This document shows, piece by piece, positions 1 through 64,000 of a stretch of 64,000 nt of DNA. The notes under the pieces were generated by a model. That model saw nothing but the letters and a program-made list of their open reading frames with translations, was not told the DNA's origin and did no database searches. Positions within the stretch are counted from its first letter, which is position 1; every line of letters starts with the position of its first letter. The position numbers were made by a program, and so were the translations under genes. This DNA is from Risungbinella massiliensis (GTDB lineage: Bacteria; Bacillota; Bacilli; Thermoactinomycetales; Thermoactinomycetaceae), in NCBI RefSeq assembly GCF_000942395.1, contig NZ_LN812102.1, positions 1,276,816 to 1,340,815 of the forward strand, given 5' to 3'.

Positions 1-165
1 TACCGTCTCACCTTTTGTATTGACAGGGTTTCGTTGAATCTCCATCAATGCAGAGATAATGTTCATGTTTTTACGGTAAGGGACGGCAAATTCTTCTTGA
101 TATGGCTCGCTGTTCGCATCATCTTGGCGAGTCACGATCAGCCGAATCACACGTTGTTCACTCAT
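1..165 (-). CDS. sdhB: Succinate dehydrogenase iron-sulfur subunit, N-terminal part (cut by window edge)
   Basis: The first 55 codons are present and begin MSEQRVIRLIVTRQD, then continue through PYRKNMNIISALMEIQRNPVN. This closely matches the start of Bacillus SdhB, the subunit that passes electrons from the flavoprotein to the membrane anchor of complex II. The iron-sulfur cysteines lie beyond the window. The start codon overlaps the sdhA stop by one base (TAATG), which is typical of translational coupling. It is the last gene of sdhCAB. Confidence 0.93.
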   Translation of the reverse strand, partial: MSEQRVIRLIVTRQDDANSEPYQEEFAVPYRKNMNIISALMEIQRNPVNTKGETV

Positions 166-1925
166 TATGCTGTCCCTCCAGTCTTTTTAGCTACGTCATA
201 GCGGCGTGGGCGAGGTTTGATCAGAGAAGTATCCACATCTTCATATTCAAAGACAGGACCTTCTTCCGTAAACTTCGCTTTGGTCGTTTTGAGCCATTCT
301 TCATCATTACGATCTGGGAAATCTGGCTTGTAGTGAGCACCACGGGATTCATTCCGATTGAGTGCACCGATGGTAATCACTCGTGCCAGTTGTAGCATGT
401 TCCAAAGATGACGGGTAAATGGTGCTGCTTGGTTGCTCCATTTACTGGAATCAATCATATTGATATTTTTGTAACGTTCCATTAGTTCTTGGATTTTGTC
501 ATCCGTTTTCTTGAGTCGATCGTTAAAACGAACTACGGTTACGTTATCCGTCATCCATTCGCCCAACTCTTTGTGAATGACATATGCATTTTCCGTGCCT
601 TCCATTTTAAAGAGGTTCTCGTATTTGGTTTGCTCCGCTTGTTCATGTTGGGTATACAAGCTTGTATCGAGATCGTCTGCAGATTTATCCAACCCACGAA
701 CATACTCAATCGCTTTTGGTCCTGCTAAGAGACCACCATAAATACAAGAAAGCAAGGAATTCGCACCCAAACGGTTCGCACCATGATACTGATACTCACA
801 CTCACCAGCAGCAAATAGCCCTGGAATGTTGGTCATTTGGTTGAAATCAACCCATAGTCCACCCATGGAGTAGTGAACCGCTGGGAAAATACGCATTGGA
901 ACTTTCCGTGGGTCCTCTCCAATGAACTTCTCATAGATCTCGATAATACCACCCAATTTGATATCGAGCTCTTTTGGATCTTTGTGGGAAAGGTCTAGAT
1001 AAACCATGTTTTCCCCATTGATCCCAAGCTTCTGATCTACGCAGACATTGAAGATCTCCCGGGTAGCGATATCACGAGGAACTAAGTTACCGTACTCTGG
1101 ATATTTTTCTTCTAGGAAATACCAAGGTTTTCCGTCTTTATAAGTCCAAACACGACCACCTTCTCCACGAGCCGACTCAGACATAAGGCGTAACTTATCG
1201 TCTCCTGGAATTGCAGTAGGGTGAACTTGGATGAACTCTCCATTAGCGTAGTAAACACCTTGTTGGTAAACAGCCGATGCTGCAGTACCTGTATTAATCA
1301 TGGAGTTAGTCGATTTTCCAAAGATAATTCCGGGACCACCAGTAGCAAGAATCGTTGCATCCGCCGGGAATGCTTTTGCTTCGCCAGTACGTAGATTTTG
1401 GGCTACGATCCCACGGCAACGTCCTTCCTCATCTTTGATGATCGAGAGAAATTCCCAGTGTTCAAATTTCTCTACTCGGCCTTCTGCTTCATAGCGGCGA
1501 ACTTGCTCATCTAATGCATATAGCAATTGTTGACCAGTGGTTGCACCAGCAAATGCGGTACGATGGTGTTTTGTTCCTCCAAAACGGCGGAAATCGATAA
1601 GGCCTTCTGGAGTACGGTTAAACGGAACACCCATGCGATCCATCATATAGATAATTCCTGGTGCTGCTTCTGCCATCGCTTTTACTGGAGGTTGGTTGGC
1701 AAGGAAGTCTCCACCATAAATCGTGTCGTCAAAGTGCTCCCAAGGAGAATCTCCTTCCCCTTTGGTATTTACTGCACCGTTAATCCCACCTTGTGCACAA
1801 ACAGAGTGAGAACGTTTCACAGGAACGATGGAGAATAGCTGAACCCGTGCGCCAGATTCTGCTGCTTTGAGCGCTGCGGAAAGTCCTGCTAATCCTCCTC
1901 CGACGATAATTATTTTTTCATTCAT
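165..1925 (-). CDS. sdhA: Succinate dehydrogenase flavoprotein subunit
   Basis: The product is 586 residues, the normal length for a Bacillales SdhA. An FAD-binding GGGLAGLSAA motif sits at residues 9-18, and the SHSVCAQGGINGA stretch follows, where the family attaches FAD covalently. The substrate-binding segments HPTAIPGD and the C-terminal RNESRGAHYKPDFP are intact. The enzyme oxidises succinate to fumarate on the inner face of the membrane, as part of complex II of the TCA cycle and respiratory chain. It lies between sdhC (18 bp gap) and sdhB (1 bp overlap). Confidence 0.97.
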   Translation of the reverse strand: MNEKIIIVGGGLAGLSAALKAAESGARVQLFSIVPVKRSHSVCAQGGINGAVNTKGEGDSPWEHFDDTIYGGDFLANQPPVKAMAEAAPGIIYMMDRMGVPFNRTPEGLIDFRRFGGTKHHRTAFAGATTGQQLLYALDEQVRRYEAEGRVEKFEHWEFLSIIKDEEGRCRGIVAQNLRTGEAKAFPADATILATGGPGIIFGKSTNSMINTGTAASAVYQQGVYYANGEFIQVHPTAIPGDDKLRLMSESARGEGGRVWTYKDGKPWYFLEEKYPEYGNLVPRDIATREIFNVCVDQKLGINGENMVYLDLSHKDPKELDIKLGGIIEIYEKFIGEDPRKVPMRIFPAVHYSMGGLWVDFNQMTNIPGLFAAGECEYQYHGANRLGANSLLSCIYGGLLAGPKAIEYVRGLDKSADDLDTSLYTQHEQAEQTKYENLFKMEGTENAYVIHKELGEWMTDNVTVVRFNDRLKKTDDKIQELMERYKNINMIDSSKWSNQAAPFTRHLWNMLQLARVITIGALNRNESRGAHYKPDFPDRNDEEWLKTTKAKFTEEGPVFEYEDVDTSLIKPRPRRYDVAKKTGGTA

Positions 1926-1943
1926 GTAAGTTTGTGCTCCCTT

Positions 1944-2594
1944 CTACTGCATCGCCGTGACGGGGAGATGGTGGAAAGCCCATAACGCACGCACGCCGAT
2001 GTAGGAGATTACGAGAAATGCTACTCCCCAAACATACGAGGAAACTAGCTGAGCGCGAGGTCCTACAGTCACACCCCAGCTCACGAGGAACGACCACATA
2101 CCATTACTGAAATGGAATACTGCTCCAATCAAACCAATGATATAAATAGTGAGAACAATTGGACTAGACAAATGCTGTGCCGTGATATTAGCCAACTCTT
2201 GAGCCTTCGCAGTATCTGATGCAGCATCTACAAACATTATCGCAATTCTAGTAGACCAAACATGATAAATAATGTAGACGAAGGTTAACACACCAGTGAT
2301 ACGTTGTAGAAGGAACATGTAGTTACGGAAGGTGCCAAAACGATTCACGTTATGTTGTGCTTGAAACGCAATGTACGTACCGTAAACTGCATGGTAGAGA
2401 AGTGGCAAGAAAATAAATAGTATTTCTAACACAGGAAGTAATGGTAGCCCCCATAGCCACTCAACTTGTTCGACAAAAGCGTCCGAACCTTTGGTAACTT
2501 GGAAGTTGGTATACAAGTGCTCGAGTAAAAAAAATCCTACTGGTATTACACCAAGTAGTGAATGCAGCCTACGATTCATGAACTGACTGCCCAT
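1944..2594 (-). CDS. sdhC: Succinate dehydrogenase cytochrome b558 subunit
   Basis: This membrane anchor has five hydrophobic segments and the Bacillus-type start FMNRRLHSLLGVIPVGFFLLEH. Conserved histidines for the two hemes appear in LLEHLY, YHAVYG, YHVWSTR and FHFSNGMWSF. I chose the second ATG of an ATGATG pair because GGAGG lies six bases upstream and the length (216 aa) then fits the family. An upstream in-frame start would add 45 unrelated residues. It is first in sdhCAB. The yslB gene that precedes sdhC in B. subtilis is absent. Confidence 0.95.
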   Translation of the reverse strand: MGSQFMNRRLHSLLGVIPVGFFLLEHLYTNFQVTKGSDAFVEQVEWLWGLPLLPVLEILFIFLPLLYHAVYGTYIAFQAQHNVNRFGTFRNYMFLLQRITGVLTFVYIIYHVWSTRIAIMFVDAASDTAKAQELANITAQHLSSPIVLTIYIIGLIGAVFHFSNGMWSFLVSWGVTVGPRAQLVSSYVWGVAFLVISYIGVRALWAFHHLPVTAMQ

Positions 2595-2816
2595 CATACG
2601 CCTCCAATCTCGCGACCAATTCGCAATTTTCCTAGTAAATAGGAAAGCGTTTTCGCTACTGTCAAAAATAGACAATATATACGCTTCTTCGACGTCTCCT
2701 ATTTTACTCCCCATCTTTAGAAGCGTCAAGGAATCGCCACAATGGGAGATTTTGAGAATGGCACTTCAAAATAAGAAGAAGGGGACTAATACTCTATGTT
2801 TTCAAAAAAATCATCG

Positions 2817-2859
2817 AAAAATGCTACTGTTCCTTTTTCTGAACTTAGTAGCATTTTTC
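2817..2859 (-). terminator. Intrinsic terminator after lysC
   Basis: An 8-bp stem (AGTAGCAT with ATGCTACT) with T runs on both sides lies between lysC and sdhC. On the minus strand it ends lysC transcription. Confidence 0.75.
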
Positions 2860-2948
2860 TTAGACTAACATGGACAGACCCTGTTCTCTTCTTTTGGATA
2901 GCTTTCAGTAGCCAGACTTCTTGGTCTTTCCTTCCTTTCCTTCCATCT

Positions 2949-4166
2949 TTAAATGGAATCTAATCCAAACACTCTGTGTAGTTCTTTTGCTGCTGTTAAT
3001 GCAAGTTCTTGCTCTACTAAACAAGAAACTTTAATCTCCGATGTGGTGACCATTTTGATTCGAACCCCAGCACTACTTAACGTCTGAAAAATTTGAGCTG
3101 CTACTCCTGGACGAGTCATCATCCCTACCCCAACTGCTGATACCTTAGCAAGTCCCATTTCAGCTTCTAATCGCTGATACTCTAAAACTTCCTTGTTTTG
3201 TTCTAAGATCTCTCGTGCTTGATCTGACTCTTCTTCTGCCAAACTAAATGAGATATCAACTCGTTCTTCTGCATGTTCACTCAGACCAATCATGTCCACA
3301 TTAATATGGGCATCCGCCAAAGTTTGAAACAGCTGTGCCAATGTATTCTCCCGATTTGGCAGACCAAATACGGTCATTCTCGCTACTTCCAGATCATGTG
3401 CAATTCCTCTAACTTGTAAAGTTGTCTCCATTTTTTCTACCTCCACGATATCTGTACCAGGTTCCTCTACAAAACTAGAACGGACTACCAAGTTCACTCC
3501 ATGTACTAATGCACATTCTACCGATCTTGGATGAAGGACTCCCGCACCCAAATGAGCCAATTCTAGCATCTCTTGATAGGAGATCTCGCTCATCTTTTGA
3601 GCAGTAGGAATGTATCTAGGGTCCGCTGTATAAACACCATTCACATCTGTATAAATTTCACAACGGTCTGCTTGGAGAGCTGCAGCTAAAATCACCGCTG
3701 TTGTGTCCGATCCTCCGCGACCAAGTGTCGTAATCTCTCCGGTATCGGTAATCCCTTGGAAACCTGCTACAATCGGGACAGCACCTTCCACGATCACCTC
3801 TGCTAATGTGGAAGTATCTACTTCACTTACTTTGGCTTTTCCATGTACCGCTTCCGTATGAATTCCCGCTTGCCATCCGGTTAATGATCTCGCTAGAACC
3901 CCAACCTCTTGTAGTGCCATAGCAAGTAACGAGATCGTCACTTGTTCTCCCGTCGTCACAAGCATATCCATCTCACGGGCTGAAGGTTTGGTACTAATTT
4001 GTTTGGCTAAACCAATGAGATCATCTGTGGTTTTACCCATTGCCGATACAACAACTACAGGATGTTCTCCTGCTTCTAAGCTCTTTTGAATTCTACTAGC
4101 AACTTTCCTAATTCGATCTACATCTGCTACAGAAGTTCCTCCAAATTTCATTACGACGACGCTCAT
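2949..4166 (-). CDS. lysC: Aspartate kinase
   Basis: The N-terminal VVMKFGGTSVADVDRIRKVA is the amino-acid kinase signature of aspartokinase. Two ACT domains follow, near residues 265-330 and 345-400, as in lysine-sensitive enzymes. The enzyme phosphorylates aspartate, the first step to lysine, diaminopimelate, threonine and methionine. I start at MSVVVMKF, 8 bases after a GGAGG; a start five codons upstream would overlap that ribosome site. As in B. subtilis aspartokinase II, an internal start for a beta subunit is likely but was not assigned. The lysine riboswitch upstream supports feedback by lysine. Confidence 0.96.
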   Translation of the reverse strand: MSVVVMKFGGTSVADVDRIRKVASRIQKSLEAGEHPVVVVSAMGKTTDDLIGLAKQISTKPSAREMDMLVTTGEQVTISLLAMALQEVGVLARSLTGWQAGIHTEAVHGKAKVSEVDTSTLAEVIVEGAVPIVAGFQGITDTGEITTLGRGGSDTTAVILAAALQADRCEIYTDVNGVYTADPRYIPTAQKMSEISYQEMLELAHLGAGVLHPRSVECALVHGVNLVVRSSFVEEPGTDIVEVEKMETTLQVRGIAHDLEVARMTVFGLPNRENTLAQLFQTLADAHINVDMIGLSEHAEERVDISFSLAEEESDQAREILEQNKEVLEYQRLEAEMGLAKVSAVGVGMMTRPGVAAQIFQTLSSAGVRIKMVTTSEIKVSCLVEQELALTAAKELHRVFGLDSI

Positions 4167-4225
4167 CTTGCTTTCCTCCATCTCCTGAACTTCTACCAGT
4201 CACTAGAACAGCAAAAGAACATAAC

Positions 4226-4260
4226 AAAAAGACCACAGCGAAAGAAAAGAGGCTGGGTCT
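4226..4260 (-). terminator. Leader terminator of the lysC lysine riboswitch
   Basis: The stem AGACCCAGC pairs with GCTG(T)GGTCT, with one bulged T, and is followed by TTTTT on the minus strand. It lies between the aptamer and lysC, where a transcription-attenuating expression platform belongs. Confidence 0.82.
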
Positions 4261-4261
4261 G

Positions 4262-4486
4262 GACGTCCTTCTTCTCTCCCATGTATAGTGCTCCACAAAA
4301 CAAAAGCTTTGTGACAGTGCCGTCCTCTTCGGTAACGACCCCAATCAGAAACATAGCGGAGTATGGATCTGACTTCGGCGAAAGTACCCTTTCCTCCCTA
4401 ATCATCGGCTTCCGCGCCTCCTAGTGAGTACTGATGTCTTCCGCGACCTCTATCGCACAGGTAGAAATATATTTGGTTTAAGTGAT
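4262..4486 (-). promoter_or_regulatory. Lysine riboswitch (L box) of lysC
   Basis: The leader shows the L-box landmarks in order on the minus strand: GATAGAGGTCGCGG near 4452-4438, AGGGAGGAAAGGGTAC near 4401-4384, TCGCCGAAGTCAG near 4383-4371, and GGCACTGTCACA near 4323-4311. These match the conserved core of the B. subtilis lysC leader (GATAGAGGTGCG, GTCGCCGAAG, GGCTGTCA). A terminator hairpin follows. Lysine binding would fold the aptamer and let the terminator form, which lowers lysC expression. Confidence 0.9.
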
Positions 4487-4492
4487 GAAGCG

Positions 4493-4521
4493 ATTTTATC
4501 ATACGTTGTTTTTATAATCAA
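4493..4521 (-). promoter_or_regulatory. Sigma-A type promoter of lysC
   Basis: TTGATT at 4521-4516 and TAAAAT at 4498-4493 are separated by 17 bases on the minus strand, just upstream of the lysine riboswitch. The right end of the neighbouring IS605 element lies only about 60 bases further upstream. Confidence 0.75.
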
Positions 4522-4581
4522 CATCGTTGTATTCTGATAAAAATAGGTATTTGAAATTAATGATTTTCCAATATGTTAGTA

Positions 4582-4720
4582 GTGAACTACATCGCCATTG
4601 AAATGGCAGCTTCTCGATTCATTGAATCGACCAACGTCGCATTCTCCACGAAGGCACGTTCCATGCCTATATTAGGTTTAGTTCTAACTGTCCGCATTTT
4701 AGCGCTGGAACATGTCCAAC
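4582..4720 (-). ncRNA. Predicted omega (guide) RNA region at the tnpB 3' end
   Basis: In IS605-type elements the TnpB guide RNA overlaps the 3' end of tnpB and runs to the right end. This stretch contains three successive hairpins on the minus strand (GCATGGAACGTGC, CGATTCAATGAATCG, GCCATTTCAATGGC) and stops at GTAGTTCAC. The guide would be read from bases just outside the element, starting TACTAACATATTGG. The boundaries are inference. Confidence 0.45.
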
Positions 4721-5782
4721 TGCTTTATGTAGTATGTTTCTTGCCGCATTTACATCTCTATCTTCTGTATAACCGCAAGAGCAACTATGGACTCTATCTT
4801 TTCGTTCTTTTTTTACGATCTGACCACATTTTGAGCAAGCCTGAGACGTGTTGTATGGGTCCACTTGTATTACTTGCTTACCAGCATATTCTGCTTTGTA
4901 GGAAGTGAACTGTACAAGTTGATTCCATCCAGCATCCACAATACTTTTGGCTAATTTGTGATTCAAGACCATTCCTTTGATATTTAGATCTTCAAAGGCA
5001 ATTAGATCATAGCGATCTACTAGATACCTACTAATTTTATGGGCAATGTCTTTTCTTTGATTTGCTATGTACTCATGTAGCTTTGCAAGCAAAGCTACAG
5101 CCTTTCTACGACGATTGGAACCTTTCTTACGTTTAGATACTATGCGCTGAAGTCGTTTTAGTTTTCGTTCTGACTTTCTAAAATACTTAGGGTGTTCGAA
5201 AAATTCTCCATCAGATGTAATAGCAAGATGTCTAACACCAAGATCAACACCGACTTGTTTCCCTGTTGAGTGTGTTATGGTTTCGATTTCACAGGAAAAA
5301 CAAGCATAGTACTTTCCGTTTTTTCGGATGATGGTACAAGTCTTGATCTTTCCTTCTACTTGTCTGTGGCATTTGATGCGAACATTACCGATCTTAGACA
5401 GTTTCAGATATTTCCCATCAAGAGAAAACCCACTTTGTGGGTATGTGAAGCTATCATAACGGTTTTTACCTTGAAAGCGTGGGTATCCTGCTTTCTCTCC
5501 CACTTTGATTCTACGAAAAAACCCTTTAAATGCTTTATCTAAACGACGTAGAATGTCCTGTAACACTTGCGATTGTACCTGCTTGAACTCTGGAAACTCT
5601 TTCTTTAGTCGTGGTAATTCATTCTGTTGCATGTTGTAGTTAACGGAAATACCACGTTTTTCATAAGAAAACTTTCGTTGTTCCAAAGCTGTATTGTATA
5701 GCCAGCGACACAAATTCAAGGTAGTTTCGATTCGTTCCATTTGTACCCGATTAGGTTCTATCTTGAATTTGTACGACTTCAT
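4667..5782 (-). CDS. tnpB: RNA-guided endonuclease TnpB
   Basis: The product is 371 residues. It has the N-terminal MKSYKFKIEPN start and an intact RuvC-like active site: D180 in GVDLG, E264 in AFEDL and D343 in DRDVNAARNI. A four-cysteine zinc ribbon is formed by C316, C319, C334 and C336. TnpB uses an RNA from the element's right end to cut DNA beside a short adjacent motif, which favours element retention. I start at the second ATG of ATGATG after GGGGG. It overlaps the end of tnpA by 32 bp. All catalytic residues are present, so the protein is probably active. Confidence 0.93.
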   Translation of the reverse strand: MKSYKFKIEPNRVQMERIETTLNLCRWLYNTALEQRKFSYEKRGISVNYNMQQNELPRLKKEFPEFKQVQSQVLQDILRRLDKAFKGFFRRIKVGEKAGYPRFQGKNRYDSFTYPQSGFSLDGKYLKLSKIGNVRIKCHRQVEGKIKTCTIIRKNGKYYACFSCEIETITHSTGKQVGVDLGVRHLAITSDGEFFEHPKYFRKSERKLKRLQRIVSKRKKGSNRRRKAVALLAKLHEYIANQRKDIAHKISRYLVDRYDLIAFEDLNIKGMVLNHKLAKSIVDAGWNQLVQFTSYKAEYAGKQVIQVDPYNTSQACSKCGQIVKKERKDRVHSCSCGYTEDRDVNAARNILHKAVGHVPALKCGQLELNLI

Positions 5783-6206
5783 CATTTGATTTTCCCCCTT
5801 TCTTTTTCTGATTTTCCATGTACTTACGAATCGTTTCTTCCGAAATAGAGCCAATGGTTTCCATGTAGAAGCTGCTATTCCAAAGATGACCACCCCATAA
5901 CTTATTTCTTAGCCTCGGGAACTTTAGAAATAACTTCCTAGCGGAAATACCTTTCAACATTTTCATAATGTATGATGGAGCTACTTTAGGATGAGCAGAA
6001 GCAAAGACATGGACGTGGTCTTGCTCTCCCACCTCCATCATAGCTACTTCAAACCCTTTCTCCTCCGCAATCTCTTGAAAAATAACTTTTAGATACGTTT
6101 CAATCTCTTGATCCAGTACGGCTCTACGATACTTCACCGACCATACCATGTGGTAGTTGACATTATACACGCAAGTCCTAGCGTGTTTTACAGTGTTTTT
6201 ACTCAT
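5751..6206 (-). CDS. tnpA: IS200/IS605 Y1 transposase TnpA
   Basis: This 151-residue protein has the HUH motif HVHVF (H64, H66) and the catalytic tyrosine Y129 in RKYMENQ, which are the hallmarks of the single-strand Y1 transposases. It would excise and insert the element as a single-stranded circle, recognising the end hairpins. I start at MSKNTVKHARTCVYNVNYHM, the usual family start. Non-autonomous elements elsewhere in the window share its left-end hairpin and could be mobilised by it. Confidence 0.93.
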   Translation of the reverse strand: MSKNTVKHARTCVYNVNYHMVWSVKYRRAVLDQEIETYLKVIFQEIAEEKGFEVAMMEVGEQDHVHVFASAHPKVAPSYIMKMLKGISARKLFLKFPRLRNKLWGGHLWNSSFYMETIGSISEETIRKYMENQKKKGGKSNDEVVQIQDRT

Positions 6207-6446
6207 ACATATAGTATGACAAAAATAGGGTAAATATAGTAACATATAAGGATAATTATATTACATATAGTAGGAGGAAAGTGCAAAAAATAAATTGCTC
6301 TAAGCATCCCCACAAGGGGGATACCGAGCAATGCTCCCTTTCATCTACCCCATTGAAATGGGGAGAATTCCCGTTCGCAAATCTTAAAATAAAGCAGGTA
6401 ATTTAAAGAACGTATAAATTTTAAAATAGAGAGGAGATACTATCAA

Positions 6447-6623
6447 TTGAAAAAAAATAATCTATTATTTAATCTTATTGGAGCATTAGTTTGTTTTATA
6501 TTGTTTGTTATAGGTATGTTTTACTCTGACCAAATAATCTTATTGACTTTAATTGGAATAATAGGATTGTCAGGTTTTTCTTACTATATATTTAGAATTG
6601 TGTTAAATATAATAAAAAAATAG
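6447..6623 (+). CDS. Small predicted membrane protein (58 aa)
   Basis: A TTG start follows GAGGAG by about 11 bases. The product starts MKKNNLLFNLIGALVCFILF and has two hydrophobic segments (about residues 8-27 and 30-50) with a lysine-rich end (NIIKK). A hairpin with a 7-bp stem (TAGCCCA/TGGGCTA) begins at its stop codon. It lies between the IS605 left end and a gene on the other strand. I do not recognise a family. The good ribosome site and compact fit argue for a real gene. Confidence 0.5.
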   Translation: MKKNNLLFNLIGALVCFILFVIGMFYSDQIILLTLIGIIGLSGFSYYIFRIVLNIIKK

Positions 6624-6637
6624 CCCATCTTGGGCTA
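6621..6637 (+). terminator. Short hairpin at the end of the 58-aa gene
   Basis: TAGCCCA and TGGGCTA form a 7-bp stem with a 3-base loop, starting at the stop codon. No strong T run follows, so termination is uncertain. Confidence 0.35.
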
Positions 6638-6669
6638 ATATATAATGTGCCGTCCTAATGTATGTCTAG

Positions 6670-7359
6670 CTATTGAATCACTTTCCTATCTACTTTCCGT
6701 TTTAGATCTTCTACTTCTGATTCTAATTGTTCCTGACGTGTCACCCATCCAACCATCAAATCTTGCACTGTAACTAAATTCTGATTCATCGATACAAAAC
6801 CTGTTTCGATCATCTGTTCCATCCGGTCCAGTCTTCTTTCCAACTGTCCCATCCGCCCATCTGTTTTCTCTATGTTTAGCTTGACGGATTGATCGATCTT
6901 ATGTATCTCTTTCTGAACCAAGTCTATATTCTCTGCCATTGCCAATACTGTATGTGAGAGACTCTCTACTTTGTTATCAATGAGATGTATCTTAGAGTCC
7001 AAAGTTGTGGATAAACTCTCTAAACCCTCTATTTTTGTTTCAATATTGCCTATTCTAATTTCTAACTTCTGGAGACTCGCTTCCAGATTGCTAATCTGTA
7101 TCTCTAGTATTTCCATCCGAGCAAACTGGCGGTGCTCTAATCCATCAATCAGCGACTTTAGGACCATGTCATTTGCTTCTCCACGTTGTTCTATCGTTAC
7201 AGCAAACTCTTCTGATATCCCTTCTAACGTACCGGCAACCTTCATCACTTCTTCTCGGGTTGCCATCTGCTCCAATTGCCTTGTTAGATGATCCAAGCGT
7301 TCTGCATGTTCCTTTAAAGCAGAATGGATCTCTACAAGTTTCTCTGATGACAGATTCAT
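6670..7359 (-). CDS. Coiled-coil protein of unknown function
   Basis: The 229-residue product is almost entirely heptad-patterned, with repeated stretches such as SNLEASLQKLEIRIGNIETK and LERRLDRMEQMIETGFVSMN. It has no signal peptide or membrane segment. Such proteins often act as scaffolds or tethers, but no function can be read here. It lies alone between a small membrane ORF and the DUF559 gene on the same strand. It resembles short DUF-type coiled-coil proteins common in Bacillales. Confidence 0.75.
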   Translation of the reverse strand: MNLSSEKLVEIHSALKEHAERLDHLTRQLEQMATREEVMKVAGTLEGISEEFAVTIEQRGEANDMVLKSLIDGLEHRQFARMEILEIQISNLEASLQKLEIRIGNIETKIEGLESLSTTLDSKIHLIDNKVESLSHTVLAMAENIDLVQKEIHKIDQSVKLNIEKTDGRMGQLERRLDRMEQMIETGFVSMNQNLVTVQDLMVGWVTRQEQLESEVEDLKRKVDRKVIQ

Positions 7360-7463
7360 GCCACATCCCTACTCTTTAAATGATAGACATATTTTACCTT
7401 TTTCTATGTTACTATACAAGCATCATTCCCATTATTCCGAAAACAATTCGTTCTAATTTCCCA

Positions 7464-7895
7464 CTATGCTTTTTGTGCTAGCACTTCCTTTGCGATCTTT
7501 TCTAGTACCCCGTTTATATTTTGATTAATCTGCCTTCCAGTAAAGCGTAGTACCTTCCATCCATACTTACGTAATACTCTGGTTTTCTTCCGATCATTCC
7601 TTTTTTGATCTGGGCTAGAATGATAGTTGGCCCCATCACATTCAATAGCAATCCGTTCTTTTTTTAGTACCAAGTCCACCGCATATCCAGCGATCTGATA
7701 TTGTGCATGAACATTGTAACCCGCTTGCTTCAAGGCATCATACAAGCGGGCTTCAATATAGCTCTCTGTCTTTAAACGTTGCCAATCTGGTAGTTTACTC
7801 GTTCGTTTCCATTGAGCGAAAAAAGTAAACAGGCGCTTCCAAAACTGAAATTCTCGTTTCACTTTTAGCCAAAAAGGGGCCATATTAAGAACCAC
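7464..7895 (-). CDS. DUF559-domain (Vsr/restriction-endonuclease-like) protein
   Basis: Residues 60-140 carry the DUF559 core: IAIECDGANYH, then RNDRKKTRVLRKYGWKVLRF. These correspond to the catalytic Asp/Glu and lysine surroundings of small PD-(D/E)XK-fold nucleases related to Vsr. Family members are presumed DNA endonucleases, but the substrate is unknown. The start is a GTG that overlaps the upstream desaturase stop by 11 bp; an ATG four codons later (7883) is equally possible. The overlap suggests co-transcription with the desaturase. Confidence 0.8.
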   Translation of the reverse strand: MVLNMAPFWLKVKREFQFWKRLFTFFAQWKRTSKLPDWQRLKTESYIEARLYDALKQAGYNVHAQYQIAGYAVDLVLKKERIAIECDGANYHSSPDQKRNDRKKTRVLRKYGWKVLRFTGRQINQNINGVLEKIAKEVLAQKA

Positions 7896-9390
7896 TTTTT
7901 CGAAGATAACTAGTTACATCTTGTTTCCTTTTTCGTTCAATGATCTGCGCGATGGTGAGTCCACTCAAAGCAGCCATCGGTGTTCCTCCTCCTGGATGCG
8001 TACTACCACCTGTATAGTAGAGTCCCTCGATCCGTGGGTCTTTCATCGGTGGTCGGAGAAAAGCTCCTTTTCCATGGAATACAGGTCCATGTATCGAGCC
8101 TTGCCATGCACCAGACATTTCTTCGATCTCTTTTGGACCATAAAAACGTTCTTCTTCAATCGATTCTTCTAGCCCTTTTAAACCCCAGTCGTTCTCCAAC
8201 CAGTACACAATATTTTCACGATATTGATAATAACGATCGAACCAGCTTTCTTCTCGCTGATTCCCTTCATTGGCTGGTACATTAATCTGGATATAGAGAT
8301 TGCTTCCTTCTTTTGGAGCACGATCATATTCAGAAAAACTAGAGTTACAAACATAGATTGCTGGCGATAGAGACCATTCTCTAAGGTCAAAGATGTCCAC
8401 AAATTCACGGCCATAGTTTTCTGGAAAAAAGAGATTATGATGATGTAGATGAGGGAATTTTTTATTAATACCAAGTAACGTAATAAATCCAGACATACTA
8501 GGATTCGAATGCTTACTGGATCGATTTGTCTGACTCAACAGTTGTTCTTTCGTTGTTCGCACATCTACATTACTAATAACAAAGTCTGCTTCCCACACAT
8601 GATCTTCTGTACGAACTCCTGTTACCACCCCATTTGCAGATAATATCTCTTCTGCTGGTGTACTTTTATATATTTTGACTCCTACCGAACGTGCTAGACG
8701 TTCAAAGGATTCGATGAGGCGATAGTTGCCACCCTCAATATAAAAAGCGCCTTGCACTAATTCTAAGTATGCAATCCATGAAAGAGTAGCAGGTGTCTGA
8801 TAAGGAGACGAACCTATATAAGTAGCATAGCGATTCATCATTGCAACTAAGCGAGAGTCATCGAAAAAGGTACGATGAAAATGATCCATACTCTGAAATG
8901 GATGGACAGATAGTAGTGACTTTAAAAGGGTAGGCGAAAAGTAATCGGACCATTCCACCACTGGATTTTCAAAAAAGTTTTCCGCTACCACCTTATAGAT
9001 TCGTTCTATTTCATGAAGATAAGCGAGAAACCCTTCTCTATTTTCTGGAGAGAACTTGTCCAACTGATCTAACATATGTTTTGCATCGGAGCTAAGATCC
9101 ATCATAGATCCACTACCAAAAAAATTCCGACTAGTCACTGTTAATGGGAGAAATCGGAGCATTGGATCAACTGTTTTACCAGCTTCCCGAAAAACTCGCT
9201 CAAATACCCATGGCATCGTAATCATGGTGGGTCCAAAATCGTAAGTATACTCTCCTACTTGTAGTTTTTGTAGTTTGCCTCCAAGAGTAACATTTCGTTC
9301 TAATAATGTGATTTCATAGCCTTTGGATGCTAGGACGCTCGCTGATACGAGTCCCGCAATTCCACCACCAATTACCACTCCTTTTTTCAT
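7885..9390 (-). CDS. Phytoene desaturase-like FAD oxidoreductase (CrtI/CrtN family)
   Basis: About 501 residues. The N-terminus KKGVVIGGGIAGLVSASVLASKGYEITLLERN is a Rossmann FAD-binding unit, followed by GGKLQ and the substrate-side DFGPTMITMPWVFERVF typical of carotenoid desaturases. The C-terminal GLYYTGGSTHPGGGTPMAALSG is the family signature. It may desaturate or oxidise a carotenoid-like isoprenoid, but no phytoene or dehydrosqualene synthase gene is in the window, so the substrate is open. I chose MKKGVVIGGG as start from family alignment. Its ribosome site is weak, and an in-frame ATG at 9447 would add 19 residues. Confidence 0.82.
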   Translation of the reverse strand: MKKGVVIGGGIAGLVSASVLASKGYEITLLERNVTLGGKLQKLQVGEYTYDFGPTMITMPWVFERVFREAGKTVDPMLRFLPLTVTSRNFFGSGSMMDLSSDAKHMLDQLDKFSPENREGFLAYLHEIERIYKVVAENFFENPVVEWSDYFSPTLLKSLLSVHPFQSMDHFHRTFFDDSRLVAMMNRYATYIGSSPYQTPATLSWIAYLELVQGAFYIEGGNYRLIESFERLARSVGVKIYKSTPAEEILSANGVVTGVRTEDHVWEADFVISNVDVRTTKEQLLSQTNRSSKHSNPSMSGFITLLGINKKFPHLHHHNLFFPENYGREFVDIFDLREWSLSPAIYVCNSSFSEYDRAPKEGSNLYIQINVPANEGNQREESWFDRYYQYRENIVYWLENDWGLKGLEESIEEERFYGPKEIEEMSGAWQGSIHGPVFHGKGAFLRPPMKDPRIEGLYYTGGSTHPGGGTPMAALSGLTIAQIIERKRKQDVTSYLRKSGS

Positions 9391-9483
9391 AAGAACACCG
9401 CTAGGAAGATATTTAGCTACTTTCCCCTGCGACTTCTCTCCTTTCATAATAAAAATTTAATCATTCGGATCTTAATAAATAGG

Positions 9484-9622
9484 AGCATGTTGCATAATTA
9501 GCCCAAAGCCAGAGGTTTTCCCCTTTTGAGATGCGACTATGGGCGATAGGGAGCCGGAGCAGATCATAAGCGGGAAAACCGGCGGCGCGCCTACGTTTAA
9601 TTTGGATTAATACAACAAGCTA
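9484..9622 (+). mobile_element. MITE copy 1 (139 bp)
   Basis: The ends AGCATGTTGCATAA and TTAATACAACAAGCTA are imperfect inverted repeats. AAATAGG flanks the unit on both sides (9477-9483 and 9623-9629), which looks like a 7-bp target duplication. Inside, GGTTTTCCC (9514-9522) and GGGAAAACC (9572-9580) form an inverted repeat, so the unit can fold extensively. It has no ORF. Related copies lie at 24308, 31681 and 55774. Confidence 0.85.
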
Positions 9623-9758
9623 AAATAGGAATAAAAATATTGCGAATGAATTTGGTTGAATATTTGTACTTTCCCCACTAAATATCTTAAACCTGTTTTT
9701 CTTCAAAAAACAACATAAAACACGAACACTTTGGCAAAATCCTTTCCAGACCTTTTGA

Positions 9759-10424
9759 TTAATCTTCTTGTTTATTACATCCCACACCATCCATAAAGAC
9801 ATTTACTACCGTTTGGGCTGTCTCTAATAATTTAGGCTCTTGGTTATCTTGAAATATCGTAATCTGACAAGACAAAGCATCGAGCATGCCAAGCCAAATA
9901 TCTACCAACGTTCGCAAGCGATCTGCTTGGTTTTGAATTTCACCTGTTTCCATTGCTATTTGAAGCATATTCATGTAAGGAATCACGATATATCGCTCAT
10001 ATGTTTCTTGTACTTGCTGGATCAAGCTCGCTTCTAGGTGTTCCTCCACATCACGCATTAAGGTACTCATGGATATAGGGGCACATCGAAAAAACACATA
10101 TGCCAATTCAAAAAGTTTGCTACGTATAGACTGAGATCCTTCCAACCCTTTTAAAATTTCTTTACTTACTCGTTCTAAATGAGTGCATAAAACAGCAGTA
10201 TACAGGTGCTCTTTATCTGGAAAATAGTGATATAAGGTAGGCTTGGTAATCCCTACTTCTTTGGTTATATTACTAATCGAAACCGCTGCATATCCACTTT
10301 TCATGAATAACAGCCCTGCATGATGTAAAATTTGACTTTCCGTGTCTAATTTTTTTTGCTCGGATCGCTTCGGACGACCAGGAGAACGTTTCCCTACATT
10401 GGTTCTATATTTTTTCCCCACCAA
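9759..10424 (-). CDS. TetR-family transcriptional regulator
   Basis: The basic N-terminus (RSPGRPKRSEQKK) leads into a TetR helix-turn-helix, ILHHAGLLFMKSGYAAVSIS followed by EVGITKPTLYHYFPDKEHL. The C-terminal ligand domain is divergent, as usual. TetR proteins repress target promoters until a small ligand binds. The palindrome 27 bases upstream of the start suggests autoregulation. The desaturase gene downstream on the same strand may once have been directly linked; a MITE now lies between them. Confidence 0.88.
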   Translation of the reverse strand: MVGKKYRTNVGKRSPGRPKRSEQKKLDTESQILHHAGLLFMKSGYAAVSISNITKEVGITKPTLYHYFPDKEHLYTAVLCTHLERVSKEILKGLEGSQSIRSKLFELAYVFFRCAPISMSTLMRDVEEHLEASLIQQVQETYERYIVIPYMNMLQIAMETGEIQNQADRLRTLVDIWLGMLDALSCQITIFQDNQEPKLLETAQTVVNVFMDGVGCNKQED

Positions 10425-10450
10425 TTTTCAAAATTCTCCTCACACAATAA

Positions 10451-10466
10451 TATACTATTCGGTATA
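10451..10466. promoter_or_regulatory. Candidate operator of the TetR regulator
   Basis: TATACTATTCGGTATA is an inverted repeat (TATAC/GTATA arms) just upstream of the TetR gene. Its size and place fit a TetR-family autoregulatory operator. It overlaps an AT-rich promoter-like region. Confidence 0.55.
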
Positions 10467-10732
10467 TTTATTTTATAATCTATTTCTTCAAGGAGCAAGT
10501 TTATTCCATTAAAATTACAAAATATCCTGAAATTAGGATTCATAAATGATGATTTAGACCTACCAAATGATTATTTCCCCAGAAATGAGCCTGGGAATCA
10601 CTATATGTAAAAATGATTGAGATAATATAAGACGATGAGAAAAGAGTGCAACTCTCTACTCACTGTTGACTCCTTATTGACCTATTTTTTAAAATGAGAA
10701 GATAATTTTTCATAAAAAGGATGCTAAACCAA

Positions 10733-11335
10733 ATGATAAGACAAGCCAAGCAAACAGATGCACCATTTATCATTCCCCCTCTTTATGAGACGATTGGGGC
10801 GATTGGCAATACACTAGCAGGAACTACTGATCCGACAAAAACAATCGAAATACTATCTGCTTTTTTTGCATTGCCGAACAACCGACTCAGCTATCTAAAT
10901 ACATGGGTATTGGAGATGGATCATCAAATTGCTGGATTCTTTGTAGCTTATGCAGGGGATCAATCGGAGCAGTTAGATCGGCCTTTCCTAGACCGATCTT
11001 TTTCATCTGAATCTAGCAAAATTTCGATTGACAAAGAACCAGAGCCAGGCGAGTTCTACTTAGATACACTATATGTTCATCCTAATTTCCGTGGACAAGC
11101 TCTTGGACGCCAGCTACTAATTGCCTTTGAAAAAATAGGATCTGAGTTAGGATTCTCTCGATTTGGACTACTAGTAGAAAAAGAAAACCTCCCTGCCTAT
11201 CATCTCTATCAGAAGATTGGTTATCATCCAGACAAAGAAAAACGGATTAGCGAGACTCTTTATCAACATATGATATTAGAAAAAAGAGATGAAAAAATTG
11301 CGCTTAACCTACCTTTAGACTTTTTACTCATTTAA
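10733..11335 (+). CDS. GNAT-family N-acetyltransferase
   Basis: The 200-residue protein has the GNAT acetyl-CoA loop LYVHPNFRGQALGRQLLIAFE near residues 115-135 and the C-terminal AYHLYQKIGYHPDKEKR. It would move an acetyl group from acetyl-CoA to an amine, but the acceptor cannot be predicted. I start at MIRQAKQTD because AAAGG lies 9-10 bases upstream; an ATG four codons earlier would sit on that ribosome site. It is transcribed away from the TetR gene and is followed by a hairpin. Confidence 0.85.
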   Translation: MIRQAKQTDAPFIIPPLYETIGAIGNTLAGTTDPTKTIEILSAFFALPNNRLSYLNTWVLEMDHQIAGFFVAYAGDQSEQLDRPFLDRSFSSESSKISIDKEPEPGEFYLDTLYVHPNFRGQALGRQLLIAFEKIGSELGFSRFGLLVEKENLPAYHLYQKIGYHPDKEKRISETLYQHMILEKRDEKIALNLPLDFLLI

Positions 11336-11422
11336 CCCACAACCTTTAATGAATGCGTTTAGTACGCAAACTTCATTACCTATCTCGGTAAAGGAAAGTA
11401 GATAACAGATATTTTTACTCAG

Positions 11423-11450
11423 AATAAAAGGATTGTCCTTATTCCTTTTT
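11423..11450 (+). terminator. Probable terminator after the GNAT gene
   Basis: AATAA(A)AGGA pairs with TCCTTATT, followed by CCTTTTTC. The rest of the gap 11336-11650 holds no ORF I can support; it only shows AT-rich sequence with promoter-like motifs before the next gene. Confidence 0.5.
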
Positions 11451-11650
11451 CAGATTTTAGATAAATCTCATAGAATTGCAAAGAACGTCATCAAGATCTC
11501 TTGATAACACTATTTGATCCTTCATAATGTATTCTGTCTTAAAACTACCAGTATTGCTTTTTTATTTTCAATATTTACTCTTTCTTTTTGTGACAAATTT
11601 GTTAAAATGAAAATATAATTTTTAGTCTTTTCCAAAAAGGCGGTGTTAAT

Positions 11651-12400
11651 ATGAATTTATACACTCGTTATATTTACTCAACTCTTGTCATTATTTTAGT
11701 CGGTTTGGTAAGTAGCTTTTTTTGTTACTTTGCACTTCCTTGGTTAGAGCAAATGATTTACCACTCCTCTGCTCAATATGAAGCATTCTTCTATGTTGGG
11801 GCCTGGCACCATTATGTAAACGCTATCAATTCTTTGTTATTGTGGATCCTCTTTCTTCTTATGGTACTACCTATCTTACGTAGATGGCTCTCACAGACAG
11901 GTCGTACCCAAAGTGCTGAACGTTCCAAATTTTATCGTCAGGTTCGGGTGATTCTCCTTCCGATCATCCTGATCTTAACGCTCGGTCAAGTAGGAAGCCA
12001 TGTTGGTGTCGAAAAGAACGGTTTGGTCGAAAGTAACTTTTTTGGTTTATGGGAAAAGAAAATTTCGTGGTCAGAGGTTCAAAAAGTCGAATTAGGTTGG
12101 AGACTAATAGGAAAAAGTGAATTTTTTACTCCACAATATAAGCTTGAGTTAGCAAACGGAGAGTCGATTGATCTCTGGGAAATGGATATGACGGGAATTC
12201 AACAATCGCTGGCCGCTGCCAACATCTATCCTGACCCGACGAAAGTAAAGGAGATTCAGAAAATCCACCAAATACTAGTTGCTAACTCCACGAAAATAGA
12301 AACCACTAAGTGCCTACAACCAATCGATTTATATAAGCTGGAAGGTACTTGGAATAAGCAATCAGAGTGGATTAAATCTCTTTATCCTATATGTAAATAG
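11651..12400 (+). CDS. Uncharacterised membrane protein with C-terminal soluble domain
   Basis: The 249-residue product has three hydrophobic segments (about residues 9-30, 58-77 and 97-118). After them comes a soluble region that begins GVEKNGLVESNFFGLWEKKISWSEVQKVELGW. That pattern resembles the bacterial PH-like domains found after membrane segments, where a short beta region ends in W-x-E-V-x-x-V, but the match is only suggestive. AAGGCGG lies 7-8 bases before the ATG. The function is unknown. Confidence 0.7.
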   Translation: MNLYTRYIYSTLVIILVGLVSSFFCYFALPWLEQMIYHSSAQYEAFFYVGAWHHYVNAINSLLLWILFLLMVLPILRRWLSQTGRTQSAERSKFYRQVRVILLPIILILTLGQVGSHVGVEKNGLVESNFFGLWEKKISWSEVQKVELGWRLIGKSEFFTPQYKLELANGESIDLWEMDMTGIQQSLAAANIYPDPTKVKEIQKIHQILVANSTKIETTKCLQPIDLYKLEGTWNKQSEWIKSLYPICK

Positions 12401-12417
12401 TAGTTAAGACAAATGAA

Positions 12418-12457
12418 ATTGAAAGCATAGCCAAACCTCCAAAGCTATGCTTTCAAT
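12418..12457. terminator. Perfect 14-bp hairpin between the membrane protein gene and dhaK
   Basis: ATTGAAAGCATAGC and its exact complement are separated by 12 bases. A T7 run occurs 12 bases downstream of the stem, not directly at its base, so it may be a terminator or a protecting structure. Confidence 0.5.
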
Positions 12458-12504
12458 GTCTATTCGCAATTTTTTTGCAAAATAGGATGATGATTCATTA
12501 ATGG

Positions 12505-12566
12505 TATAATGAAAGCGTTACTTACTATGAAATGGTAATCGTTCAACCAAATAGAAAACGCTTACC
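12505..12566 (+). promoter_or_regulatory. dha promoter region with two cre-like sites
   Basis: A TATAAT box (12505-12510) has no good -35 partner. Directly on it lies TGAAAGCGTTACTT (12510-12523), and AGAAAACGCTTACC lies at 12553-12566. The second fits 12 of 14 positions of the CcpA cre consensus TGNAARCGNWWWCA; the first fits 11. Their position at and after the start site predicts catabolite repression of dhaKLM. Confidence 0.6.
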
Positions 12567-12620
12567 TCGATCTAAATACCTACTATCATGAACTATACTT
12601 TTTATAAGGGGATGATTTCT

Positions 12621-13616
12621 TTGAAAAAGTTAATCAATAATCCGGAAGAAGTAGTACGAGATATGATTGATGGTATGGTGTTTGCACATCCAGACAAACT
12701 GCAAAATTTAGAAGATACAACTGTTCTAATTCGTGCAAATGCTCCCACAAAAGGGAAAGTAGGGCTGGTTAGTGGTGGCGGAAGCGGACATGAACCATCT
12801 CACGCAGGTTTTGTTGGGATCGGTATGCTCGATGCAGCAGTCGCTGGAGAAGTCTTTACTTCCCCAACTCCAGACCAAATCTTCGAAGCAATCAAAGCAG
12901 TAGATTCAGGAAAAGGAGTACTTTTAATTATTAAAAACTACTCTGGAGATGTAATGAATTTTGAGATGGCAGCCGAGTTGGCAGAAATGGAAGGGATTCA
13001 GGTTGCCAAAGTCATCGTAAATGATGATGTTGCAGTGGAGGATAGTACTTATACAACTGGGCGGAGAGGAATTGCCGGAACTGTTTTGGTTCACAAGATC
13101 GCTGGAGCTCTTGCTGAAAGGGAAGCTTCTTTAGAGGAACTAGAACAAGTGGCAAACAAAGTCATCCGGAATGTACGAAGCATGGGAATGTCTTTGACTT
13201 CATGCACTGTTCCTGCCGCTGGGAGACCTGGTTTTGAGATTAATGAAAACGAGATGGAAATCGGAATGGGGATTCATGGAGAGCCTGGGATTTATCGCAC
13301 GGAAATAGCTTCAGCGAATGATGTAGCGGAGATTCTGTTAACCCGTGTTTTAGATGATATGAAGTTAACGAATGGAGACCGGGTAGCTGTCATGATCAAC
13401 GGTCTTGGAGCAACTCCATTGATGGAGCTATACATTATAAATAAAAGAATTTCTCAACTTCTACAAGAAAAAGGGATCGCGGTATTCGATACTTTTGTAG
13501 GGGAATACATGACAGCCATCGAAATGGCAGGATGTTCCGTCACTCTCCTCAAATTAGATGATCAATTGATAGATCTACTTGATGCACCAGTTGATACCAT
13601 AGCTTGGAAAAAGTAG
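12621..13616 (+). CDS. dhaK: PTS-dependent dihydroxyacetone kinase, substrate-binding subunit DhaK
   Basis: The protein starts MKKLINNPEEVVRDMIDGMV at a TTG that follows AAGGGG by about 9 bases; with this start it is 331 aa, the size of Gram-positive DhaK. GLVSGGGSGHEPSHAGFVG (about residues 48-66) is the family signature. H219 in GIHGEPG is the histidine that binds dihydroxyacetone covalently. DhaK presents the substrate to DhaL-ADP, which is rephosphorylated by DhaM. It is first in dhaKLM and lies under cre-like sites. Confidence 0.94.
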   Translation: MKKLINNPEEVVRDMIDGMVFAHPDKLQNLEDTTVLIRANAPTKGKVGLVSGGGSGHEPSHAGFVGIGMLDAAVAGEVFTSPTPDQIFEAIKAVDSGKGVLLIIKNYSGDVMNFEMAAELAEMEGIQVAKVIVNDDVAVEDSTYTTGRRGIAGTVLVHKIAGALAEREASLEELEQVANKVIRNVRSMGMSLTSCTVPAAGRPGFEINENEMEIGMGIHGEPGIYRTEIASANDVAEILLTRVLDDMKLTNGDRVAVMINGLGATPLMELYIINKRISQLLQEKGIAVFDTFVGEYMTAIEMAGCSVTLLKLDDQLIDLLDAPVDTIAWKK

Positions 13617-13628
13617 CAAGGAGGATTC

Positions 13629-14285
13629 ATGATGTTAATCAAATCAGAACATATTTTACAATGGATGGGTTTATTAAATACTCAGATCGATAGACATAAA
13701 GATTATCTAACTGGGCTTGATCAAGCAATCGGCGACGGGGATCATGGAATTAACATGGCTAGAGGGTTAAGAGAAATAAATAACAAAATTCATCAAAGTT
13801 CACAACAAGACATTGGGAAGTTATTATCCGATATCGGAATGGTACTCATCTCCAAAGTGGGAGGTGCTTCTGGCCCCTTATTTGGTACTGCCTTTATGAA
13901 AGCAGCACAAGCTGTTAAAGGAAAAACAGAAATCTCCATTAGTGAACTAGGACAAGCCCTTCATGAAGCGATTGGTGGTATCAAATTGAGAGGAAAATCG
14001 CAGGTCGGCGACAAAACGATGCTCGACGTTTGGGAACCTGTTGCTGAGTATGTAGAATTAAATATCGAGGCGTTGAATTTTCGAGAATTGATAATATATG
14101 CGAAAGAACAGATGATCAAAACGAAAGAAATAGATGCTAAGAAAGGGCGTGCCGCATATCTAGGAAGCCGTTCTATTGGACACTTGGACCCAGGAGCTGT
14201 TTCATCTTATTTTGTGTTTGAGACGCTATGTCTAGCTATACTTGGAGAAAACCTATCCGATGATTTATTAGAGGCGACTATATAA
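13629..14285 (+). CDS. dhaL: Dihydroxyacetone kinase nucleotide-binding subunit DhaL
   Basis: The product carries LDQAIGDGDHGINMARG, where the aspartates hold Mg-ADP, and VGGASGPLFGTAFMKA plus the DPGAVSSYF end typical of DhaL. The bound nucleotide acts as a phosphoryl relay between DhaM and DhaK. The gene starts at one of two adjacent ATGs after GGAGG, 12 bp beyond dhaK, and its stop overlaps the dhaM start by one base. Confidence 0.94.
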   Translation: MMLIKSEHILQWMGLLNTQIDRHKDYLTGLDQAIGDGDHGINMARGLREINNKIHQSSQQDIGKLLSDIGMVLISKVGGASGPLFGTAFMKAAQAVKGKTEISISELGQALHEAIGGIKLRGKSQVGDKTMLDVWEPVAEYVELNIEALNFRELIIYAKEQMIKTKEIDAKKGRAAYLGSRSIGHLDPGAVSSYFVFETLCLAILGENLSDDLLEATI

Positions 14286-14680
14286 TGGAGCATGTTGGAA
14301 TTGTTCTTGTTTCTCATAGCCATGATCTAGTAGAAGGGCTAAAAAAAATACTGATCCAATTGAACTCTGATGTTCCCATTGCCACAGCAGGCGGAACGGA
14401 TGAGGAGGAAATTGGTACTAGTGCCCTTAAAATACAAAATGCCATCAAATCCGTCTATTCCCAAAAGGGAGTTATTGTTTTCTTTGACCTTGGTAGTGCA
14501 CTGATGAATACCGAAATGGCATTAGAATGGTTAGCAGATGAAAATCTAACCAATATTCATATTGCAGATTCTCCCATTGTAGAGGGTGCTTACGCAGCTG
14601 TTGTACAGTCTGGAATCGGCAGTTCTTTAGAAGAAGTGATAAAAGTAACAAAAGAAGCAAAATCGTTTAATAAGCTATAG
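14285..14680 (+). CDS. dhaM: Dihydroxyacetone kinase phosphotransfer subunit DhaM (EIIA-Man domain only)
   Basis: The 131-residue protein is the short Gram-positive form with only the EIIA-like domain. H11 in LVSHSHDL is the phosphorylated histidine. GGTDEEEIGTS and FFDLGSALMNTEMALEWL are conserved landmarks. It takes phosphate from HPr of the sugar PTS and passes it to DhaL-ADP. The TAATG overlap with dhaL shows one operon. No glycerol dehydrogenase or aldolase gene follows, so dihydroxyacetone must come from elsewhere. Confidence 0.93.
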   Translation: MEHVGIVLVSHSHDLVEGLKKILIQLNSDVPIATAGGTDEEEIGTSALKIQNAIKSVYSQKGVIVFFDLGSALMNTEMALEWLADENLTNIHIADSPIVEGAYAAVVQSGIGSSLEEVIKVTKEAKSFNKL

Positions 14681-14718
14681 ATAAAGGGATTGTATCAAAA
14701 ACATAATGCAAACAACTT

Positions 14719-14754
14719 GGTCTCCCAGTATCAATGGGTGACCTTTTCTTTTTT
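14719..14754 (+). terminator. Terminator of dhaKLM
   Basis: GGTCTCCCA pairs with TGGGTGACC around one mismatch and is followed by TTTTCTTTTTT. Confidence 0.8.
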
Positions 14755-14774
14755 CTGTTTTTGCAAACAGGAAT

Positions 14775-15195
14775 AGATGAACCTCTCCCGCCTATAGAGG
14801 TGGGAGTTTCTTACCAACAAGATAGAAAATGCCCCTATGTACATAGAGGTTTGCCTTATATACTTAACCCAAAGGATTGGAAGTCACCTTCTTCTCTTAG
14901 TAAGCAACATACACGAAAGTGTATGGGTCGGAACAGACCGTCTACTACTTTTCGCAAAAACGATCCGTATATACGTTACACTTATCGTCGCAAATAGGAC
15001 CTATTTACGATCGTGCAGGAATCATTTTACGTGGTGACTGCTGATCCTCACCACAACCCTATATGATTCCGTTCTCAAGGTACAGTACGTATGTACGTGT
15101 TTTATGTTTCTACCATTTGCTTTCTTTTCCTTCTTAGAAAAAGAAAGTTTGTTCTAAGTACCCCCTTTAAGGGGATACCGAACAAAGCCCAACAA
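14775..15195 (-). mobile_element. Non-autonomous IS605-type element carrying a structured RNA (copy B)
   Basis: The left end is the hairpin TTGTTC...GAACAA (15149-15185), a variant of the left-end hairpin of the tnpA/tnpB element at 6295. The right end is the hairpin CTCCCACC/GGCGGGAG ending in GAGGTTCATC. No transposase or tnpB sequence lies between. The interior is rich in hairpins and shares an RNA core with the element at 24.66-25.08 kb. The boundaries are approximate. It fills most of the gap between dhaM and uvrC. Confidence 0.65.
15018..15080 (-). ncRNA. Structured RNA core of element B
   Basis: On the minus strand the order is CTTGAGAAC, helix 1 (GGAATCAT/ATGATTCC), ATAGGGTT, helix 2 (GTGGTG/CACCAC), GTAAA, then closing of helix 1. 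The same layout with different paired bases occurs at 24834-24898, so the pairing is supported by covariation between just two copies. Function unknown. Confidence 0.6.
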
Positions 15196-15315
15196 ACAAA
15201 TAAACACTAATGATTTCATTCGAACTCGTAATCATGACTTTTTTGATCGTTAAGTATATGGAGCCACTATCGAATAGGATAGGGGCTTCTTCGCATTTGA
15301 CAAATTGAAAGTACC

Positions 15316-15361
15316 AAGAAAAAACACCTCCTGAGAATCGTATAATCGATTTGAAGGTGTC
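15316..15361 (-). terminator. Terminator after uvrC
   Basis: ACACCTTC...CGAT pairs imperfectly with ATCG...GGAGGTGT, and a TTTTTTC run follows on the minus strand. Confidence 0.65.
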
Positions 15362-15385
15362 TTCTTGTTTCTTTTTTCTGGAGTT

Positions 15386-17191
15386 TTAGGCTTGATCATC
15401 TGTAAGTGGTGTTTTTTGCTTTGCTCTGAGTACTTGTAAGATCTCTTTTGCCAGTTTATCTCCAATCCCTGCTTTTCGATATTCCTCTATGGAAGCTTCT
15501 CTCATCTTTTCAATTGAACCAAAATGGCGGTACAACTGACGTTTTCGCTTTTCTCCCACACCGGGAATATTATCAAGAGCTGATTGGATCATCGATTTCC
15601 CACGTGCTTGACGATGAAATGAGATTGCAAAACGGTGGACTTCCTCTTGGATTCGCTGAACCAGATAAAACTCTTCTGTCCCTCGTTTTAAATCAACAAC
15701 ACTAGGTGGCTCTCCATACAATAGATTGGCTGTCTGATGACGATCATCTTTTACCATTCCTGCTACCGGAACATAAAGACCTAACTCATTTTCTAATACA
15801 TCCATTGCTACTGCCATCTGACCCTTTCCTCCATCAATCAAAATCAGATCAGGTAGTGGCAAGTTTTCCTTTAGAACCCTTATATAACGACGACGAATCA
15901 CCTCTCGCATCGTGCCATAGTCATCTGCTTGAGTGATCGTTCGAATCTTATATTTTCGATATTCCTTTTTGTCTGGTTTTCCATCTCGAAACACAACCAT
16001 TGCGGAGACGGGATCTGCACCCTGAATATTGGAGTTATCAAACGCCTCAATCCGTTTGGGCAAACCGATCCCCATCGCTTCTCCTAACTGTTCCATCGCC
16101 CGCACCGTACGTTGCTCATCTCGTTCCATAAGAGCTAGCCGTTCTTTTAGGGCAACGGTAGCGTTATCTGTCGCCATCTGCACCAAGTTCTTTTTTGCTC
16201 CACGTTGTGGTACATGTACTTTCACTTGTGGAATCAGCTGTTGTACTAACTCATCTGCCACTCCTTGCGGTAGAAAAACCTCTTTCGGAAGAGCTGGCTG
16301 ATCTTGATAAAATTGAGCTACAAAAGTCAAAAAATCTTCTGCTGGCTCGTTAAAATGAGGGAAAATCGCAACGTCTCGTTCGATCAGTTTTCCTTGTCGT
16401 ACAAAAAAGACTTGTACACACATCGTCCCTTGCAACACGGAATAGCCAAAAACATCCCGATCAATTGCATCAGGCAATACAATATTTTGTTTCTCCATCA
16501 CCGTTTCAATATCGGCGATCAGATCTCGAAACTCTTTAGCACGCTCAAACTCCAAACTCTCGGCTGCTTCTGCCATTTTTTGTGCCAGTTCACGCTTTAG
16601 TTCTGGATAGCCACCATTTAAGAAGCTACTGATCTTTTTCGTCATCTCCTCATACGTTTCCAAGCTTACCTCATATTCACAAGGAGCAAGACACTGTCCT
16701 AGATGGTAGTAGAGACAGACTCGCTTGGGGAGAGTACTACACTTACGTAACGGAAAAAGCCTGTCGAGCAGCTTTTTTGCCTGCTGGGCTGCTCCCGCAT
16801 TTGGATAAGGTCCAAAATACTTGGAACCATCCTTCTTCACCTTTCGAGTCACCTCTAGTCGTGGATGACGTTCTTTTGTTAGATGAAGATACGGATATGA
16901 TTTGTCATCTTTTAACATGATGTTATAGCGCGGACGATACTTTTTAATTAAATTGGCTTCCAATATAAGTGATTCCAATTCGGAACCGGTGACAATATAC
17001 TCAAAATCGACGATATCCATGACGAGACGTGTCGTCTTCGCATCATGTGACCCAGTAAAGTAAGATCGTACCCTATTTTTTAAGACCTTGGCTTTCCCTA
17101 CATAGATCACTTCGTCCTCTACATTTCGCATCAAATAACAGCCTGGCTGATCTGGTAACAACGTTAGTTTATCGGTAATAGTTTTGTTCAC
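15386..17191 (-). CDS. uvrC: Excinuclease ABC subunit C
   Basis: At 601 residues the length is typical. It has the N-terminal GIY-YIG nuclease ([20 protein letters not shown], about residues 17-36) for the 3' incision. A central UVR motif ([20 protein letters not shown]) binds UvrB. The RNase H-like domain ([30 protein letters not shown]) makes the 5' incision, and C-terminal helix-hairpin-helix units ([20 protein letters not shown]) bind DNA. In B. subtilis uvrC neighbours lysC; here about 11 kb of accessory DNA lies between them. Confidence 0.97.
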
Positions 17192-17371
17192 GTTTTTTCC
17201 CTCCTCCCGTACATTTGTTTGTTTTTTATTTTATCATAGGGCGCAACGTTAGCTAGAAAAGGGAATGTTGAATTTTATTGATGTCTTGGCATATAAAATT
17301 TACTTTCCTTCCTAGACAGTAATTAGATGCTATAACATAATAGTATATATCTATCTAAGGGAGGCGACCGA

Positions 17372-18592
17372 ATGATTCGTCGTCATGGTTTTAAATTGAC
17401 ATTAATCAATGCAACTGGGTTCATTGGAATGTTTATCTTATCGATGATCCTTTATCTCGTTTTAGGTGCAATCATTATGGGGGTAGTAGGATTTGATTTT
17501 CTAAGTATATTTAATGAACTAGCAATCAATCCTTATGGTGCGGAAGAATTACTCATAAACAAATTGATAGATTCCGTTTGGATCTTCATATTAGTAGGAC
17601 TTCTCTTTTCTATCTTCGTTATCGTTTTGTCGGCTTTCTACTCTGGAGGAATTTATAAGTCCACTGCAAAAGCGGTATTTGAAGATCATGTTAGCTATAT
17701 GGACTTTTTCATTCAAGGTTTCCGATATTGGGTGAAACTCATTTTGCTTTGCTTGATACAGGTTGTGGTAATGCTTGTCTTTTTTGGAATCACTACATTG
17801 TTGTATTCCTTTACCATAGGTACTAGTTTGGAATTATGGATTAACTTTTTGGTAGTGATAGCTGAACTTATTATCATTCTTCCATTTTCCTTTGCTCCCA
17901 TTATTATCGTTCAGGAAAATGTTTCTGCTTTTAAAGGAGTTCTTCTTTCATTCAAACTATGGAAGAGCCCACTTTCATTTTTATGGACCTTCATCACGAT
18001 GTTCCTAATCGCTGTCGGTGTTATGATTGTGTTCTATGGAATAGGATTATTAATCGCTTTCTTCTTCGGCTTCTTCTCTGATCCTACCAGTTTCGATACA
18101 ACAAATTGGTTCGGTATTATAGTACTAATTATCTATGCGATTATCTTTTTAATCGTCTTTGTGCCTTTTACAATGACACTGATTACGGTATACCAAGTAA
18201 ACCGTTACCGCACTACCTTGCGTCCAAAACTATTTGGAGGTGGAAATCCTCCTTCCGGTGGTGGCAATGGTGGATTTACATATACTCCTCCAACTGATCC
18301 ATCACCTTATAACGGATCATCACCATATGTTGGTTATGGAAATGAATCCAATGACTCAAATAACTCTACTCCGTCCAACTATAGCTTTGGAAGTGATCCA
18401 ACACCGTCTACATCTAATGAAGAGGAGCAAAAACCTGCTAGTGGGACGACGAATACAAATCCAAGCCATGGTGGTGGCTCAAGCTTTGACCCTCCGTCAA
18501 GTTCGACTCCTTCCAATGATGGCGGGAATTTCAGCTTTGGAGATCAAAATAACTACACCAATTATGGCAGTGACAATACGAATAAATGGTAA
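17372..18592 (+). CDS. Polytopic membrane protein with a long disordered Gly/Ser/Asn/Pro tail
   Basis: Residues 1-285 contain about six hydrophobic segments and resemble uncharacterised Bacillales membrane proteins that have an FAPIIIVQENVSAFKGVLLSF-like signature, as in glycerophosphoryl-diester-type membrane domains. From residue 288 to the end (about 118 residues) the sequence is low-complexity, starting GGGNPPSGGGNGG and rich in N, S, P, G and T. GGGAGGC precedes the ATG by about 7 bases. The tail is probably disordered. I do not know the function. Confidence 0.78.
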   Translation: MIRRHGFKLTLINATGFIGMFILSMILYLVLGAIIMGVVGFDFLSIFNELAINPYGAEELLINKLIDSVWIFILVGLLFSIFVIVLSAFYSGGIYKSTAKAVFEDHVSYMDFFIQGFRYWVKLILLCLIQVVVMLVFFGITTLLYSFTIGTSLELWINFLVVIAELIIILPFSFAPIIIVQENVSAFKGVLLSFKLWKSPLSFLWTFITMFLIAVGVMIVFYGIGLLIAFFFGFFSDPTSFDTTNWFGIIVLIIYAIIFLIVFVPFTMTLITVYQVNRYRTTLRPKLFGGGNPPSGGGNGGFTYTPPTDPSPYNGSSPYVGYGNESNDSNNSTPSNYSFGSDPTPSTSNEEEQKPASGTTNTNPSHGGGSSFDPPSSSTPSNDGGNFSFGDQNNYTNYGSDNTNKW

Positions 18593-18597
18593 ATTAC

Positions 18598-18628
18598 AAG
18601 CCCCTCTAAACACTAGAGGGGCTTTTTC
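18598..18628 (+). terminator. Terminator after the membrane-protein gene
   Basis: AAGCCCCTCTA and TAGAGGGGCTT form a perfect 11-bp stem with a 5-base loop, followed by TTT. Confidence 0.85.
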
Positions 18629-18689
18629 TAAAAACTATTCAACTAAAAAAAATTCGATATAGAAGAAGAAGATAGCTTACTTATGCTCT

Positions 18690-19622
18690 TTATCGAAAAA
18701 TACGATCAATCTCTTTTATCTCTTCATCCGTTAAACGTACATCCAATGTTTTTAAATTGTTTAATACCTGATCTGCTCTCTTTGCACCGGGGATCAAAGC
18801 GTCTATTCCATCTTGGGTTAAATACCAAGCCAACACAACATGGGCAACTTCTACACCTTTAGCCTCTGCAATCTTACGTATAAGCTCCACTTTTTCTAGA
18901 TTTTGTACAAATGCTTCACCTTGAAAATGAGGCATTTTGGCACGAAGATCATGGAATACCATCTCTTTATTGTATTTACCAGCTAGCAAGCCAGATGCGA
19001 GAGGAAAGTATGGAATAAAGGAGATGTTGTGTTCTATAGCATATGGTAATAGTTCTTTCTCTGCGTCACGTTGCAATAAATTGTATTCCCCTTGATAGAC
19101 ATCAACATAACCATCTTTATTCGCTTCTTTCAGTTGCTCAATAGAAAAGTTAGACACACCAATTGCTCTAATTTTGCCTTCATCTTTGAGCTGTTTTAAA
19201 GCACCAACTGCCTCGTCTTTTGGTGTTTCTTGATCTGGAAAATGAATATAATACAAATCTATGTAATCCGTTTGCAACCGTTTCAAACTATCTTCTACCG
19301 ATTGCTTTAGAAAAGCAGGTGAATTGTCAAACACAATGTCTTTTCCAACAAACTTGTGAGCTCCTTTTGTAGCAAGGACGACACCTTCTCGAACACCTGC
19401 TTCTTTCAGAACTTCCCCAATTAATTCCTCTGAACGTTCTGGTCCGTAAATATAAGCCGTATCCAAGAAATTCATACCATGATCCAATGCTGCCCGAACT
19501 AAGTCTTTTCCCACTTGTTCATCTAAGTTAGGATAAAGATTATGTCCACCAACTGCATTTGTGCCAAGTCCAATAGGATTTACATACAAATCTGTTTTTC
19601 CGAGTTGTATTTTTCTTGTCAT
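18690..19622 (-). CDS. Aldo/keto reductase
   Basis: The 310-residue protein has the family landmarks [21 protein letters not shown] (Asp and Tyr of the catalytic tetrad), LATKGAHK (Lys), DLYYIHFPD (His) and the NADPH-binding end [14 protein letters not shown]. It would reduce aldehydes or ketones with NADPH; the substrate is unknown. AAGGAG lies 8 bases before the ATG. It resembles the B. subtilis IolS/YccK branch. It stands alone between the uvrC/membrane-protein region and the Nudix gene. Confidence 0.9.
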
Positions 19623-19738
19623 CTAGCCAACTCCTTCGAGTATTGAAATATCACGATATCTAAATTCCCCTTATTAAAAAAAATTAACATGATATTTTTA
19701 TGGGACATATGAATTAGAGATACCTAGCTCTGTTGCTA

Positions 19739-20371
19739 TCATTCTGGTTCCTTTAGATTCTTACTGATTAATTCTATTATGCTCTCATAATAAGATAGGT
19801 CATGTGGGACAAATTGATTTTTGTTTACCATCATCTGAATCGGTATTTTGTTTCCAACATCATCCATCTCAAAACCTTCCACGCTAATTTCTTCTTTTTC
19901 TCCTAACCAGAGTTCTCGAAAGTCATCAAATTTCGCCTTCACTATCCCCGAAACTTCTTCTCTTTGTAGATTGTATTCGTCTAAATGAATATTACTTTGA
20001 TATAAAAATACATGAGCTAATTCTTTATCCATAAAGTCGTCCTTTATGGCACAATATTTGATCACACCCATGGAGATCAGCTCGTCCATTAAGACATCGA
20101 TTCCTATTTCTTCTTTCACTTCTCTTATACCATCCCCAATTGACTCATGAGCCAATATATGTCCAGCAGCGGTAATGTCGAAAAGATCAGGATAATCCTT
20201 TTTCCATTCACTACGAATTTGCAAATGAATATAGTCTATCCCATTTTCGTTACTCGTGATCCAACAGTGGAATGTCTTATGCCAGTACCCCTTGTTGTGT
20301 ACTTCAGAACGCGTAGCCACTCCTAACTCGTTTCCATGTTCGTCGAATGTTTTTATTATTTCGTTTTCCAT
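19739..20371 (-). CDS. Nudix hydrolase, isopentenyl-diphosphate-isomerase-like
   Basis: The 210-residue product contains GHILAHESIGDGIREVKEEIGID, a Nudix box in the form common to YfcD-type proteins. The N-terminal DEHGNELGVATRSEVHNKGYWHKTFHCWI is typical of the same group. Such enzymes cleave nucleoside-diphosphate-like or prenyl-diphosphate compounds, and the exact substrate is open. I start at MENEIIKTFDEHG after AAAGGAG; a longer frame adds 29 residues with no family support. Confidence 0.85.
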   Translation of the reverse strand: MENEIIKTFDEHGNELGVATRSEVHNKGYWHKTFHCWITSNENGIDYIHLQIRSEWKKDYPDLFDITAAGHILAHESIGDGIREVKEEIGIDVLMDELISMGVIKYCAIKDDFMDKELAHVFLYQSNIHLDEYNLQREEVSGIVKAKFDDFRELWLGEKEEISVEGFEMDDVGNKIPIQMMVNKNQFVPHDLSYYESIIELISKNLKEPE

Positions 20372-20419
20372 TGTTGTACTTCTCCTTTGGATTTTTGAGT
20401 TATTTTCTAGTGGTATATA

Positions 20420-20451
20420 GAAAAAGCAACTCCTCCCTCGGGAAGAGTCGC
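20420..20451 (-). terminator. Terminator after trxA
   Basis: GC-ACTCTTCCC pairs with GGGAGGAGT-GC and TTTTTC follows on the minus strand. Confidence 0.75.
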
Positions 20452-20476
20452 CTTTCATTCGTCTATATCTTTATGA

Positions 20477-20800
20477 TTATGCGTATTCTTTCAGCCATTC
20501 AACCAATTGTTCTTTTGGTTGTAGACCAGATAGTTTGGAAACCATTTTTCCGTCTTTGAAAACGATCATGGTTGGAATGCTCATAATACCAAATTTCCCA
20601 GCAGTTTCTGGGTTGTTATCTACATTGATCTTGGCAATCTTCACTTGATCGCCTATCTCTTGATCTACTTCTTCAAGGATTGGAGCGAGCATTTTACAAG
20701 GTCCGCACCAAGGAGCCCAAAAGTCTACTAGAACTGTGCCAGTGCCTTCGGCTTCTACATTATTCGCAAAGTTTTGATCTGTTACTTCTACAATCGCCAT
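20477..20800 (-). CDS. trxA: Thioredoxin
   Basis: The 107-residue protein carries the redox-active WCGPC (C32, C35) and the conserved cis-proline loop SIPTMIVFKDG. It keeps cytosolic protein thiols reduced, using electrons from thioredoxin reductase. GAGG lies before the ATG. The gene has its own terminator and is separated from etfA by another terminator, so it is probably transcribed alone. Its place between uvrC and etfA is the conserved Bacillales one. Confidence 0.96.
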   Translation of the reverse strand: MAIVEVTDQNFANNVEAEGTGTVLVDFWAPWCGPCKMLAPILEEVDQEIGDQVKIAKINVDNNPETAGKFGIMSIPTMIVFKDGKMVSKLSGLQPKEQLVEWLKEYA

Positions 20801-20895
20801 CAGCGAGTACCTCCTCTATCTTTACAACGACAAATCGTTGTTAGTATACCACGCAGGGAGAATTCCTACCATGCCAGTCTTATGATAAGCATATG

Positions 20896-20940
20896 GAAAA
20901 AGAGAAACAGGCGTACTCGAAGTGTTTCCGAATTCGCCTG
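20896..20940 (-). terminator. Terminator of etfBA
   Basis: CAGGCG pairs with CGCCTG around an extended TTCG/CGAG-containing stem, followed on the minus strand by TTTCTCTTTTT. Confidence 0.7.
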
Positions 20941-20968
20941 ACTCATATTCTCACTGTAAGGTATATAT

Positions 20969-21958
20969 TTACGCTTTTGCTCCATTTAAAACCTGTTTTA
21001 GTTCTTGGGTTAAAAGTGGAACTACTTCGAATAGATCACCAACTATGCCATAATCCGCTATTTGGAAGATTGGAGCTTCAGGGTCTTTGTTGATCGCCAC
21101 GATCACTTTTGAGTTGGACATTCCTGCTACATGTTGGATTGCTCCCGAGATGCCACATGCTATATAGAGATCAGGGGTTACTACTTTCCCTGTTTGACCA
21201 ATTTGAAGGGCATAGTCACAATATCCAGAATCGCAAGCACCACGAGAAGCACCTACCGCAGCACCTAGAACATCAGCGAGTTCTTGAAGTGGTTGGAAAC
21301 CTTCAGCACTTTTCACTCCACGCCCACCTGAAATAACAACCCGGGCTTCGCTGAGATCTACACCATCTGTTGCTTTCCGAACTACATTTTGGACAATAGT
21401 GCGAAGTAGTGACTTATCCAAGTTCACCGATACTTCTGTTACGGTAACATCCCGATTGGGATCAGCTGAACTCGCTTCGATATTATTTGGACGTATCGTA
21501 GCAAACAACATGCCACTCTGTACTTTTTTCTTGGCAAATGCTTTTCCTGCATAGATTGGACGAGTGAATACAATCTCCCCATCCAAGACTTCTAAAGATG
21601 TGCAATCCGAAAGAAGTCCTGTTCCGAGCCGAGCTGCAAGGCGTGGGCTAATATCTCGTCCTACCGCCGTATGACCCGTAAGAATGGCATCTGGTTGTAC
21701 TTGATCAATAATTTGACGATAAGCTTGGAAATAGGCATCGGTTGTATATTGATCAAAAGATGCATCGGTCACCACCAATACTTGGTCAGCTCCATGGTGC
21801 CCTAAAGTTTTGCCTAATTCTGTAGCATTGCTCCCCAATACAGCAGCTACTACTTCCCCATTTCCGGCAATCTTCCGAGCGGCTGCTAGGCTCTCAAGCG
21901 CGACTTGACGTAATTTTTGTTCCCGAACATCTGCTAAAACCAATACTTTTGTGCTCAT
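20969..21958 (-). CDS. etfA: Electron transfer flavoprotein, alpha subunit
   Basis: The 329-residue protein ends with the ETF-alpha FAD-binding domain: [47 protein letters not shown] and [16 protein letters not shown]. With EtfB it accepts electrons from acyl-CoA dehydrogenases during fatty-acid beta-oxidation and passes them to the quinone pool. It follows etfB by 16 bp and ends at a terminator. Confidence 0.96.
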
Positions 21959-21974
21959 TTGAACCTCTCCCCTC

Positions 21975-22754
21975 TTAGATTACTTTCGCTTCTTTATGCA
22001 GACGATCCACTAGCTCTTTCACCTGTTCACTGATCTCGCCTGACAACACTACACCTGCTTGTTTTGGTGGAGGTAAGAAGAGGCTTTCTGTAGTGGTTTT
22101 TGCCTCTAACTTTTCGTCTTCTAGATCTAAATCGTCTAGATCCACTGTTGTAAGCGGTTTCTTTTTTGCTTTCATAATTCCAGGTAAAGATGGGTAACGA
22201 GGATCATTTAACCCCTGTTGAGCAGTTAGGAGAATCGGAAGTTGGCTCTCGATCACCTCTTGATCTCCCTCTACATCTTTCTCGACGATTACTTTTTCTC
22301 CCTCAATAGTTAACTTCGTAATGGTGGAGATATGGGCAATTTGGAGTAGTTCAGCTAAACGTGGACCAACTTGAGCAGAACCATAATCTACAGCCATATA
22401 ACCACAAAGGATAATATCAAATTCGAGATCTTCCTCTTCGATCGTAGCCTTTATAATGTGCGCAATAGAATGCTCGTCTAACTCTCCCTCAGCCTCCTCA
22501 ATATCTACTAGTACTGCTTTATCTGCACCCATTGCTAAAGCTGTACGTAGTGCCGTTTTGGATTCTTCTGTACCTACTGTCAATACCGTTACTTCTCCAC
22601 CGTGTGCTTCTTTCAACCGAATCGCTTCTTCCACCGCATATTCATCATACGGATTTACCACTAACTCTACTCCATCTTCTACAATCGCACCGTTCTGAAT
22701 CACAATTTTCTCTTCTGTGTCAAAGGTCTGCTTTAGGCATACCAAAATATTCAA
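21975..22754 (-). CDS. etfB: Electron transfer flavoprotein, beta subunit
   Basis: The 259-residue product has MNILVCLKQTFDTEEKI, VNPYDEYAVEEAIRLKE and the AMP-binding region DIILCGYMAVDYGSAQVGPRLAELL. It pairs with EtfA. In B. subtilis a fadB enoyl-CoA hydratase sits between fadR and etfB; no such gene is present here. The gap to fadR holds only a 12-bp hairpin. Confidence 0.96.
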   Translation of the reverse strand: MNILVCLKQTFDTEEKIVIQNGAIVEDGVELVVNPYDEYAVEEAIRLKEAHGGEVTVLTVGTEESKTALRTALAMGADKAVLVDIEEAEGELDEHSIAHIIKATIEEEDLEFDIILCGYMAVDYGSAQVGPRLAELLQIAHISTITKLTIEGEKVIVEKDVEGDQEVIESQLPILLTAQQGLNDPRYPSLPGIMKAKKKPLTTVDLDDLDLEDEKLEAKTTTESLFLPPPKQAGVVLSGEISEQVKELVDRLHKEAKVI

Positions 22755-22811
22755 ACTGTTATCCCCCTTTTTGTCATTCCTATTATTAGGAGTAATAAGA
22801 ATATTATCGAT

Positions 22812-22850
22812 ATAGGTTTCTTCCCTTTTTTAGAAGCAGAAGAAACCTAT
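22812..22850. terminator. 12-bp hairpin between fadR and etfB
   Basis: ATAGGTTTCTTC and GAAGAAACCTAT are exact complements with a 15-base loop. There is no adjacent T run on the minus strand, so it may be an RNA-stabilising structure between cistrons. Confidence 0.45.
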
Positions 22851-22877
22851 CTATTCGATTTGTTTTAAAACCATAAA

Positions 22878-23486
22878 CTATCTTGAAACACCTACAGGCT
22901 CACGCTTGCCCATTCCTCCCACAAATAGTTGATGAATAGGCTCAATCTGGTCGACAAGTCGATACTTACGATCATTCATAATCCAAGAACTAGCCGTCTC
23001 ATCTAACGTTCCAAAGATCATTTTGCGAGCCACCCGAATGTCTAAGTCAGATCGGAACAATCCAGTTTCAATACCAAACTGAATAACACTATCGATGAGC
23101 GCAAAATATTTTTTTAGGATGGTGCCTAACTCCTGACGGATCGCAGGGTTAGATTGACGCAACTCAATCTGTGTCACAATTGCAAGCTGAGGATCTTGTT
23201 CTAAGTTTTCAAAGTGGAGACGGATTAGATGATAAAGTTGTTCACTTGGTGAGTCATAATGAGACAATTGTTCAGTGGCATCATCAATAAATTTGCCCAT
23301 TTTTTCACTAAAGAGAGATATCAATACATCTTCTTTGTTATTAAAGTAAAGATAAATAGTTCCGTCCGCTACTTTTGCTTCTTTCGCAATCCGAGAAACC
23401 TGTGCTTGATGGTAACCATTCTCCGCAATTACTTTCACTGCCGCGTCTAATATTGCTTCGTATTTTTCACCTGTTCGTTTTGCCAT
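22878..23486 (-). CDS. fadR: TetR-family fatty-acid degradation repressor FadR
   Basis: The 202-residue protein starts MAKRTGEKYEAILDAAVKVI and has the helix-turn-helix VSRIAKEAKVADGTIYLYFNNKEDVL. It matches Bacillus FadR, which represses lcfA, fadR and etf genes until long-chain acyl-CoA binds. I start at the ATG after GGAGAGGG. A perfect FadR-type palindrome lies 24 bases upstream, which implies autoregulation. It sits beside etfBA as in B. subtilis, but its former neighbour lcfA is now 4.7 kb away. Confidence 0.93.
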   Translation of the reverse strand: MAKRTGEKYEAILDAAVKVIAENGYHQAQVSRIAKEAKVADGTIYLYFNNKEDVLISLFSEKMGKFIDDATEQLSHYDSPSEQLYHLIRLHFENLEQDPQLAIVTQIELRQSNPAIRQELGTILKKYFALIDSVIQFGIETGLFRSDLDIRVARKMIFGTLDETASSWIMNDRKYRLVDQIEPIHQLFVGGMGKREPVGVSR

Positions 23487-23510
23487 AAAAAATAAACCCT
23501 CTCCAAAAAA

Positions 23511-23528
23511 TGAATGACTGTTCATTCA
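23511..23528. promoter_or_regulatory. FadR operator upstream of fadR
   Basis: TGAATGACTGTTCATTCA has perfect 7-bp arms (TGAATGA/TCATTCA) with a 4-base centre, which is the known Bacillus FadR consensus. It lies just before the fadR start. Confidence 0.88.
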
Positions 23529-23623
23529 AATTAATTTTAGTTGGAATATAAACTAATGTCAATGAAAGAACACAGAAAATAGACATACCCCTGTGTTCCA
23601 CGATAAAAGCATATTGTAGGTTG

Positions 23624-24190
23624 TTACATCGAGTAAGTTGTACAATGCCAATGTTTAGAATCCGATTTTCTTTTACCTTGCCAACCCATTTTTTGTAGTT
23701 CTTTTGCAATTAACAAATTAAAAAATCCATGCCCAACCAAAGCTACTGATTTATGTTTTTGAGCATATTCAGTTAATAATAAACTTGCCTTTTTCGCTCT
23801 CTGTATTTTGGCATTGCTTACCGATTCACATCTCCTTGCATAACCACTAAGCCATAAACACCGAAAAAGAACTGCCCATACGTTAGATGTTAGTTTTATA
23901 CCCCAAAAATTGATATCAGGATCAGGCAATTCTGTTTCACGAAATAGTGGAAGGGATATGGTTTTTACATTTTTATTTAATATCTGTGCTGATTCAATTG
24001 ATCTTTTTAAATCACTAGTAATCACTATATTCGCTTGTGAAATTTTTTCAAGTGTATTGGCGGGATACACATTCTCTTCGAATACTCCATGGGAATCATA
24101 TTGTTCAACCCATTTTTTAAAATCCTTGCAAGTTATTTGAGCCTGCTCAGTATATTTAGATTTACCATGTCGAATCAATGATATTTCCAT
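23624..24190 (-). CDS. Histidine phosphatase family protein
   Basis: The 188-residue protein begins MEISLIRHGKSKYTE, where RHG is the phosphoryl-accepting histidine motif, and has the second histidine in VALVGHGFFNLLIAKEL. It also has the middle landmark ITSDLKRSIESAQIL. Such proteins remove phosphate from small molecules or proteins; the substrate is unknown. The gene belongs to the segment inserted between fadR and lcfA. No close partner is seen. Confidence 0.83.
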   Translation of the reverse strand: MEISLIRHGKSKYTEQAQITCKDFKKWVEQYDSHGVFEENVYPANTLEKISQANIVITSDLKRSIESAQILNKNVKTISLPLFRETELPDPDINFWGIKLTSNVWAVLFRCLWLSGYARRCESVSNAKIQRAKKASLLLTEYAQKHKSVALVGHGFFNLLIAKELQKMGWQGKRKSDSKHWHCTTYSM

Positions 24191-24307
24191 TTATAAATCT
24201 CCTGTATAGTTTTAGTATTTCGTATTTTCATAACGGAAACTATACCAAAGAAATGCAATCCACTCCATTACGGCTGTTTTATAGACGTTACACAAATTTT
24301 CTAACAG

Positions 24308-24446
24308 AGCATGTTGCATAATTAGGCTAAAGCCAGAGGTTTTCCCCTTTTGAGATGCGACTATGAGTGGTAGGGATCCGGAGCAGATCAGAAGCGGGAA
24401 AACCGGCGGCGCGCCTATGTTGAACTTTGATTTATGTATCAAGCTA
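24308..24446 (+). mobile_element. MITE copy 2 (139 bp)
   Basis: This copy is about 85 percent identical by eye to copy 1 and of the same length. It begins AGCATGTTGCATAATTAG and ends TTTATGTATCAAGCTA. The flanks TAACAG (left) and TAACAT (right) could be a decayed target duplication. It contains the same GGTTTTCCC/GGGAAAACC pair and GGCGGCGCGCC. Confidence 0.85.
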
Positions 24447-24520
24447 TAACATAATAATGAGAGAAAAGGAGGTTGAGAAATTGAAACTTACCGGATCTAG
24501 CATCTATTTACGATTTTTTT

Positions 24521-24658
24521 ATGCGAGTATTAGAAAAAGCAGGCTTTATCAAAGAAGGAATTGCACGAAAAAATGTGCAGATCAATGGACGTTGGGAAGA
24601 CCACCAAATACTCGCAATTATCCAAGAAGATTTAGGGTACTTAGATATATATTCTTGA
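24521..24658 (+). pseudogene. C-terminal remnant of a RimJ/RimL-type acetyltransferase
   Basis: The frame reads RVLEKAGFIKEGIARKNVQ and then INGRWEDHQILAIIQEDLG, the standard last third of RimJ/RimL-like GNAT enzymes. The acetyl-CoA binding part is missing. A MITE ends 75 bp upstream, and an IS605-type right end begins at the stop codon, so the gene was probably destroyed by these insertions. Confidence 0.78.
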
Positions 24659-24833
24659 GACTCCACACGCTTGAAAGCGTGGGATTCTTGAGTAGTTAGC
24701 GTTCTCAATCCATTTCTGCTTTGAACAACTCTCCAGTTCAGGGCTGTCTCATCAGCCCATCCCATGCAGTTAGAGATGTACCTACATGGGCGGAACACCT
24801 GTTACCAGTGTTCTAGTTCCTTATCATGAACTC

Positions 24834-24898
24834 TAATAGTTTTACGCAGTAGGAGAATCTTTTGCCACTGCAACCCCATACTATTACATTTTCAAGGA
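24834..24898 (-). ncRNA. Structured RNA core of element C
   Basis: On the minus strand: CCTTGAAAATG, helix 1 (TAATAG/CTATTA), TATGGGGTT, helix 2 (GCAGT/ACTGC), GTAAAA, then closing of helix 1. Both helices differ in sequence from copy B at 15018-15080 yet keep pairing, while the linkers (A-GGGTT and GTAAA) are conserved. Confidence 0.6.
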
Positions 24899-25019
24899 AC
24901 AAAATCTGCTACAAGCAGTATGAGCACCGCTCATGTATTCTGTATTTCGATCAATTGTTTCCAAATCCTTTTTAAAAATGGTTGCTCTAAGCATCCCTAC
25001 AAAGGGGATACCGAGCAAC

Positions 25020-25063
25020 GCCGCCTTTCATCCCACGATTGAAACCGTGGGATGAAAGGCGGC
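25020..25063. repeat. Perfect 18-bp-arm palindrome at the left end of element C
   Basis: GCCGCCTTTCATCCCACG and its exact complement flank ATTGAAAC. The tnpA/tnpB element has a decayed counterpart at 6334-6368 (CCCTTTCAT...CCCCATTGAAATGGGG), so the palindrome belongs to this family's left end. Confidence 0.85.
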
Positions 25064-25087
25064 AAAATTCTGGTAAACAAATGAGAC

Positions 25088-25119
25088 AAAGCGACCTACC
25101 AATTCAGGTACGTCGCTTT
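25088..25119 (-). terminator. Terminator after the HEPN gene
   Basis: AGCGAC(G)TACC pairs with GGTA(G)GTCGCT, with short T runs on both strands. Confidence 0.65.
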
Positions 25120-25784
25120 TAGATGATATGTTCTTCCATAAATCTTCTTGTCCAGCGAATAAAATCTTCCACATCTTCTTTGGTAAACTGATCCCATGAT
25201 CCATGTGCCGCTTTATTGCGCACATCTTGGTAAGCAGTCACTTGTTTTTGTGTCAATTTATGATAGACACCTGCTTTGACAAGACTTACATTCATCTGCT
25301 CCACTCTTGAGTTAGAGGTGATCGGAATTTCATGAACTTGACAGAGCCGTCGTAGCCCATCTTCTAGAACACAACCTGTGATAACTGCCGATGCGCCATA
25401 GTATTGAAACTCAAGTAGATGCTCTGCTTGCTCCAATAAATCATCAAAAAATTCAGCAGCCAAAAGCGTTTTGAGATTCGTTAGAAACCCATGTTCAAAC
25501 TCATCTTGTGCGGCTTGTAAAATACCCAGAGCAGTACGCAAACTACGAGGTCGATCTATGTCTCCAATTCCTCGTATGTTTTCCATAAAGATCGATTCTC
25601 GTCCAAATACAATAAGGAGTAGATTTTGCGCACTGGTTAGAAATTGATATGCTTTCTGTTCGTCCAACACGGTATACGTTAAGTTCAGTCCCTCTGACTC
25701 GTGCTTCCTTTCTGTTAGGAGAACATCTTCACCTAATTGAACCAACGTTCGAAAACGCTGGAGAATCCGTGCTTGTGTGTTCAA
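25119..25784 (-). CDS. HEPN-domain protein (DUF4145-like), possible ribonuclease
   Basis: The 221-residue protein has a helical N-terminal half and a C-terminal HEPN-type domain. R189 and H194 in VRNKAAHGSW form the R-x4-H motif that is catalytic in HEPN ribonucleases. GCVLEDGLRRLC precedes it, as in DUF4145 proteins. HEPN proteins act as toxins, in antiphage defence or in RNA processing. No MNT or other standard antitoxin gene is adjacent, so the role is open. It is flanked by an IS605-type element and the M20 amidohydrolase. Confidence 0.78.
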   Translation of the reverse strand: MNTQARILQRFRTLVQLGEDVLLTERKHESEGLNLTYTVLDEQKAYQFLTSAQNLLLIVFGRESIFMENIRGIGDIDRPRSLRTALGILQAAQDEFEHGFLTNLKTLLAAEFFDDLLEQAEHLLEFQYYGASAVITGCVLEDGLRRLCQVHEIPITSNSRVEQMNVSLVKAGVYHKLTQKQVTAYQDVRNKAAHGSWDQFTKEDVEDFIRWTRRFMEEHII

Positions 25785-25863
25785 TTCCTACACCTACCTA
25801 GAATCTAGATTTGAGGATAAAATCCTCTCTAGTTTCTATGGTATTCAACAGAAATACTTTGTT

Positions 25864-27036
25864 CTATTCTGTCATCTCAGTTAGATGAATAGCTCCAAAA
25901 ACAAACATCGCAACTGCATCGCCAAATGCGTCTTCATCTAAGGAGAATCTTGGATGATGGTGTGGGAAGTCGGTTCCCTTTTCCGCGTTTGCTGAACCTA
26001 CATTAAAAAACGTGCCCGGTGCCTTCGTCAAATAAGCAGAGAAATCTTCTCCGCCCATTTGTGGGGTGCCAAAGCACAATTTTTCTTCCCCTAAATGAGT
26101 ACGGATCACTTCCTCCATTTGTTTGGTCACCCACTCATCGTTAATTACCGGTCGATAGCCACGACGATACGAAAATTGATACTCGGCACCATAGGATTGG
26201 GTGATGCCTTTGATGGTCTGCTCGATCCAGACTGGTGCTAGAGTCCGTAGTTCTTCCGAGTAGGTTCTCACTGTTCCCATCATATGCATTGTACTTGGAA
26301 TTACATTATCGGTAGTACCAGCACTCACTTTGGTAACACTCACGACCATTGGATCAAGAGGGTCTTTTCGACGTGAAACTATCTTTTGCAGTGAGCTGAT
26401 CACCTCTGCACCAATAGCGATTGGATCGATACATTCATGTGGTGATGCAGCATGACCACCTTTTCCAATGATCTTCATCTCAAAGGTATCAGGAGCAGCC
26501 ATCATCGGACCATAGGTTACAGAGATCCTACCAGTCGCTAACTGAGAGCTAAAGTGATTGCCGATCACATAATCGACCCCATCCATCACACCTTGATCCA
26601 CCATCTCTTGCGCTCCACCTGGGAATTTTTCCTCGGCGTGCTGAAAGAGAAAACGAATCTCGCCAGCCAGTTCAGATTGATACTGACTTAATATTTGGAC
26701 TGCCCCCAATAGTGTTGCTGTATGCCCATCATGACCACAAGCATGCATCACCCCCGGATTATGGGATTTATGTGCAAACTCATTTTCTTCCAGTATAGGT
26801 AGTGCATCCATATCAGCACGAAGCGCTATTGTTTTCCCCGGTTTCGCTCCAACTAAGCAGGCCATGATACTATTCTTGGTAGGTCTAGATAATTGGAGGT
26901 TTTCAAAACTCTCTAAGATGCTCCAAACATAATTTGCTGTTTGTTCTTCTTGAAACGACAACTCTGGATGTTGATGAAGGTGACGATACCAACTGATAAC
27001 ATCTTGTTTCCCTTCTTGGATCCATTGTTTGAGCAA
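25864..27036 (-). CDS. M20-family amidohydrolase (N-acyl amino acid / hippurate hydrolase type)
   Basis: The 390-residue enzyme has the M20D landmarks: ALRADMDALPI, MHACGHDGHTATLLGA (metal ligands Cys and His), FQHAEEKFPGGAQEM (catalytic and metal Glu), the dimerisation-domain start IIGKGGHAASPH, and MGGEDFSAYL. It would release amino acids from N-acyl derivatives or deacetylate a diaminopimelate-type substrate. The IclR regulator just upstream on the same strand may control it. Confidence 0.9.
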   Translation of the reverse strand: MLKQWIQEGKQDVISWYRHLHQHPELSFQEEQTANYVWSILESFENLQLSRPTKNSIMACLVGAKPGKTIALRADMDALPILEENEFAHKSHNPGVMHACGHDGHTATLLGAVQILSQYQSELAGEIRFLFQHAEEKFPGGAQEMVDQGVMDGVDYVIGNHFSSQLATGRISVTYGPMMAAPDTFEMKIIGKGGHAASPHECIDPIAIGAEVISSLQKIVSRRKDPLDPMVVSVTKVSAGTTDNVIPSTMHMMGTVRTYSEELRTLAPVWIEQTIKGITQSYGAEYQFSYRRGYRPVINDEWVTKQMEEVIRTHLGEEKLCFGTPQMGGEDFSAYLTKAPGTFFNVGSANAEKGTDFPHHHPRFSLDEDAFGDAVAMFVFGAIHLTEMTE

Positions 27037-27209
27037 GCTGATTTCCCCTCTTCAAAAAATTACAGTTATGATATTCATGCAACCATTTAAACGATTCGCT
27101 CTGCTCGTAATTTCTCCCTTTGATAAAATACGCTCTATTTTTCACTTTAGATCTGATTTGGGCTTACCAAAATAAACGTTATGTCTATAAAGTACGCCTT
27201 ATCAATTAC

Positions 27210-27977
27210 CTAGAAATGAAGAACTCGATATTTATTTAGTGCTTCTTGAATTTTTATTTGGGCCGCTTGCAAATATTGCAACAACTCACTTACCCTCTCT
27301 GGCTCTGAAATACGGTATTCTGGACCAGCAATTGCAAGGGATGCAAGAATTTCAGAATGATAGTTAAACAATGGTACTGCAATGCCAAAAATATTTTCCG
27401 AGTACTCCCCGATACTATGCGCCCAACCATTTTCCTTAATTTGAATAAGGTCATCTCGCAATCGATCCACATTTGTAACAGTCTGATCCGTGATAGGATC
27501 AAGTCCTTTAATCATGATCGATTCCTGTTTTTCCTTCGTTAGATATGCCATGATCACCTTATTAGAAGAGCCTGCATATAGAGGCGTCTTCGTCCCAATT
27601 TGCAATGAATACTTTACTCTTTGCGTGCTCTCCACAAAGTGCAAACAGATTCCTTTGTTACCTTCTCGTCCTGTCAGGAAAATGGATTCTCCTGTCTTTT
27701 CACACAAATCTTCCATCATAGGTTGAATTACATCTGTAAAATGATTTCTTTCTCTTACCATTTGTCCATAAACCCAGAACTTCAATCCTAACTCATATTT
27801 CTTTGTCTCTTGATTCTGAATCAAAAACCCTCTTTTTTCAAAAGTTGATAATATTCTATATACAACAGAATGATTCATTTCTACTTCTTTCGCTAACTCT
27901 CGCACACCCCAACTGGACTTCTGTTCGGTGAAGTACTCTAATAAATGTAAGGAAGTATCCAAAGTTTTTAGACTCAC
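27210..27977 (-). CDS. IclR-family transcriptional regulator
   Basis: The 255-residue protein has an N-terminal winged helix (LLEYFTEQKSSWGVRELAKE, then NHSVVYRILSTFEKRGFL) and the IclR effector domain (TPLYAGSSNKVIMAYL, ENGWAHSIGEYSENIFGIAVPLF). IclR proteins control catabolic genes in response to small acids. It lies 174 bp upstream of the M20 amidohydrolase on the same strand, the likeliest target. Confidence 0.9.
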   Translation of the reverse strand: MSLKTLDTSLHLLEYFTEQKSSWGVRELAKEVEMNHSVVYRILSTFEKRGFLIQNQETKKYELGLKFWVYGQMVRERNHFTDVIQPMMEDLCEKTGESIFLTGREGNKGICLHFVESTQRVKYSLQIGTKTPLYAGSSNKVIMAYLTKEKQESIMIKGLDPITDQTVTNVDRLRDDLIQIKENGWAHSIGEYSENIFGIAVPLFNYHSEILASLAIAGPEYRISEPERVSELLQYLQAAQIKIQEALNKYRVLHF

Positions 27978-28130
27978 TGCACTACACCTCTTCCGGTTCG
28001 ATATTAGAAACGCATTAAAACTTTTTGATTTTTATTATAAATTTTCTAAAAAAAATTTTCAATTAAAACACCTATTTTTTATAATAATAATATTTTCCAA
28101 TTAAATAAATGCAAAATTTCTTTTCATCAC

Positions 28131-28178
28131 AAAAAATCCTTTCTATCTGTTTAGATTCAACAAAAAGAAAGGATTTTT
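28131..28178 (-). terminator. Terminator after lcfA
   Basis: AAAATCCTTTCT and AGAAAGGATTTT pair across 21 bases, with a T6 run on the minus strand. Confidence 0.75.
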
Positions 28179-28185
28179 GTTTATC

Positions 28186-29871
28186 TTATTTTTTCAAATT
28201 TCCCTTAGCATGTTCTTCTTCTTGTAATATTCTTCTAAGCACTTTGCCGATCATTGTTTTTGGTAAATCATCTCGGAATTCATAGAAACGAGGCACTTTA
28301 TATTTTGATAACTTCTCACGACAGTACTGATCTAATTCTTTCTCCGTTAGGTTAGCTCCAGGCTTAAGTACGACAAATGCTTTTACGGTTTCCCCCCGAT
28401 ACTCATCAGGAATACCAATAACCGCTGCTTCTTGAATTGCTGGATGCTCATATAATACTTCTTCAATATCTCGTGGGTAAATGTTAAAACCACCTGCGAT
28501 AATCATATCTTTCTTTCGATCAATGATATAGAAATAGCCATCTTCATCCATTTTGGCAATATCCCCTGTATGAAACCAACCGTCTACTAATACTTTGGTT
28601 GTCTCTTCAGGCCTATTCCAATAACCTTTCATTACTTGCGGACCACGTACATGCAACTCTCCGATTTCACCTATTCCAAGCTCTTCTCCCGTCTCCAAAT
28701 CCACGATTCGACATTCTGTATCTGGCCATGGAAGCCCAATGGTTGCACTCTTTTTTCGATCCCAGATCAAGTTACAGTGGGTAACTGGTGACGTTTCGGT
28801 CATCCCATATCCTTCTGTTAGACGCCCACCCGTTAGCTTCTCAAAACGCTCTTGGACTTCAAGCGGTAGCGGCGCGGAACCACTGATACATGCCTCAATG
28901 GAGGAAACATCAAAACGATGAATATCAGGATGATTGATTACACCTACATACATGGTTGGTGCTCCAGGGAATAAGTTTGGTTGATGTTTGTGGATCGTTT
29001 TCAAAATCATATCACGATCAAACTTAGGCACGAGAATCATCGTTGCAGCTTGCAGTACAGCAAAATTCATCACAACCGTCATTCCATATACATGAAAAAA
29101 CGGCAATACTCCTAAAATTTTGGTCTTTCCTCGTTGGTTCTTATAAATCCAAGCAGCAGCTTGTATTGCATTTACGACTAGATTACGGTGTGTCAACATA
29201 GCACCTTTGGCAAGACCAGTTGTCCCACCCGTATACTGCAACAAGGCAATGTCTTGGTTTGGTACGATATCAGCATGGGGAAAATGAGAAAGCGCTTTCT
29301 TTAACAATTCTGGAAAAGAAAAGATAGTTTGATTGTCAACTGGAATATTAGTTTTAATTCCTTCTTTTAACAAAGTAAGCGGATACAAAATATTTTTTGG
29401 AAATGGAAGGTAGTCTTTTATACTTGTTGTAATAATTCGTTTGATTGCCGTTTGTGACTTTACTTCTCGTACTTTCGAAAATAATAGATCGAGACAAATG
29501 ATCGTCTCTGCTCCACTATCTTTTAATTGATGTTCTAGTTCTCTGGCTACATACATTGGATTAGTCTGAACTACTACTGCACCGATCATCAGTGCACCAT
29601 AATAAGCGATCACCGCCTGAGGACAATTGGGAAGCATGATGGCCACTCTGTCTCTACGTTTTACTCCTAAGCTAATTAATACGTTGGCAAAACGGGATAC
29701 ATCTTCCATCAATTTGGCATAGGTGATCTTTTTTCCTAAGAAGTGAATAGCTTCCCTCTCCGGGAAATCTCGCACCGCATCCACCAGAAACTGAGTTAAA
29801 GGAACGTCCGGGTAATCGATCTGGTGCGGTATCTCCTGTGGATAGTGTTTTAGCCAGATTTTCTCTTTCAC
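28186..29871 (-). CDS. lcfA: Long-chain fatty acid-CoA ligase
   Basis: The 561-residue enzyme has the AMP-binding motif LLQYTGGTTGLAKGAMLTHRN, then GYGMTETSP and GWFHTGDIAKMDEDGYFYIIDR, and the catalytic lysine region KTMIGKVLRR. It activates fatty acids to acyl-CoA for beta-oxidation and lipid synthesis. A FadR palindrome lies 20 bases upstream of the start. In B. subtilis lcfA and fadR are contiguous; here an accessory segment lies between them. Confidence 0.95.
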   Translation of the reverse strand: MKEKIWLKHYPQEIPHQIDYPDVPLTQFLVDAVRDFPEREAIHFLGKKITYAKLMEDVSRFANVLISLGVKRRDRVAIMLPNCPQAVIAYYGALMIGAVVVQTNPMYVARELEHQLKDSGAETIICLDLLFSKVREVKSQTAIKRIITTSIKDYLPFPKNILYPLTLLKEGIKTNIPVDNQTIFSFPELLKKALSHFPHADIVPNQDIALLQYTGGTTGLAKGAMLTHRNLVVNAIQAAAWIYKNQRGKTKILGVLPFFHVYGMTVVMNFAVLQAATMILVPKFDRDMILKTIHKHQPNLFPGAPTMYVGVINHPDIHRFDVSSIEACISGSAPLPLEVQERFEKLTGGRLTEGYGMTETSPVTHCNLIWDRKKSATIGLPWPDTECRIVDLETGEELGIGEIGELHVRGPQVMKGYWNRPEETTKVLVDGWFHTGDIAKMDEDGYFYIIDRKKDMIIAGGFNIYPRDIEEVLYEHPAIQEAAVIGIPDEYRGETVKAFVVLKPGANLTEKELDQYCREKLSKYKVPRFYEFRDDLPKTMIGKVLRRILQEEEHAKGNLKK

Positions 29872-29890
29872 TTTAGAACCCCCTTGTCTA

Positions 29891-29908
29891 TGAATGAATC
29901 ATCATTCA
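29891..29908. promoter_or_regulatory. FadR operator upstream of lcfA
   Basis: TGAATGAATCATCATTCA has perfect TGAATGA/TCATTCA arms and matches the site before fadR at 23511-23528. It implies co-regulation of lcfA and fadR. Confidence 0.9.
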
Positions 29909-30120
29909 GTAAAAACGGTTCATTTATCTTATTAGATAGCATGCATAAAGTCACAAAAAGTGTTTCTATTCTATTTTAACTAATTTTTCGATTTTATGAA
30001 ATCTGTTTATTTAAAAAGAAAACTAATTTAAGGAAAAACCCTACCATATCACTGGTAGGGAACTGCATAGAGAAATCCGCAAAGCGTCATAACGTCTTGT
30101 TAATGGAACTTTCCTTCCAA

Positions 30121-31110
30121 TCAATCTGTATCCATTCGCATCTCTTTGGCAAAATCATACGAAATGTATTCTTTCCGTGGTGTTCGAATCCAAGCCATTT
30201 CTTGATGTGAGAGTTCGCTAATTTCAGAGCTAGTGGTTTTCTCAAATTTCTCTAAAACCATAGCCATTGTTTCTTGTTCCTCTGGAGTGAAAAATCTATG
30301 ATCAAAAGCGGAAGTGGGCAAAATAAATTGACCATACTCATTCTCCATCAGTTCAATTTCTTTCATATTATCATAAAGAGTATTGAACTTTTCTGGAACA
30401 GGACCATAATGATCACAAAGGTAACGAGTTCCGCTAATCGAACTACCTTTCCGCAAAAAGTGATAAAAATCAGCATAAAATAGGAGTTTGTTTAGCTTGG
30501 TCACATAGAGATTTTGGTTTACATTCCGCGCAAAAAAGAGGATCATCTGAGTCAATTTCATCGGAGAAAAAGAGACATTTCCTCGATAGATGTCTGGATT
30601 ATCATGAAAAATATCTCGAATCTCTCGGATAATCTGTTCTTCTAAGACCACTGCTGTATTTAAATCTCGTTGAAGCCGTACCACCACTTCCTCTGGTACC
30701 TTTTGGCTATTTAGTTCCAGCAATTCTCGCATTTTGGCAGGGTTTGCACTCTCTTTTATGATATGATTTTGTGCTGGAGTAGGTAGGGAACCACGTTCGT
30801 ATCGAGAGATGGTAATCTCCCCAAAGCCTAGTAGACGAGAGAACTCACGTTGATTTAGATTGTACCCAGTTCGAATCATGCGAATCTCTTCTGGGGATAG
30901 AATCCCTTCCAATGTACGATACTGTGCAAAAGCTTTTTCTTGATTTTCCATATCAAACTTAGGATGAAAAAGCTCCGATTCGCAATTTACACAAAACGCA
31001 CGAGTTCCTTCCACTGTAATCGATTTTCCTCTTACTTCGATTGGAAAGGACCCCGTCTTCAGTTCGTACTCCACTTCTTCATTACAATCATGACAATATA
31101 ATCTAGACAA
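30121..31110 (-). CDS. Antitoxin: MqsA-type zinc finger, HTH and Panacea (DUF4065) domains
   Basis: Residues 1-45 hold a CxxC...CxxC zinc finger (C6, C9, C40, C43). An Xre/MqsA-like helix-turn-helix (NLNQREFSRLLGFGEITISR) follows at about 85-110. The C-terminal part, from about 190, is a Panacea/DUF4065 domain (LYVTKLNKLLFYADFYHFLR, DHYGPVPEKFNTLYDNM). Panacea domains neutralise many unrelated toxins, and the HTH would bind the operon's own promoter. The start is TTG after GGGGAGGGG, 14 bp behind the toxin gene. Confidence 0.88.
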   Translation of the reverse strand: MSRLYCHDCNEEVEYELKTGSFPIEVRGKSITVEGTRAFCVNCESELFHPKFDMENQEKAFAQYRTLEGILSPEEIRMIRTGYNLNQREFSRLLGFGEITISRYERGSLPTPAQNHIIKESANPAKMRELLELNSQKVPEEVVVRLQRDLNTAVVLEEQIIREIRDIFHDNPDIYRGNVSFSPMKLTQMILFFARNVNQNLYVTKLNKLLFYADFYHFLRKGSSISGTRYLCDHYGPVPEKFNTLYDNMKEIELMENEYGQFILPTSAFDHRFFTPEEQETMAMVLEKFEKTTSSEISELSHQEMAWIRTPRKEYISYDFAKEMRMDTD

Positions 31111-31124
31111 AACTGACCCCTCCC

Positions 31125-31487
31125 CTAGTCATAACGTCTCTTTTTGTAAGGATACACAATGGGTCTATTTGCAAAATGAAACGACATCATCAATAAGTCA
31201 TCACGCACTGATCGAAATTTTAGTTTGATGTAAATATCTTGTGGTTCTTCTTCCCAGCCAAACTCCCAAACACTCTCCGTTGGGATCTTATGATCAGCAG
31301 ATGGACCACGGTAGTAGTTCTCCACTGTTAAATCATAGACCAGAGCAAATGCATCCCGAATGCTAATCCCCAATTGGCTGAGAGTCTGTTTTTCTTCTTT
31401 TCCTCTTATGAAGTCCATCTTGCCACGTTGCAGATAAAAACGAGCTTTGGATAAAAACGCATTAATCTGACCAACAGAAGCTTCCAT
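31125..31487 (-). CDS. MqsR-like toxin
   Basis: The 120-residue protein lies directly upstream of the MqsA/Panacea gene. Its core, LGISIRDAFALVYDLTVENY followed by VWEFGWEEEPQDIYIKLKFR and DDLLMMSFHFANRP, parallels MqsR (LSESDFYKS, VYLKITV, VLIVSFKEK). MqsR is a RelE-fold mRNA interferase. The similarity is remote by eye, but the gene order supports it. It may cut mRNA when free of its antitoxin. Confidence 0.72.
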   Translation of the reverse strand: MEASVGQINAFLSKARFYLQRGKMDFIRGKEEKQTLSQLGISIRDAFALVYDLTVENYYRGPSADHKIPTESVWEFGWEEEPQDIYIKLKFRSVRDDLLMMSFHFANRPIVYPYKKRRYD

Positions 31488-31680
31488 AACATATACCCCT
31501 AGATTTTGACTTACTTTTCAGAAAAGATATCACGCTATATAAGGGGTTGTCTAGTTGTACTATTTACTTTCATTATACACAATTGGTTATCAATTGATAA
31601 TCCTTTTTATGGATATACTAGAAAAAGGCGTTATAACTTGATATTGGCGATACTAGAAAGAGAAAGTTTTTGTTATCTAG

Positions 31681-31869
31681 AGCATGTTGCATAATGAACC
31701 TAAAGTCAAAGATTCACTTCAACCGGCACTGCGCTACTTAGGCAGCACCTATCGTCTACGGGGGCTACCTGTAGAGATCCCTCTTTTGAGATGCGACGGA
31801 GAAGATCAGAAGCGGGAAAAGAAAACCGGCGGTGTGCCTATGTCTAACTTTGATTTATGCAACAGGTGA
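31681..31869 (+). mobile_element. MITE copy 3 (189 bp, divergent)
   Basis: It begins AGCATGTTGCATAATG and ends TTTATGCAACAGGTGA. ATCTAG flanks both sides (31675-31680 and 31870-31875) as an exact 6-bp target duplication. The centre keeps CTTTTGAGATGCGAC and GATCAGAAGCGGGAAAA but carries about 50 extra or replaced bases near 31710-31785. It fills much of the 545-bp gap between the toxin gene and the flavoprotein gene; no ORF is supported there. Confidence 0.78.
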
Positions 31870-32032
31870 ATCTAGATTTGACCTAGCTTCAAATTAGTGA
31901 TTCCATATTCATAGCATACTTTTTCTTGTTCAACTCTATCATCGTGACTAGAGTGTTTGTTGAGAAATATGTTCATTTACTTAGAGCAAGTATCTACGGA
32001 AAGACTATACCTTTTTAATTAGAAGGAGCGTT

Positions 32033-33313
32033 ATGAACAAAAAAGATGTGATCGTGATCGGCGGTGGAACTTCTGGTCTCATGGCAAGTGCTGCTGCTGG
32101 AATGCATGGAGCCAGTGTGCTTCTATTAGATAAAGGAAATAAACTTGGGAGAAAAATGGCGATCTCTGGTGGAGGTCGTTGTAATGTGACCAATATTAAG
32201 GAGATCGATGAAGTAATCCAACATATCCCCGGTAATGGAAGGTTTCTATATAGTACTTTTTCTGTCTTTAATAACAAAGATATTGTTCAATTTTTTGATG
32301 ATTTGGGCGTCCCACTAAAAGAAGAGGATAACGGTAGAATGTTTCCCGTAACAGACAAAGCTCAATCCGTAGTAGAGGCACTTTTACGTCGGGTAAGGGA
32401 ATCAGGTGTGGAGATTCGTACCAATCTGGGAGTAAAAAATGTGCTCTATCAAGAGGGACGAACGGTTGGAGTAGAATTGATGAATGGCGAAAAGTACTAT
32501 GCTGACGCCGTCATCGTCGCAGTAGGAGGCAAATCGGTTCCTCATACTGGGTCGACCGGAGATGGATATGCTTGGGCTGAGGAGGCAGGACACACAATAA
32601 CGGAGTTGTTCCCAACAGAAGTTCCCCTTACTTCCTCGGACAAGCTTATCAAAGAAAAGATGTTGCAGGGAGTATCTTTACGCGATGTATCGTTAACCGT
32701 TCGTAATGCCAAAGGAAAGGCACTCGTCATCCATCGAGGAGATATGTTATTTACTCACTTCGGTCTGTCCGGGCCTATGGCACTTCGCTGTAGTCAATTC
32801 GTCGTGAAAGAACGCAAAAAACATCCTGAGCGAGATGTTGCAATTGAGATCGATCTTTTCCCTAATCTCACACTTGGACAACTGACCGAACAACTCCAAC
32901 AAAATATCCGTAATAACCCAAAACGTCAGATGAAGACGATTATGAAAGAGTATCTTACGGAACGTATGATACCTGTTATCTTAGAACGAGCCCAAATACC
33001 AGAAGAAACTACTGCAGCACATTTGTCTCAAGTTCAACTACATACCTTGTTGCAAAACCTAAAAGCTCTTACCGTCTACGTTAATGGAACCTTGTCAATC
33101 GAAAAAGCATTTGTAACTGGCGGTGGAGTTCATGTCAAAGAGGTTCATCCCAAAACGATGCACTCCAAGAAGATGCAAGGGTTATTTTTTTGTGGAGAGG
33201 TACTAGACATCCATGGATACACAGGAGGATATAACATCACAGCAGCACTTTGTACTGGGTATGTAGCAGGAAAAAGTGCAGCAGAATTGGTTCAGGAATG
33301 GAAGGAGAACTAA
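32033..33313 (+). CDS. HI0933/BaiN-family NAD(P)/FAD-dependent oxidoreductase
   Basis: The 426-residue flavoprotein has [20 protein letters not shown] (FAD) and [18 protein letters not shown], a diagnostic stretch of the HI0933/YhiN family. The C-terminal [20 protein letters not shown] is also diagnostic. The substrate is unknown for most members; BaiN reduces bile-acid intermediates in clostridia. AGAAGGAG lies 6 bases before the ATG. The next gene begins one base after its stop, so the two are co-transcribed. Confidence 0.92.
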
Positions 33314-33314
33314 A

Positions 33315-34691
33315 TTGAAATTCCCTGTAGATTATCTAGAACAGATGAAAGAATTACTTGGTGATGAGTTTCCTGATTTTCTTGCGAGTTATGAGGAAAA
33401 GCCCGAGCGAAGCTTACGGGTGAATGGACTCAAACTACCACCTTCACGATTAGTCGAACTTACATCCTTTCACTTAGAGCCGGTTCCTTGGTGTAAAGAA
33501 GCCTATTATTATCAACATGAACCTGATCGACCAGGAAAACATCCCTATCATGCTGCAGGACTCTACTATATCCAAGATGCAAGTGCCATGTCCCCTGCTG
33601 AGGCACTTGAGGCACAGCCTGGAGAGAGAATCTTGGATCTTTGTGCTGCACCAGGTGGGAAAACAACCCAGTTGGCAGCAAAAATGCACGGAGATGGGAT
33701 TTTGGTTGCCAATGAAATTGATCGCAAACGTGCAGGTGCTCTAGTAGAGAATTTGGAACGTTGTGGGGTTTCTAATGCAGTCGTACTTACAGAAAATCCA
33801 ACCAAAATGACCAAACGATTCTATGAGTACTTTGACCGAATCTTAATTGATGCTCCTTGCTCTGGAGAAGGAATGTTTCGGAAGGACCCAGCTACGATGG
33901 AACGTTGGAGTAGCCGACTTCCTGCAAAGTGTGCAGAGTTACAAAAGGAGATACTAGCAGCTGCGATTCCCATGCTCCAGCCTGGTGGTAGACTTGTTTA
34001 TTCTACTTGTACCTTTAACCCTCTTGAAAACGAACAAATCGTAGAGTGGATCTTAGAAGAATATCCAGAATTTCAAATCATTGCTGTTCCACAGCTAGAA
34101 CACTACCAATCAGGAAGACCCGAGTGGAGTAAATCAAACAGAGAAGATTTGCGTCTAACGGGGCGTCTCTGGCCACATCATCTGCGTGGCGAGGGGCATT
34201 TTGTCGCAGTATTAGAAAAACAGGCAGAGGAGCTTCCGCGCAAAAAACGCCTAGGCAAAGGCAAACCCTTATCTCCTGATGCCAAAAAGCTTATCGAGAA
34301 ATTTTGGAAAGATACATATCATCAAAAACTAACTCGAGGGCATTTTGTGATGTTTGGTGAACACCTCTATTTGTTACCAGAAGAATTCCCCTCCATTGAG
34401 GGACTCAAAGTAGAAAAGCCCGGTTTTTATCTAGGTCAACTAAAGAGAAGTCATTTTCAGCCATCCCATGCATTAGCCCTCGCCTCCCATTCAGATCAAG
34501 TTCAACACGTCCGCAACTATGCAGCAGATAGTGACGAGTTGCGACAATACCTACAAGGAGATACATTACAAAGCGAAGGAAATGGATGGACCTTGGTTAC
34601 GGTTGACCATTTTCCAATCGGCTGGGGCAAAGCATCTAGTGGATATCTAAAAAATCATTATCCTAAGTGGCTTCGTTGGGATCGTAAATAG
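33315..34691 (+). CDS. rsmF: RsmF-type rRNA (cytosine-C5) methyltransferase
   Basis: The 459-residue protein has the SAM site ILDLCAAPGGKTTQLAA, the catalytic LIDAPCSGEGMFR and the second cysteine motif YSTCTFNPLENE, all typical of NOL1/NOP2/Sun methyltransferases. A C-terminal PUA-like region (SGYLKNHYPKWLRW) marks the RsmF/YebU branch. I start at TTG (MKFPVDYLEQM), 7 bases after AAGGAG; an upstream in-frame ATG lies inside the preceding gene. It would make m5C in 16S rRNA. Confidence 0.9.
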   Translation: MKFPVDYLEQMKELLGDEFPDFLASYEEKPERSLRVNGLKLPPSRLVELTSFHLEPVPWCKEAYYYQHEPDRPGKHPYHAAGLYYIQDASAMSPAEALEAQPGERILDLCAAPGGKTTQLAAKMHGDGILVANEIDRKRAGALVENLERCGVSNAVVLTENPTKMTKRFYEYFDRILIDAPCSGEGMFRKDPATMERWSSRLPAKCAELQKEILAAAIPMLQPGGRLVYSTCTFNPLENEQIVEWILEEYPEFQIIAVPQLEHYQSGRPEWSKSNREDLRLTGRLWPHHLRGEGHFVAVLEKQAEELPRKKRLGKGKPLSPDAKKLIEKFWKDTYHQKLTRGHFVMFGEHLYLLPEEFPSIEGLKVEKPGFYLGQLKRSHFQPSHALALASHSDQVQHVRNYAADSDELRQYLQGDTLQSEGNGWTLVTVDHFPIGWGKASSGYLKNHYPKWLRWDRK

Positions 34692-34693
34692 AT

Positions 34694-34733
34694 AAAAGCT
34701 TTCTTCCTAAAGAAAAGGAAGAAAGCTTTTTTA
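34694..34733. terminator. Bidirectional terminator between convergent genes
   Basis: AAAGCTTTCTTCCT and AGGAAGAAAGCTTT form a perfect 14-bp stem, followed by TTTTATT on the plus strand and preceded by AT-rich sequence for the opposite gene. Confidence 0.85.
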
Positions 34734-35069
34734 TTAAGAAGCACGCAAACGAAACATGGAGCTAGGACGACCTTCTAGCTCGTTCCCATCAAATTCAATC
34801 TCGATCTCAGTCGCATATCGATTGGAGAGATACTCTACCTCCATATCTTCAATCCGTCCATCTCGAATCCGCTGAACCAACTGAGAAGCTATGTATTGAA
34901 CTAAACGACTATGTTCCATACCAGACTGCTCTAAGAACTGGGAATCTTTCCGAATCACGCCAAACGCTACCTGATAGGATAACATCCATCGTACCCCATC
35001 TTCCTCTTTTCCCTCTTCCAATACTTCGCGAATACGTCGCTCCATCTCCCATGCTTGCCAATCACTCAT
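34734..35069 (-). CDS. Conserved-type hypothetical protein (111 aa)
   Basis: The product begins MSDWQAWEMERRIREVLEEG and ends EIEIEFDGNELEGRPSSMFRLRAS. It is soluble and charged, helical in the first half and probably beta-rich in the second. A good GGAAGTGAG ribosome site precedes the ATG. I do not recognise the family. It is convergent with rsmF and shares its terminator. Confidence 0.65.
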   Translation of the reverse strand: MSDWQAWEMERRIREVLEEGKEEDGVRWMLSYQVAFGVIRKDSQFLEQSGMEHSRLVQYIASQLVQRIRDGRIEDMEVEYLSNRYATEIEIEFDGNELEGRPSSMFRLRAS

Positions 35070-35271
35070 GTTGTTCTCACTTCCTTTTGGAATAATGGAT
35101 ACATGTTGTTTCTACACTTACAAGTCAACATTATATGATGATAACGCTCTTTATTTTGTGAATACTTTTGCAATGAATCGAAGGACATTTATGCCAAATT
35201 TTTCAATGATAAAAAATTACAAACCATATCACGGACAAACTCTCTGTCATATACAGAAGAAACAAACTATT

Positions 35272-35517
35272 TCATTCGCCTAAATATATACCCGTTGAAA
35301 CGGAACACAACCGCTCACTTTTTTGTTTTTTCATGATATCTAGTACATATTTTAAACCGAAGAAAACACCTTTCACACCAGCCTTATGGATAAAAACATC
35401 AATACGACCATAATGTTCTTTTGTTTTCTCAACCTTCTCTTGGAAATGCTTTTGCAGTGGCAATCCCTATACCCCTGAAACACCTGTAACTAATACTTCT
35501 TTGTCTTTAAATTGCAT
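35272..35517 (-). pseudogene. Decayed short-chain dehydrogenase gene
   Basis: The frame starts MQFKDKEVLVTGVSGV, meets a stop, then continues LPLQKHFQEKVEKTKEHYGR and IDVFIHKAGVKGVFFGLKYV. These pieces correspond to the cofactor-binding start and the DVLVNNAG region of SDR enzymes, with the glycine-rich loop, the middle and the catalytic YxxxK part lost. The gaps on both sides (35070-35271 and 35518-35782) hold no gene I can support. Confidence 0.7.
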
Positions 35518-35782
35518 AGAAATACACCTACATATTTTGATTAACTCTCTATATTTAAACGCTACTATTCTTCCCTTTCTATTTTGGTCGGAACCTGTGA
35601 GAATCATTCGAATTAACTTAATTAACAGCAATACCTACCTGTTGATAACATCTCAAAATAGTTTAATGCCATATGAATAAAACTAGAATCTAATTTCAAA
35701 CATCAATTTAGCCATTATGGAGTAAATTTAGTATTGATACGAGTCTTGAAAGATATGAATACTTAATAGGAGGCGGTGTAGC

Positions 35783-36007
35783 ATGGACCAGCACAATAGA
35801 AAAAAACAGCAAAAAATTAGTCCCTATCTAGCCTCTGGGATGATGGATGTCGATTCTCCCTATTTTATTCAACACTGGCAAGACATCCAATTCGAGGGAA
35901 CTGAATCTAGCCCATCGATCCGTCTTCCTACCCATACTCTGTTACCAGTTCATGCTACCTCCACTATTCAAATTCATTTTCGATCAAGACACGATCCTTC
36001 TCGATGA
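35783..36007 (+). CDS. Small hypothetical protein (74 aa)
   Basis: An excellent ribosome site (AGGAGGCGG, 6 bases before the ATG) and a terminator directly after the stop support this ORF. The product begins MDQHNRKKQQKISPYLASGM, is hydrophilic and proline-rich toward the end, and has no membrane segment. I do not recognise it. Its size and flanking signals would suit a small spore-associated protein, but that is a guess. Confidence 0.55.
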   Translation: MDQHNRKKQQKISPYLASGMMDVDSPYFIQHWQDIQFEGTESSPSIRLPTHTLLPVHATSTIQIHFRSRHDPSR

Positions 36008-36046
36008 AAAAGCCTTCTTTGATCTGCTGTCAAAGAAGGCTTTTAT
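36007..36046. terminator. Bidirectional terminator
   Basis: AAAAGCCTTCTTTGA and TCAAAGAAGGCTTTT form a 15-bp stem with T runs on both strands, between convergent genes. Confidence 0.85.
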
Positions 36047-36061
36047 TTCATTCAGCACTCA

Positions 36062-37066
36062 TTATCCCTTCGACGATGTTGTGGATGAAAGGGTACCTTT
36101 TCCCGGTTTTTTATACCCGTGATCGACGAGATACTTTTTAATCATCAAATATCGTTCCATCTCATGTACCAATTGGAGTAAAATAGCTCTGGTCTCAAAC
36201 TCTTCTCGAGTTTTTGGTAAAGGTTGCTCTTTAAATTCTTTCATCATGGAGTATAGTTCTTCGAGATGAAGATCGGCGGTATTACCAGGATGGACAGCAC
36301 TGGAGATCCGTTCGAGGAATTCGGCAATTCTTTTTCCTTGTGGCACTGTTCGAGGTAGGTGACTTACCATCGGCATAATTCGTTCCAAGATATCAAATTG
36401 GCGACTTCGCATCTTAAAGTAACGGTGAAAATACTTCTCTTTTTCGTCCGATTTGTTTTCCTTCGAAATGAGGGCGAGTTCTTTAGCATCCTTGATCCAT
36501 TTCGCAGTTTCTAAAATTTCCGAACCAGTCCAATCACTTTCCCCCTTACATAAGTAGACAGCCATCTCATGTAAGATTTTGCGGAAGTTATCTTCAATCT
36601 TTACTTGATATTCGATAAGTTTTTTATCTGAGTGTGGCATATAGAAATTGATAATTAACCCAAAGAAAATTCCGATTGCCAATATACCTAGCTCATTTAG
36701 GAGGAATGAAGTAGTGATTGACTGTTCAATGTACAAATGAAACATAATTAAATTACTTGTCAAGATACTATCTTTCAGTTTGAGATACACCAATAACGGA
36801 ATGGACAACAACAAAATCAAGGTTAATGCTAATGGATTGTAACCAAGTAAAAGGAAAATCCCTACTGCAATAGGAACTACTACCAGACAAGCGACAAAAC
36901 GATCCCAAGCAGTCTCATATGATTTCTTACGTGATGTTTGGATACAAAGTGTTGCAATTACCCCTGCAGATATAAAGTAACGAAGACCTAGCCATTCAGC
37001 AAAAGCCACAGCTAAGCCGGTCCCGATCGCGGTCTTAATCGTTCGGAACCCAATTTTCCATTTCAC
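36062..37066 (-). CDS. Aromatic acid exporter family protein (DUF939/ArAE type)
   Basis: The 334-residue protein starts at GTG (MKWKIGFRTIKTAIGTGLAV), 7 bases after AAGGAAG. Four to five hydrophobic segments fill residues 10-140, and the soluble C-terminal half is helical (residues 150-334). This is the layout of the YqjA/DUF939 proteins related to the FUSC/aromatic-acid exporters. The substrate is unknown. Confidence 0.82.
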   Translation of the reverse strand: MKWKIGFRTIKTAIGTGLAVAFAEWLGLRYFISAGVIATLCIQTSRKKSYETAWDRFVACLVVVPIAVGIFLLLGYNPLALTLILLLSIPLLVYLKLKDSILTSNLIMFHLYIEQSITTSFLLNELGILAIGIFFGLIINFYMPHSDKKLIEYQVKIEDNFRKILHEMAVYLCKGESDWTGSEILETAKWIKDAKELALISKENKSDEKEKYFHRYFKMRSRQFDILERIMPMVSHLPRTVPQGKRIAEFLERISSAVHPGNTADLHLEELYSMMKEFKEQPLPKTREEFETRAILLQLVHEMERYLMIKKYLVDHGYKKPGKGTLSSTTSSKG

Positions 37067-37339
37067 ATACACACTTCCTTTTCTTATCAAATTCACGTAC
37101 ATTACGCAATTGGTATTATCCTAACATGAAATAGTTACAGACAAGAAGTGAATATTTATAGAAATGATACTTTGTCAAGCCCCATTCTTCTGTCCAAACT
37201 TAAGCCGTAATAGTCGGATAATGTAACATAGTATCTCTAGAAGATATTTCAAAAGGAATGAAAAAGAAGCATTTTCTTGTCATGAGTAATAGGTAGTTTG
37301 AAGCAAAACTTGCTCCATTATCAAGCGAAGGTTTATAAA

Positions 37340-37382
37340 AGAAAAACGCCTTTGTCTCATCATTTCTAGACAAAGGCGTTTG
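37340..37382 (-). terminator. Terminator after argS
   Basis: AAACGCCTTTGTCT and its complement pair across 10 bases, followed on the minus strand by TTTTTCTTTT. The rest of the gap 37067-37421 shows no gene. Confidence 0.85.
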
Positions 37383-37421
37383 AGAATGTGTTTTTAGCCC
37401 ACAGGCAAACCACTCACTAAC

Positions 37422-39107
37422 TTACATTTCTTCTGGGGCTTCCATCCCAAGTAGTCGTAAAGCCTCATGAAGTACAGTAGCTGTCGAATAGACCAATTGC
37501 AGACGAGCATTTTGCTCTTTTCCCTCAGACAAAATCCGTACATGAGCATAGTACTGATTAAAAGCACGTGCGAGATCAAGTGCAAAGCGAGCAATTTTGG
37601 ATGGATCATACTCTTTCCATGCCAAGCGCACTATTTGTGGAAAATCAGCTAATAGTTGCAAGATCGGCCAGCTTTCTGGATCATTCACTTGCTCTGTTGC
37701 TTCCAAATCTACCGAACCGGCTTTTCTCAACAACGAACGACAGCGAGCATGTGTGTATTGAAGATATGGACCTGTCTCCCCATCGAAGTTGAGCATCGCT
37801 TCTAAAGAGAACTCAATATCATTGGTTCGATAGTTCTTAAGATCTTGGAAGATAACGGCTCCAATCCCTACTTGCCGAGCTACCTCTTGTTTGTTTTCCA
37901 AAGCAGGGTTCTTTTCTTCAATAAGACGTTCTGCCAAGTCGATTGCTTCTTGAAGAACCTCTTCTAACAAGATAACGCGACCTTTACGAGTGGACATTTT
38001 CTTTCCGTTTTGTAACATCATTCCAAAACTGATATGGGCCATGTCATCAGCCCAGTCATGGCCTGCTTTCTTCAAAACTGCTTTTAACTGAGCAAAGTGT
38101 AGACTCTGTTCATTCCCTACGACATACAACGATTTAGCAAAGTCATAAGTATTTTTGCGATAAAAAGCCGAGGCTAGATCCCGTGTAACATACAAAGTGG
38201 CACCGTCTGATTTACGAATCAATGCTGGAGGATATTGATATTCATCTAATTGGACTACTTGAGCACCTTGGCTTTCTTCTAGCAATCCTTTTTCTTCTAA
38301 CATCTCGATTACAGGCTCCATTTTATCATTGTAAAAGGCCTCGCCATTGAAAGAATCAAACTTCATCCCCATCAAATCATAGATCCGTTGGAACTCTTTG
38401 AGCGATTCCGCACGGAACTTTGTCCAGAGAGCTACCGCTTCTACATCTCCATCTTCTAGACTTTTAAACGCTTTACGTCCTTCCTCTTCCAATGCTGGGT
38501 CCGTCTCTGCTTCTTCATGAAAACGAACATACAGCTTAAGTAGTTCTGGAATTGGGTTTTTGGAGATTGCCGCTTCATTACCCCACCGCTTATATGCAAC
38601 AATCAGCTTACCAAATTGAGTTCCCCAATCTCCAATATAATTAATCCGAACAGATTGATAACCGTTTTTGTCCGCTAGGTTCGCAACGGAGTTCCCGATT
38701 ACAGTGGAGCGAAGATGCCCCATCGAGAATGGCTTGGCAATATTGGGAGATGAGAGATCAAATGGTACATTTCGACCATTGCCATCTTGATTGGCTCCAT
38801 AGTCTGCACCTTGCTGAATAATTTCTTTCAGTACAGGTGTACTAATCGCTACTGAATCTAAAAAGACATTCACATAGGGACCTACTGCTTCCACTTTCGC
38901 AAACCACGGATGACTGATTTTCTCACTCAGTTCCAATGCGATCTGTTGTGGAGCCTTACGGAATTGTTTTGCCAATTGAAAACATGGAAAGGCTAGATCT
39001 CCCATCTCCGACTTCTTTGGTTTTTCGACTAGATTTTGAATCTGAGAAATTTCCAATCCCTCTATGTGCGGCTTCAATACTTCCGCATAAATTTGCTTGA
39101 ATTCCAA
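37422..39107 (-). CDS. argS: Arginyl-tRNA synthetase
   Basis: The 561-residue class I synthetase has the HIGH-type motif in SPNIAKPFSMGHLRSTVIGNS and the KMSTRKGRVI signature. The C-terminal anticodon-binding domain includes NFDGETGPYLQYTHAR and ends EALRLLGMEAPEEM. I start at TTG (MEFKQIYAEVL) after AAAGGAGGAG; a longer frame starts inside the T-box region. It charges tRNA-Arg with arginine. A T-box leader upstream gives control by uncharged tRNA-Arg. Confidence 0.95.
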   Translation of the reverse strand: MEFKQIYAEVLKPHIEGLEISQIQNLVEKPKKSEMGDLAFPCFQLAKQFRKAPQQIALELSEKISHPWFAKVEAVGPYVNVFLDSVAISTPVLKEIIQQGADYGANQDGNGRNVPFDLSSPNIAKPFSMGHLRSTVIGNSVANLADKNGYQSVRINYIGDWGTQFGKLIVAYKRWGNEAAISKNPIPELLKLYVRFHEEAETDPALEEEGRKAFKSLEDGDVEAVALWTKFRAESLKEFQRIYDLMGMKFDSFNGEAFYNDKMEPVIEMLEEKGLLEESQGAQVVQLDEYQYPPALIRKSDGATLYVTRDLASAFYRKNTYDFAKSLYVVGNEQSLHFAQLKAVLKKAGHDWADDMAHISFGMMLQNGKKMSTRKGRVILLEEVLQEAIDLAERLIEEKNPALENKQEVARQVGIGAVIFQDLKNYRTNDIEFSLEAMLNFDGETGPYLQYTHARCRSLLRKAGSVDLEATEQVNDPESWPILQLLADFPQIVRLAWKEYDPSKIARFALDLARAFNQYYAHVRILSEGKEQNARLQLVYSTATVLHEALRLLGMEAPEEM

Positions 39108-39130
39108 CCTTTTCTCCTCCTTTAATATAC

Positions 39131-39375
39131 AAAAAAAGACTCGCCTCCTTGTAAAAAGGAGACGAGTCAAACCCGCGGTACCACTCCAATTATTCTATGC
39201 CTAGAATCTCTTGTGTTAGTTGATAACGGGTTTTCATCCCGGACATGTCCTACTAGTACTTCAGACACGCGTCTCTAGAGTGCGCTTCCATACCAATCAC
39301 CCGCTGGGCTCACACCTTCCCCAACTCGCTAGAGGGCTCATAGTTGTACTCTCTCTGTCTACGACGTTCCATATA
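39131..39375 (-). promoter_or_regulatory. T-box riboswitch of argS, specifier CGC
   Basis: The T-box sequence GGAGTGGTACCGCGGGT lies at 39187-39171, followed by the terminator GACTCGTCTCC...GGAGGCGAGTC and T7. The distal stem I contains AGCGAGTTGGGGAAGGTG. The specifier-loop context GGAAG-CGC-ACTCT aligns with GAAA-TTC-ACTCT of the pheST leader, which identifies CGC (Arg) at 39284-39282. Uncharged tRNA-Arg would favour read-through into argS. Confidence 0.92.
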
Positions 39376-39525
39376 TCATGATGAATAATATTGTATGTAT
39401 CCCCTCTTGGAATGTCAATATTGAGGATCTCTACTACCGAAAATCTTGCTCAGATCGCTTACGTATTTTGAAATAACTGCTCCCCTGAACAAGATTTTCT
39501 TCGATTTCATTGTTTAGATTGTATT

Positions 39526-39612
39526 TTAGTTAGATGATACATATAACCAAATCAAACCACCAATAACAAATATAGTTGCTACTGTCCCCAAAATAGGAGG
39601 TAAATATTTCAC
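39526..39612 (-). CDS. Possible 28-aa single-span membrane peptide
   Basis: A GTG start 11 bases after AGGAG opens the frame MKYLPPILGTVATIFVIGGL followed by IWLYVSSN. It is one hydrophobic helix with a basic start. It begins 17 bp behind the mutS2 stop and would be co-transcribed. Small size and absence of a known family keep confidence low. Confidence 0.4.
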   Translation of the reverse strand: MKYLPPILGTVATIFVIGGLIWLYVSSN

Positions 39613-39628
39613 TTTTTACTTCTCTCCT

Positions 39629-41986
39629 CTATTTCAGTTCTACCACCGTTACTCCTGATCCACCTTCACCAATAGCACCCAGTCGGTAAGATTTAACAGA
39701 ACGGTGGCGTCGCAAGAAATTTTGTACTCCCGTTCGAAGTGCACCAGTTCCTTTGCCATGAATGAGATGAATTTGCTTGTATCCAGCAAGTACGGAGTGG
39801 TCTAAATACTGATCGATCTCTTGGATCGCTTCTTCTACCATCTTCCCTCGTAGATCTAGTTCTGGTGATACATCTTGGTTGCTACGAACAAATGTAGCTT
39901 TTGGCTGTTTGGTTTGTTGTTTTGGTGTCTCACGTTTTTCCAGTTGATTGGCTTTTAGTTTCATCTTTAAAACACCAATCTGCACTTGGAATTCTTTATT
40001 ACCTACTTCTTCCACAATAAATCCTTTTTGTTGGAAACTAGGAATGTAGACCTCGTCGCCCACCTCTAGCTTCTCTTCTTTTTTCTTGGAGACCATCTTT
40101 TGTGGTAGTTTCATCTCTGGAACTACTTTTCCTAGTCTTGCTCTCATCTCATTTAATTCATGTTCTTTGAGATCTTGTGGACGTAATTTCGCCCATTCCC
40201 GTAACTCTTTTAATACTTCATCCGCTTCTTGTTCTGCACGGTTTACTATACGTCTGGCTTCTTGGCGTGCTTTTTCCCGTAGCTGGATCTTTTCCTCTTC
40301 GAAACGCTCCCAATTGGTACGTACTTCGGCATGCATCGATTCTGCTTCTTCTCTCAGCTTCATCGCTTCCTTCAAAGTCTCCTCGGCAGCTTTCCTTTCA
40401 GCTGTTAAAGTTGCAATCATCTCTTCTAAATCTCGTTCTTCTGGAGAAAGATGTTTTTCTGCGGCATCAATCAACTCTAGTGAAAGCCCTAACCGCCGTG
40501 AAATAGCAAATGCATTTGATTTTCCCGGTACACCAATCAACAAGCGATATGTAGGACGAAGGGTCTCTACATCGAATTCTACGCTGGCATTGAGTGCATG
40601 TGGGTGGGTATGAGCAAACACCTTTAGCTCACTATAATGAGTGGTAGCCATGACGGTAGCTCCACGTTCCATTACATCTTCTAAGATGGAGATTGCGAGA
40701 GCAGCTCCTTCTGTTGGGTCAGTGCCCGCACCAAGTTCATCAAATAAAATCAAGCTGTCTGAGTCCATTTGTGACAAAATTCGAATGATGTTAGTCATAT
40801 GTCCTGAGAAAGTACTAAGACTCTGTTCAATACTTTGCTCATCCCCAATATCGGCAAAGATCCCACTAAATAAAGAGATCGTACTCTCTGGTTCTGCTAA
40901 GATGGGAAGTCCACATTGGGCCATCAAAGCAGCTAGTCCTACTGTCTTTAGGCTGACTGTCTTACCTCCAGTGTTCGGTCCAGTAATGAGAAGAGCTTGG
41001 ATTGGAGTAGAAAGCTCTACATCAATTGGAACTGCAATCTTCGGGTCGAGTAGCGGATGACGTGCTTTGCGTAGTGAGATAGTTCTCTGGGTTGCTAAAT
41101 TGGGGATCACCGCTTTATGACGGTGCGCAAATCTTGCTTTCGCTAACAAAAAGTCGATCTCGCCAAGCAAATCGATATTGGATCGCAAAAAGTCAGCTTG
41201 TTCCGCTATTAAATTAGTTAGTTCTGCTAAAATCCGCTCTACTTCTCTTGTCTCTTTCAGCTCTAACTCACGTAACTGGTTATTAAGTGGTACTACACTT
41301 TGCGGCTCCATAAATAGAGTTGCACCAGATGCTGACTGATCGTGTACGATTCCACCAAACTGGACACGATATTCTGATTTTACTGGAATGACATACCGAT
41401 CAAAACGCTGGGTAATAATCGCTTCTTGTAACATTTTTTGCTTGTTTCGCAGTACTTGTTGTAAGTTACTTTGGATTTGGGCTCTGGTCGTCTCCATCTG
41501 ACGACGAATTCTACTCAATTCGGGGCTTGCTGAGTCTCGAACAATTTCTTGCTCATCAATGGAATCAGTCAAAGTATGTTCTAAATTTTCTAGACTTTCA
41601 ATTGCCTCTGTCATCTGACGTAACAAGGGTAATTCATATTTTTCTATATCAACCTGTCGTAAGCTTGATTTGGCGTTTCGCCCTGCTCGGATGGTACCAG
41701 CAACGCCTAAACACTCTTCTTCATTTAAGATACCACCCAATTCGGCTCGTTTGAGTGAAGGGCGAATATCTACCAGACCTCGCAGGGAGATTTCTCCTTT
41801 CATCCGGAGCCAAACCATTGCCTCTTCAGTCTTGTCTAACCATAATTGAACTGTCTGTCTCTCAGTAGATGGTTGCATTTGCGAAATCCACTCTTTTCCG
41901 AGTGTGGAAGTTGCAAGCTCTTCTACCATCTGACGAATCTGATTAAACTCTAGCGGTCTCTCTGTCCATTGCTTCACCGCTGTCAC
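39629..41986 (-). CDS. mutS2: Endonuclease MutS2
   Basis: The 785-residue protein has the MutS ATPase core (Walker A LLITGPNTGGKTVSLKTVGL, Walker B DSLILFDELGAGTDPTEGAAL). It then has a long coiled region (about 500-620) and a C-terminal Smr nuclease domain starting at PELDLRGKMVEEAIQEIDQY with HGKGTGALR. It lacks the MutS mismatch-binding N-terminus. MutS2 is known to suppress recombination, and in B. subtilis it rescues collided ribosomes. In B. subtilis it lies beside polX; here about 5.5 kb separates them. Confidence 0.95.
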   Translation of the reverse strand: MTAVKQWTERPLEFNQIRQMVEELATSTLGKEWISQMQPSTERQTVQLWLDKTEEAMVWLRMKGEISLRGLVDIRPSLKRAELGGILNEEECLGVAGTIRAGRNAKSSLRQVDIEKYELPLLRQMTEAIESLENLEHTLTDSIDEQEIVRDSASPELSRIRRQMETTRAQIQSNLQQVLRNKQKMLQEAIITQRFDRYVIPVKSEYRVQFGGIVHDQSASGATLFMEPQSVVPLNNQLRELELKETREVERILAELTNLIAEQADFLRSNIDLLGEIDFLLAKARFAHRHKAVIPNLATQRTISLRKARHPLLDPKIAVPIDVELSTPIQALLITGPNTGGKTVSLKTVGLAALMAQCGLPILAEPESTISLFSGIFADIGDEQSIEQSLSTFSGHMTNIIRILSQMDSDSLILFDELGAGTDPTEGAALAISILEDVMERGATVMATTHYSELKVFAHTHPHALNASVEFDVETLRPTYRLLIGVPGKSNAFAISRRLGLSLELIDAAEKHLSPEERDLEEMIATLTAERKAAEETLKEAMKLREEAESMHAEVRTNWERFEEEKIQLREKARQEARRIVNRAEQEADEVLKELREWAKLRPQDLKEHELNEMRARLGKVVPEMKLPQKMVSKKKEEKLEVGDEVYIPSFQQKGFIVEEVGNKEFQVQIGVLKMKLKANQLEKRETPKQQTKQPKATFVRSNQDVSPELDLRGKMVEEAIQEIDQYLDHSVLAGYKQIHLIHGKGTGALRTGVQNFLRRHRSVKSYRLGAIGEGGSGVTVVELK

Positions 41987-42159
41987 CTCCGTACGAATGC
42001 AAACAGATCTATTATATCATGGAAAGAGAGAATTCAATAAAGGTCTTATGAGTAGTTATCCCTACCTAATCCTCTGTGTTTTCTTTCGACATTGGAGATG
42101 GGGATCTTACTGCCCGTTAGAACGTTGACAAAACAGGCACAAAACACTCCAAAAAACGG

Positions 42160-42187
42160 TTGTATTAATTCTGAATTCCGTTATAAT
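42160..42187 (+). promoter_or_regulatory. Promoter of the MBL-fold gene
   Basis: TTGTAT (42160-42165) and TATAAT (42182-42187) are 16 bases apart. Transcription would start near 42194, immediately before the first leader helix. Confidence 0.75.
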
Positions 42188-42193
42188 TTACTT

Positions 42194-42314
42194 AATTCTC
42201 TTGGCTAGCCTTAAATCGGTAGTTCCTCTACCTGTTTAGGGGTAGCCAAGAGAAGAGATCAAGAAATCTCTCTTTTGGCTATCGACCCATTAAAACACAA
42301 GGGAGTCGATAGAA
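42194..42314 (+). promoter_or_regulatory. Switch-like 5' leader with competing helices before the MBL-fold gene
   Basis: Helix 1 pairs TTCTCTTGGCTA (42196-42207) with TAGCCAAGAGAA (42243-42254), 12 perfect bp, and caps an inner hairpin GGTAG/CTACC. Helix 2 pairs 42243-42259 with 42266-42281, about 16 bp with one bulge, and excludes helix 1. Helix 3 pairs CTATCGACCC (42279-42288) with GGGAGTCGATAG (42301-42312) and buries the GGGAG ribosome site; it shares three bases with helix 2. The layout is that of a translational switch. No known riboswitch class was recognised. Confidence 0.6.
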
Positions 42315-43172
42315 TTGAACATCGAGATTTTACCACTAGCTGTTGGATCTTCCAACGCGACACCGCTTGGTAACACTTCTATGTTAGTCAAATTAAAAAG
42401 AGAGTATTTCTTGATCGATACAGGTTATCTAGCTGCACTCCGCCTTAGAGAACAGTTGATTAAACATCCAGAAGTAGCTGATCAGATAAAGGCGATCCTG
42501 TTTACACACCAAGATAATGACCATACTGCTGATTATTTTGGAGTCATTCAGGAAATTTCACGGAGAAGAAGCAATCCATTTAAAAACGAACCCATTCACA
42601 TATATGCTAATCAGAGGACGGTCAAAGAATTAAAGGCCCGTCTCAAAATATGTAACTTTAAATGTTCTTTCCTAATATATAACATTATCAAAGCAGGAGA
42701 TTTTTTTCAGGTAGCGGATCTACCTTTGATGGTATCCACTCTTGAGATGGATCATATACGCAGACGACCTAGAAAACTATGGGACAAGCTTCGTAGAAAA
42801 CGTGCAGAAGATGCACTCAGCTTCTCCTTTTCTTCCTTAGATCTATCTGAAAAATACTTTACAGTGTTTACAGATGGTGTATTAGGATGTAGTGCCTCTC
42901 GCCATGAAGCAGCAGCTTTTTGTCAGGGAAGTCGTGTTATCTTAGCATCTGCTATGCATGGTGCAAAGGAAGACTTACCAACTGGAACTCATGCAACCAC
43001 TTATCAATATGCACAAGTAGCGAACTTAGCAAATATTCCTGCAGTATACTTTTACCATCAAGAAGAAAGCTTTACACCAAAAGAACAATTATTACTAGAG
43101 GCAGCTCCTTTTTATCAAGGAGAAATGGATTTTCTGGAAGTAAATCAACCTGTTACCGTATGGGAGCAGTAA
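42315..43172 (+). CDS. Metallo-beta-lactamase-fold hydrolase
   Basis: The 285-residue protein starts at TTG, 9 bases after GGGAG. The MBL metal motif appears as FTHQDNDHTADYF (H65, D67, D69, H70); the second position is Asp where His is usual. Later ligands may be H202 or D192 in FTDGVLGCSASRHEA and H220 in ASAMHGAKEDL. The substrate is unknown. It lies between divergent mutS2 and convergent sleB, with its own promoter, leader and terminator. Confidence 0.82.
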   Translation: MNIEILPLAVGSSNATPLGNTSMLVKLKREYFLIDTGYLAALRLREQLIKHPEVADQIKAILFTHQDNDHTADYFGVIQEISRRRSNPFKNEPIHIYANQRTVKELKARLKICNFKCSFLIYNIIKAGDFFQVADLPLMVSTLEMDHIRRRPRKLWDKLRRKRAEDALSFSFSSLDLSEKYFTVFTDGVLGCSASRHEAAAFCQGSRVILASAMHGAKEDLPTGTHATTYQYAQVANLANIPAVYFYHQEESFTPKEQLLLEAAPFYQGEMDFLEVNQPVTVWEQ

Positions 43173-43183
43173 AGATAACTTGT

Positions 43184-43218
43184 GATCTTAGTCCAAAATT
43201 CAGGACTAAGATCTTTTT
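43184..43218 (+). terminator. Terminator of the MBL-fold gene
   Basis: GATCTTAGTCC and GGACTAAGATC form a perfect 11-bp stem followed by TTTTT. Confidence 0.85.
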
Positions 43219-43280
43219 ATGTCATTCGATCTAGCTAAGTCTCTGCCGCGATTGATATATTTCCATTCAGTATAGGGAAT

Positions 43281-43329
43281 TACTCAAGAATCCCCCACCT
43301 CTTTGGTTATGTATGTGGGGGATTAATGA
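43281..43329 (+). repeat. Solo right end of a TnpB-type element
   Basis: ACTCAAGAATCCCCCACCTC followed by GTGGGGG nearly repeats the right end of the tnpB wreck at 56207-56253. No element lies to its left, so it looks like a remnant. It could also help end sleB transcription. Confidence 0.65.
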
Positions 43330-43331
43330 AG

Positions 43332-44096
43332 CTAGTTACAGAATATATGTTTTCCTATCTTTTTAATTTGTGGACGACTCCAGATCCACTTCGAAGTTGC
43401 TGTAACGGGATTAAAGTAATAAGTTGCACCACCAGAAGGATCCCAACCGTTAATAGCATCTCTCACTGCCTTTCGTGCTGACTCATTGGGCTCTAGCCAT
43501 ATTTGTCCATCTGCCACTGCTTCAAATGCAAGTGGCTGAAAAATAATACCTGATATGGTATCTGGAAATAGTTCACTGTCAATGCGATTCAAGATAACCC
43601 CTGCAACTGCCACTTGACCGATATATGGCTCCCCGCGTGCTTCTGCATGAACCGCTTGTGCGAGTAGACGTAGGTCTGCGGCACTAAATCCTTTGGAAGA
43701 TTGAACAGGTTGGTTTTGAGGACCTCCACCTCCGCCATAAGGATTGTAATTCCTACTAGCAGCTTTCAGTTTTTGCTGAGTTTGAAAGCCTGCAACTCCA
43801 TCGATCCGGAGTCCAAATTCATATTGGAACAGACGGACAGCACGATAAGTTCTAGTGCCAAAAACTCCATCAATTTTTCCAGTATAGAACCCAACAAATT
43901 TCAGACGTGATTGTAGTTCCCGAACATCCAATCCACGGGAACCTCTTTTTAAAATTCGACCAGCAAAAGGAGCCTGATTCTCTTGCATCACAGTTGGCTG
44001 ATATTGCTTAGAATCTACATCAGCATCTATTGGAACAGGCCAAGTAGGAAGAAGAAAAACCGATGCGGTAAAAGAGAGGAAAAACTTTTTCCACAT
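43332..44096 (-). CDS. sleB: Spore cortex-lytic enzyme SleB-like
   Basis: The 254-residue protein has a short signal peptide (FFLSFTASVFLLPTWP), a peptidoglycan-binding domain (GSRGLDVRELQSRLKFVGFY, GVFGTRTYRAVRLFQ) and a Hydrolase_2 domain. The catalytic glutamate is in QAVHAEARGEPYIGQVAVAG. SleB is a lytic transglycosylase that opens spore cortex at germination. It is shorter than B. subtilis SleB (305 aa) but has both domains. A ypeB partner gene, usual after sleB, is absent. Confidence 0.9.
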   Translation of the reverse strand: MWKKFFLSFTASVFLLPTWPVPIDADVDSKQYQPTVMQENQAPFAGRILKRGSRGLDVRELQSRLKFVGFYTGKIDGVFGTRTYRAVRLFQYEFGLRIDGVAGFQTQQKLKAASRNYNPYGGGGGPQNQPVQSSKGFSAADLRLLAQAVHAEARGEPYIGQVAVAGVILNRIDSELFPDTISGIIFQPLAFEAVADGQIWLEPNESARKAVRDAINGWDPSGGATYYFNPVTATSKWIWSRPQIKKIGKHIFCN

Positions 44097-44189
44097 AAAC
44101 TACCACGTACCTTTACATCTTATTGTGGGATTAGTATGTGAAAGTGAGTGGAACTTATGTAAAGGAGAAAGAAAGATGGGGAAAATTGG

Positions 44190-44219
44190 AACAAGATACA
44201 TCCTAGGAATGTATCTTGT
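44190..44219 (-). terminator. Hairpin after the 259-aa hypothetical gene
   Basis: ACAAGATACAT and ATGTATCTTGT form an 11-bp stem around a short loop, downstream of the gene that ends at 44234. The T run is poor. Confidence 0.6.
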
Positions 44220-44233
44220 CGTCTGCTAAAAAG

Positions 44234-45013
44234 TTACTTTTTAGCTTTTTTCGAGTGAAGCGCGACCTGATGGAGTCCATTTTTTAACTTTGTTTTCCAT
44301 CGTTGAATCTGCTCATGCCCGAAATATGGGTGATTTTCATCAGACACAATAAAATCTGCAATTAACTTTACTCCAAAGAACAGTGCATATTTCTTCGCTT
44401 CACCTTGGAGAAAGTCTAGCATCTCATTCCAAGATACAAGTTCGAATTGCAGTTCTTGCATTGCTTTGCCGAGCTCAATCATCAACTCAGCAGCTAATCT
44501 CTTTTGAGCGGCTTGAGTTGCAGGATCACTAATTGTATTCACTAGCTCAAACTTATCAAATCTTCTTTTGTGTTTTTTGATTTCGGATTGCTTTTTCTCC
44601 AATTCCTTCTGACGCTCTAGCAACTTCTCCAGTGATAGATTGTGCTCCGTTTGGTAACTAACTTCCACCATCCGAACCTTACGGTCAAAAGACATGATGA
44701 CTCGATAAAGAACCCGGATGTCGAGTCCTCCAATCGAAACGGTGTGCTGGAAGATATAATTTGTTCCATCTGGTTTTGGAAGAATAAAAGGATTTACTAC
44801 TGGTCCATTGACAGATACAGGATTCGGTGTAGTTCCAGAATTAATGCTTTTCTGCTTTTTCCCGATCCGAATGAGATCCTTTACAAATTCTATCTCTTGA
44901 CCATAAAAAAGGTCTAAAAATTCAAGAATTGGTTTGAGATTTCCTTTAGTCGGATCCCAATTGTTCAACTTTTGTAGGATGTTTGGCAACTGACCCAAAT
45001 GAAATTTTTTCAA
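44234..45013 (-). CDS. Hypothetical protein, 259 aa, with central coiled coil
   Basis: A TTG start follows GGAGGGG by 6-7 bases. The product begins MKKFHLGQLPNILQKLNNWD. A beta-type region (FQHTVSIGGLDIRVLYRVIM) is followed by a charged coiled coil (residues 128-150) and a helical end. No signal peptide is seen. I recognise no family. It follows the 300-aa hypothetical gene on the same strand. A competing-helix leader covers its ribosome site. Confidence 0.72.
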   Translation of the reverse strand: MKKFHLGQLPNILQKLNNWDPTKGNLKPILEFLDLFYGQEIEFVKDLIRIGKKQKSINSGTTPNPVSVNGPVVNPFILPKPDGTNYIFQHTVSIGGLDIRVLYRVIMSFDRKVRMVEVSYQTEHNLSLEKLLERQKELEKKQSEIKKHKRRFDKFELVNTISDPATQAAQKRLAAELMIELGKAMQELQFELVSWNEMLDFLQGEAKKYALFFGVKLIADFIVSDENHPYFGHEQIQRWKTKLKNGLHQVALHSKKAKK

Positions 45014-45118
45014 TTTGATCCCCTCCTTGGATGATAATGAATGACCAAGGAAGAGATCCTCCTCCTTGGTTTCCTATGCTCCCATTAAGAAGAACAGGAA
45101 ACCAAGGAGGATCTAGTT
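45014..45118 (-). promoter_or_regulatory. Competing-helix leader before the 259-aa gene
   Basis: On the minus strand, CCTCCTTGGTTTCCT (45110-45096) pairs perfectly with AGGAAACCAAGGAGG (45075-45061). The latter can instead pair by 8 bp with TCCTTGGT near 45051-45044. That segment in turn can pair (CCTTGG/CCAAGG) with the ribosome-site region CCAAGGAGGGG (45030-45020). The first arm could also reach the ribosome site directly. Confidence 0.5.
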
Positions 45119-45163
45119 TTTAGGAGAACAGAATGTGTCGAAACACACCCTGTTCTTTTTTCG

Positions 45164-46066
45164 CTAGACAGATCTGCTTAACAGATTTTCTAGCATTTCA
45201 ACAGTAGGAGATGCTCCACTTTGCAACTCTTTCTGCCGGTCTCTAATTACTTTCTTCCAACTCAAGAGATTTCGCTTCGTTTTTTGTAATGCATTCAACA
45301 TGAGTTGGAGATCCAATTCTTTGTATCGAAAGTCGACAAATTTTTCCCCATACTGTTCAACTATAACCATTGTACGAGGAGGTACAGCTGGGACATAGAC
45401 TGAAGTAGGGATGTCTACAGATGGTTGAATATTGGTCAGGACCATCTGCTTTGTTACAAAGATTGGACCAGTGGACAAATTATTTAAAATGTGTCGAACA
45501 AAAGCAGTCCTTTCTGTCAGCTCTGTTTCGAATTCATTTTCAAGTTGTGTGAGAAATAAGCGAAGGACATAGAGTAGTGCTTTTTTTACCTCTTCCGACA
45601 TAGTTACTGATGGATCCGAATCATCGCTCTCCATAGCAGTAAATAGCTGTTCCATAGCGTATACGATCATTTTGCGGCGATCAAATGCGAGGTCTTCTCT
45701 ATAATCAAACATTTGTTGATATAAAGCGACTCGGTTCCAATCCCAAACTTCCGATTTAGAAGGGATCGGAAATGTGGATTGAACATATAGATTAGGAGTT
45801 ATTGTTGAGTCTTTTTTTAAAGATACGATACAATTCAAATTCTCTGGTATATTCATCCAAAATGGTTCACAGTAACGATGTGAGACTCCTGAGCGAATGG
45901 CCCGTAAGCTGTCAGACAAAACATGCTTCTTTCGATTGCTTTCAAATAAATCCACTTCTGCTGCAATTAATAGGAAATCTACTACATCTTCGATGGAAAG
46001 GATCTCTTGATTTAACATTTCTGCCTTATCGAATAAAACACTTAAATCATGGTAGTTTTTTAACAT
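45164..46066 (-). CDS. Hypothetical protein, 300 aa
   Basis: The product begins MLKNYHDLSVLFDKAEMLNQ and is soluble and mostly helical, with a middle region IFVTKQMVLTNIQPSVDIPT followed by SVYVPAVPPRTMVIVEQYGE. I recognise no family. A TTGTCC-N17-TATAAT promoter and a structured leader lie upstream. The 259-aa hypothetical gene follows on the same strand after 150 bp. The two genes lie between sleB and the M50 protease. Confidence 0.72.
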   Translation of the reverse strand: MLKNYHDLSVLFDKAEMLNQEILSIEDVVDFLLIAAEVDLFESNRKKHVLSDSLRAIRSGVSHRYCEPFWMNIPENLNCIVSLKKDSTITPNLYVQSTFPIPSKSEVWDWNRVALYQQMFDYREDLAFDRRKMIVYAMEQLFTAMESDDSDPSVTMSEEVKKALLYVLRLFLTQLENEFETELTERTAFVRHILNNLSTGPIFVTKQMVLTNIQPSVDIPTSVYVPAVPPRTMVIVEQYGEKFVDFRYKELDLQLMLNALQKTKRNLLSWKKVIRDRQKELQSGASPTVEMLENLLSRSV

Positions 46067-46188
46067 TCCTCACCACTCCTAATAATAATGCTAAGGAGAG
46101 AACCTATACAGGTCCTCCTTGCCTCGCAGATACCCAGCTAGAGACAAACTGCATACCACGAGGCAGGAGATGAGGGCTTTATTCGATT
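46067..46188 (-). promoter_or_regulatory. Competing-helix leader before the 300-aa gene
   Basis: On the minus strand, CTCCTGCCTCG (46169-46159) pairs with CGAGGC(A)AGGAG (46126-46115) around a 32-base inner hairpin. AAGGAGGACCT (46120-46110) can instead pair with AGGTTCTCTCCTT (46105-46093). CTCCT of that arm can pair with AGGAG (46080-46076), the ribosome site. A 16-codon ORF (MQFVSSWVSARQGGPV, 46154-46104) spans the second arm. Confidence 0.5.
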
Positions 46189-46194
46189 AATAAA

Positions 46195-46223
46195 ATTATA
46201 TAACTATTAGATCTTTCGGACAA
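46195..46223 (-). promoter_or_regulatory. Promoter of the 300-aa gene
   Basis: TTGTCC (46223-46218) and TATAAT (46200-46195) with a 17-base spacer on the minus strand, just before the structured leader. Confidence 0.7.
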
Positions 46224-46284
46224 TAGAACTACTTACAAAGAACAACAATATCCTATAGTTTGCTACTATTGTGTCACCAGAGTT

Positions 46285-47388
46285 TCACATGAGCTTAGGT
46301 TGTTCATTTTTATACATCATTTGTTCTTTTAGCTTTTCAAACCAAATTCGTTCCAGTTTCCCAAAACCAAATCCACCAGCTTCCAGATTCCGTAGCTCCT
46401 TCTCCGACTTTTCTATATATGTACGAGATGAATCAACATCCTTCTCTAAATACTTCATAATAGCAAGCGATCGATAATACGAGTATAAATCCAACTTTGG
46501 CACAGCTACAAAATGCTTTTGGATCTCTTTGGGTTCAGTTTCTTTTTCAAATAAGAATTTATACAGTATGAATGAACTATGAGAAAAACCAAATAACAAT
46601 TTATTTTCTTTTGTTGTTGATAATTGAATAATTGGCTCTAAATAGGAGACTCCTTTTTCCATCCCCTCTTGATCACTAACATAATAAAACAGATACATTA
46701 ACGGAGTTACTTTTTTAAATATATCGTCCTCTGTTTCGATTAAGGACTTGCACTTGTGAACAAGTGTAGGTTCCCAATCTCTTGGAAGTTTTGGACTGTA
46801 CAACTCTCCTACTACTAAGATAGCGTTTAAGTGTTGTTTAGCTTCTTCGTTGTTTTTACGAAGGATTAGGAATTGAGCACCATCTGTATTAAATGATGTT
46901 TTACTTTTAATTGGGATCGCTGTAGCAAAGAATATCATAATATGCAATATACTAAAGAATAAAATATACTCATGATCAATTGAAATATATAGTAGATAAG
47001 ACAAAATAGCAGCAACTAAACTAGTTAAGGGACCTCCAAGCGTCATGATGGACCACTTTTTTGAAAGGTTCGGTATATCAAAAAAAGGTGGAGTAAGTAA
47101 TGCCACTCCTCCAAAATACATCCACTGTTTATTTTCTAAAATTCTGATTTTATTGCCTTCCTTTTGAAATAACACCGGGCCAACCGCAAAAAACTGGAAA
47201 TTAAGTCCGTTGTATATTCCAAAAAGAACATGCCCTAATTCATGTATGGTAACTACCACTACCCAAAGCATGAACATTAGCCAAATATTGAGTAAGGCAT
47301 CTTTCCATTCTGGAATGAAGAGTATCAAGGCTCCGGAAATAATTGCAGCGGTTAAAATAGTGAATAAAGGTCTTTTTAATAAATCCAT
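46285..47388 (-). CDS. M50-type site-2 membrane metalloprotease
   Basis: The 367-residue protein has VVVTIHELGHVLFGIYNG, the HExxH zinc motif inside a membrane helix, and GGPLTSLVAAILSYLL. Further hydrophobic segments run to about residue 160. The remaining 200 residues are soluble and helical, unlike short M50 proteins. A later DG motif (SFNTDGAQFLIL) supplies the usual third metal ligand. It probably cleaves a membrane-bound substrate; the target is unknown. Confidence 0.83.
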   Translation of the reverse strand: MDLLKRPLFTILTAAIISGALILFIPEWKDALLNIWLMFMLWVVVVTIHELGHVLFGIYNGLNFQFFAVGPVLFQKEGNKIRILENKQWMYFGGVALLTPPFFDIPNLSKKWSIMTLGGPLTSLVAAILSYLLYISIDHEYILFFSILHIMIFFATAIPIKSKTSFNTDGAQFLILRKNNEEAKQHLNAILVVGELYSPKLPRDWEPTLVHKCKSLIETEDDIFKKVTPLMYLFYYVSDQEGMEKGVSYLEPIIQLSTTKENKLLFGFSHSSFILYKFLFEKETEPKEIQKHFVAVPKLDLYSYYRSLAIMKYLEKDVDSSRTYIEKSEKELRNLEAGGFGFGKLERIWFEKLKEQMMYKNEQPKLM

Positions 47389-47435
47389 AAGCTACCTCCA
47401 TAGTAGTAGATAATGTCTTGTCTGTCAGACTACAC

Positions 47436-47467
47436 AAAAAAAAACGAGAGATAGATCTCCCTCGTTT
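47436..47467 (-). terminator. Terminator after polX
   Basis: AAACGAG...CTCGTTT, with an inner GAGAT/ATCTC pairing, is followed by a long T run on the minus strand. Confidence 0.85.
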
Positions 47468-47476
47468 ACTTGTTGT

Positions 47477-49222
47477 CTATTTATTCATTTTAGCACGTTT
47501 GCTACCCAAGAGTTTTTTTAATTCCGTTAAAGTTAAGGTATTGAGCACATCTTCTTTCCTCAACCATCCTCGTCGTGCCGTAGCAATCCCATATGGAAGC
47601 ATTCCTAAACCTTCGATACTGTGTGCATCCGTATTGATTGCGGTCATCAGACCGTATTCTTCTTTCATCCGTTTTAGCTGTTCATCGTTGAGATCCAAAC
47701 GATGCGGATTGGCATTTAGCTCTAAGATCGTACCTGTTTCTTTCGCTGTCTGAAATAACTTTTCTAGATTGACTGGATAAGAATCTCGTTGTAATAACTT
47801 TCTTCCTGTAGGATGGGCGATAATATTTACATAAGGATTTTCCATCGCATTGAGAATCCTTCTAGTCATAACTTCCTCTGATTGGCGAAAGTTAATATGA
47901 ATGGCCGCAATCACTATATCCAATTCTCGGAGAACCTCATCTGGGAAATCCAGCGTACCATCTGGGAGGATATCCATTTCTGTTCCTTTTAAAACAGTGA
48001 TCCCTTCCCCTTTTAACTGACGATTAACATCCTCGATCTCTTTCCACTGTTCTTCTAACTCTTTGATTGAAAGACCACTTGCAACTTGTAGCGATCGAGA
48101 GTGATCCGTAATAGCGATATATTCATAACCCCGTTCTTTTGCCGCTAACGCCATTTCGAGAATACTATTGGCTCCATCGCTATAAAGAGTATGCATGTGA
48201 AGATCTCCACAATAATCATGTTGCTCGATAAGATCTGGGAGGTTTGCTTTGTCCCCCTGTTCCATCTCTCCACGATCTTCTCTTAGTTCTGGAATAATAT
48301 AGGGGAGATGGAGGTGATCAAAAAACTCCTGCTCACTGGAAAAGGTGATCGTTTCTCCTGATTCTGTATTTTCTACTCCATACTCACTTACTTTTAAACC
48401 CATCTGCTTGGCACGTTGGCGCACTCGTACATTATGATCCTTGGAACCGGTAAAGTGATGCAGCGCGGATGCAAACTGCTCCTCTGTAACCAACCGTACA
48501 TCACAACTGACCACAATCTCTTCTACTTTGACAATGATACTAACTTTGGTATCTCCATGATTTACCACCTCTTGTACCTCGGGTAACGATACAATCTGCT
48601 TTGCTACCGTAATAGGATCTAAAGTCGAGAGCACAAAATCAATATCTTTGATCGTCTCTTTACGACGACGAATACTTCCAGCTAATTGAACTCGTTTTAC
48701 TTCTTGCATATCTTGAATTTGGCTTAGCAATCGATAAGCTACTAGATCTGCTTCATGTAACAAAATACGCTCCGGACGAGCATGAAGCTGTTCTAATCCT
48801 TCTAAGATTTTTTGTTCTTTTTTAGGACCAAATCCAGAGAGCCCTCTTATTTTTTGTCCTTCTGCCACATCGCGAAGATCTTGGAGATTCCGAACCCCAA
48901 GTTCTTTATGCAAGGTATAGATCGATTTCGGCCCTAACCCTGGTACATTTAGTAGTTTAGGAAGTTCTGGAGGCAACGCTTCTTTCAGTTCTTCTAGTGC
49001 AAGTAGCTTTCCAGTAGATAGAATCTCCGCAATCACTGTTGCAGTTCCTTTCCCTACACCTGGAAGGGAGGTCAAATCTTCCAAATCCGCTACTGCTTGA
49101 CGGCTATTCTCAATAGCTCTTGCCGCTTTTCGATAAGCTCCGACTCGAAATGCATTCTCTCCACTTATTTCTAAATAATCTCCATAAGTATGTAAGATTC
49201 CTGCAACTTGTTTATTATTCAC
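47477..49222 (-). CDS. polX: DNA polymerase X family protein with PHP exonuclease
   Basis: The 581-residue protein has an N-terminal pol-beta-like 8-kDa part and HhH units (LTSLPGVGKGTATVIAEIL, LNVPGLGPKSIYTLHKELGV). The nucleotidyltransferase site follows (GSIRRRKETIKDIDFVLST). The C-terminal PHP domain (CGDLHMHTLYSDGANSILEM, ITDHS, GTEMDI, NTDAHS) gives 3'-5' exonuclease activity. It fills short gaps in base-excision repair. I start at GTG after GGAGGAG. Confidence 0.95.
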   Translation of the reverse strand: MNNKQVAGILHTYGDYLEISGENAFRVGAYRKAARAIENSRQAVADLEDLTSLPGVGKGTATVIAEILSTGKLLALEELKEALPPELPKLLNVPGLGPKSIYTLHKELGVRNLQDLRDVAEGQKIRGLSGFGPKKEQKILEGLEQLHARPERILLHEADLVAYRLLSQIQDMQEVKRVQLAGSIRRRKETIKDIDFVLSTLDPITVAKQIVSLPEVQEVVNHGDTKVSIIVKVEEIVVSCDVRLVTEEQFASALHHFTGSKDHNVRVRQRAKQMGLKVSEYGVENTESGETITFSSEQEFFDHLHLPYIIPELREDRGEMEQGDKANLPDLIEQHDYCGDLHMHTLYSDGANSILEMALAAKERGYEYIAITDHSRSLQVASGLSIKELEEQWKEIEDVNRQLKGEGITVLKGTEMDILPDGTLDFPDEVLRELDIVIAAIHINFRQSEEVMTRRILNAMENPYVNIIAHPTGRKLLQRDSYPVNLEKLFQTAKETGTILELNANPHRLDLNDEQLKRMKEEYGLMTAINTDAHSIEGLGMLPYGIATARRGWLRKEDVLNTLTLTELKKLLGSKRAKMNK

Positions 49223-49365
49223 TGCTCTCCTCCATAGAAGTTTATTTTGGACAATAAACATGTTCTCGTTTTCCTATATTTTCGTTACTTAATTACTACT
49301 AGATCCCTATCCAAAATTGGATTAACAAAAAAGGATGTTCCAAAAAAAGAATTTGTGATCTATTA

Positions 49366-49890
49366 CTACCAACTTGTTAGCATCTCCCGAATTGCAGGGC
49401 TAACTTTCAAGATCCCCTGAGCCAAGAAAGACTGCTCTACCATTCCTAACTTTTCACCAAATGGAAAATAGTTGACAATGTTCAGCAATACAAAAGCCAA
49501 TAGCACGACCGTAAGCGTACCAAATAAGAGCCCACCATAACGATTTACACTTGCGACAACAGGAAATTGAAAGACAGGTTGGAATAGCTTGGTAATGCCC
49601 CAGATCGCTAGCTTTACTCCTGTGAAAAGAATCAAAAAGGAAATACTTCGATAGATCATCAATTCTACCATTTCGATTGGCAATATTTTCATCCAAACGG
49701 AGGAACTAGTATCAAATAGAGGAAATTGACCTTGTAAGATCATTGCCAAATCCAAAGAAAAGGCATAGGCTACCCATACAGCAAGGAAAAAGCCAATTAA
49801 TGAAGTGATTTGAGCGATTAATCCCCTTTTATAACCTCGGAATGCAGATATCACCAAAAATAAAATGAGAATGAAGTCAAGTCCATTCAA
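49366..49890 (-). CDS. cvpA: CvpA-family membrane protein
   Basis: The product begins MNGLDFILILFLVISAFRGY and has four hydrophobic helices. The KRGLIAQITSLIGFFLAVWV stretch is the CvpA signature. I start at TTG, 8 bases after GGAGG, because the family starts with M-x-x-LD. An ATG five codons upstream (49905) is also possible. CvpA proteins affect envelope functions, colicin V export and persistence, without a known activity. It lies between polX and zapA as in B. subtilis. Confidence 0.88.
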   Translation of the reverse strand: MNGLDFILILFLVISAFRGYKRGLIAQITSLIGFFLAVWVAYAFSLDLAMILQGQFPLFDTSSSVWMKILPIEMVELMIYRSISFLILFTGVKLAIWGITKLFQPVFQFPVVASVNRYGGLLFGTLTVVLLAFVLLNIVNYFPFGEKLGMVEQSFLAQGILKVSPAIREMLTSW

Positions 49891-49966
49891 TTTGAATACC
49901 TCCATAAATCGTGTCTCCCCTCCATTGTTTCCCAACCAAGCGGAGAGACAAACTATCTTTTATGAT

Positions 49967-50007
49967 GCGAAAAGCCGCCTAGAGACTTCTCCAGACGGCT
50001 TTTCGCC
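49967..50007 (-). terminator. Terminator after zapA
   Basis: GCGAAAAGCCG and CGGCTTTTCGC pair over 11 bp between zapA and cvpA. Confidence 0.65.
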
Positions 50008-50030
50008 ATTAATATATTGCATAGACTATA

Positions 50031-50285
50031 TTAGGGCTGTTCATCCTCAATCAGATGAAGCAACTCGTCATACTCTTGTTTCAGTCTCATATACTCATCT
50101 GCAATATTGACAGCAGAGAGAACAGCTAGTCGAGATACATCAAGACGAGGGTTGTTCTCTGCAATCTCACGCATTTTGGTATCCACATGACCAGCAATCT
50201 GCCTCATATAACTAGGAGAGGCTTTACCGACTATGGGATAAGACTGACCATAAATTTCTACATTCATTCGGTTGCGGTTACTCAT
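50031..50285 (-). CDS. zapA: Cell division protein ZapA
   Basis: The 84-residue protein has the family layout: a short beta domain (MNVEIYGQSYPIVGKASPSY) and a C-terminal helix (VLSAVNIADEYMRLKQEYDE). ZapA binds FtsZ and bundles protofilaments at the division ring. It starts 33 bp after pheT ends and is probably carried on the pheST transcript. The rnhC gene that sits nearby in B. subtilis is absent. Confidence 0.92.
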   Translation of the reverse strand: MSNRNRMNVEIYGQSYPIVGKASPSYMRQIAGHVDTKMREIAENNPRLDVSRLAVLSAVNIADEYMRLKQEYDELLHLIEDEQP

Positions 50286-50318
50286 TGGGATATCACCATC
50301 TTTGTGAGGTAAGCTACT

Positions 50319-52742
50319 TTACTGCCTCAGTTCCGCTCCCATCGATGTTTCGAGATGATGGACTACCCGTTGATGTGCTTCTTGTACTTCTTCATCTGTT
50401 AAGGTGCGGTTCTGAGCACGATACACGAGGGAGTATGCGACATTTTTCTTTCCTTCCTCTAGTGGCTCTCCGGTATAGACGTCAAAAAGTCTAACAGATT
50501 CAAGTAGTTCGCCAGCAGCTTGGCGAATTCCTGCCTCTAACTCTCCTACAGGCACCTCTTTATCCAAAACAATGGCTACATCTCGTGTTACTGCTGGGAA
50601 ACGACCAATTGGTTCATACTCGATCTGGAAATTGAGGCAACTAAACAATCTGCCAAGATCGATCTGACATAGCATCGTATCTCCAAGATGATGTTTTTTC
50701 GCTAACTTCGGATGTAATTGCCCAATAATCCCTACAGGTTCTCCTTGAATATGGACCTGTGCCGTACGTCCTGGGTGGAATCCATCTACTTCGACTGCTA
50801 CTGTCTCAGAACGATTAATCCCTAAACGCGCGAAGAGAGCTTCTAAAATCCCTTTCGCAACAAAATAATCGCCTCCCGAAACAGCTTGTTGATTCCAAGA
50901 TGCATTACGCAAGTTACCTGTGAGGAGGAATGACAATTCCAGTCTCTCCAATGGTTGCTCGGTAATCATCTCCTCTTCTGTCAAGTAGCTTTTGCCAATC
51001 TCAAAGATTGCTACATCTTCCATACCTCGATTGCGATTGTAAACTGCTGTTTCTAGAAGTTGTGGCAATAGTGTAGTACGCAAGTAAGCATGTTCATTAC
51101 TCATCGGTAGAGCAAGACGAATTGGTTGAATTCCTGTATGAAGCGAGGCTACTTCTTTTCCTTTTTGCTCTGAAGTAAGGCTATACGTAACTACTTCATT
51201 TAACCCCAGGTTACGAAGAGTCCGTTTAATAGTACGACGGAATTTCTGTTGACGAGAAAGTTCACCAGGAGATTGTTGTCCCCAAGGCAATGTAACTGGA
51301 ATCCGATCATATCCATACATCCGTGCCACTTCTTCGATCAAATCTACTTCGATTGAAACATCTTGGCGACGTGTTGGCACTTGTACATAATAAATGTCAT
51401 CTTCGAAACGAGTAACGAAGTTGAGACGACGGAAAATATCCAATACTTCATCAGACTCCATTTGAATTCCGAGTAAACTGAGAAGACGTTCATGACGAAG
51501 TTCTACTTCTACTTCAGAGACTTCTCCGATACTCTCAAATTCAACATTGGAAACAACAGTTCCACCAGTGATTTCTTCTAACAATTGAACTGTGCGAGAA
51601 AGCGTAGGGATGACTCGTTCTGGGTCAATTCCTTTTTCAAATCGGTTGCTTGCTTCTGAACGAAGAGCATGTCTACGTGAAGATTTACGAATGAGATCTG
51701 GATCAAAATAAGCAGATTCAATTAACACAGATGTAGTTTCATTCGTTACTTCAGAGCTTTCTCCTCCCATAACACCTGCCATCGCTAAGATCTGATGTCC
51801 GTCTGTAATCAACAAGTTATCTGTCGAAAGCTTTCGTTCAACACCATCTAGGGTCATCAGCTTCTCACCATCTCTGGCACGACGAACTAGGATATCGCCT
51901 CCTTGAATCTGATGATAATCGAAAGCATGTAGAGGTTGTCCTGTCTCAATCATGACGTAATTAGTTATATCAACGACATTGTTAATAGGACGAATACCTG
52001 CCGAGATCAATCGGTTTTGCATCCATTGAGGGGAAGGTCCTACTTTCACGTTTTGAACCACTTGTGCTGAATACAAGGGACAGTCATCTTCGGATTCAAT
52101 GATGATCTCTACTGTTGTAGCTTTTCCCTCTACCGTGATAGGAGTAATTTCTGGTAATTTCAACGGACGATCAAAAATAGCAGCAATCTCATAAGCTACT
52201 CCAATCATACTAAGACAATCAGAACGGTTTGGAGTAAGTTGGAGCTCAATTGCTTGGTCATCCATACTAAGATAGCTTCGGATATCTTCCCCAACAATGG
52301 CATCATCGCCAAGTACTAAGATCCCTTCCGTTTGCTCTTTCATAATCACTTTGTCAGGCAATCCCAACTCTTCTGCCGAACAAATCATCCCATTGGATTC
52401 CACACCACGTAGAGTCGTCTTTTGAATCTGTATACCACTAGGTAGTTGTGCACCTTCTATTGCTACCGGCACTAGTTGACCTGTCGCAACATTAGAGGCT
52501 CCACAAACGATCTGGAGTGGATGAGCACCACCAACATTTACAATACATACTTTGAGACGGTCTGCCTCTGGATGCGGTACTGTCTTGATAACTTGTCCGA
52601 CCACCACATTACGAACACCCGTATCCCGAGTATAGATCACCTCTACTTCGATACCCGTACGATTTAGTTCGTCTGCGATATCCTCTGGAGTAATACCTGT
52701 CAGATCTACATAATCTGATAACCATTCATAGGAAACTAACAT
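50319..52742 (-). CDS. pheT: Phenylalanyl-tRNA synthetase, beta subunit
   Basis: The 807-residue protein has the N-terminal tRNA-binding domain (VVVGQVIKTVPHPEADRLKV) and the B3/B4 editing domain (QLTPNRSDCLSMIGVAYEIA). The B5 region and a C-terminal FDX-ACB domain (GRFPAVTRDVAIVLDKEVPV) are also present. It pairs with PheS in an alpha2-beta2 enzyme and removes mischarged tyrosine. It follows pheS by 16 bp. Confidence 0.97.
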   Translation of the reverse strand: MLVSYEWLSDYVDLTGITPEDIADELNRTGIEVEVIYTRDTGVRNVVVGQVIKTVPHPEADRLKVCIVNVGGAHPLQIVCGASNVATGQLVPVAIEGAQLPSGIQIQKTTLRGVESNGMICSAEELGLPDKVIMKEQTEGILVLGDDAIVGEDIRSYLSMDDQAIELQLTPNRSDCLSMIGVAYEIAAIFDRPLKLPEITPITVEGKATTVEIIIESEDDCPLYSAQVVQNVKVGPSPQWMQNRLISAGIRPINNVVDITNYVMIETGQPLHAFDYHQIQGGDILVRRARDGEKLMTLDGVERKLSTDNLLITDGHQILAMAGVMGGESSEVTNETTSVLIESAYFDPDLIRKSSRRHALRSEASNRFEKGIDPERVIPTLSRTVQLLEEITGGTVVSNVEFESIGEVSEVEVELRHERLLSLLGIQMESDEVLDIFRRLNFVTRFEDDIYYVQVPTRRQDVSIEVDLIEEVARMYGYDRIPVTLPWGQQSPGELSRQQKFRRTIKRTLRNLGLNEVVTYSLTSEQKGKEVASLHTGIQPIRLALPMSNEHAYLRTTLLPQLLETAVYNRNRGMEDVAIFEIGKSYLTEEEMITEQPLERLELSFLLTGNLRNASWNQQAVSGGDYFVAKGILEALFARLGINRSETVAVEVDGFHPGRTAQVHIQGEPVGIIGQLHPKLAKKHHLGDTMLCQIDLGRLFSCLNFQIEYEPIGRFPAVTRDVAIVLDKEVPVGELEAGIRQAAGELLESVRLFDVYTGEPLEEGKKNVAYSLVYRAQNRTLTDEEVQEAHQRVVHHLETSMGAELRQ

Positions 52743-52758
52743 TTCGGCTTTCTCCTCC

Positions 52759-53760
52759 TTACACCGACCGGAATTGTTTCAAAAAGCGCAAGTCATTTTG
52801 ATAAAAATGGCGGATATCATCTATGTTATATTTAAGCATCGCAATACGCTCAATCCCAATACCAAACGCAAATCCGGTATACCGTTCAGGATTATATCCT
52901 GCTTTAGCAAGAACATTTGGATGCACCATGCCAGCTCCTAAAATTTCTACCCATTCTTTTTCTGGGTGGTAGATATCTACTTCTACACTTGGTTCCGTAA
53001 ATGGGAAGTACGAAGGGCGTAGACGCATCTCTGTACCAGCACCAAATATTTTTTCAATGAAGGTGAGCAAGACACCGTTTAACTCACTCATCGAAACTCC
53101 TTTATCCACGACTAACCCTTCGATTTGGGTAAATTGATGGGAATGAGTAGCATCATCGTCATCACGGCGATATACTTTCCCAGGACTGATGATCCGAACG
53201 GCAGTGTTTCCGCCTTTTTCTAACATCGTACGAATTTGAGCTGCAGAAGTATGAGTACGTAATAAAATATCATCAGTAATATAGAATGTATCCTGCATAT
53301 CACGGGCTGGATGATCTTTTGGGATATTCAGCATTTCAAAGTTAAACTGGTCTGTTTCTACCTCTGGACCTTCTACCACTTCAAAGCCCATCCCTACGAA
53401 AATATCCTCAATCTCTTCAATAACAGCAGCAAGTGGATGAGCTGCTCCAATTGGATTTACGATCCCAGGCAACGAAACATCTAATTTTTCTTCACGAATC
53501 TTTTCATCCAATTGTAACTCTTCTAGATGAGTTTCTTTGGTCTTTAGTGCCTCTTCCAATTGGGATCGGATCTCATTTGCAAGACTCCCGATAACAGGAC
53601 GTTCTTCAGCAGAGAGTTTCCCCATCCCACGCAAAACAGAAGTAAGCTCCCCTTTTTTCCCTAGATATTTCACTTTCAGGTCACGTAGCACCTCTAGTTG
53701 ATCTGCCGCTTCTGTAGCAGCCAACGCTTCTGTACGTAACGATTCTAAAGCCTCACGCAT
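52759..53760 (-). CDS. pheS: Phenylalanyl-tRNA synthetase, alpha subunit
   Basis: The 333-residue class II catalytic subunit has an N-terminal coiled coil. Motif 2 is [20 protein letters not shown], and motif 3 ends with [40 protein letters not shown] is the Phe-pocket region. It attaches phenylalanine to tRNA-Phe. A T-box with a TTC specifier lies upstream. Confidence 0.97.
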
Positions 53761-53802
53761 TCACTGGTCGCTCCTTTCTAAGCGAAAAAGTGCCCGAATA
53801 AC

Positions 53803-54062
53803 AAAAAAACCCCCGACCCTCTAAAGGGACGAGAGATCCGCGGTACCACCCTTGTTGAGAAAAGAAAGATCATTCACTCTTTTCTCCTCTTTTCTTCGAT
53901 AACGGAAAAGTTCCGGTACTCCCTACTATGTAGTAACAACAGTTTCGGGAGCCTTGCTCCAGAGTGAATTTCAATAGCCGTCTCCTTAAAGTTGCTTCCA
54001 GTCACGGCAACTCCTCCCTGTCAAGGTCGCACTATCTACTCGTCTCTTTCTTCGCAACAAGA
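53803..54062 (-). promoter_or_regulatory. T-box riboswitch of pheST, specifier TTC
   Basis: The T-box GGGTGGTACCGCGG lies at 53851-53838. The terminator (CCCT/AGGG stem, GGGG, T7) follows. The specifier context GAAA-TTC-ACTCT at 53968-53966 gives the Phe codon UUC. The 5' end near 54060 carries the usual GCGAAGAAAGAGACGAGTAG start. Confidence 0.93.
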
Positions 54063-54122
54063 AATATATGGGCAAAATTTATTTTCATTATAACGAAGGC
54101 TTTGGTCGCATGCAATAAATTC

Positions 54123-54932
54123 CTATAAATGATTCCGGTTTTGCCTAATTTTTTCGTACAAAAGTAGTCCGCCCGCTATTGCAACATTGAGAGATTCTGT
54201 TCCACCTGGCATTGGGATTCTTACCGTTTGGTCTACCATTTCTTGTAGCGCTGGATCTACCCCTTGTCCTTCATTGCCAAGTAATATAGCACAGCCTGAT
54301 GAATAATCAGCTTCATCATACATAATTTCAGTATGAAGCGAAGTACCTACTACGGAAATCTTATGCTGTTGTAAGCATAGAATTACTTCCTTGAGATCTT
54401 CCTGTGCTAGAGGTACATGTAAGATAGCCCCCATCGACGAGCGAACTACTTTACCATTGTACGGATCAACAGTTCCTTTACCAACAATTACTTGTGTTAC
54501 TCCAACCGCTTGTGCTGTTCTAAGGAGTGTACCAAGATTACCAGGATCTTGAATACGGTCTAATAACAGATAAAATCCATCAGCGGAAACAATCATATCT
54601 GATTTGGGAAGAGATATTTCTGCCATGATCTTTTGCGGAGATTCAGTCTCTGCTATCTGACGAAATAAGGACGGGGAGAGCAAAAAAATTGGAAAGTCAC
54701 TAATGGTGGGAAATCGTTTTAGATAGGAAGAAACTATTTCTTGTGAGTCTCCCTCGACGATAATGTGTGAGATGGTGATGTGAGGAGATTTCAGCGCTTC
54801 TGAAAGCAAATGTTCTCCTTCAATTAGCATACTGTTTGCTTTTTCTCTACCTTTTCTCGTTTGTAACTTTTTCCATCTCTTCACATGGTCATTTTGTGTT
54901 GACTCCAAACGGTTCACTTTCACTTTTGTCAC
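54123..54932 (-). CDS. TrmH/SpoU-family RNA 2'-O-methyltransferase (YsgA-like)
   Basis: The protein has the N-terminal substrate-binding part (NDHVKRWKKLQTRKGREKAN, MLIEGEHLLSEAL). Its SPOUT knot motifs are LLLDRIQDPGNLGTLLRTAQ, ILLGNEGQGVD and RIPMPGGTESLNVAIAGGLL. It would 2'-O-methylate rRNA or tRNA. I start at GTG (MTKVKVNRLES) after AAGGAAG; an ATG at 55007 would add 25 residues. Its place between pheS and sspI is the conserved Bacillales order. Confidence 0.9.
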   Translation of the reverse strand: MTKVKVNRLESTQNDHVKRWKKLQTRKGREKANSMLIEGEHLLSEALKSPHITISHIIVEGDSQEIVSSYLKRFPTISDFPIFLLSPSLFRQIAETESPQKIMAEISLPKSDMIVSADGFYLLLDRIQDPGNLGTLLRTAQAVGVTQVIVGKGTVDPYNGKVVRSSMGAILHVPLAQEDLKEVILCLQQHKISVVGTSLHTEIMYDEADYSSGCAILLGNEGQGVDPALQEMVDQTVRIPMPGGTESLNVAIAGGLLLYEKIRQNRNHL

Positions 54933-55054
54933 GCCTTTCGCTTCCTTGTTCGTTTCTGCTAACCATTCTATCCCACTTTCCATAAAACGAGTAACAAAAC
55001 AAAGCATAAACAGAAAGAAAGAAGAGCACTTTATGAAAAGAAGGAGGGATTAGG

Positions 55055-55288
55055 ATGAATTTTAATATTCGTGGAGCAGTACTACATAATATCAAAGGAA
55101 TGAACGAACAAGAGCTTTCTGACATGGTACAAGACTCGATCCAACAAGGGGATGAAAAACTGTTACCAGGACTAGGAGTACTCTTCGAAGCAATCTGGAA
55201 AAACAGTCAACAGAAAGAGAAGTCACATATGATGGAAACATTGCATCAAACTGTAGCATCTGGCAATACACCACCAGTTACCAGTTAA
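55055..55288 (+). CDS. sspI: Small acid-soluble spore protein SspI
   Basis: The 77-residue protein, MNFNIRGAVLHNIKGMNEQE continuing through LLPGLGVLFEAIWKNSQQKEK, aligns along its length with B. subtilis SspI. This minor SASP accumulates in the forespore. GAAGGAGGG precedes the ATG. It is divergent from the methyltransferase gene, as in B. subtilis. Its presence shows the organism makes endospores. Confidence 0.95.
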   Translation: MNFNIRGAVLHNIKGMNEQELSDMVQDSIQQGDEKLLPGLGVLFEAIWKNSQQKEKSHMMETLHQTVASGNTPPVTS

Positions 55289-55304
55289 TACAAGTGAAAT
55301 CTGA

Positions 55305-55333
55305 TTGTAATATTCTCGACTTTTCAGTATAAT
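55305..55333 (+). promoter_or_regulatory. Promoter of a short transcript after sspI
   Basis: TTGTAA (55305-55310) and TATAAT (55328-55333) are separated by 17 bases. Confidence 0.7.
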
Positions 55334-55339
55334 AAAGGA

Positions 55340-55438
55340 GAAAGATTTCGTTCTTTCACCGCATTTTTCCTTCTTATTATTGAATGTATTCACTCCCAAA
55401 CCTATGAAAACCACCCTTAAGTGGGTGGTATTTTTTTT
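55340..55438 (+). ncRNA. Candidate small RNA of about 100 nt
   Basis: The unit starts just after a good promoter and ends with the terminator ACCACCC...GGGTGGT plus T8 (55410-55438). It contains a hairpin GAAAGA/TCTTTC near 55345. AAGGAG at its 5' end has no start codon at a useful distance. The only ATG opens a 12-codon frame inside the terminator. The region 55439-55673 beyond holds no supported gene. Confidence 0.5.
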
Positions 55439-55673
55439 GTAAGGATTTTGTGAGTTACTTTCGATCATCATTCTCTAAGTTATATGTTTATCATTATATT
55501 GATTATCGGTTTGTTTATTAGGTATTTTCGCTTTTTAATGAAGATGAAAAGTGAAAAAATCCAACCTAAAAGTATGGAGTTCTCATTACTTTTTCCTTCA
55601 TACCTTTCTCGATCCTCCCAAACGTCATTGACATCATTCCGAAAATTGTAAAATAATTTAGAGGAGAAATCCT

Positions 55674-56229
55674 ATGCATAAGGCATTTCAGTTCCAGATC
55701 GATCTACTAAGGAACAAGTACAATTGATAAATAAATCGATCGGGTGTAGTCGTTTGTTTTTAACTATCTCTTATAGCTTGTTGCATTAAACTAAGTTAAG
55801 CGTAGGCGCGCCGCCGGTTTTCCCGCTTCTGATCTGCTCCGGCTCCCTAACGCTCATAGTCGCATCTCAAAAGGGGAAAACCTCTGGCTTTGGGTTCAAT
55901 GGCAAGAAGCCTATCGAGAAACAAAGAAAGGGCTCACCTATCCTACTTGTGTAGCTCCACTTCTCTCCAAAAACAAAATGACCGACCACGGTGGAAAAGC
56001 AAACGGAATCCAGTACAGTCTTATACCAGTCAATGCACATCACAAAAAGAGTTGTCCTCTAGTATCGAAGTCGGTACAAAATCAAACGTTACCCAAGCTA
56101 GGTTGGGTAATGTTTGCCAAGTCTCGAGAAGTAGAAGGGAAAATCCTTTCTGCTACCATTTGTAGAAACCCTACTGGCAAATATTTTATTTCCATAGATG
56201 GGATTACCCAAGAATCCCCCACCTCTTAG
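55674..56229 (+). pseudogene. tnpB remnant interrupted by a MITE
   Basis: A GAGGAG site precedes MHKAFQFQID; after a frameshift the frame continues STKEQVQLINKSIGCSR, a typical TnpB start. A MITE then interrupts. Beyond it the frame resumes WQEAYRETKKGLTYPTCVA and runs through LPKLGWVMFAKSREVEGKIL and NPTGKYFISIDG, then jumps directly to the right end (ITQESPTS stop). The whole RuvC region is deleted, so the protein is dead. Confidence 0.85.
55774..55896 (-). mobile_element. MITE copy 4, inside the tnpB remnant
   Basis: In reverse orientation it carries TAGCTTGTTGCATTAA, GGCGCGCCGCCGGTTTTCCC, CGCATCTCAAAAGGGGAAAA and CCTCTGGCTTTGGG, matching copies 1 and 2. Its right inverted repeat is missing; the match stops near 55895 and tnpB sequence resumes at about 55899. 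Confidence 0.82.
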
Positions 56230-56253
56230 CGTTAATGTAGGTGGGGGAGTGTT
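56200..56253 (+). repeat. Right end of the tnpB element
   Basis: ACCCAAGAATCCCCCACCTC pairs back through TAGGTGGGGGAG and ends in TGTTCAA. Its last bases supply the stop codon of the convergent M42 peptidase gene. Confidence 0.75.
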
Positions 56254-57350
56254 CAATAGCCTAATTGTAGTTCTTTTACTTTATCTGCATCCAAGCGTTT
56301 TACCATCTCTACGAGTAAATCTACCAATTGTTCACAGTCACGCTTATCAATAATAGAAGCATGGCTATGAATATATCGCGATGGGACTCCCATTGAAACA
56401 GCTGGTACCCCGATTTCATTCAGATGGATATTGGCAGCGTCAGTAGCACCCCGTTGAATGAATTCATATTGGATCTTGATACCTAGTTCCTCTGCTACTT
56501 CTTCTGCTAAGTGTACTAATCCTTGATTTGGAATATGGCGTGCATCATACAGCACCATAATCGGTCCTCCGCCTAACTTACTCTCAGAATGAGTGCTCGA
56601 GATTCCGGGAGAATCGGTCGCAATACCTACATCGATGGCAAAAGCAATGTCAGGGTTAACTGCTGCAGCTGCTGTTTTGGCTCCACGGCACCCAACTTCC
56701 TCCATAACAGTACCTACCGCAAAAACTTGGTTGGGATGATCTACATTATCTTGACGCAGACGATACAAAACTTCTGCTGCTACTGCACATCCCATACGAT
56801 TATCCATCGCTTTAGCCAACCAACGATTACTATTTGCCATCTCGGTGAACGGAGAATAAGGGATGGCAAAGTCTCCTGGACGTACCCCTAGTTCTTCTGC
56901 CTCTTCTTTTGATTCCACCCCTAAGTCGATGAATAGATCCTCTAGTGACACCCCTTTTCTTGCTTCCTCTGCACTCATCATATGAGGTGGCTTTGATCCG
57001 ATTACCCCAAGTAACTTCCCTTTACGAGTAAAAAGCTCCACTCGCTGTGCTGGAAGAACTTGACTCCACCATCCACCAAGAGGTTGGAACCGCAAGAATC
57101 CTTTATCATCGATTCGTGTCACCATAAGACCTATCTCATCTAGATGTCCCGCAATCATGATCCGAGGCCCTTGGCTTCCTTTTTTCGCCACCAAACTACC
57201 TAAACGATCTCCTGTAACTTCATCTGCCCATGGTTGTACATAACGTTCCATCACTTCTCGAACCGAGCGTTCATGCCCAGGAGCTCCAGCTGTCTCTGTC
57301 AAATCCTTCAACATAGTCTGAAAAGAGTGTTTCACCTTTGTATGTAGCAT
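56253..57350 (-). CDS. M42-family metallo-aminopeptidase (YsdC-like)
   Basis: The 365-residue protein has the M42 metal sites MIAGHLDEIGLMVTRID, AKAMDNRMGCAVA, VGTVMEEVGCRGAKTAA and IDVGIATD, and the final histidine in PSRYIHSHASIID. It would trim peptides as a large cytosolic oligomer; glutamyl aminopeptidase or endoglucanase-like names also occur in the family. GAGGTGG lies 8 bases before the ATG. The TGA stop lies in the end of the adjacent tnpB element, so the C-terminus may differ from the ancestral one. Confidence 0.92.
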   Translation of the reverse strand: MLHTKVKHSFQTMLKDLTETAGAPGHERSVREVMERYVQPWADEVTGDRLGSLVAKKGSQGPRIMIAGHLDEIGLMVTRIDDKGFLRFQPLGGWWSQVLPAQRVELFTRKGKLLGVIGSKPPHMMSAEEARKGVSLEDLFIDLGVESKEEAEELGVRPGDFAIPYSPFTEMANSNRWLAKAMDNRMGCAVAAEVLYRLRQDNVDHPNQVFAVGTVMEEVGCRGAKTAAAAVNPDIAFAIDVGIATDSPGISSTHSESKLGGGPIMVLYDARHIPNQGLVHLAEEVAEELGIKIQYEFIQRGATDAANIHLNEIGVPAVSMGVPSRYIHSHASIIDKRDCEQLVDLLVEMVKRLDADKVKELQLGY

Positions 57351-57401
57351 TGTTTGGCCACCTCGAATTTATCTTTTTCAATTTTTATGGGCAAAAAGAG
57401 G

Positions 57402-57426
57402 GAAAAACCCTCCCGATAAGGGAGGA
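57402..57426 (-). terminator. Terminator of the YjcZ-type gene
   Basis: CCTCCC and GGGAGG pair around TTATC, followed by GTTTTTC on the minus strand. Confidence 0.75.
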
Positions 57427-57430
57427 TTCT

Positions 57431-57574
57431 CTAACAATCATAACCGCCATAATCATAACCGCCGCCAAATCCAAACAGACCAAAACCTAAGAAACAAAGG
57501 ACGAAGACAATTGCGATCACTGCAATGAAGATCCACGAACCGCCACCTAAAAATCCTCCATAGTATCCGCTCAT
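57431..57574 (-). CDS. YjcZ-family small sporulation-type protein (47 aa)
   Basis: The product MSGYYGGFLGGGSWIFIAVI continues AIVFVLCFLGFGLFGFGGGY and ends DYGGYDC. It has a single hydrophobic helix followed by a Gly/Tyr-rich tail, the pattern of the YjcZ/SscA-like peptides common in Bacillales and linked to sporulation. GAGGAGG lies before the ATG. It is a complete short gene with its own terminator. Confidence 0.85.
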   Translation of the reverse strand: MSGYYGGFLGGGSWIFIAVIAIVFVLCFLGFGLFGFGGGYDYGGYDC

Positions 57575-57658
57575 TTCACGTCCTCCTCTCAATAGCTCTA
57601 CTACCACTATATGGGAAGAGATTTAAAATGGATGGGATAGTATCAGTAGGCGAACACC

Positions 57659-58099
57659 CTATTTTATGTCTTCTCCTTTTTCTTTTCCAATCCATAAAAA
57701 GAAGGTGATCAAAATAAAGGCGATAAATGCTAGTAAAGGAACCGTAATTGCTTCTGGAATCCAATAATAGGTATTAAGCGGATCTACAATACAAGATACT
57801 ACACCACAAGATTCGTGCGAATCTTGGAAAAAAGTCACTTTCTGTAGCAAATAGTGGTAGAGAGAAATACTCCCCCCTATGATACTCAGGGGTAAAGCAT
57901 AAATCCTAATTGTATGATCTTGGCGAAATGTAGCGATTCCCAAGAGAATCACAAATGGATACATAAAAATCCGCTGCCACCAACATAAATAACATGGATT
58001 AAAAAGCAAAACTTCACTTAGATAGAGACTTCCACCTGTAGCAGTAATCGAAACAATCCAGGCGAAGTAGAGACTATATTTTTTCAGTAACTGTAACAT
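57659..58099 (-). CDS. bdbC: Disulfide bond formation protein BdbC/DsbB-type
   Basis: The 146-residue membrane protein has four hydrophobic segments. It has the quinone-side C36-x-x-C39 (NPCYLCWWQRIF) and the exchange pair C98/C103 in HESCGVVSC. It would reoxidise BdbD and pass electrons to quinone. It begins directly after the bdbD stop, so the two form an operon. Confidence 0.92.
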   Translation of the reverse strand: MLQLLKKYSLYFAWIVSITATGGSLYLSEVLLFNPCYLCWWQRIFMYPFVILLGIATFRQDHTIRIYALPLSIIGGSISLYHYLLQKVTFFQDSHESCGVVSCIVDPLNTYYWIPEAITVPLLAFIAFILITFFLWIGKEKGEDIK

Positions 58100-58804
58100 C
58101 TACTTAGCACTTTCCTTGAGAGCTTCTTCAATTGCTGCTTTTACGGAACTATAATCAAGTGGATTGTCTACCTGTACCCCATTGATAAATACAGCAGGTG
58201 TTCCTTGTACCCCACCTTGTTCCGCTTTTACGTTCGATGTGGATACTTCGGTTTGATACGTTTTGTTGTTTAAATCTTGTTCTACCTTATTCGCATCTAC
58301 CTCTGGAATATTCTTACGTACTAGATCGAGCAAGAAAGAAGCCGTAGCCCACTGGGTTCTTTCGTCTCCTTGATTTTGATATACCAAGTCATGATATTTC
58401 CAGAATGCATCAGGGTTTTGTTTGTAAATAGAAAGTCCCGCCTCTGCCGCTGTTACAGAATCCGGACCAATAAAAGCGTAATTTCCGAATGTAAAGCTAA
58501 TCTTTCCTGTATCGATATAATCTTTCTTAATTTGAGGATAAATTTGCTCCGTAAACGTTTTGCAATAAGGGCATTTATAATCCCCAAACTCCACCACTTT
58601 CACCTTTGCATTTATATTTCCTGTAGTAGGTTGGGTAGCGTAGTAATCTTTAAATGGATCTACTACCTCTTTGGGCATTACTTGCTGAATAATACCAAAT
58701 GCGCCTATTGCTACAACGAGAATCAGTATGGTGATCATAACTAGTCCAGACATATCTCGTTTTTTCTTATGTTGATTTGCCAATTTATATGTACTCCTTC
58801 CCAT
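58100..58804 (-). CDS. bdbD: Thiol-disulfide oxidoreductase BdbD/DsbA-type
   Basis: The 234-residue protein has an N-terminal membrane anchor (residues 20-40). It carries a DsbA-type thioredoxin fold with C78-P-Y-C81 (GDYKCPYCKTF) and the cis-proline loop GVQGTPAVFING. It forms disulfides in exported proteins, as in the BdbCD pair of B. subtilis that supports competence and secreted enzymes. The partner gene bdbC is adjacent. Confidence 0.92.
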   Translation of the reverse strand: MGRSTYKLANQHKKKRDMSGLVMITILILVVAIGAFGIIQQVMPKEVVDPFKDYYATQPTTGNINAKVKVVEFGDYKCPYCKTFTEQIYPQIKKDYIDTGKISFTFGNYAFIGPDSVTAAEAGLSIYKQNPDAFWKYHDLVYQNQGDERTQWATASFLLDLVRKNIPEVDANKVEQDLNNKTYQTEVSTSNVKAEQGGVQGTPAVFINGVQVDNPLDYSSVKAAIEEALKESAK

Positions 58805-59239
58805 GCCATCTAACTTAGATCATAGCAATTTCTTACTCTTTTTTCATCCCCGTTACAATTCAGACACATTTATCACAGAAAATTTTTCGTAGTAATTAGA
58901 TCTAGTGTCAATCAGCCCTCTACAATAATATCTAGATTTTTCCCAACAGCTAAACGAGCAATTAGTTAAGCAGTTACACCAAATATTGGCATAAACAGAA
59001 AAGATCGATGAAATATATTTTTATTTCCATTCTATTTTATGGATGTTTAACCAGTAAATCTTATTTAGTAAAAAAACATTGTACAAATTATGAAATTGTA
59101 GTATTAATTTGATAAAATAAGAATGCTCTGGTTAATTAGACTAAATGTAATTGAAACAAATCTATATCCAATTTTGTATATGATACTTGAAAACCGGAGT
59201 TTACATAAATCATTCAACACTGAATAGGAGTGAATAATT
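58805..59239. other. AT-rich intergenic region without a recognised gene
   Basis: This 435-bp stretch between divergent bdbD and the acyl-CoA synthetase gene must hold both promoters. I see no ORF, no convincing operator and no strong hairpin. TCATTCA near 59211 lacks the inverted partner needed for a FadR site. Confidence 0.6.
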
Positions 59240-60784
59240 TTGTCTCCAATTTCTAGTACTCTGGGCGGAATGCTGAGAAGTAGCGCATTACACTATGGCA
59301 ATATGGAGGCTCTTGTTTCGCCAAGTCTAAGGATTACTTACAAAGAATATGAAAAAATAACAAATCAGCTTGCTCATTTTCTAATAGATAAAGGAATTCA
59401 AAAAGGAGACCGCGTAGGGATGATGTTAGGGATCAACCCAGCCTATCCAATTGCACTTATGGCGGTAGCGAAAACAGGAGCAATCGCAGTAGTAATGAAC
59501 TACATGTGGAGTCAAGATTTAGCCGAATGGGCAGTAGATCATACTGATTGTAAATATCTCTTTTACGAAGATCAATTTGCGCCAAAAGTAAAACCTAAAT
59601 TGATGCAGAGTGGTATCCCATCTACTCAGATGGTAGAACAACATACACTTACCAAACATTTTTGGAAGGAGATTGAAAATTATCCAGTAACCCCTCCCAA
59701 GATTTCGATTACTGGGAATGAGCCAGTTGCCATTACCTTTACCTCTGGTACAACTGGACGACCAAAAGGAGTCTTGGCAAACCATAATGCCTTTTTCTCT
59801 AGCGGAATCAATACAACTGCGACCTTAGAAACCAAACCGGGGGATCGATTCCTTCTTGCTATGCCATTATTCCATATCTCTGGGACGATCGTTATTGCTT
59901 ATCAACCGTTTATGAAATACACATTAGTATTTCTTCCTCAGCTAGAACCGATGAAACTGCTCGATATTATGGAGAACGAAAAAGTAAATTTGACGTTTAT
60001 GCCACCTACTTTATTAAGCGTCATGTTAACTTTAATCGACCAAAGTGATCACCTACTCGCAAATTTTGAACGATTTGTTTCTGGTGGCACAAAAGTCCCC
60101 ATCCCAGTAATCAAAGGATTTGAAGAATTAGGCTTTAAAGTAGTAGAAGTATATGGAAGCACAGAAAGTACAGGTATTGTCGCATCTTGGAAGCCGGATT
60201 TTGGTTACGATACTTGTCATACAGTAGGAAAACCATACTTATTCCCTGAAGTGGTCGTATTAGATCGTGAGACTAGAGAAATTCTCCCCAATGGAGAAAT
60301 AGGAGAATTGGCAATTCGTGGACCACAGCTTTTTATGGGATACTGGAAAAATGAAAAAGCGACCAAAGAGTCTTTCCATCAGGATTATTTTTTAACTGGG
60401 GATGCAGCTCGAATGGATGATGAAGGTTTTATTGAAATCATTGATCGGTACAAAGATGTCATATTCTTTTCAGGATTTGGCGGTGTCTATCCAAGCGAGA
60501 TTGAAAAGATACTTTTAGAGATCCCTGGTATAGTGGAAGCTAGCGTCGTAGGTGCTTATCATCCACGATGGGGTGAATTTCCTTGTGCTTTCGTTTATCT
60601 CGAAGAGCAAGTAAACCTGACAAAAGAAGATATTCTCGCACAGGTACATTCACAAGTCGATCGATATAAGTTGGCGGAAGTAATCATCTTAAGTCACCAA
60701 CTCCCTCGCAATGCTACTGGTAAATTAGATAAAAACCGAATGAAAGAAATATATCAAGAAATGGTGATGGAATCTTCTTCCTAA
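59240..60784 (+). CDS. Class I adenylate-forming acyl-CoA synthetase
   Basis: The 514-residue enzyme starts at TTG after AGGAG. It has AITFTSGTTGRPKGVLANHN (ATP loop), VYGSTESTGIV, DYFLTGDAARMDDEGFIEII and the end lysine region LPRNATGKLDKNRM. It would activate a carboxylic acid as its CoA ester. The sequence is closer to the FadD3/benzoate-CoA-like branch than to lcfA at 28186, so the substrate is not predictable. Confidence 0.9.
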   Translation: MSPISSTLGGMLRSSALHYGNMEALVSPSLRITYKEYEKITNQLAHFLIDKGIQKGDRVGMMLGINPAYPIALMAVAKTGAIAVVMNYMWSQDLAEWAVDHTDCKYLFYEDQFAPKVKPKLMQSGIPSTQMVEQHTLTKHFWKEIENYPVTPPKISITGNEPVAITFTSGTTGRPKGVLANHNAFFSSGINTTATLETKPGDRFLLAMPLFHISGTIVIAYQPFMKYTLVFLPQLEPMKLLDIMENEKVNLTFMPPTLLSVMLTLIDQSDHLLANFERFVSGGTKVPIPVIKGFEELGFKVVEVYGSTESTGIVASWKPDFGYDTCHTVGKPYLFPEVVVLDRETREILPNGEIGELAIRGPQLFMGYWKNEKATKESFHQDYFLTGDAARMDDEGFIEIIDRYKDVIFFSGFGGVYPSEIEKILLEIPGIVEASVVGAYHPRWGEFPCAFVYLEEQVNLTKEDILAQVHSQVDRYKLAEVIILSHQLPRNATGKLDKNRMKEIYQEMVMESSS

Positions 60785-60811
60785 AACGGAAAGCTTCATA
60801 AAATGAAAGGC

Positions 60812-60848
60812 AAGAGACTGCAATGTTTATCTACAATGCGGTCTTTTT
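60812..60848 (+). terminator. Terminator after the acyl-CoA synthetase gene
   Basis: AGAC(T)GCA pairs with TGC(G)GTCT across a short loop, followed by TTTTTG. Confidence 0.6.
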
Positions 60849-60967
60849 GTTACTAAATAAATGGTAAATGAAAGTTTTCCATAGCTTTTGCAGGACTTTT
60901 TTTGCTTTATATAGAATTATATTATTGTAAGTAATAAACCACTCTTTAGAAGAAAGAGGTGTAAGCT

Positions 60968-61045
60968 GTGAAGCATCACCATTCTTCCCTCACTTCCAAA
61001 CCATCATGTTGTTTCAAAAACAAGGTGTTGGCTTCAAAAACATAA
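60968..61045 (+). CDS. Possible 25-aa peptide
   Basis: A GTG follows AGAGGTG by 6 bases and opens MKHHHSSLTSKPSCCFKNKV followed by LASKT. It is rich in Ser, Thr, Lys and has adjacent cysteines. No modifying enzyme or exporter is adjacent. The rest of 60849-61247 shows no gene. This is a weak call that rests on the ribosome site only. Confidence 0.25.
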   Translation: MKHHHSSLTSKPSCCFKNKVLASKT

Positions 61046-61247
61046 TTTCTAGAGATATGACTCTCCTTCTATGTACCTGTCAAATTTTTTCTTATTCGCA
61101 TAGTATGTAACTAATACACTTCTATTTTCGAGATAAAGTAACTTTTTCTCATTTCACTACCAATATATAGTGCCAGTAGAAAAACAACTTTCGGGAAAAC
61201 TGTTATTACCTGCGAAAAGAACAACAAAGATCGGGGGTTTCCCCTGT

Positions 61248-62456
61248 ATGAAACACGTTGTAGATACGAATGTGTTGTTGTACGGTGTCGAACATCTACA
61301 CACACATGAAATCGTCATCACATCGATGGTGCTTCGCGAACTGGAAAAGCACAAGTTGAGTGTAAACGGCCAGTTAGCATATCTGGCTCGGGCTGCCACG
61401 CGTCTAATCGAGGAGCAGAAGGATCTCTTCTCATTCGACACAAAAGACTATCAGGTAAAGCTTGGGGAAGATTATGATCCACATTATATGGACAACAAGA
61501 TTCTCCAATGTTGCCTAGACAATGGATACGGGCTGATCACGCACGATCTATTGTTAAAGCATAAAGCCCGTGGTTTTGGTATCGAGGTACTCGACTTGGT
61601 TGTCCAAGATGACCACTACACCGGGTATGTAGAGGTGGATGTGGAAGACGAGCGCTACGCAGATCTCTGTCATAACATGGATGAGAACTATTTTGATCTT
61701 CTCACCAACCAGTATCTCGTCATCAAAAGCGGAGAAAAGCAGGTGGATTTGCTCAGGTGGACAGGAGAGTCTCATGTATATGTAAGACCCCGTGGCTTTG
61801 AAACAGTTTATTTTGGTAAGTTTTCGCCAAAAGATGCTTATCAACGCTGTGCATTAGATAGCCTGAAAAACAATCAGCTCACCATGATCAAAGGAAAAGC
61901 AGGTACAGGGAAATCTCTCATTGCACTCAATTATGCGATGAAAGAAATTGAAAAGGGTCGCTATGACCGCCTTATCTGCTTTGTCAATCCAATGGCTTCT
62001 CGGAACTCAGCGAAACTTGGTTACTATCCGGGAACGCGGGATGAAAAAATCATGGATTCGGCAGTCGGTTCTATGCTCAGTAGTAAGTTCGGTGACAAGA
62101 TGATCTTAGAAGAACTGATGAAAGGGAAAGAGAAAGAGCCACCAAAATTACTTCTTCTTCCTTTCAGCGATATCCGGGGTTTTGACACAACCGGAATGCG
62201 AGCTCTCGTTTATATTGTCGAAGCACAGAACTTAGACATCGAACTAATGAAGCTGGCTGTACAACGTGTAGGAGAGGACTCCAAATTAATTATTGATGGA
62301 GACTTTGAAGCACAAGTCGATCACCATAGCTATGAAGGTGTGAATAACGGAATGAGACGTCTGTCGGAAGTGTTCCGTGGTCAAGAATACTATGGTGAAG
62401 TAGAGCTTCCTATTATTTATCGAAGTAAAATTGCCCAAAAAGCTGATGAGATGTAA
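61248..62456 (+). CDS. PhoH2-type protein (PIN domain plus PhoH ATPase)
   Basis: The 402-residue protein begins MKHVVDTNVLLYGVEHLHTH, a PIN nuclease start whose first Asp is a metal ligand. Its second half is a PhoH ATPase (Walker A MIKGKAGTGKSLIALNYAMK, then LICFVNPMASRN and KLIIDGDFEAQVDHH). PhoH2 proteins unwind and cut RNA. I start at the ATG before the PIN motif, although the ribosome site is weak; a GTG at 61170 would add 26 residues. It resembles B. subtilis YlaK. Confidence 0.9.
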   Translation: MKHVVDTNVLLYGVEHLHTHEIVITSMVLRELEKHKLSVNGQLAYLARAATRLIEEQKDLFSFDTKDYQVKLGEDYDPHYMDNKILQCCLDNGYGLITHDLLLKHKARGFGIEVLDLVVQDDHYTGYVEVDVEDERYADLCHNMDENYFDLLTNQYLVIKSGEKQVDLLRWTGESHVYVRPRGFETVYFGKFSPKDAYQRCALDSLKNNQLTMIKGKAGTGKSLIALNYAMKEIEKGRYDRLICFVNPMASRNSAKLGYYPGTRDEKIMDSAVGSMLSSKFGDKMILEELMKGKEKEPPKLLLLPFSDIRGFDTTGMRALVYIVEAQNLDIELMKLAVQRVGEDSKLIIDGDFEAQVDHHSYEGVNNGMRRLSEVFRGQEYYGEVELPIIYRSKIAQKADEM

Positions 62457-62462
62457 AGTATT

Positions 62463-62495
62463 AAACAACCGCAATCTATATGATTGCGGTTGTTT
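62463..62495 (+). terminator. Terminator after the PhoH2 gene
   Basis: AAACAACCGCAATC and its exact complement form a 14-bp stem with a 5-base loop, ending in TTTC. Confidence 0.85.
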
Positions 62496-62581
62496 CTTCC
62501 GTTCATTTATTTGTCCCTACAATGAAATTCCTGTATAATAGAGTAACTATTTCACCCCATAAAATAAAAAAGGAGCTTATT

Positions 62582-63004
62582 ATGGCCAATCGGTTGGATC
62601 AAATTCTCCAATTGGAGCATCTATCTCGGCAACTTTTTAAACAAATAAAAAAAGAGTTAGCTGAATTATGGAAAGACAGTATTACTGGAGCAGAATTTGG
62701 AATGTTATACACACTTTCGCAACGTGGACCTCAAATTGTCACTGCAATGGCACAAACTTTTGATGTCTCTGTAAGTCATATTACACATGTTGTAGATCTC
62801 TTAGAAAACAAAGGTTATATTAAACGATTGCGTTCGCAAACGGATAAACGAGTTGTGGAGCTACATTTAACACAAGAGGGTAGAAAAATAGCCGAAGATT
62901 TAACAAGACAAAAGATGGAATATTTCCGTGAAAAATTTGCTATCTTGGAAGATGAGGAACTACAACAATTAATTGCAATTTACCAAAAATTGACATCTTC
63001 ATAA
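62582..63004 (+). CDS. MarR-family transcriptional regulator
   Basis: The 140-residue protein has the winged-helix region AEFGMLYTLSQRGPQIVTAM, SVSHITHVVDLLENKGYIKR and the wing RSQTDKRVVELHLTQEG. I start at MANRLDQILQLE, 6 bases after AAAAGGAG. MarR proteins often repress an adjacent exporter; the MFS gene 78 bp downstream on the same strand is the likely target. Confidence 0.9.
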   Translation: MANRLDQILQLEHLSRQLFKQIKKELAELWKDSITGAEFGMLYTLSQRGPQIVTAMAQTFDVSVSHITHVVDLLENKGYIKRLRSQTDKRVVELHLTQEGRKIAEDLTRQKMEYFREKFAILEDEELQQLIAIYQKLTSS

Positions 63005-63082
63005 TTATTTCCCTTTGTATATTTTACATTTTATATTTCATAAGGTTAAACATATATTTCGATATGCGAAGGAGTTGTTTTC

Positions 63083-64000
63083 GTGCAAGACCTGACGAAA
63101 AGGGAGAAATCGCTCATTATGGTGGCGATTGTCTCGCTTCTTTTGTTTGCAGCACTTAATCAAACGATTATAGGGAATGCCCTCCCCAAAATTTCTGCTG
63201 AGCTAAACGGTGCTGCTTATTACAATTGGGTATTTACCATATTCATGCTCACTTCTAGTGTTACTGCCATACTAGTTGGAAAATTATCCGATATTTACGG
63301 CCGGAAACCGATTATTGTAGTCGGGGTAGTGATCTTTATGATTGGTACTTTCTTATGTGGTACCTCTGCTAATATTATTCAATTGATCATCTACCGTGGT
63401 GTTCAAGGCTTTGGCGCAGGCATGATCATGTCCACGGCTTTTGCTGCTGTAGGGGATCTATTTCCTCCTCGCGAACGGGGGAAATGGCAAGGGATACTCA
63501 GTGCTACCTTCGGATTTTCTAGTATATTAGGACCTTCATTGGGCGGTTATATTGTAGAGTACTTTGATTGGCACTGGATTTTTTGGGTTTTCTTACCGAT
63601 TGGAGTTATCGCGTTGGTCCTGATTTTTTGGCTTTTCCCCAAAACAGAAAAGCAAGGCAAGCAGCCCATTGATTTATTGGGTTCTTTCTTTGTTGTCACG
63701 ACCATTGTTCCTCTTCTCCTTGCATTTTCTTGGGCAGGAAAAGAGTATGCTTGGAGTTCTTGGCAGATTATCGGTTTGTTTATTACCAGTGTGGTGTCAC
63801 TTATAATCTTTATTTGGGTAGAAAAACGAGCAGTCAGTCCCGTTATTCCACTCGATCTATTCGGAAATTCGATTTTTACCCTATCCAATGTGATTTTGTT
63901 CTTAATCGGTTTCGGGATGTTTGGAACGATTATTTATGCCCCTTTCTTTATTCAAGGAGTAATGGGATTAGGTGCAACTGAATCGAGCTTTATCACAATG
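63083..64000 (+). CDS. MFS drug-type exporter (DHA2/EmrB-QacA), N-terminal part cut by window edge
   Basis: A GTG start follows AAGGAG by 8 bases. The 306 residues present start MQDLTKREKSLIMVAIVSLL and show LNQTIIGNALPKIS (motif D1 of DHA2), GKLSDIYGRKPIIVVG (motif A) and RGVQGFGAGMIMS (motif B). FGFSSILGPSLGGYIVEYFD (motif C) marks drug/H+ antiporters. At least eight membrane segments are visible; the full protein should have 14. It is probably controlled by the MarR protein upstream. Confidence 0.92.
   Translation, partial: MQDLTKREKSLIMVAIVSLLLFAALNQTIIGNALPKISAELNGAAYYNWVFTIFMLTSSVTAILVGKLSDIYGRKPIIVVGVVIFMIGTFLCGTSANIIQLIIYRGVQGFGAGMIMSTAFAAVGDLFPPRERGKWQGILSATFGFSSILGPSLGGYIVEYFDWHWIFWVFLPIGVIALVLIFWLFPKTEKQGKQPIDLLGSFFVVTTIVPLLLAFSWAGKEYAWSSWQIIGLFITSVVSLIIFIWVEKRAVSPVIPLDLFGNSIFTLSNVILFLIGFGMFGTIIYAPFFIQGVMGLGATESSFITM

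Follow-up and report, generated by a model that had tools for sequence, protein, structure and literature searches.

In translational riboswitches, anti-sequester and sequester arms are arranged in series, and erm leaders form mutually exclusive helices, as in vmlR. RNase III recognizes a two-turn duplex of free sequence. In Staphylococcus aureus, this enzyme clips the long 5' hairpin of cspA, leaving a shorter message with greater stability and improved translation, and a hairpin at the 5' terminus is reported to inhibit RNase J1 (PMC3386247). The nascent fold of type I toxin mRNAs closes the ribosome site, which a structural or processing event then opens (PMC11228461), and the vmlR attenuator of B. 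subtilis has mutually exclusive leader helices (PMC9226507).

The leader considered here, L1, is found upstream of an MBL-fold gene in a 64,000-nucleotide stretch of the Risungbinella massiliensis genome, which is called the window below. Like the cspA leader, L1 comes from a Gram-positive organism and starts with a long hairpin that precedes the ribosome site; this hairpin spans about two helical turns (24 bp), close to a 5' end that is inferred from a TATAAT hexamer. Unlike cspA, L1 has a second hairpin on the ribosome site, and pairing is possible between the 5' arm of this second hairpin and the 3' arm of the leading one; also, the layout occurs here before several unrelated genes, and cleavage is only proposed. 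The predicted closing of the site by the nascent fold, and its proposed opening by a structural or processing event, recall the type I toxin mRNAs. Unlike the toxin mRNAs, the genes considered here encode products of 70 to 300 amino acids, that of L1 being a 285-amino-acid MBL-fold protein, and no toxicity is implied. Alternative leader helices are shared with vmlR, whereas vmlR and erm differ from these leaders, in which no start codon that has a ribosome site was found to begin in the 5' arm of the first hairpin (arm 1). The serial arms are also those of translational riboswitches, but here no aptamer is apparent and there is no Rfam match. In the open-licence literature searched, we found no such leader set and no paper joining Thermoactinomycetaceae and riboswitch.

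L1 occupies the region 42160-42330, between the MBL-fold gene and a divergent minus-strand gene starting at 41986 that is presumably mutS2-like. Its promoter comprises a perfect -10 hexamer (TATAAT, 42182..42187, plus strand, by direct reading) and a poor -35 element (TTGTAT, 3 of 6 matches), so transcription from about 42194 is plausible, as we infer from the TATAAT. The site is absent from the list given by a consensus promoter scan, presumably due to the -35 element. The RNA begins with hairpin P1 (arms 1 and 2; 42196..42254, plus strand), which has 24 bp within 57-59 nucleotides and a predicted energy of -37 to -38 kcal/mol. A perfect 12-bp helix (42196-42207 with 42243-42254), described in a sequence-only reading of this DNA, was found and is the base of P1. 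Next comes P2, a small and weak predicted hairpin (AGAGAT/ATCTCT, then CTTTT; 42254..42271, plus strand; -4.5 kcal/mol). Arm 2 can instead pair with arm 3 in the alternative helix 2:3 (42241..42283, plus strand), for which that reading had claimed 16 bp. The helix exists, but has 13 contiguous bp (42241-42253 with 42271-42283), including two G-U pairs. The claimed register mismatches beyond these, where 42254 A faces 42270 C by direct reading, and a bulged A next to the helix lets five pairs of P2 (42255-42259 with 42266-42270) stack.

The third helix is P3, a predicted hairpin of arms 3 and 4 (42279..42312, plus strand) in which 42279-42286 pairs with 42305-42312, followed by CC/GG across a bulged A (42279-42288 with 42302-42312 overall). 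As the sequence-only reading had it, P3 covers the GGGAG ribosome site (42301..42305, plus strand, 9 nucleotides before the TTG start codon), of which it pairs three of the five bases, leaving a mean unpaired probability of 0.37. The three-base overlap that had been reported between the second and third helices is likewise present, as 3-5 nucleotides. Folded from 42194, the L1 RNA reaches -56.1 kcal/mol, versus -30 +/- 3.75 kcal/mol in shuffles (z -6.96; 0 of 200 shuffles as good). As a whole, L1 is present in a single copy in its own genome.

The gene downstream of L1 (42315..43172, plus strand, TTG start, 285 amino acids) had been read as MBL-fold, and its product indeed matches Pfam Lactamase_B_2 (E 4.7e-11). 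The nearest NCBIfam models are those of ribonuclease Z, with scores far under the cut-offs. MBL proteins usually have the metal motif HxHxDH, and HQDNDH is found at this position. A predicted structure of the protein alone is uninformative (mean pLDDT 36), and a search of solved structures with the protein sequence gave no match at E 0.01. Three of 61 relatives were matched by the protein, including its own genome, with the other two matches weak and partial (8.6e-4 and 7.8e-5); among 398 genomes of the phylum, two were matched, again including its own, the other at 23% identity. None was confirmed in genome_contigs or viral contigs, two collections that may omit its own or near genomes. The MBL gene is therefore, in the collections searched, one without a close relative. 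Beyond it, in its own genome, is a cell-wall hydrolase gene. In several relatives, compared by eye with the upstream side displayed, the gene that reaches mutS2 has a product ending like this hydrolase. Because this cell-wall-hydrolase-like gene runs up to mutS2 in those relatives, the MBL gene looks like an insertion.

When successive 3' ends of L1 are folded, P1 is complete once about 42255 has been transcribed. Leaving the 5' arm of P1 unpaired costs 22.4 kcal/mol relative to the full L1 fold. If arm 1 is absent, P3 persists in the predicted fold alongside a trimmed helix 2:3. Predicted exposure of GGGAG is 0.37 in full-length L1 and 0.35 when L1 is cut within the P1 loop; it peaks at 0.49 for a start near 42234 and is back to 0.37 with most of arm 2 removed. 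With arm 1 absent, exposure is 0.45 with the cognate arm 2 versus 0.37 without arm 2, which is a small effect, and 0 of 14 swapped arms reached 0.45 in L1. Predicted exposure at 30, 37, and 50 degrees is 0.37, 0.37, and 0.38. The L1 switch is thus weak, because helices 2:3 and 3:4 share only 3-5 bases and coexist, and because exposure moves only from 0.37 to 0.35-0.49 when arm 1 is lost.

These results alter part of the original interpretation of L1. Mutually exclusive helices had been proposed, and the alternatives do share 3-5 bases, but their coexistence makes exclusivity weak. The suggestion of an attenuator or riboswitch, in the sense of a balanced switch, is not supported at L1: P1 is favored by 22.4 kcal/mol and P3 stays without arm 1. 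No aptamer core is apparent in L1, and a search from 8 nucleotides before P1 gave no start codon that has a ribosome site. That the RNA could be matched to no known class still stands, since Rfam 15 gives no match up to E 10 for 41980-42420, and the Rfam scan of the window has nothing at gathering score there. The serial 1:2, 2:3, 3:4 logic, weak at L1 itself, is supported across the group of leaders described below. For L1, then, prediction supports a brake by P3 and hardly supports its release; because the predicted opening is small, P3 of L1 may act mostly as a fixed brake.

A single-sequence model of the L1 leader (R1) matched 45113-44997 on the minus strand (33.6 bits, E 6e-7), revealing a second leader, L2. 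P1 of L2 (45060..45111, minus strand) has 23 bp, with an 18-bp stem that includes one G-U, and its P3 (45017..45058, minus strand) has 14 bp, including two G-U pairs, over AAGGAGGGG. The gene downstream (44234..45013, minus strand, TTG start) encodes 259 amino acids, and no relatives of this product were found in 41 other genomes of the order. A third leader, L3, has a P1 of 22 bp (46115..46169, minus strand) and a P3 formed by CTCCTTA/TTAGGAG (46076..46098, minus strand), which rests on direct reading and a serial-scan match; the computed fold favors a different local pairing over this P3. L3 precedes a gene for a 300-amino-acid product (45164..46066, minus strand) with no Pfam family above the cut-off. 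Both L2 and L3 are located at most 4 kb from L1 and have the same architecture.

Elsewhere in the window, a gene that we take to be CvpA-like (49905, minus strand) has an 18-bp hairpin, and a second, strong one covers its ribosome site; the P1-like hairpin may be the terminator of the preceding gene. The window also has ordinary structured RNAs, namely two T-box leaders and a lysine riboswitch (53822-54061, 39155-39370, and 4278-4460, all on the minus strand). A segment that includes pieces resembling ACCTCTGGCTTT and ATGCAACATG is found upstream of several genes, at about 24190-24320 (minus strand) and 55740-55890 (plus strand) in the window and also in the sampled stretches L065, L070, and L072. 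It looks like a small dispersed repeat.

In other genomes, R1 found nothing comparable to L1. Among 398 genomes of the class, it matched only its own genome at E 0.01, and among 42 genomes of the order, at E 1, it gave itself and two matches (E about 0.5) that were judged by eye to be non-leaders. Such genome searches pass through a first-look filter, which relatives that share only shape may escape; indeed, the 42-genome run omitted the known L2. A search of the same 42 genomes with L1 leader DNA at E 0.01 returned L1 itself and a 28-nucleotide promoter match in G025. The promoter stretch 42160-42187 has 89% identity over 28 nucleotides to a sequence upstream of a gene in a genome of another family (L013). 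The E value of 0.0016 is for one genome and borderline over 42, and the gene downstream presumably encodes an XRE/TPR-type regulator, by its sequence.

The wider set was sought in 59 evenly spaced 20-kb stretches plus the window, totaling 1.244 Mb, or about 36% of the 3.42-Mb, seven-contig genome (G000). A strict scan for three serial helices gave three sites in this sample: L1, its neighbor at 45111, and one terminator-like place, so that two of the three are in the window, about 2.7 kb apart. Other routes to members were relaxed serial scans, a model of the L093 leader (R2), P3 strength alone, P1 together with P3, and similarity; listings by energy only were dominated by coding regions and terminators. 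We count 15 leaders of the same anatomy in ten families, with members chosen partly by eye. By gene start, they are L1 (42315), L2 (45013), and L3 (46066) in the window; 8056 and 10680 in stretch L051; 873, 1281, and 2063 in L072; 11467 and 11895 in L088; 5639 and 6328 in L093; and single leaders near 16318 in L094, at 15235 in L061, and at 3520 in L099. Some motifs are common to L094 and the L093 pair, so the ten families are not all unrelated. Paralogous leaders precede paralogous or neighboring small genes, as pairs (L093:5519-6330, L072:1150-2065, and L088:11335-11897) or as a triple (L051:7920-10682 with L072:871-1014). Run on the whole genome, R2 found only the L093 pair, their own reverse strands, and one match at E 4.8. 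Because this run missed the leaders in L061 and L094, both of which R2 had found in stretches, the member count is based on the stretches that were sampled. Separately, an 89-amino-acid gene at L097:6193 (plus strand) has its ribosome site at the end of a roughly 22-bp inverted repeat.

The anatomy of the set is established by computation. Across the 15 leaders, P1 has 51-67 nucleotides, 21-30 bp, and a loop of 3-11, a uniformity that is partly imposed, since the ends of P1 were placed manually and only lengths from 40 to 75 nucleotides were accepted. L1 has the same layout, with P1 within 51-67 nucleotides and then a hairpin on the ribosome site. The distance from the start of P1 to the start codon is 87-132 nucleotides, and an exact TATAAT begins 7-36 nucleotides before P1 in 9 of the 15. 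The eight bases after P1 include six and five T residues in the two L072 nuclease leaders, four in one other, and at most three elsewhere. A start codon with a ribosome site never begins in arm 1 (0 of 15, searching from 8 nucleotides before P1 with six 5-mers), and 11 leaders, L1 included, have none anywhere. Those of L2, L094, L061, and L099 each have a candidate after arm 1; the longest candidate leader ORF, with 26 codons and an upstream AGGTG, runs from the P1 loop of L061.

A Pfam family above the cut-off is found for only 3 of the 15 products, namely two staphylococcal-nuclease-like proteins and the MBL protein; for the other 12 there is none. Relatives were searched for four products: the MBL protein, the 259-amino-acid protein, and those of L051 10680 and L072 2063. 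The L051 10680 product found only a paralog in its own genome among 42 genomes, and none in viral contigs. For the L072 2063 product, none was confirmed in genome_contigs, and 552 plasmid records were matched at identities below 60%.

The rarity of the arrangement was measured with a chain scan for series of perfect helices that end on a ribosome site, with minimum lengths of 9, 6, and 6 bp. Among 729 gene starts, 8 chains score at least 26, versus a mean of 0.2 in ten shuffles, in which up to three candidate starts per gene were used, whereas the observed count used all. At a score of at least 30, the counts are 5 of 729 versus 0 in ten shuffles of upstream regions. L1 scores 32 and ranks 4 of 729. 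Six of the eight chains are members of the set, and the others are leaders of a T-box (39107) and of a gene that is presumably groES-like. In relatives sampled likewise, chains of at least 26 number 1 of 222 gene starts in G003, 0 of 116 in G009, and 1 of 207 in G005. The set is rare, and because two of the three sampled relatives have one chain each, confinement to the genus cannot be claimed. The strong serial chains in G003 and G005 are located before genes at L135:1924 (minus strand) and L164:8203 (plus strand). Taken alone, strong ribosome-site hairpins are only modestly in excess, with 12 of 835 at or below -18 kcal/mol, versus 3.8-3.9 in two sets of 20 shuffles (maxima 8 and 11). The corresponding figures are 5 of 275 versus 0.8 (maximum 4) in G003, and there is no excess in G009 (11 of 129 versus 9.4) or G005 (0 of 248 versus 1.1).

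An effect of arm 2 on site exposure is supported group-wide by computation. With arm 1 absent, mean predicted exposure over the ten families is 0.50 with the cognate arm 2 versus 0.28 with swapped arms (permutation p 1.5e-4). For the six families found by at least one route without helix 2:3, the values are 0.49 and 0.19 (p 0.002), although one of these, L061, was also found by a route that uses helix 2:3. The cognate arm 2 adds at least 0.1 exposure over no arm 2 in 9 of the 15 leaders. The gain is small or absent in L1 (0.08), L3 (0.05), F3c (0.03), and F2b (none), and F3b and F2a lose exposure. Swapped arms on average beat the cognate arm in L3, F3b, F2a, and F5b. An automatic test of arm-2/arm-3 duplex energy in 26 unselected genes, a set from which six of the 15 members are missing and in which L1 was parsed wrongly, was not significant (p 0.075), nor was it in relatives (p 0.069, 0.17, and 0.33). 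Both results, from selected (p 1.5e-4) and unselected (p 0.075) arms, stand.

Compensatory changes are thin, but appear to favor pairing. Family F3 consists of three paralogous leaders, F3a (L051 10680), F3b (L072 873), and F3c (L051 8056), and helix 2:3 is kept in all three. Pair 8 is A-U, G-C, and G-C; pair 9 is U-A and C-G, with a broken C-A in the third sequence; and pair 3 includes one G-U. The compensated pairs adjoin the P1 stem in F3a and F3b and fall outside both it and the P3 stem. P1 of the third sequence has two mismatches by eye. In F1 (the L093 pair), P1 of one copy has one extra whole base pair, plus two G-U variants. F2 (L072 1281 and 2063) and F5 (L088) have no compensatory change and some mismatches.

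We propose, with a probability of roughly 0.4, that these are silent leaders opened by the loss of arm 1, with RNase III first among the triggers. The P1 duplex would form as the RNA emerges, and P3 would then cover the ribosome site, so that translation stays quiet. Because P1 forms first and is very stable, opening would require that its 5' arm be removed or occupied, upon which arm 2 could take arm 3 off the ribosome site. The likeliest trigger would be RNase III cleavage of the 21-30 bp P1 duplex, which is placed first because a two-turn duplex of free sequence is a target of this enzyme and because cspA is a precedent. A shorter transcript or a pairing RNA might have the same effect. The members share dimensions and arm logic, with arm 1 resembling arm 3 and arm 2 resembling arm 4, and hardly any letters are common between families.

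Alternately, the leaders might be static, with P1 guarding the 5' end from exonucleases, P3 weakening initiation, and the likeness of the arms left over from a ribosome-site hairpin that was duplicated in tandem. This is a serious, if tentative, possibility. It is consistent with the L1 site, which stays about as covered as in full length (0.35-0.49) in every truncation that keeps both P3 strands, with a P1 that exceeds its alternatives by about 22 kcal/mol, and with the reported inhibition of RNase J1 by a hairpin at the 5' terminus (PMC3386247). Against a static leader stand the family averages, in which the site is exposed more by the cognate arm 2 than by swapped arms, and the compensatory changes of helix 2:3 in F3a and F3b, which fall outside the P1 and P3 stems. 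It is unlikely that the set is a mixture of unrelated elements (strong hairpins, terminators, and G-rich ribosome sites whose pairing is fortuitous), in which relatedness would be limited to the paralogous pairs. In keeping with a mixture, the choice of members was partly visual, the arm test on unselected genes yielded p 0.075, and the hairpin excess is modest (12 of 835 versus 3.8-3.9), but chains scoring at least 30 (5 of 729 versus 0 in ten shuffles), the narrow range of P1 sizes within the allowed 40-75 nucleotides, and the permutation p of 0.002 in six families argue against it.

The remaining alternatives are each much less probable. A ligand-binding riboswitch or small-molecule attenuator would have such arms in serial order and a covered ribosome site, yet it is very improbable: Rfam has no match up to E 10, P1 has for its interior a plain stem, which varies from family to family, and the OFF fold looks too stable for a ligand to balance. 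A leader-peptide attenuator of translation (erm/vmlR kind), which a stalled ribosome opens, would have identical 1:2, 2:3, 3:4 wiring, and its arm 4 would likewise hold the ribosome site; the 26-codon ORF of L061 with its upstream AGGTG might encode such a peptide. Because, from 8 nucleotides before P1 onward, arm 1 lacks a start codon preceded by a ribosome site in all 15 leaders, and all four candidates come after it, we give this even less credence. Least probable of all is an RNA thermometer, which is suggested by the hairpin over the ribosome site and contradicted by the almost flat predicted exposure of L1 between 30 and 50 degrees.

By their logic, silent leaders opened by loss of arm 1 would be a variant of processing-opened leaders. 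A bolder and rather doubtful extension is that the set is a family defined by shape and not by sequence, in which a 5' two-turn duplex and an iterated anti-site/site array silence many accessory genes of the genus until a double-strand-specific nuclease clips the duplex. Such a shape-only family across unrelated genes would be new. Homology searches based on letters or covariation would hardly see a set that shares mainly dimensions and arm logic, and the genes behind the leaders, having few or no relatives, add to this difficulty. If the shape-only family is real, one trans-acting enzyme could switch on unrelated genes without a shared binding sequence. If the arm logic works, it would allow acquired genes to be silenced and released independently of their sequence.
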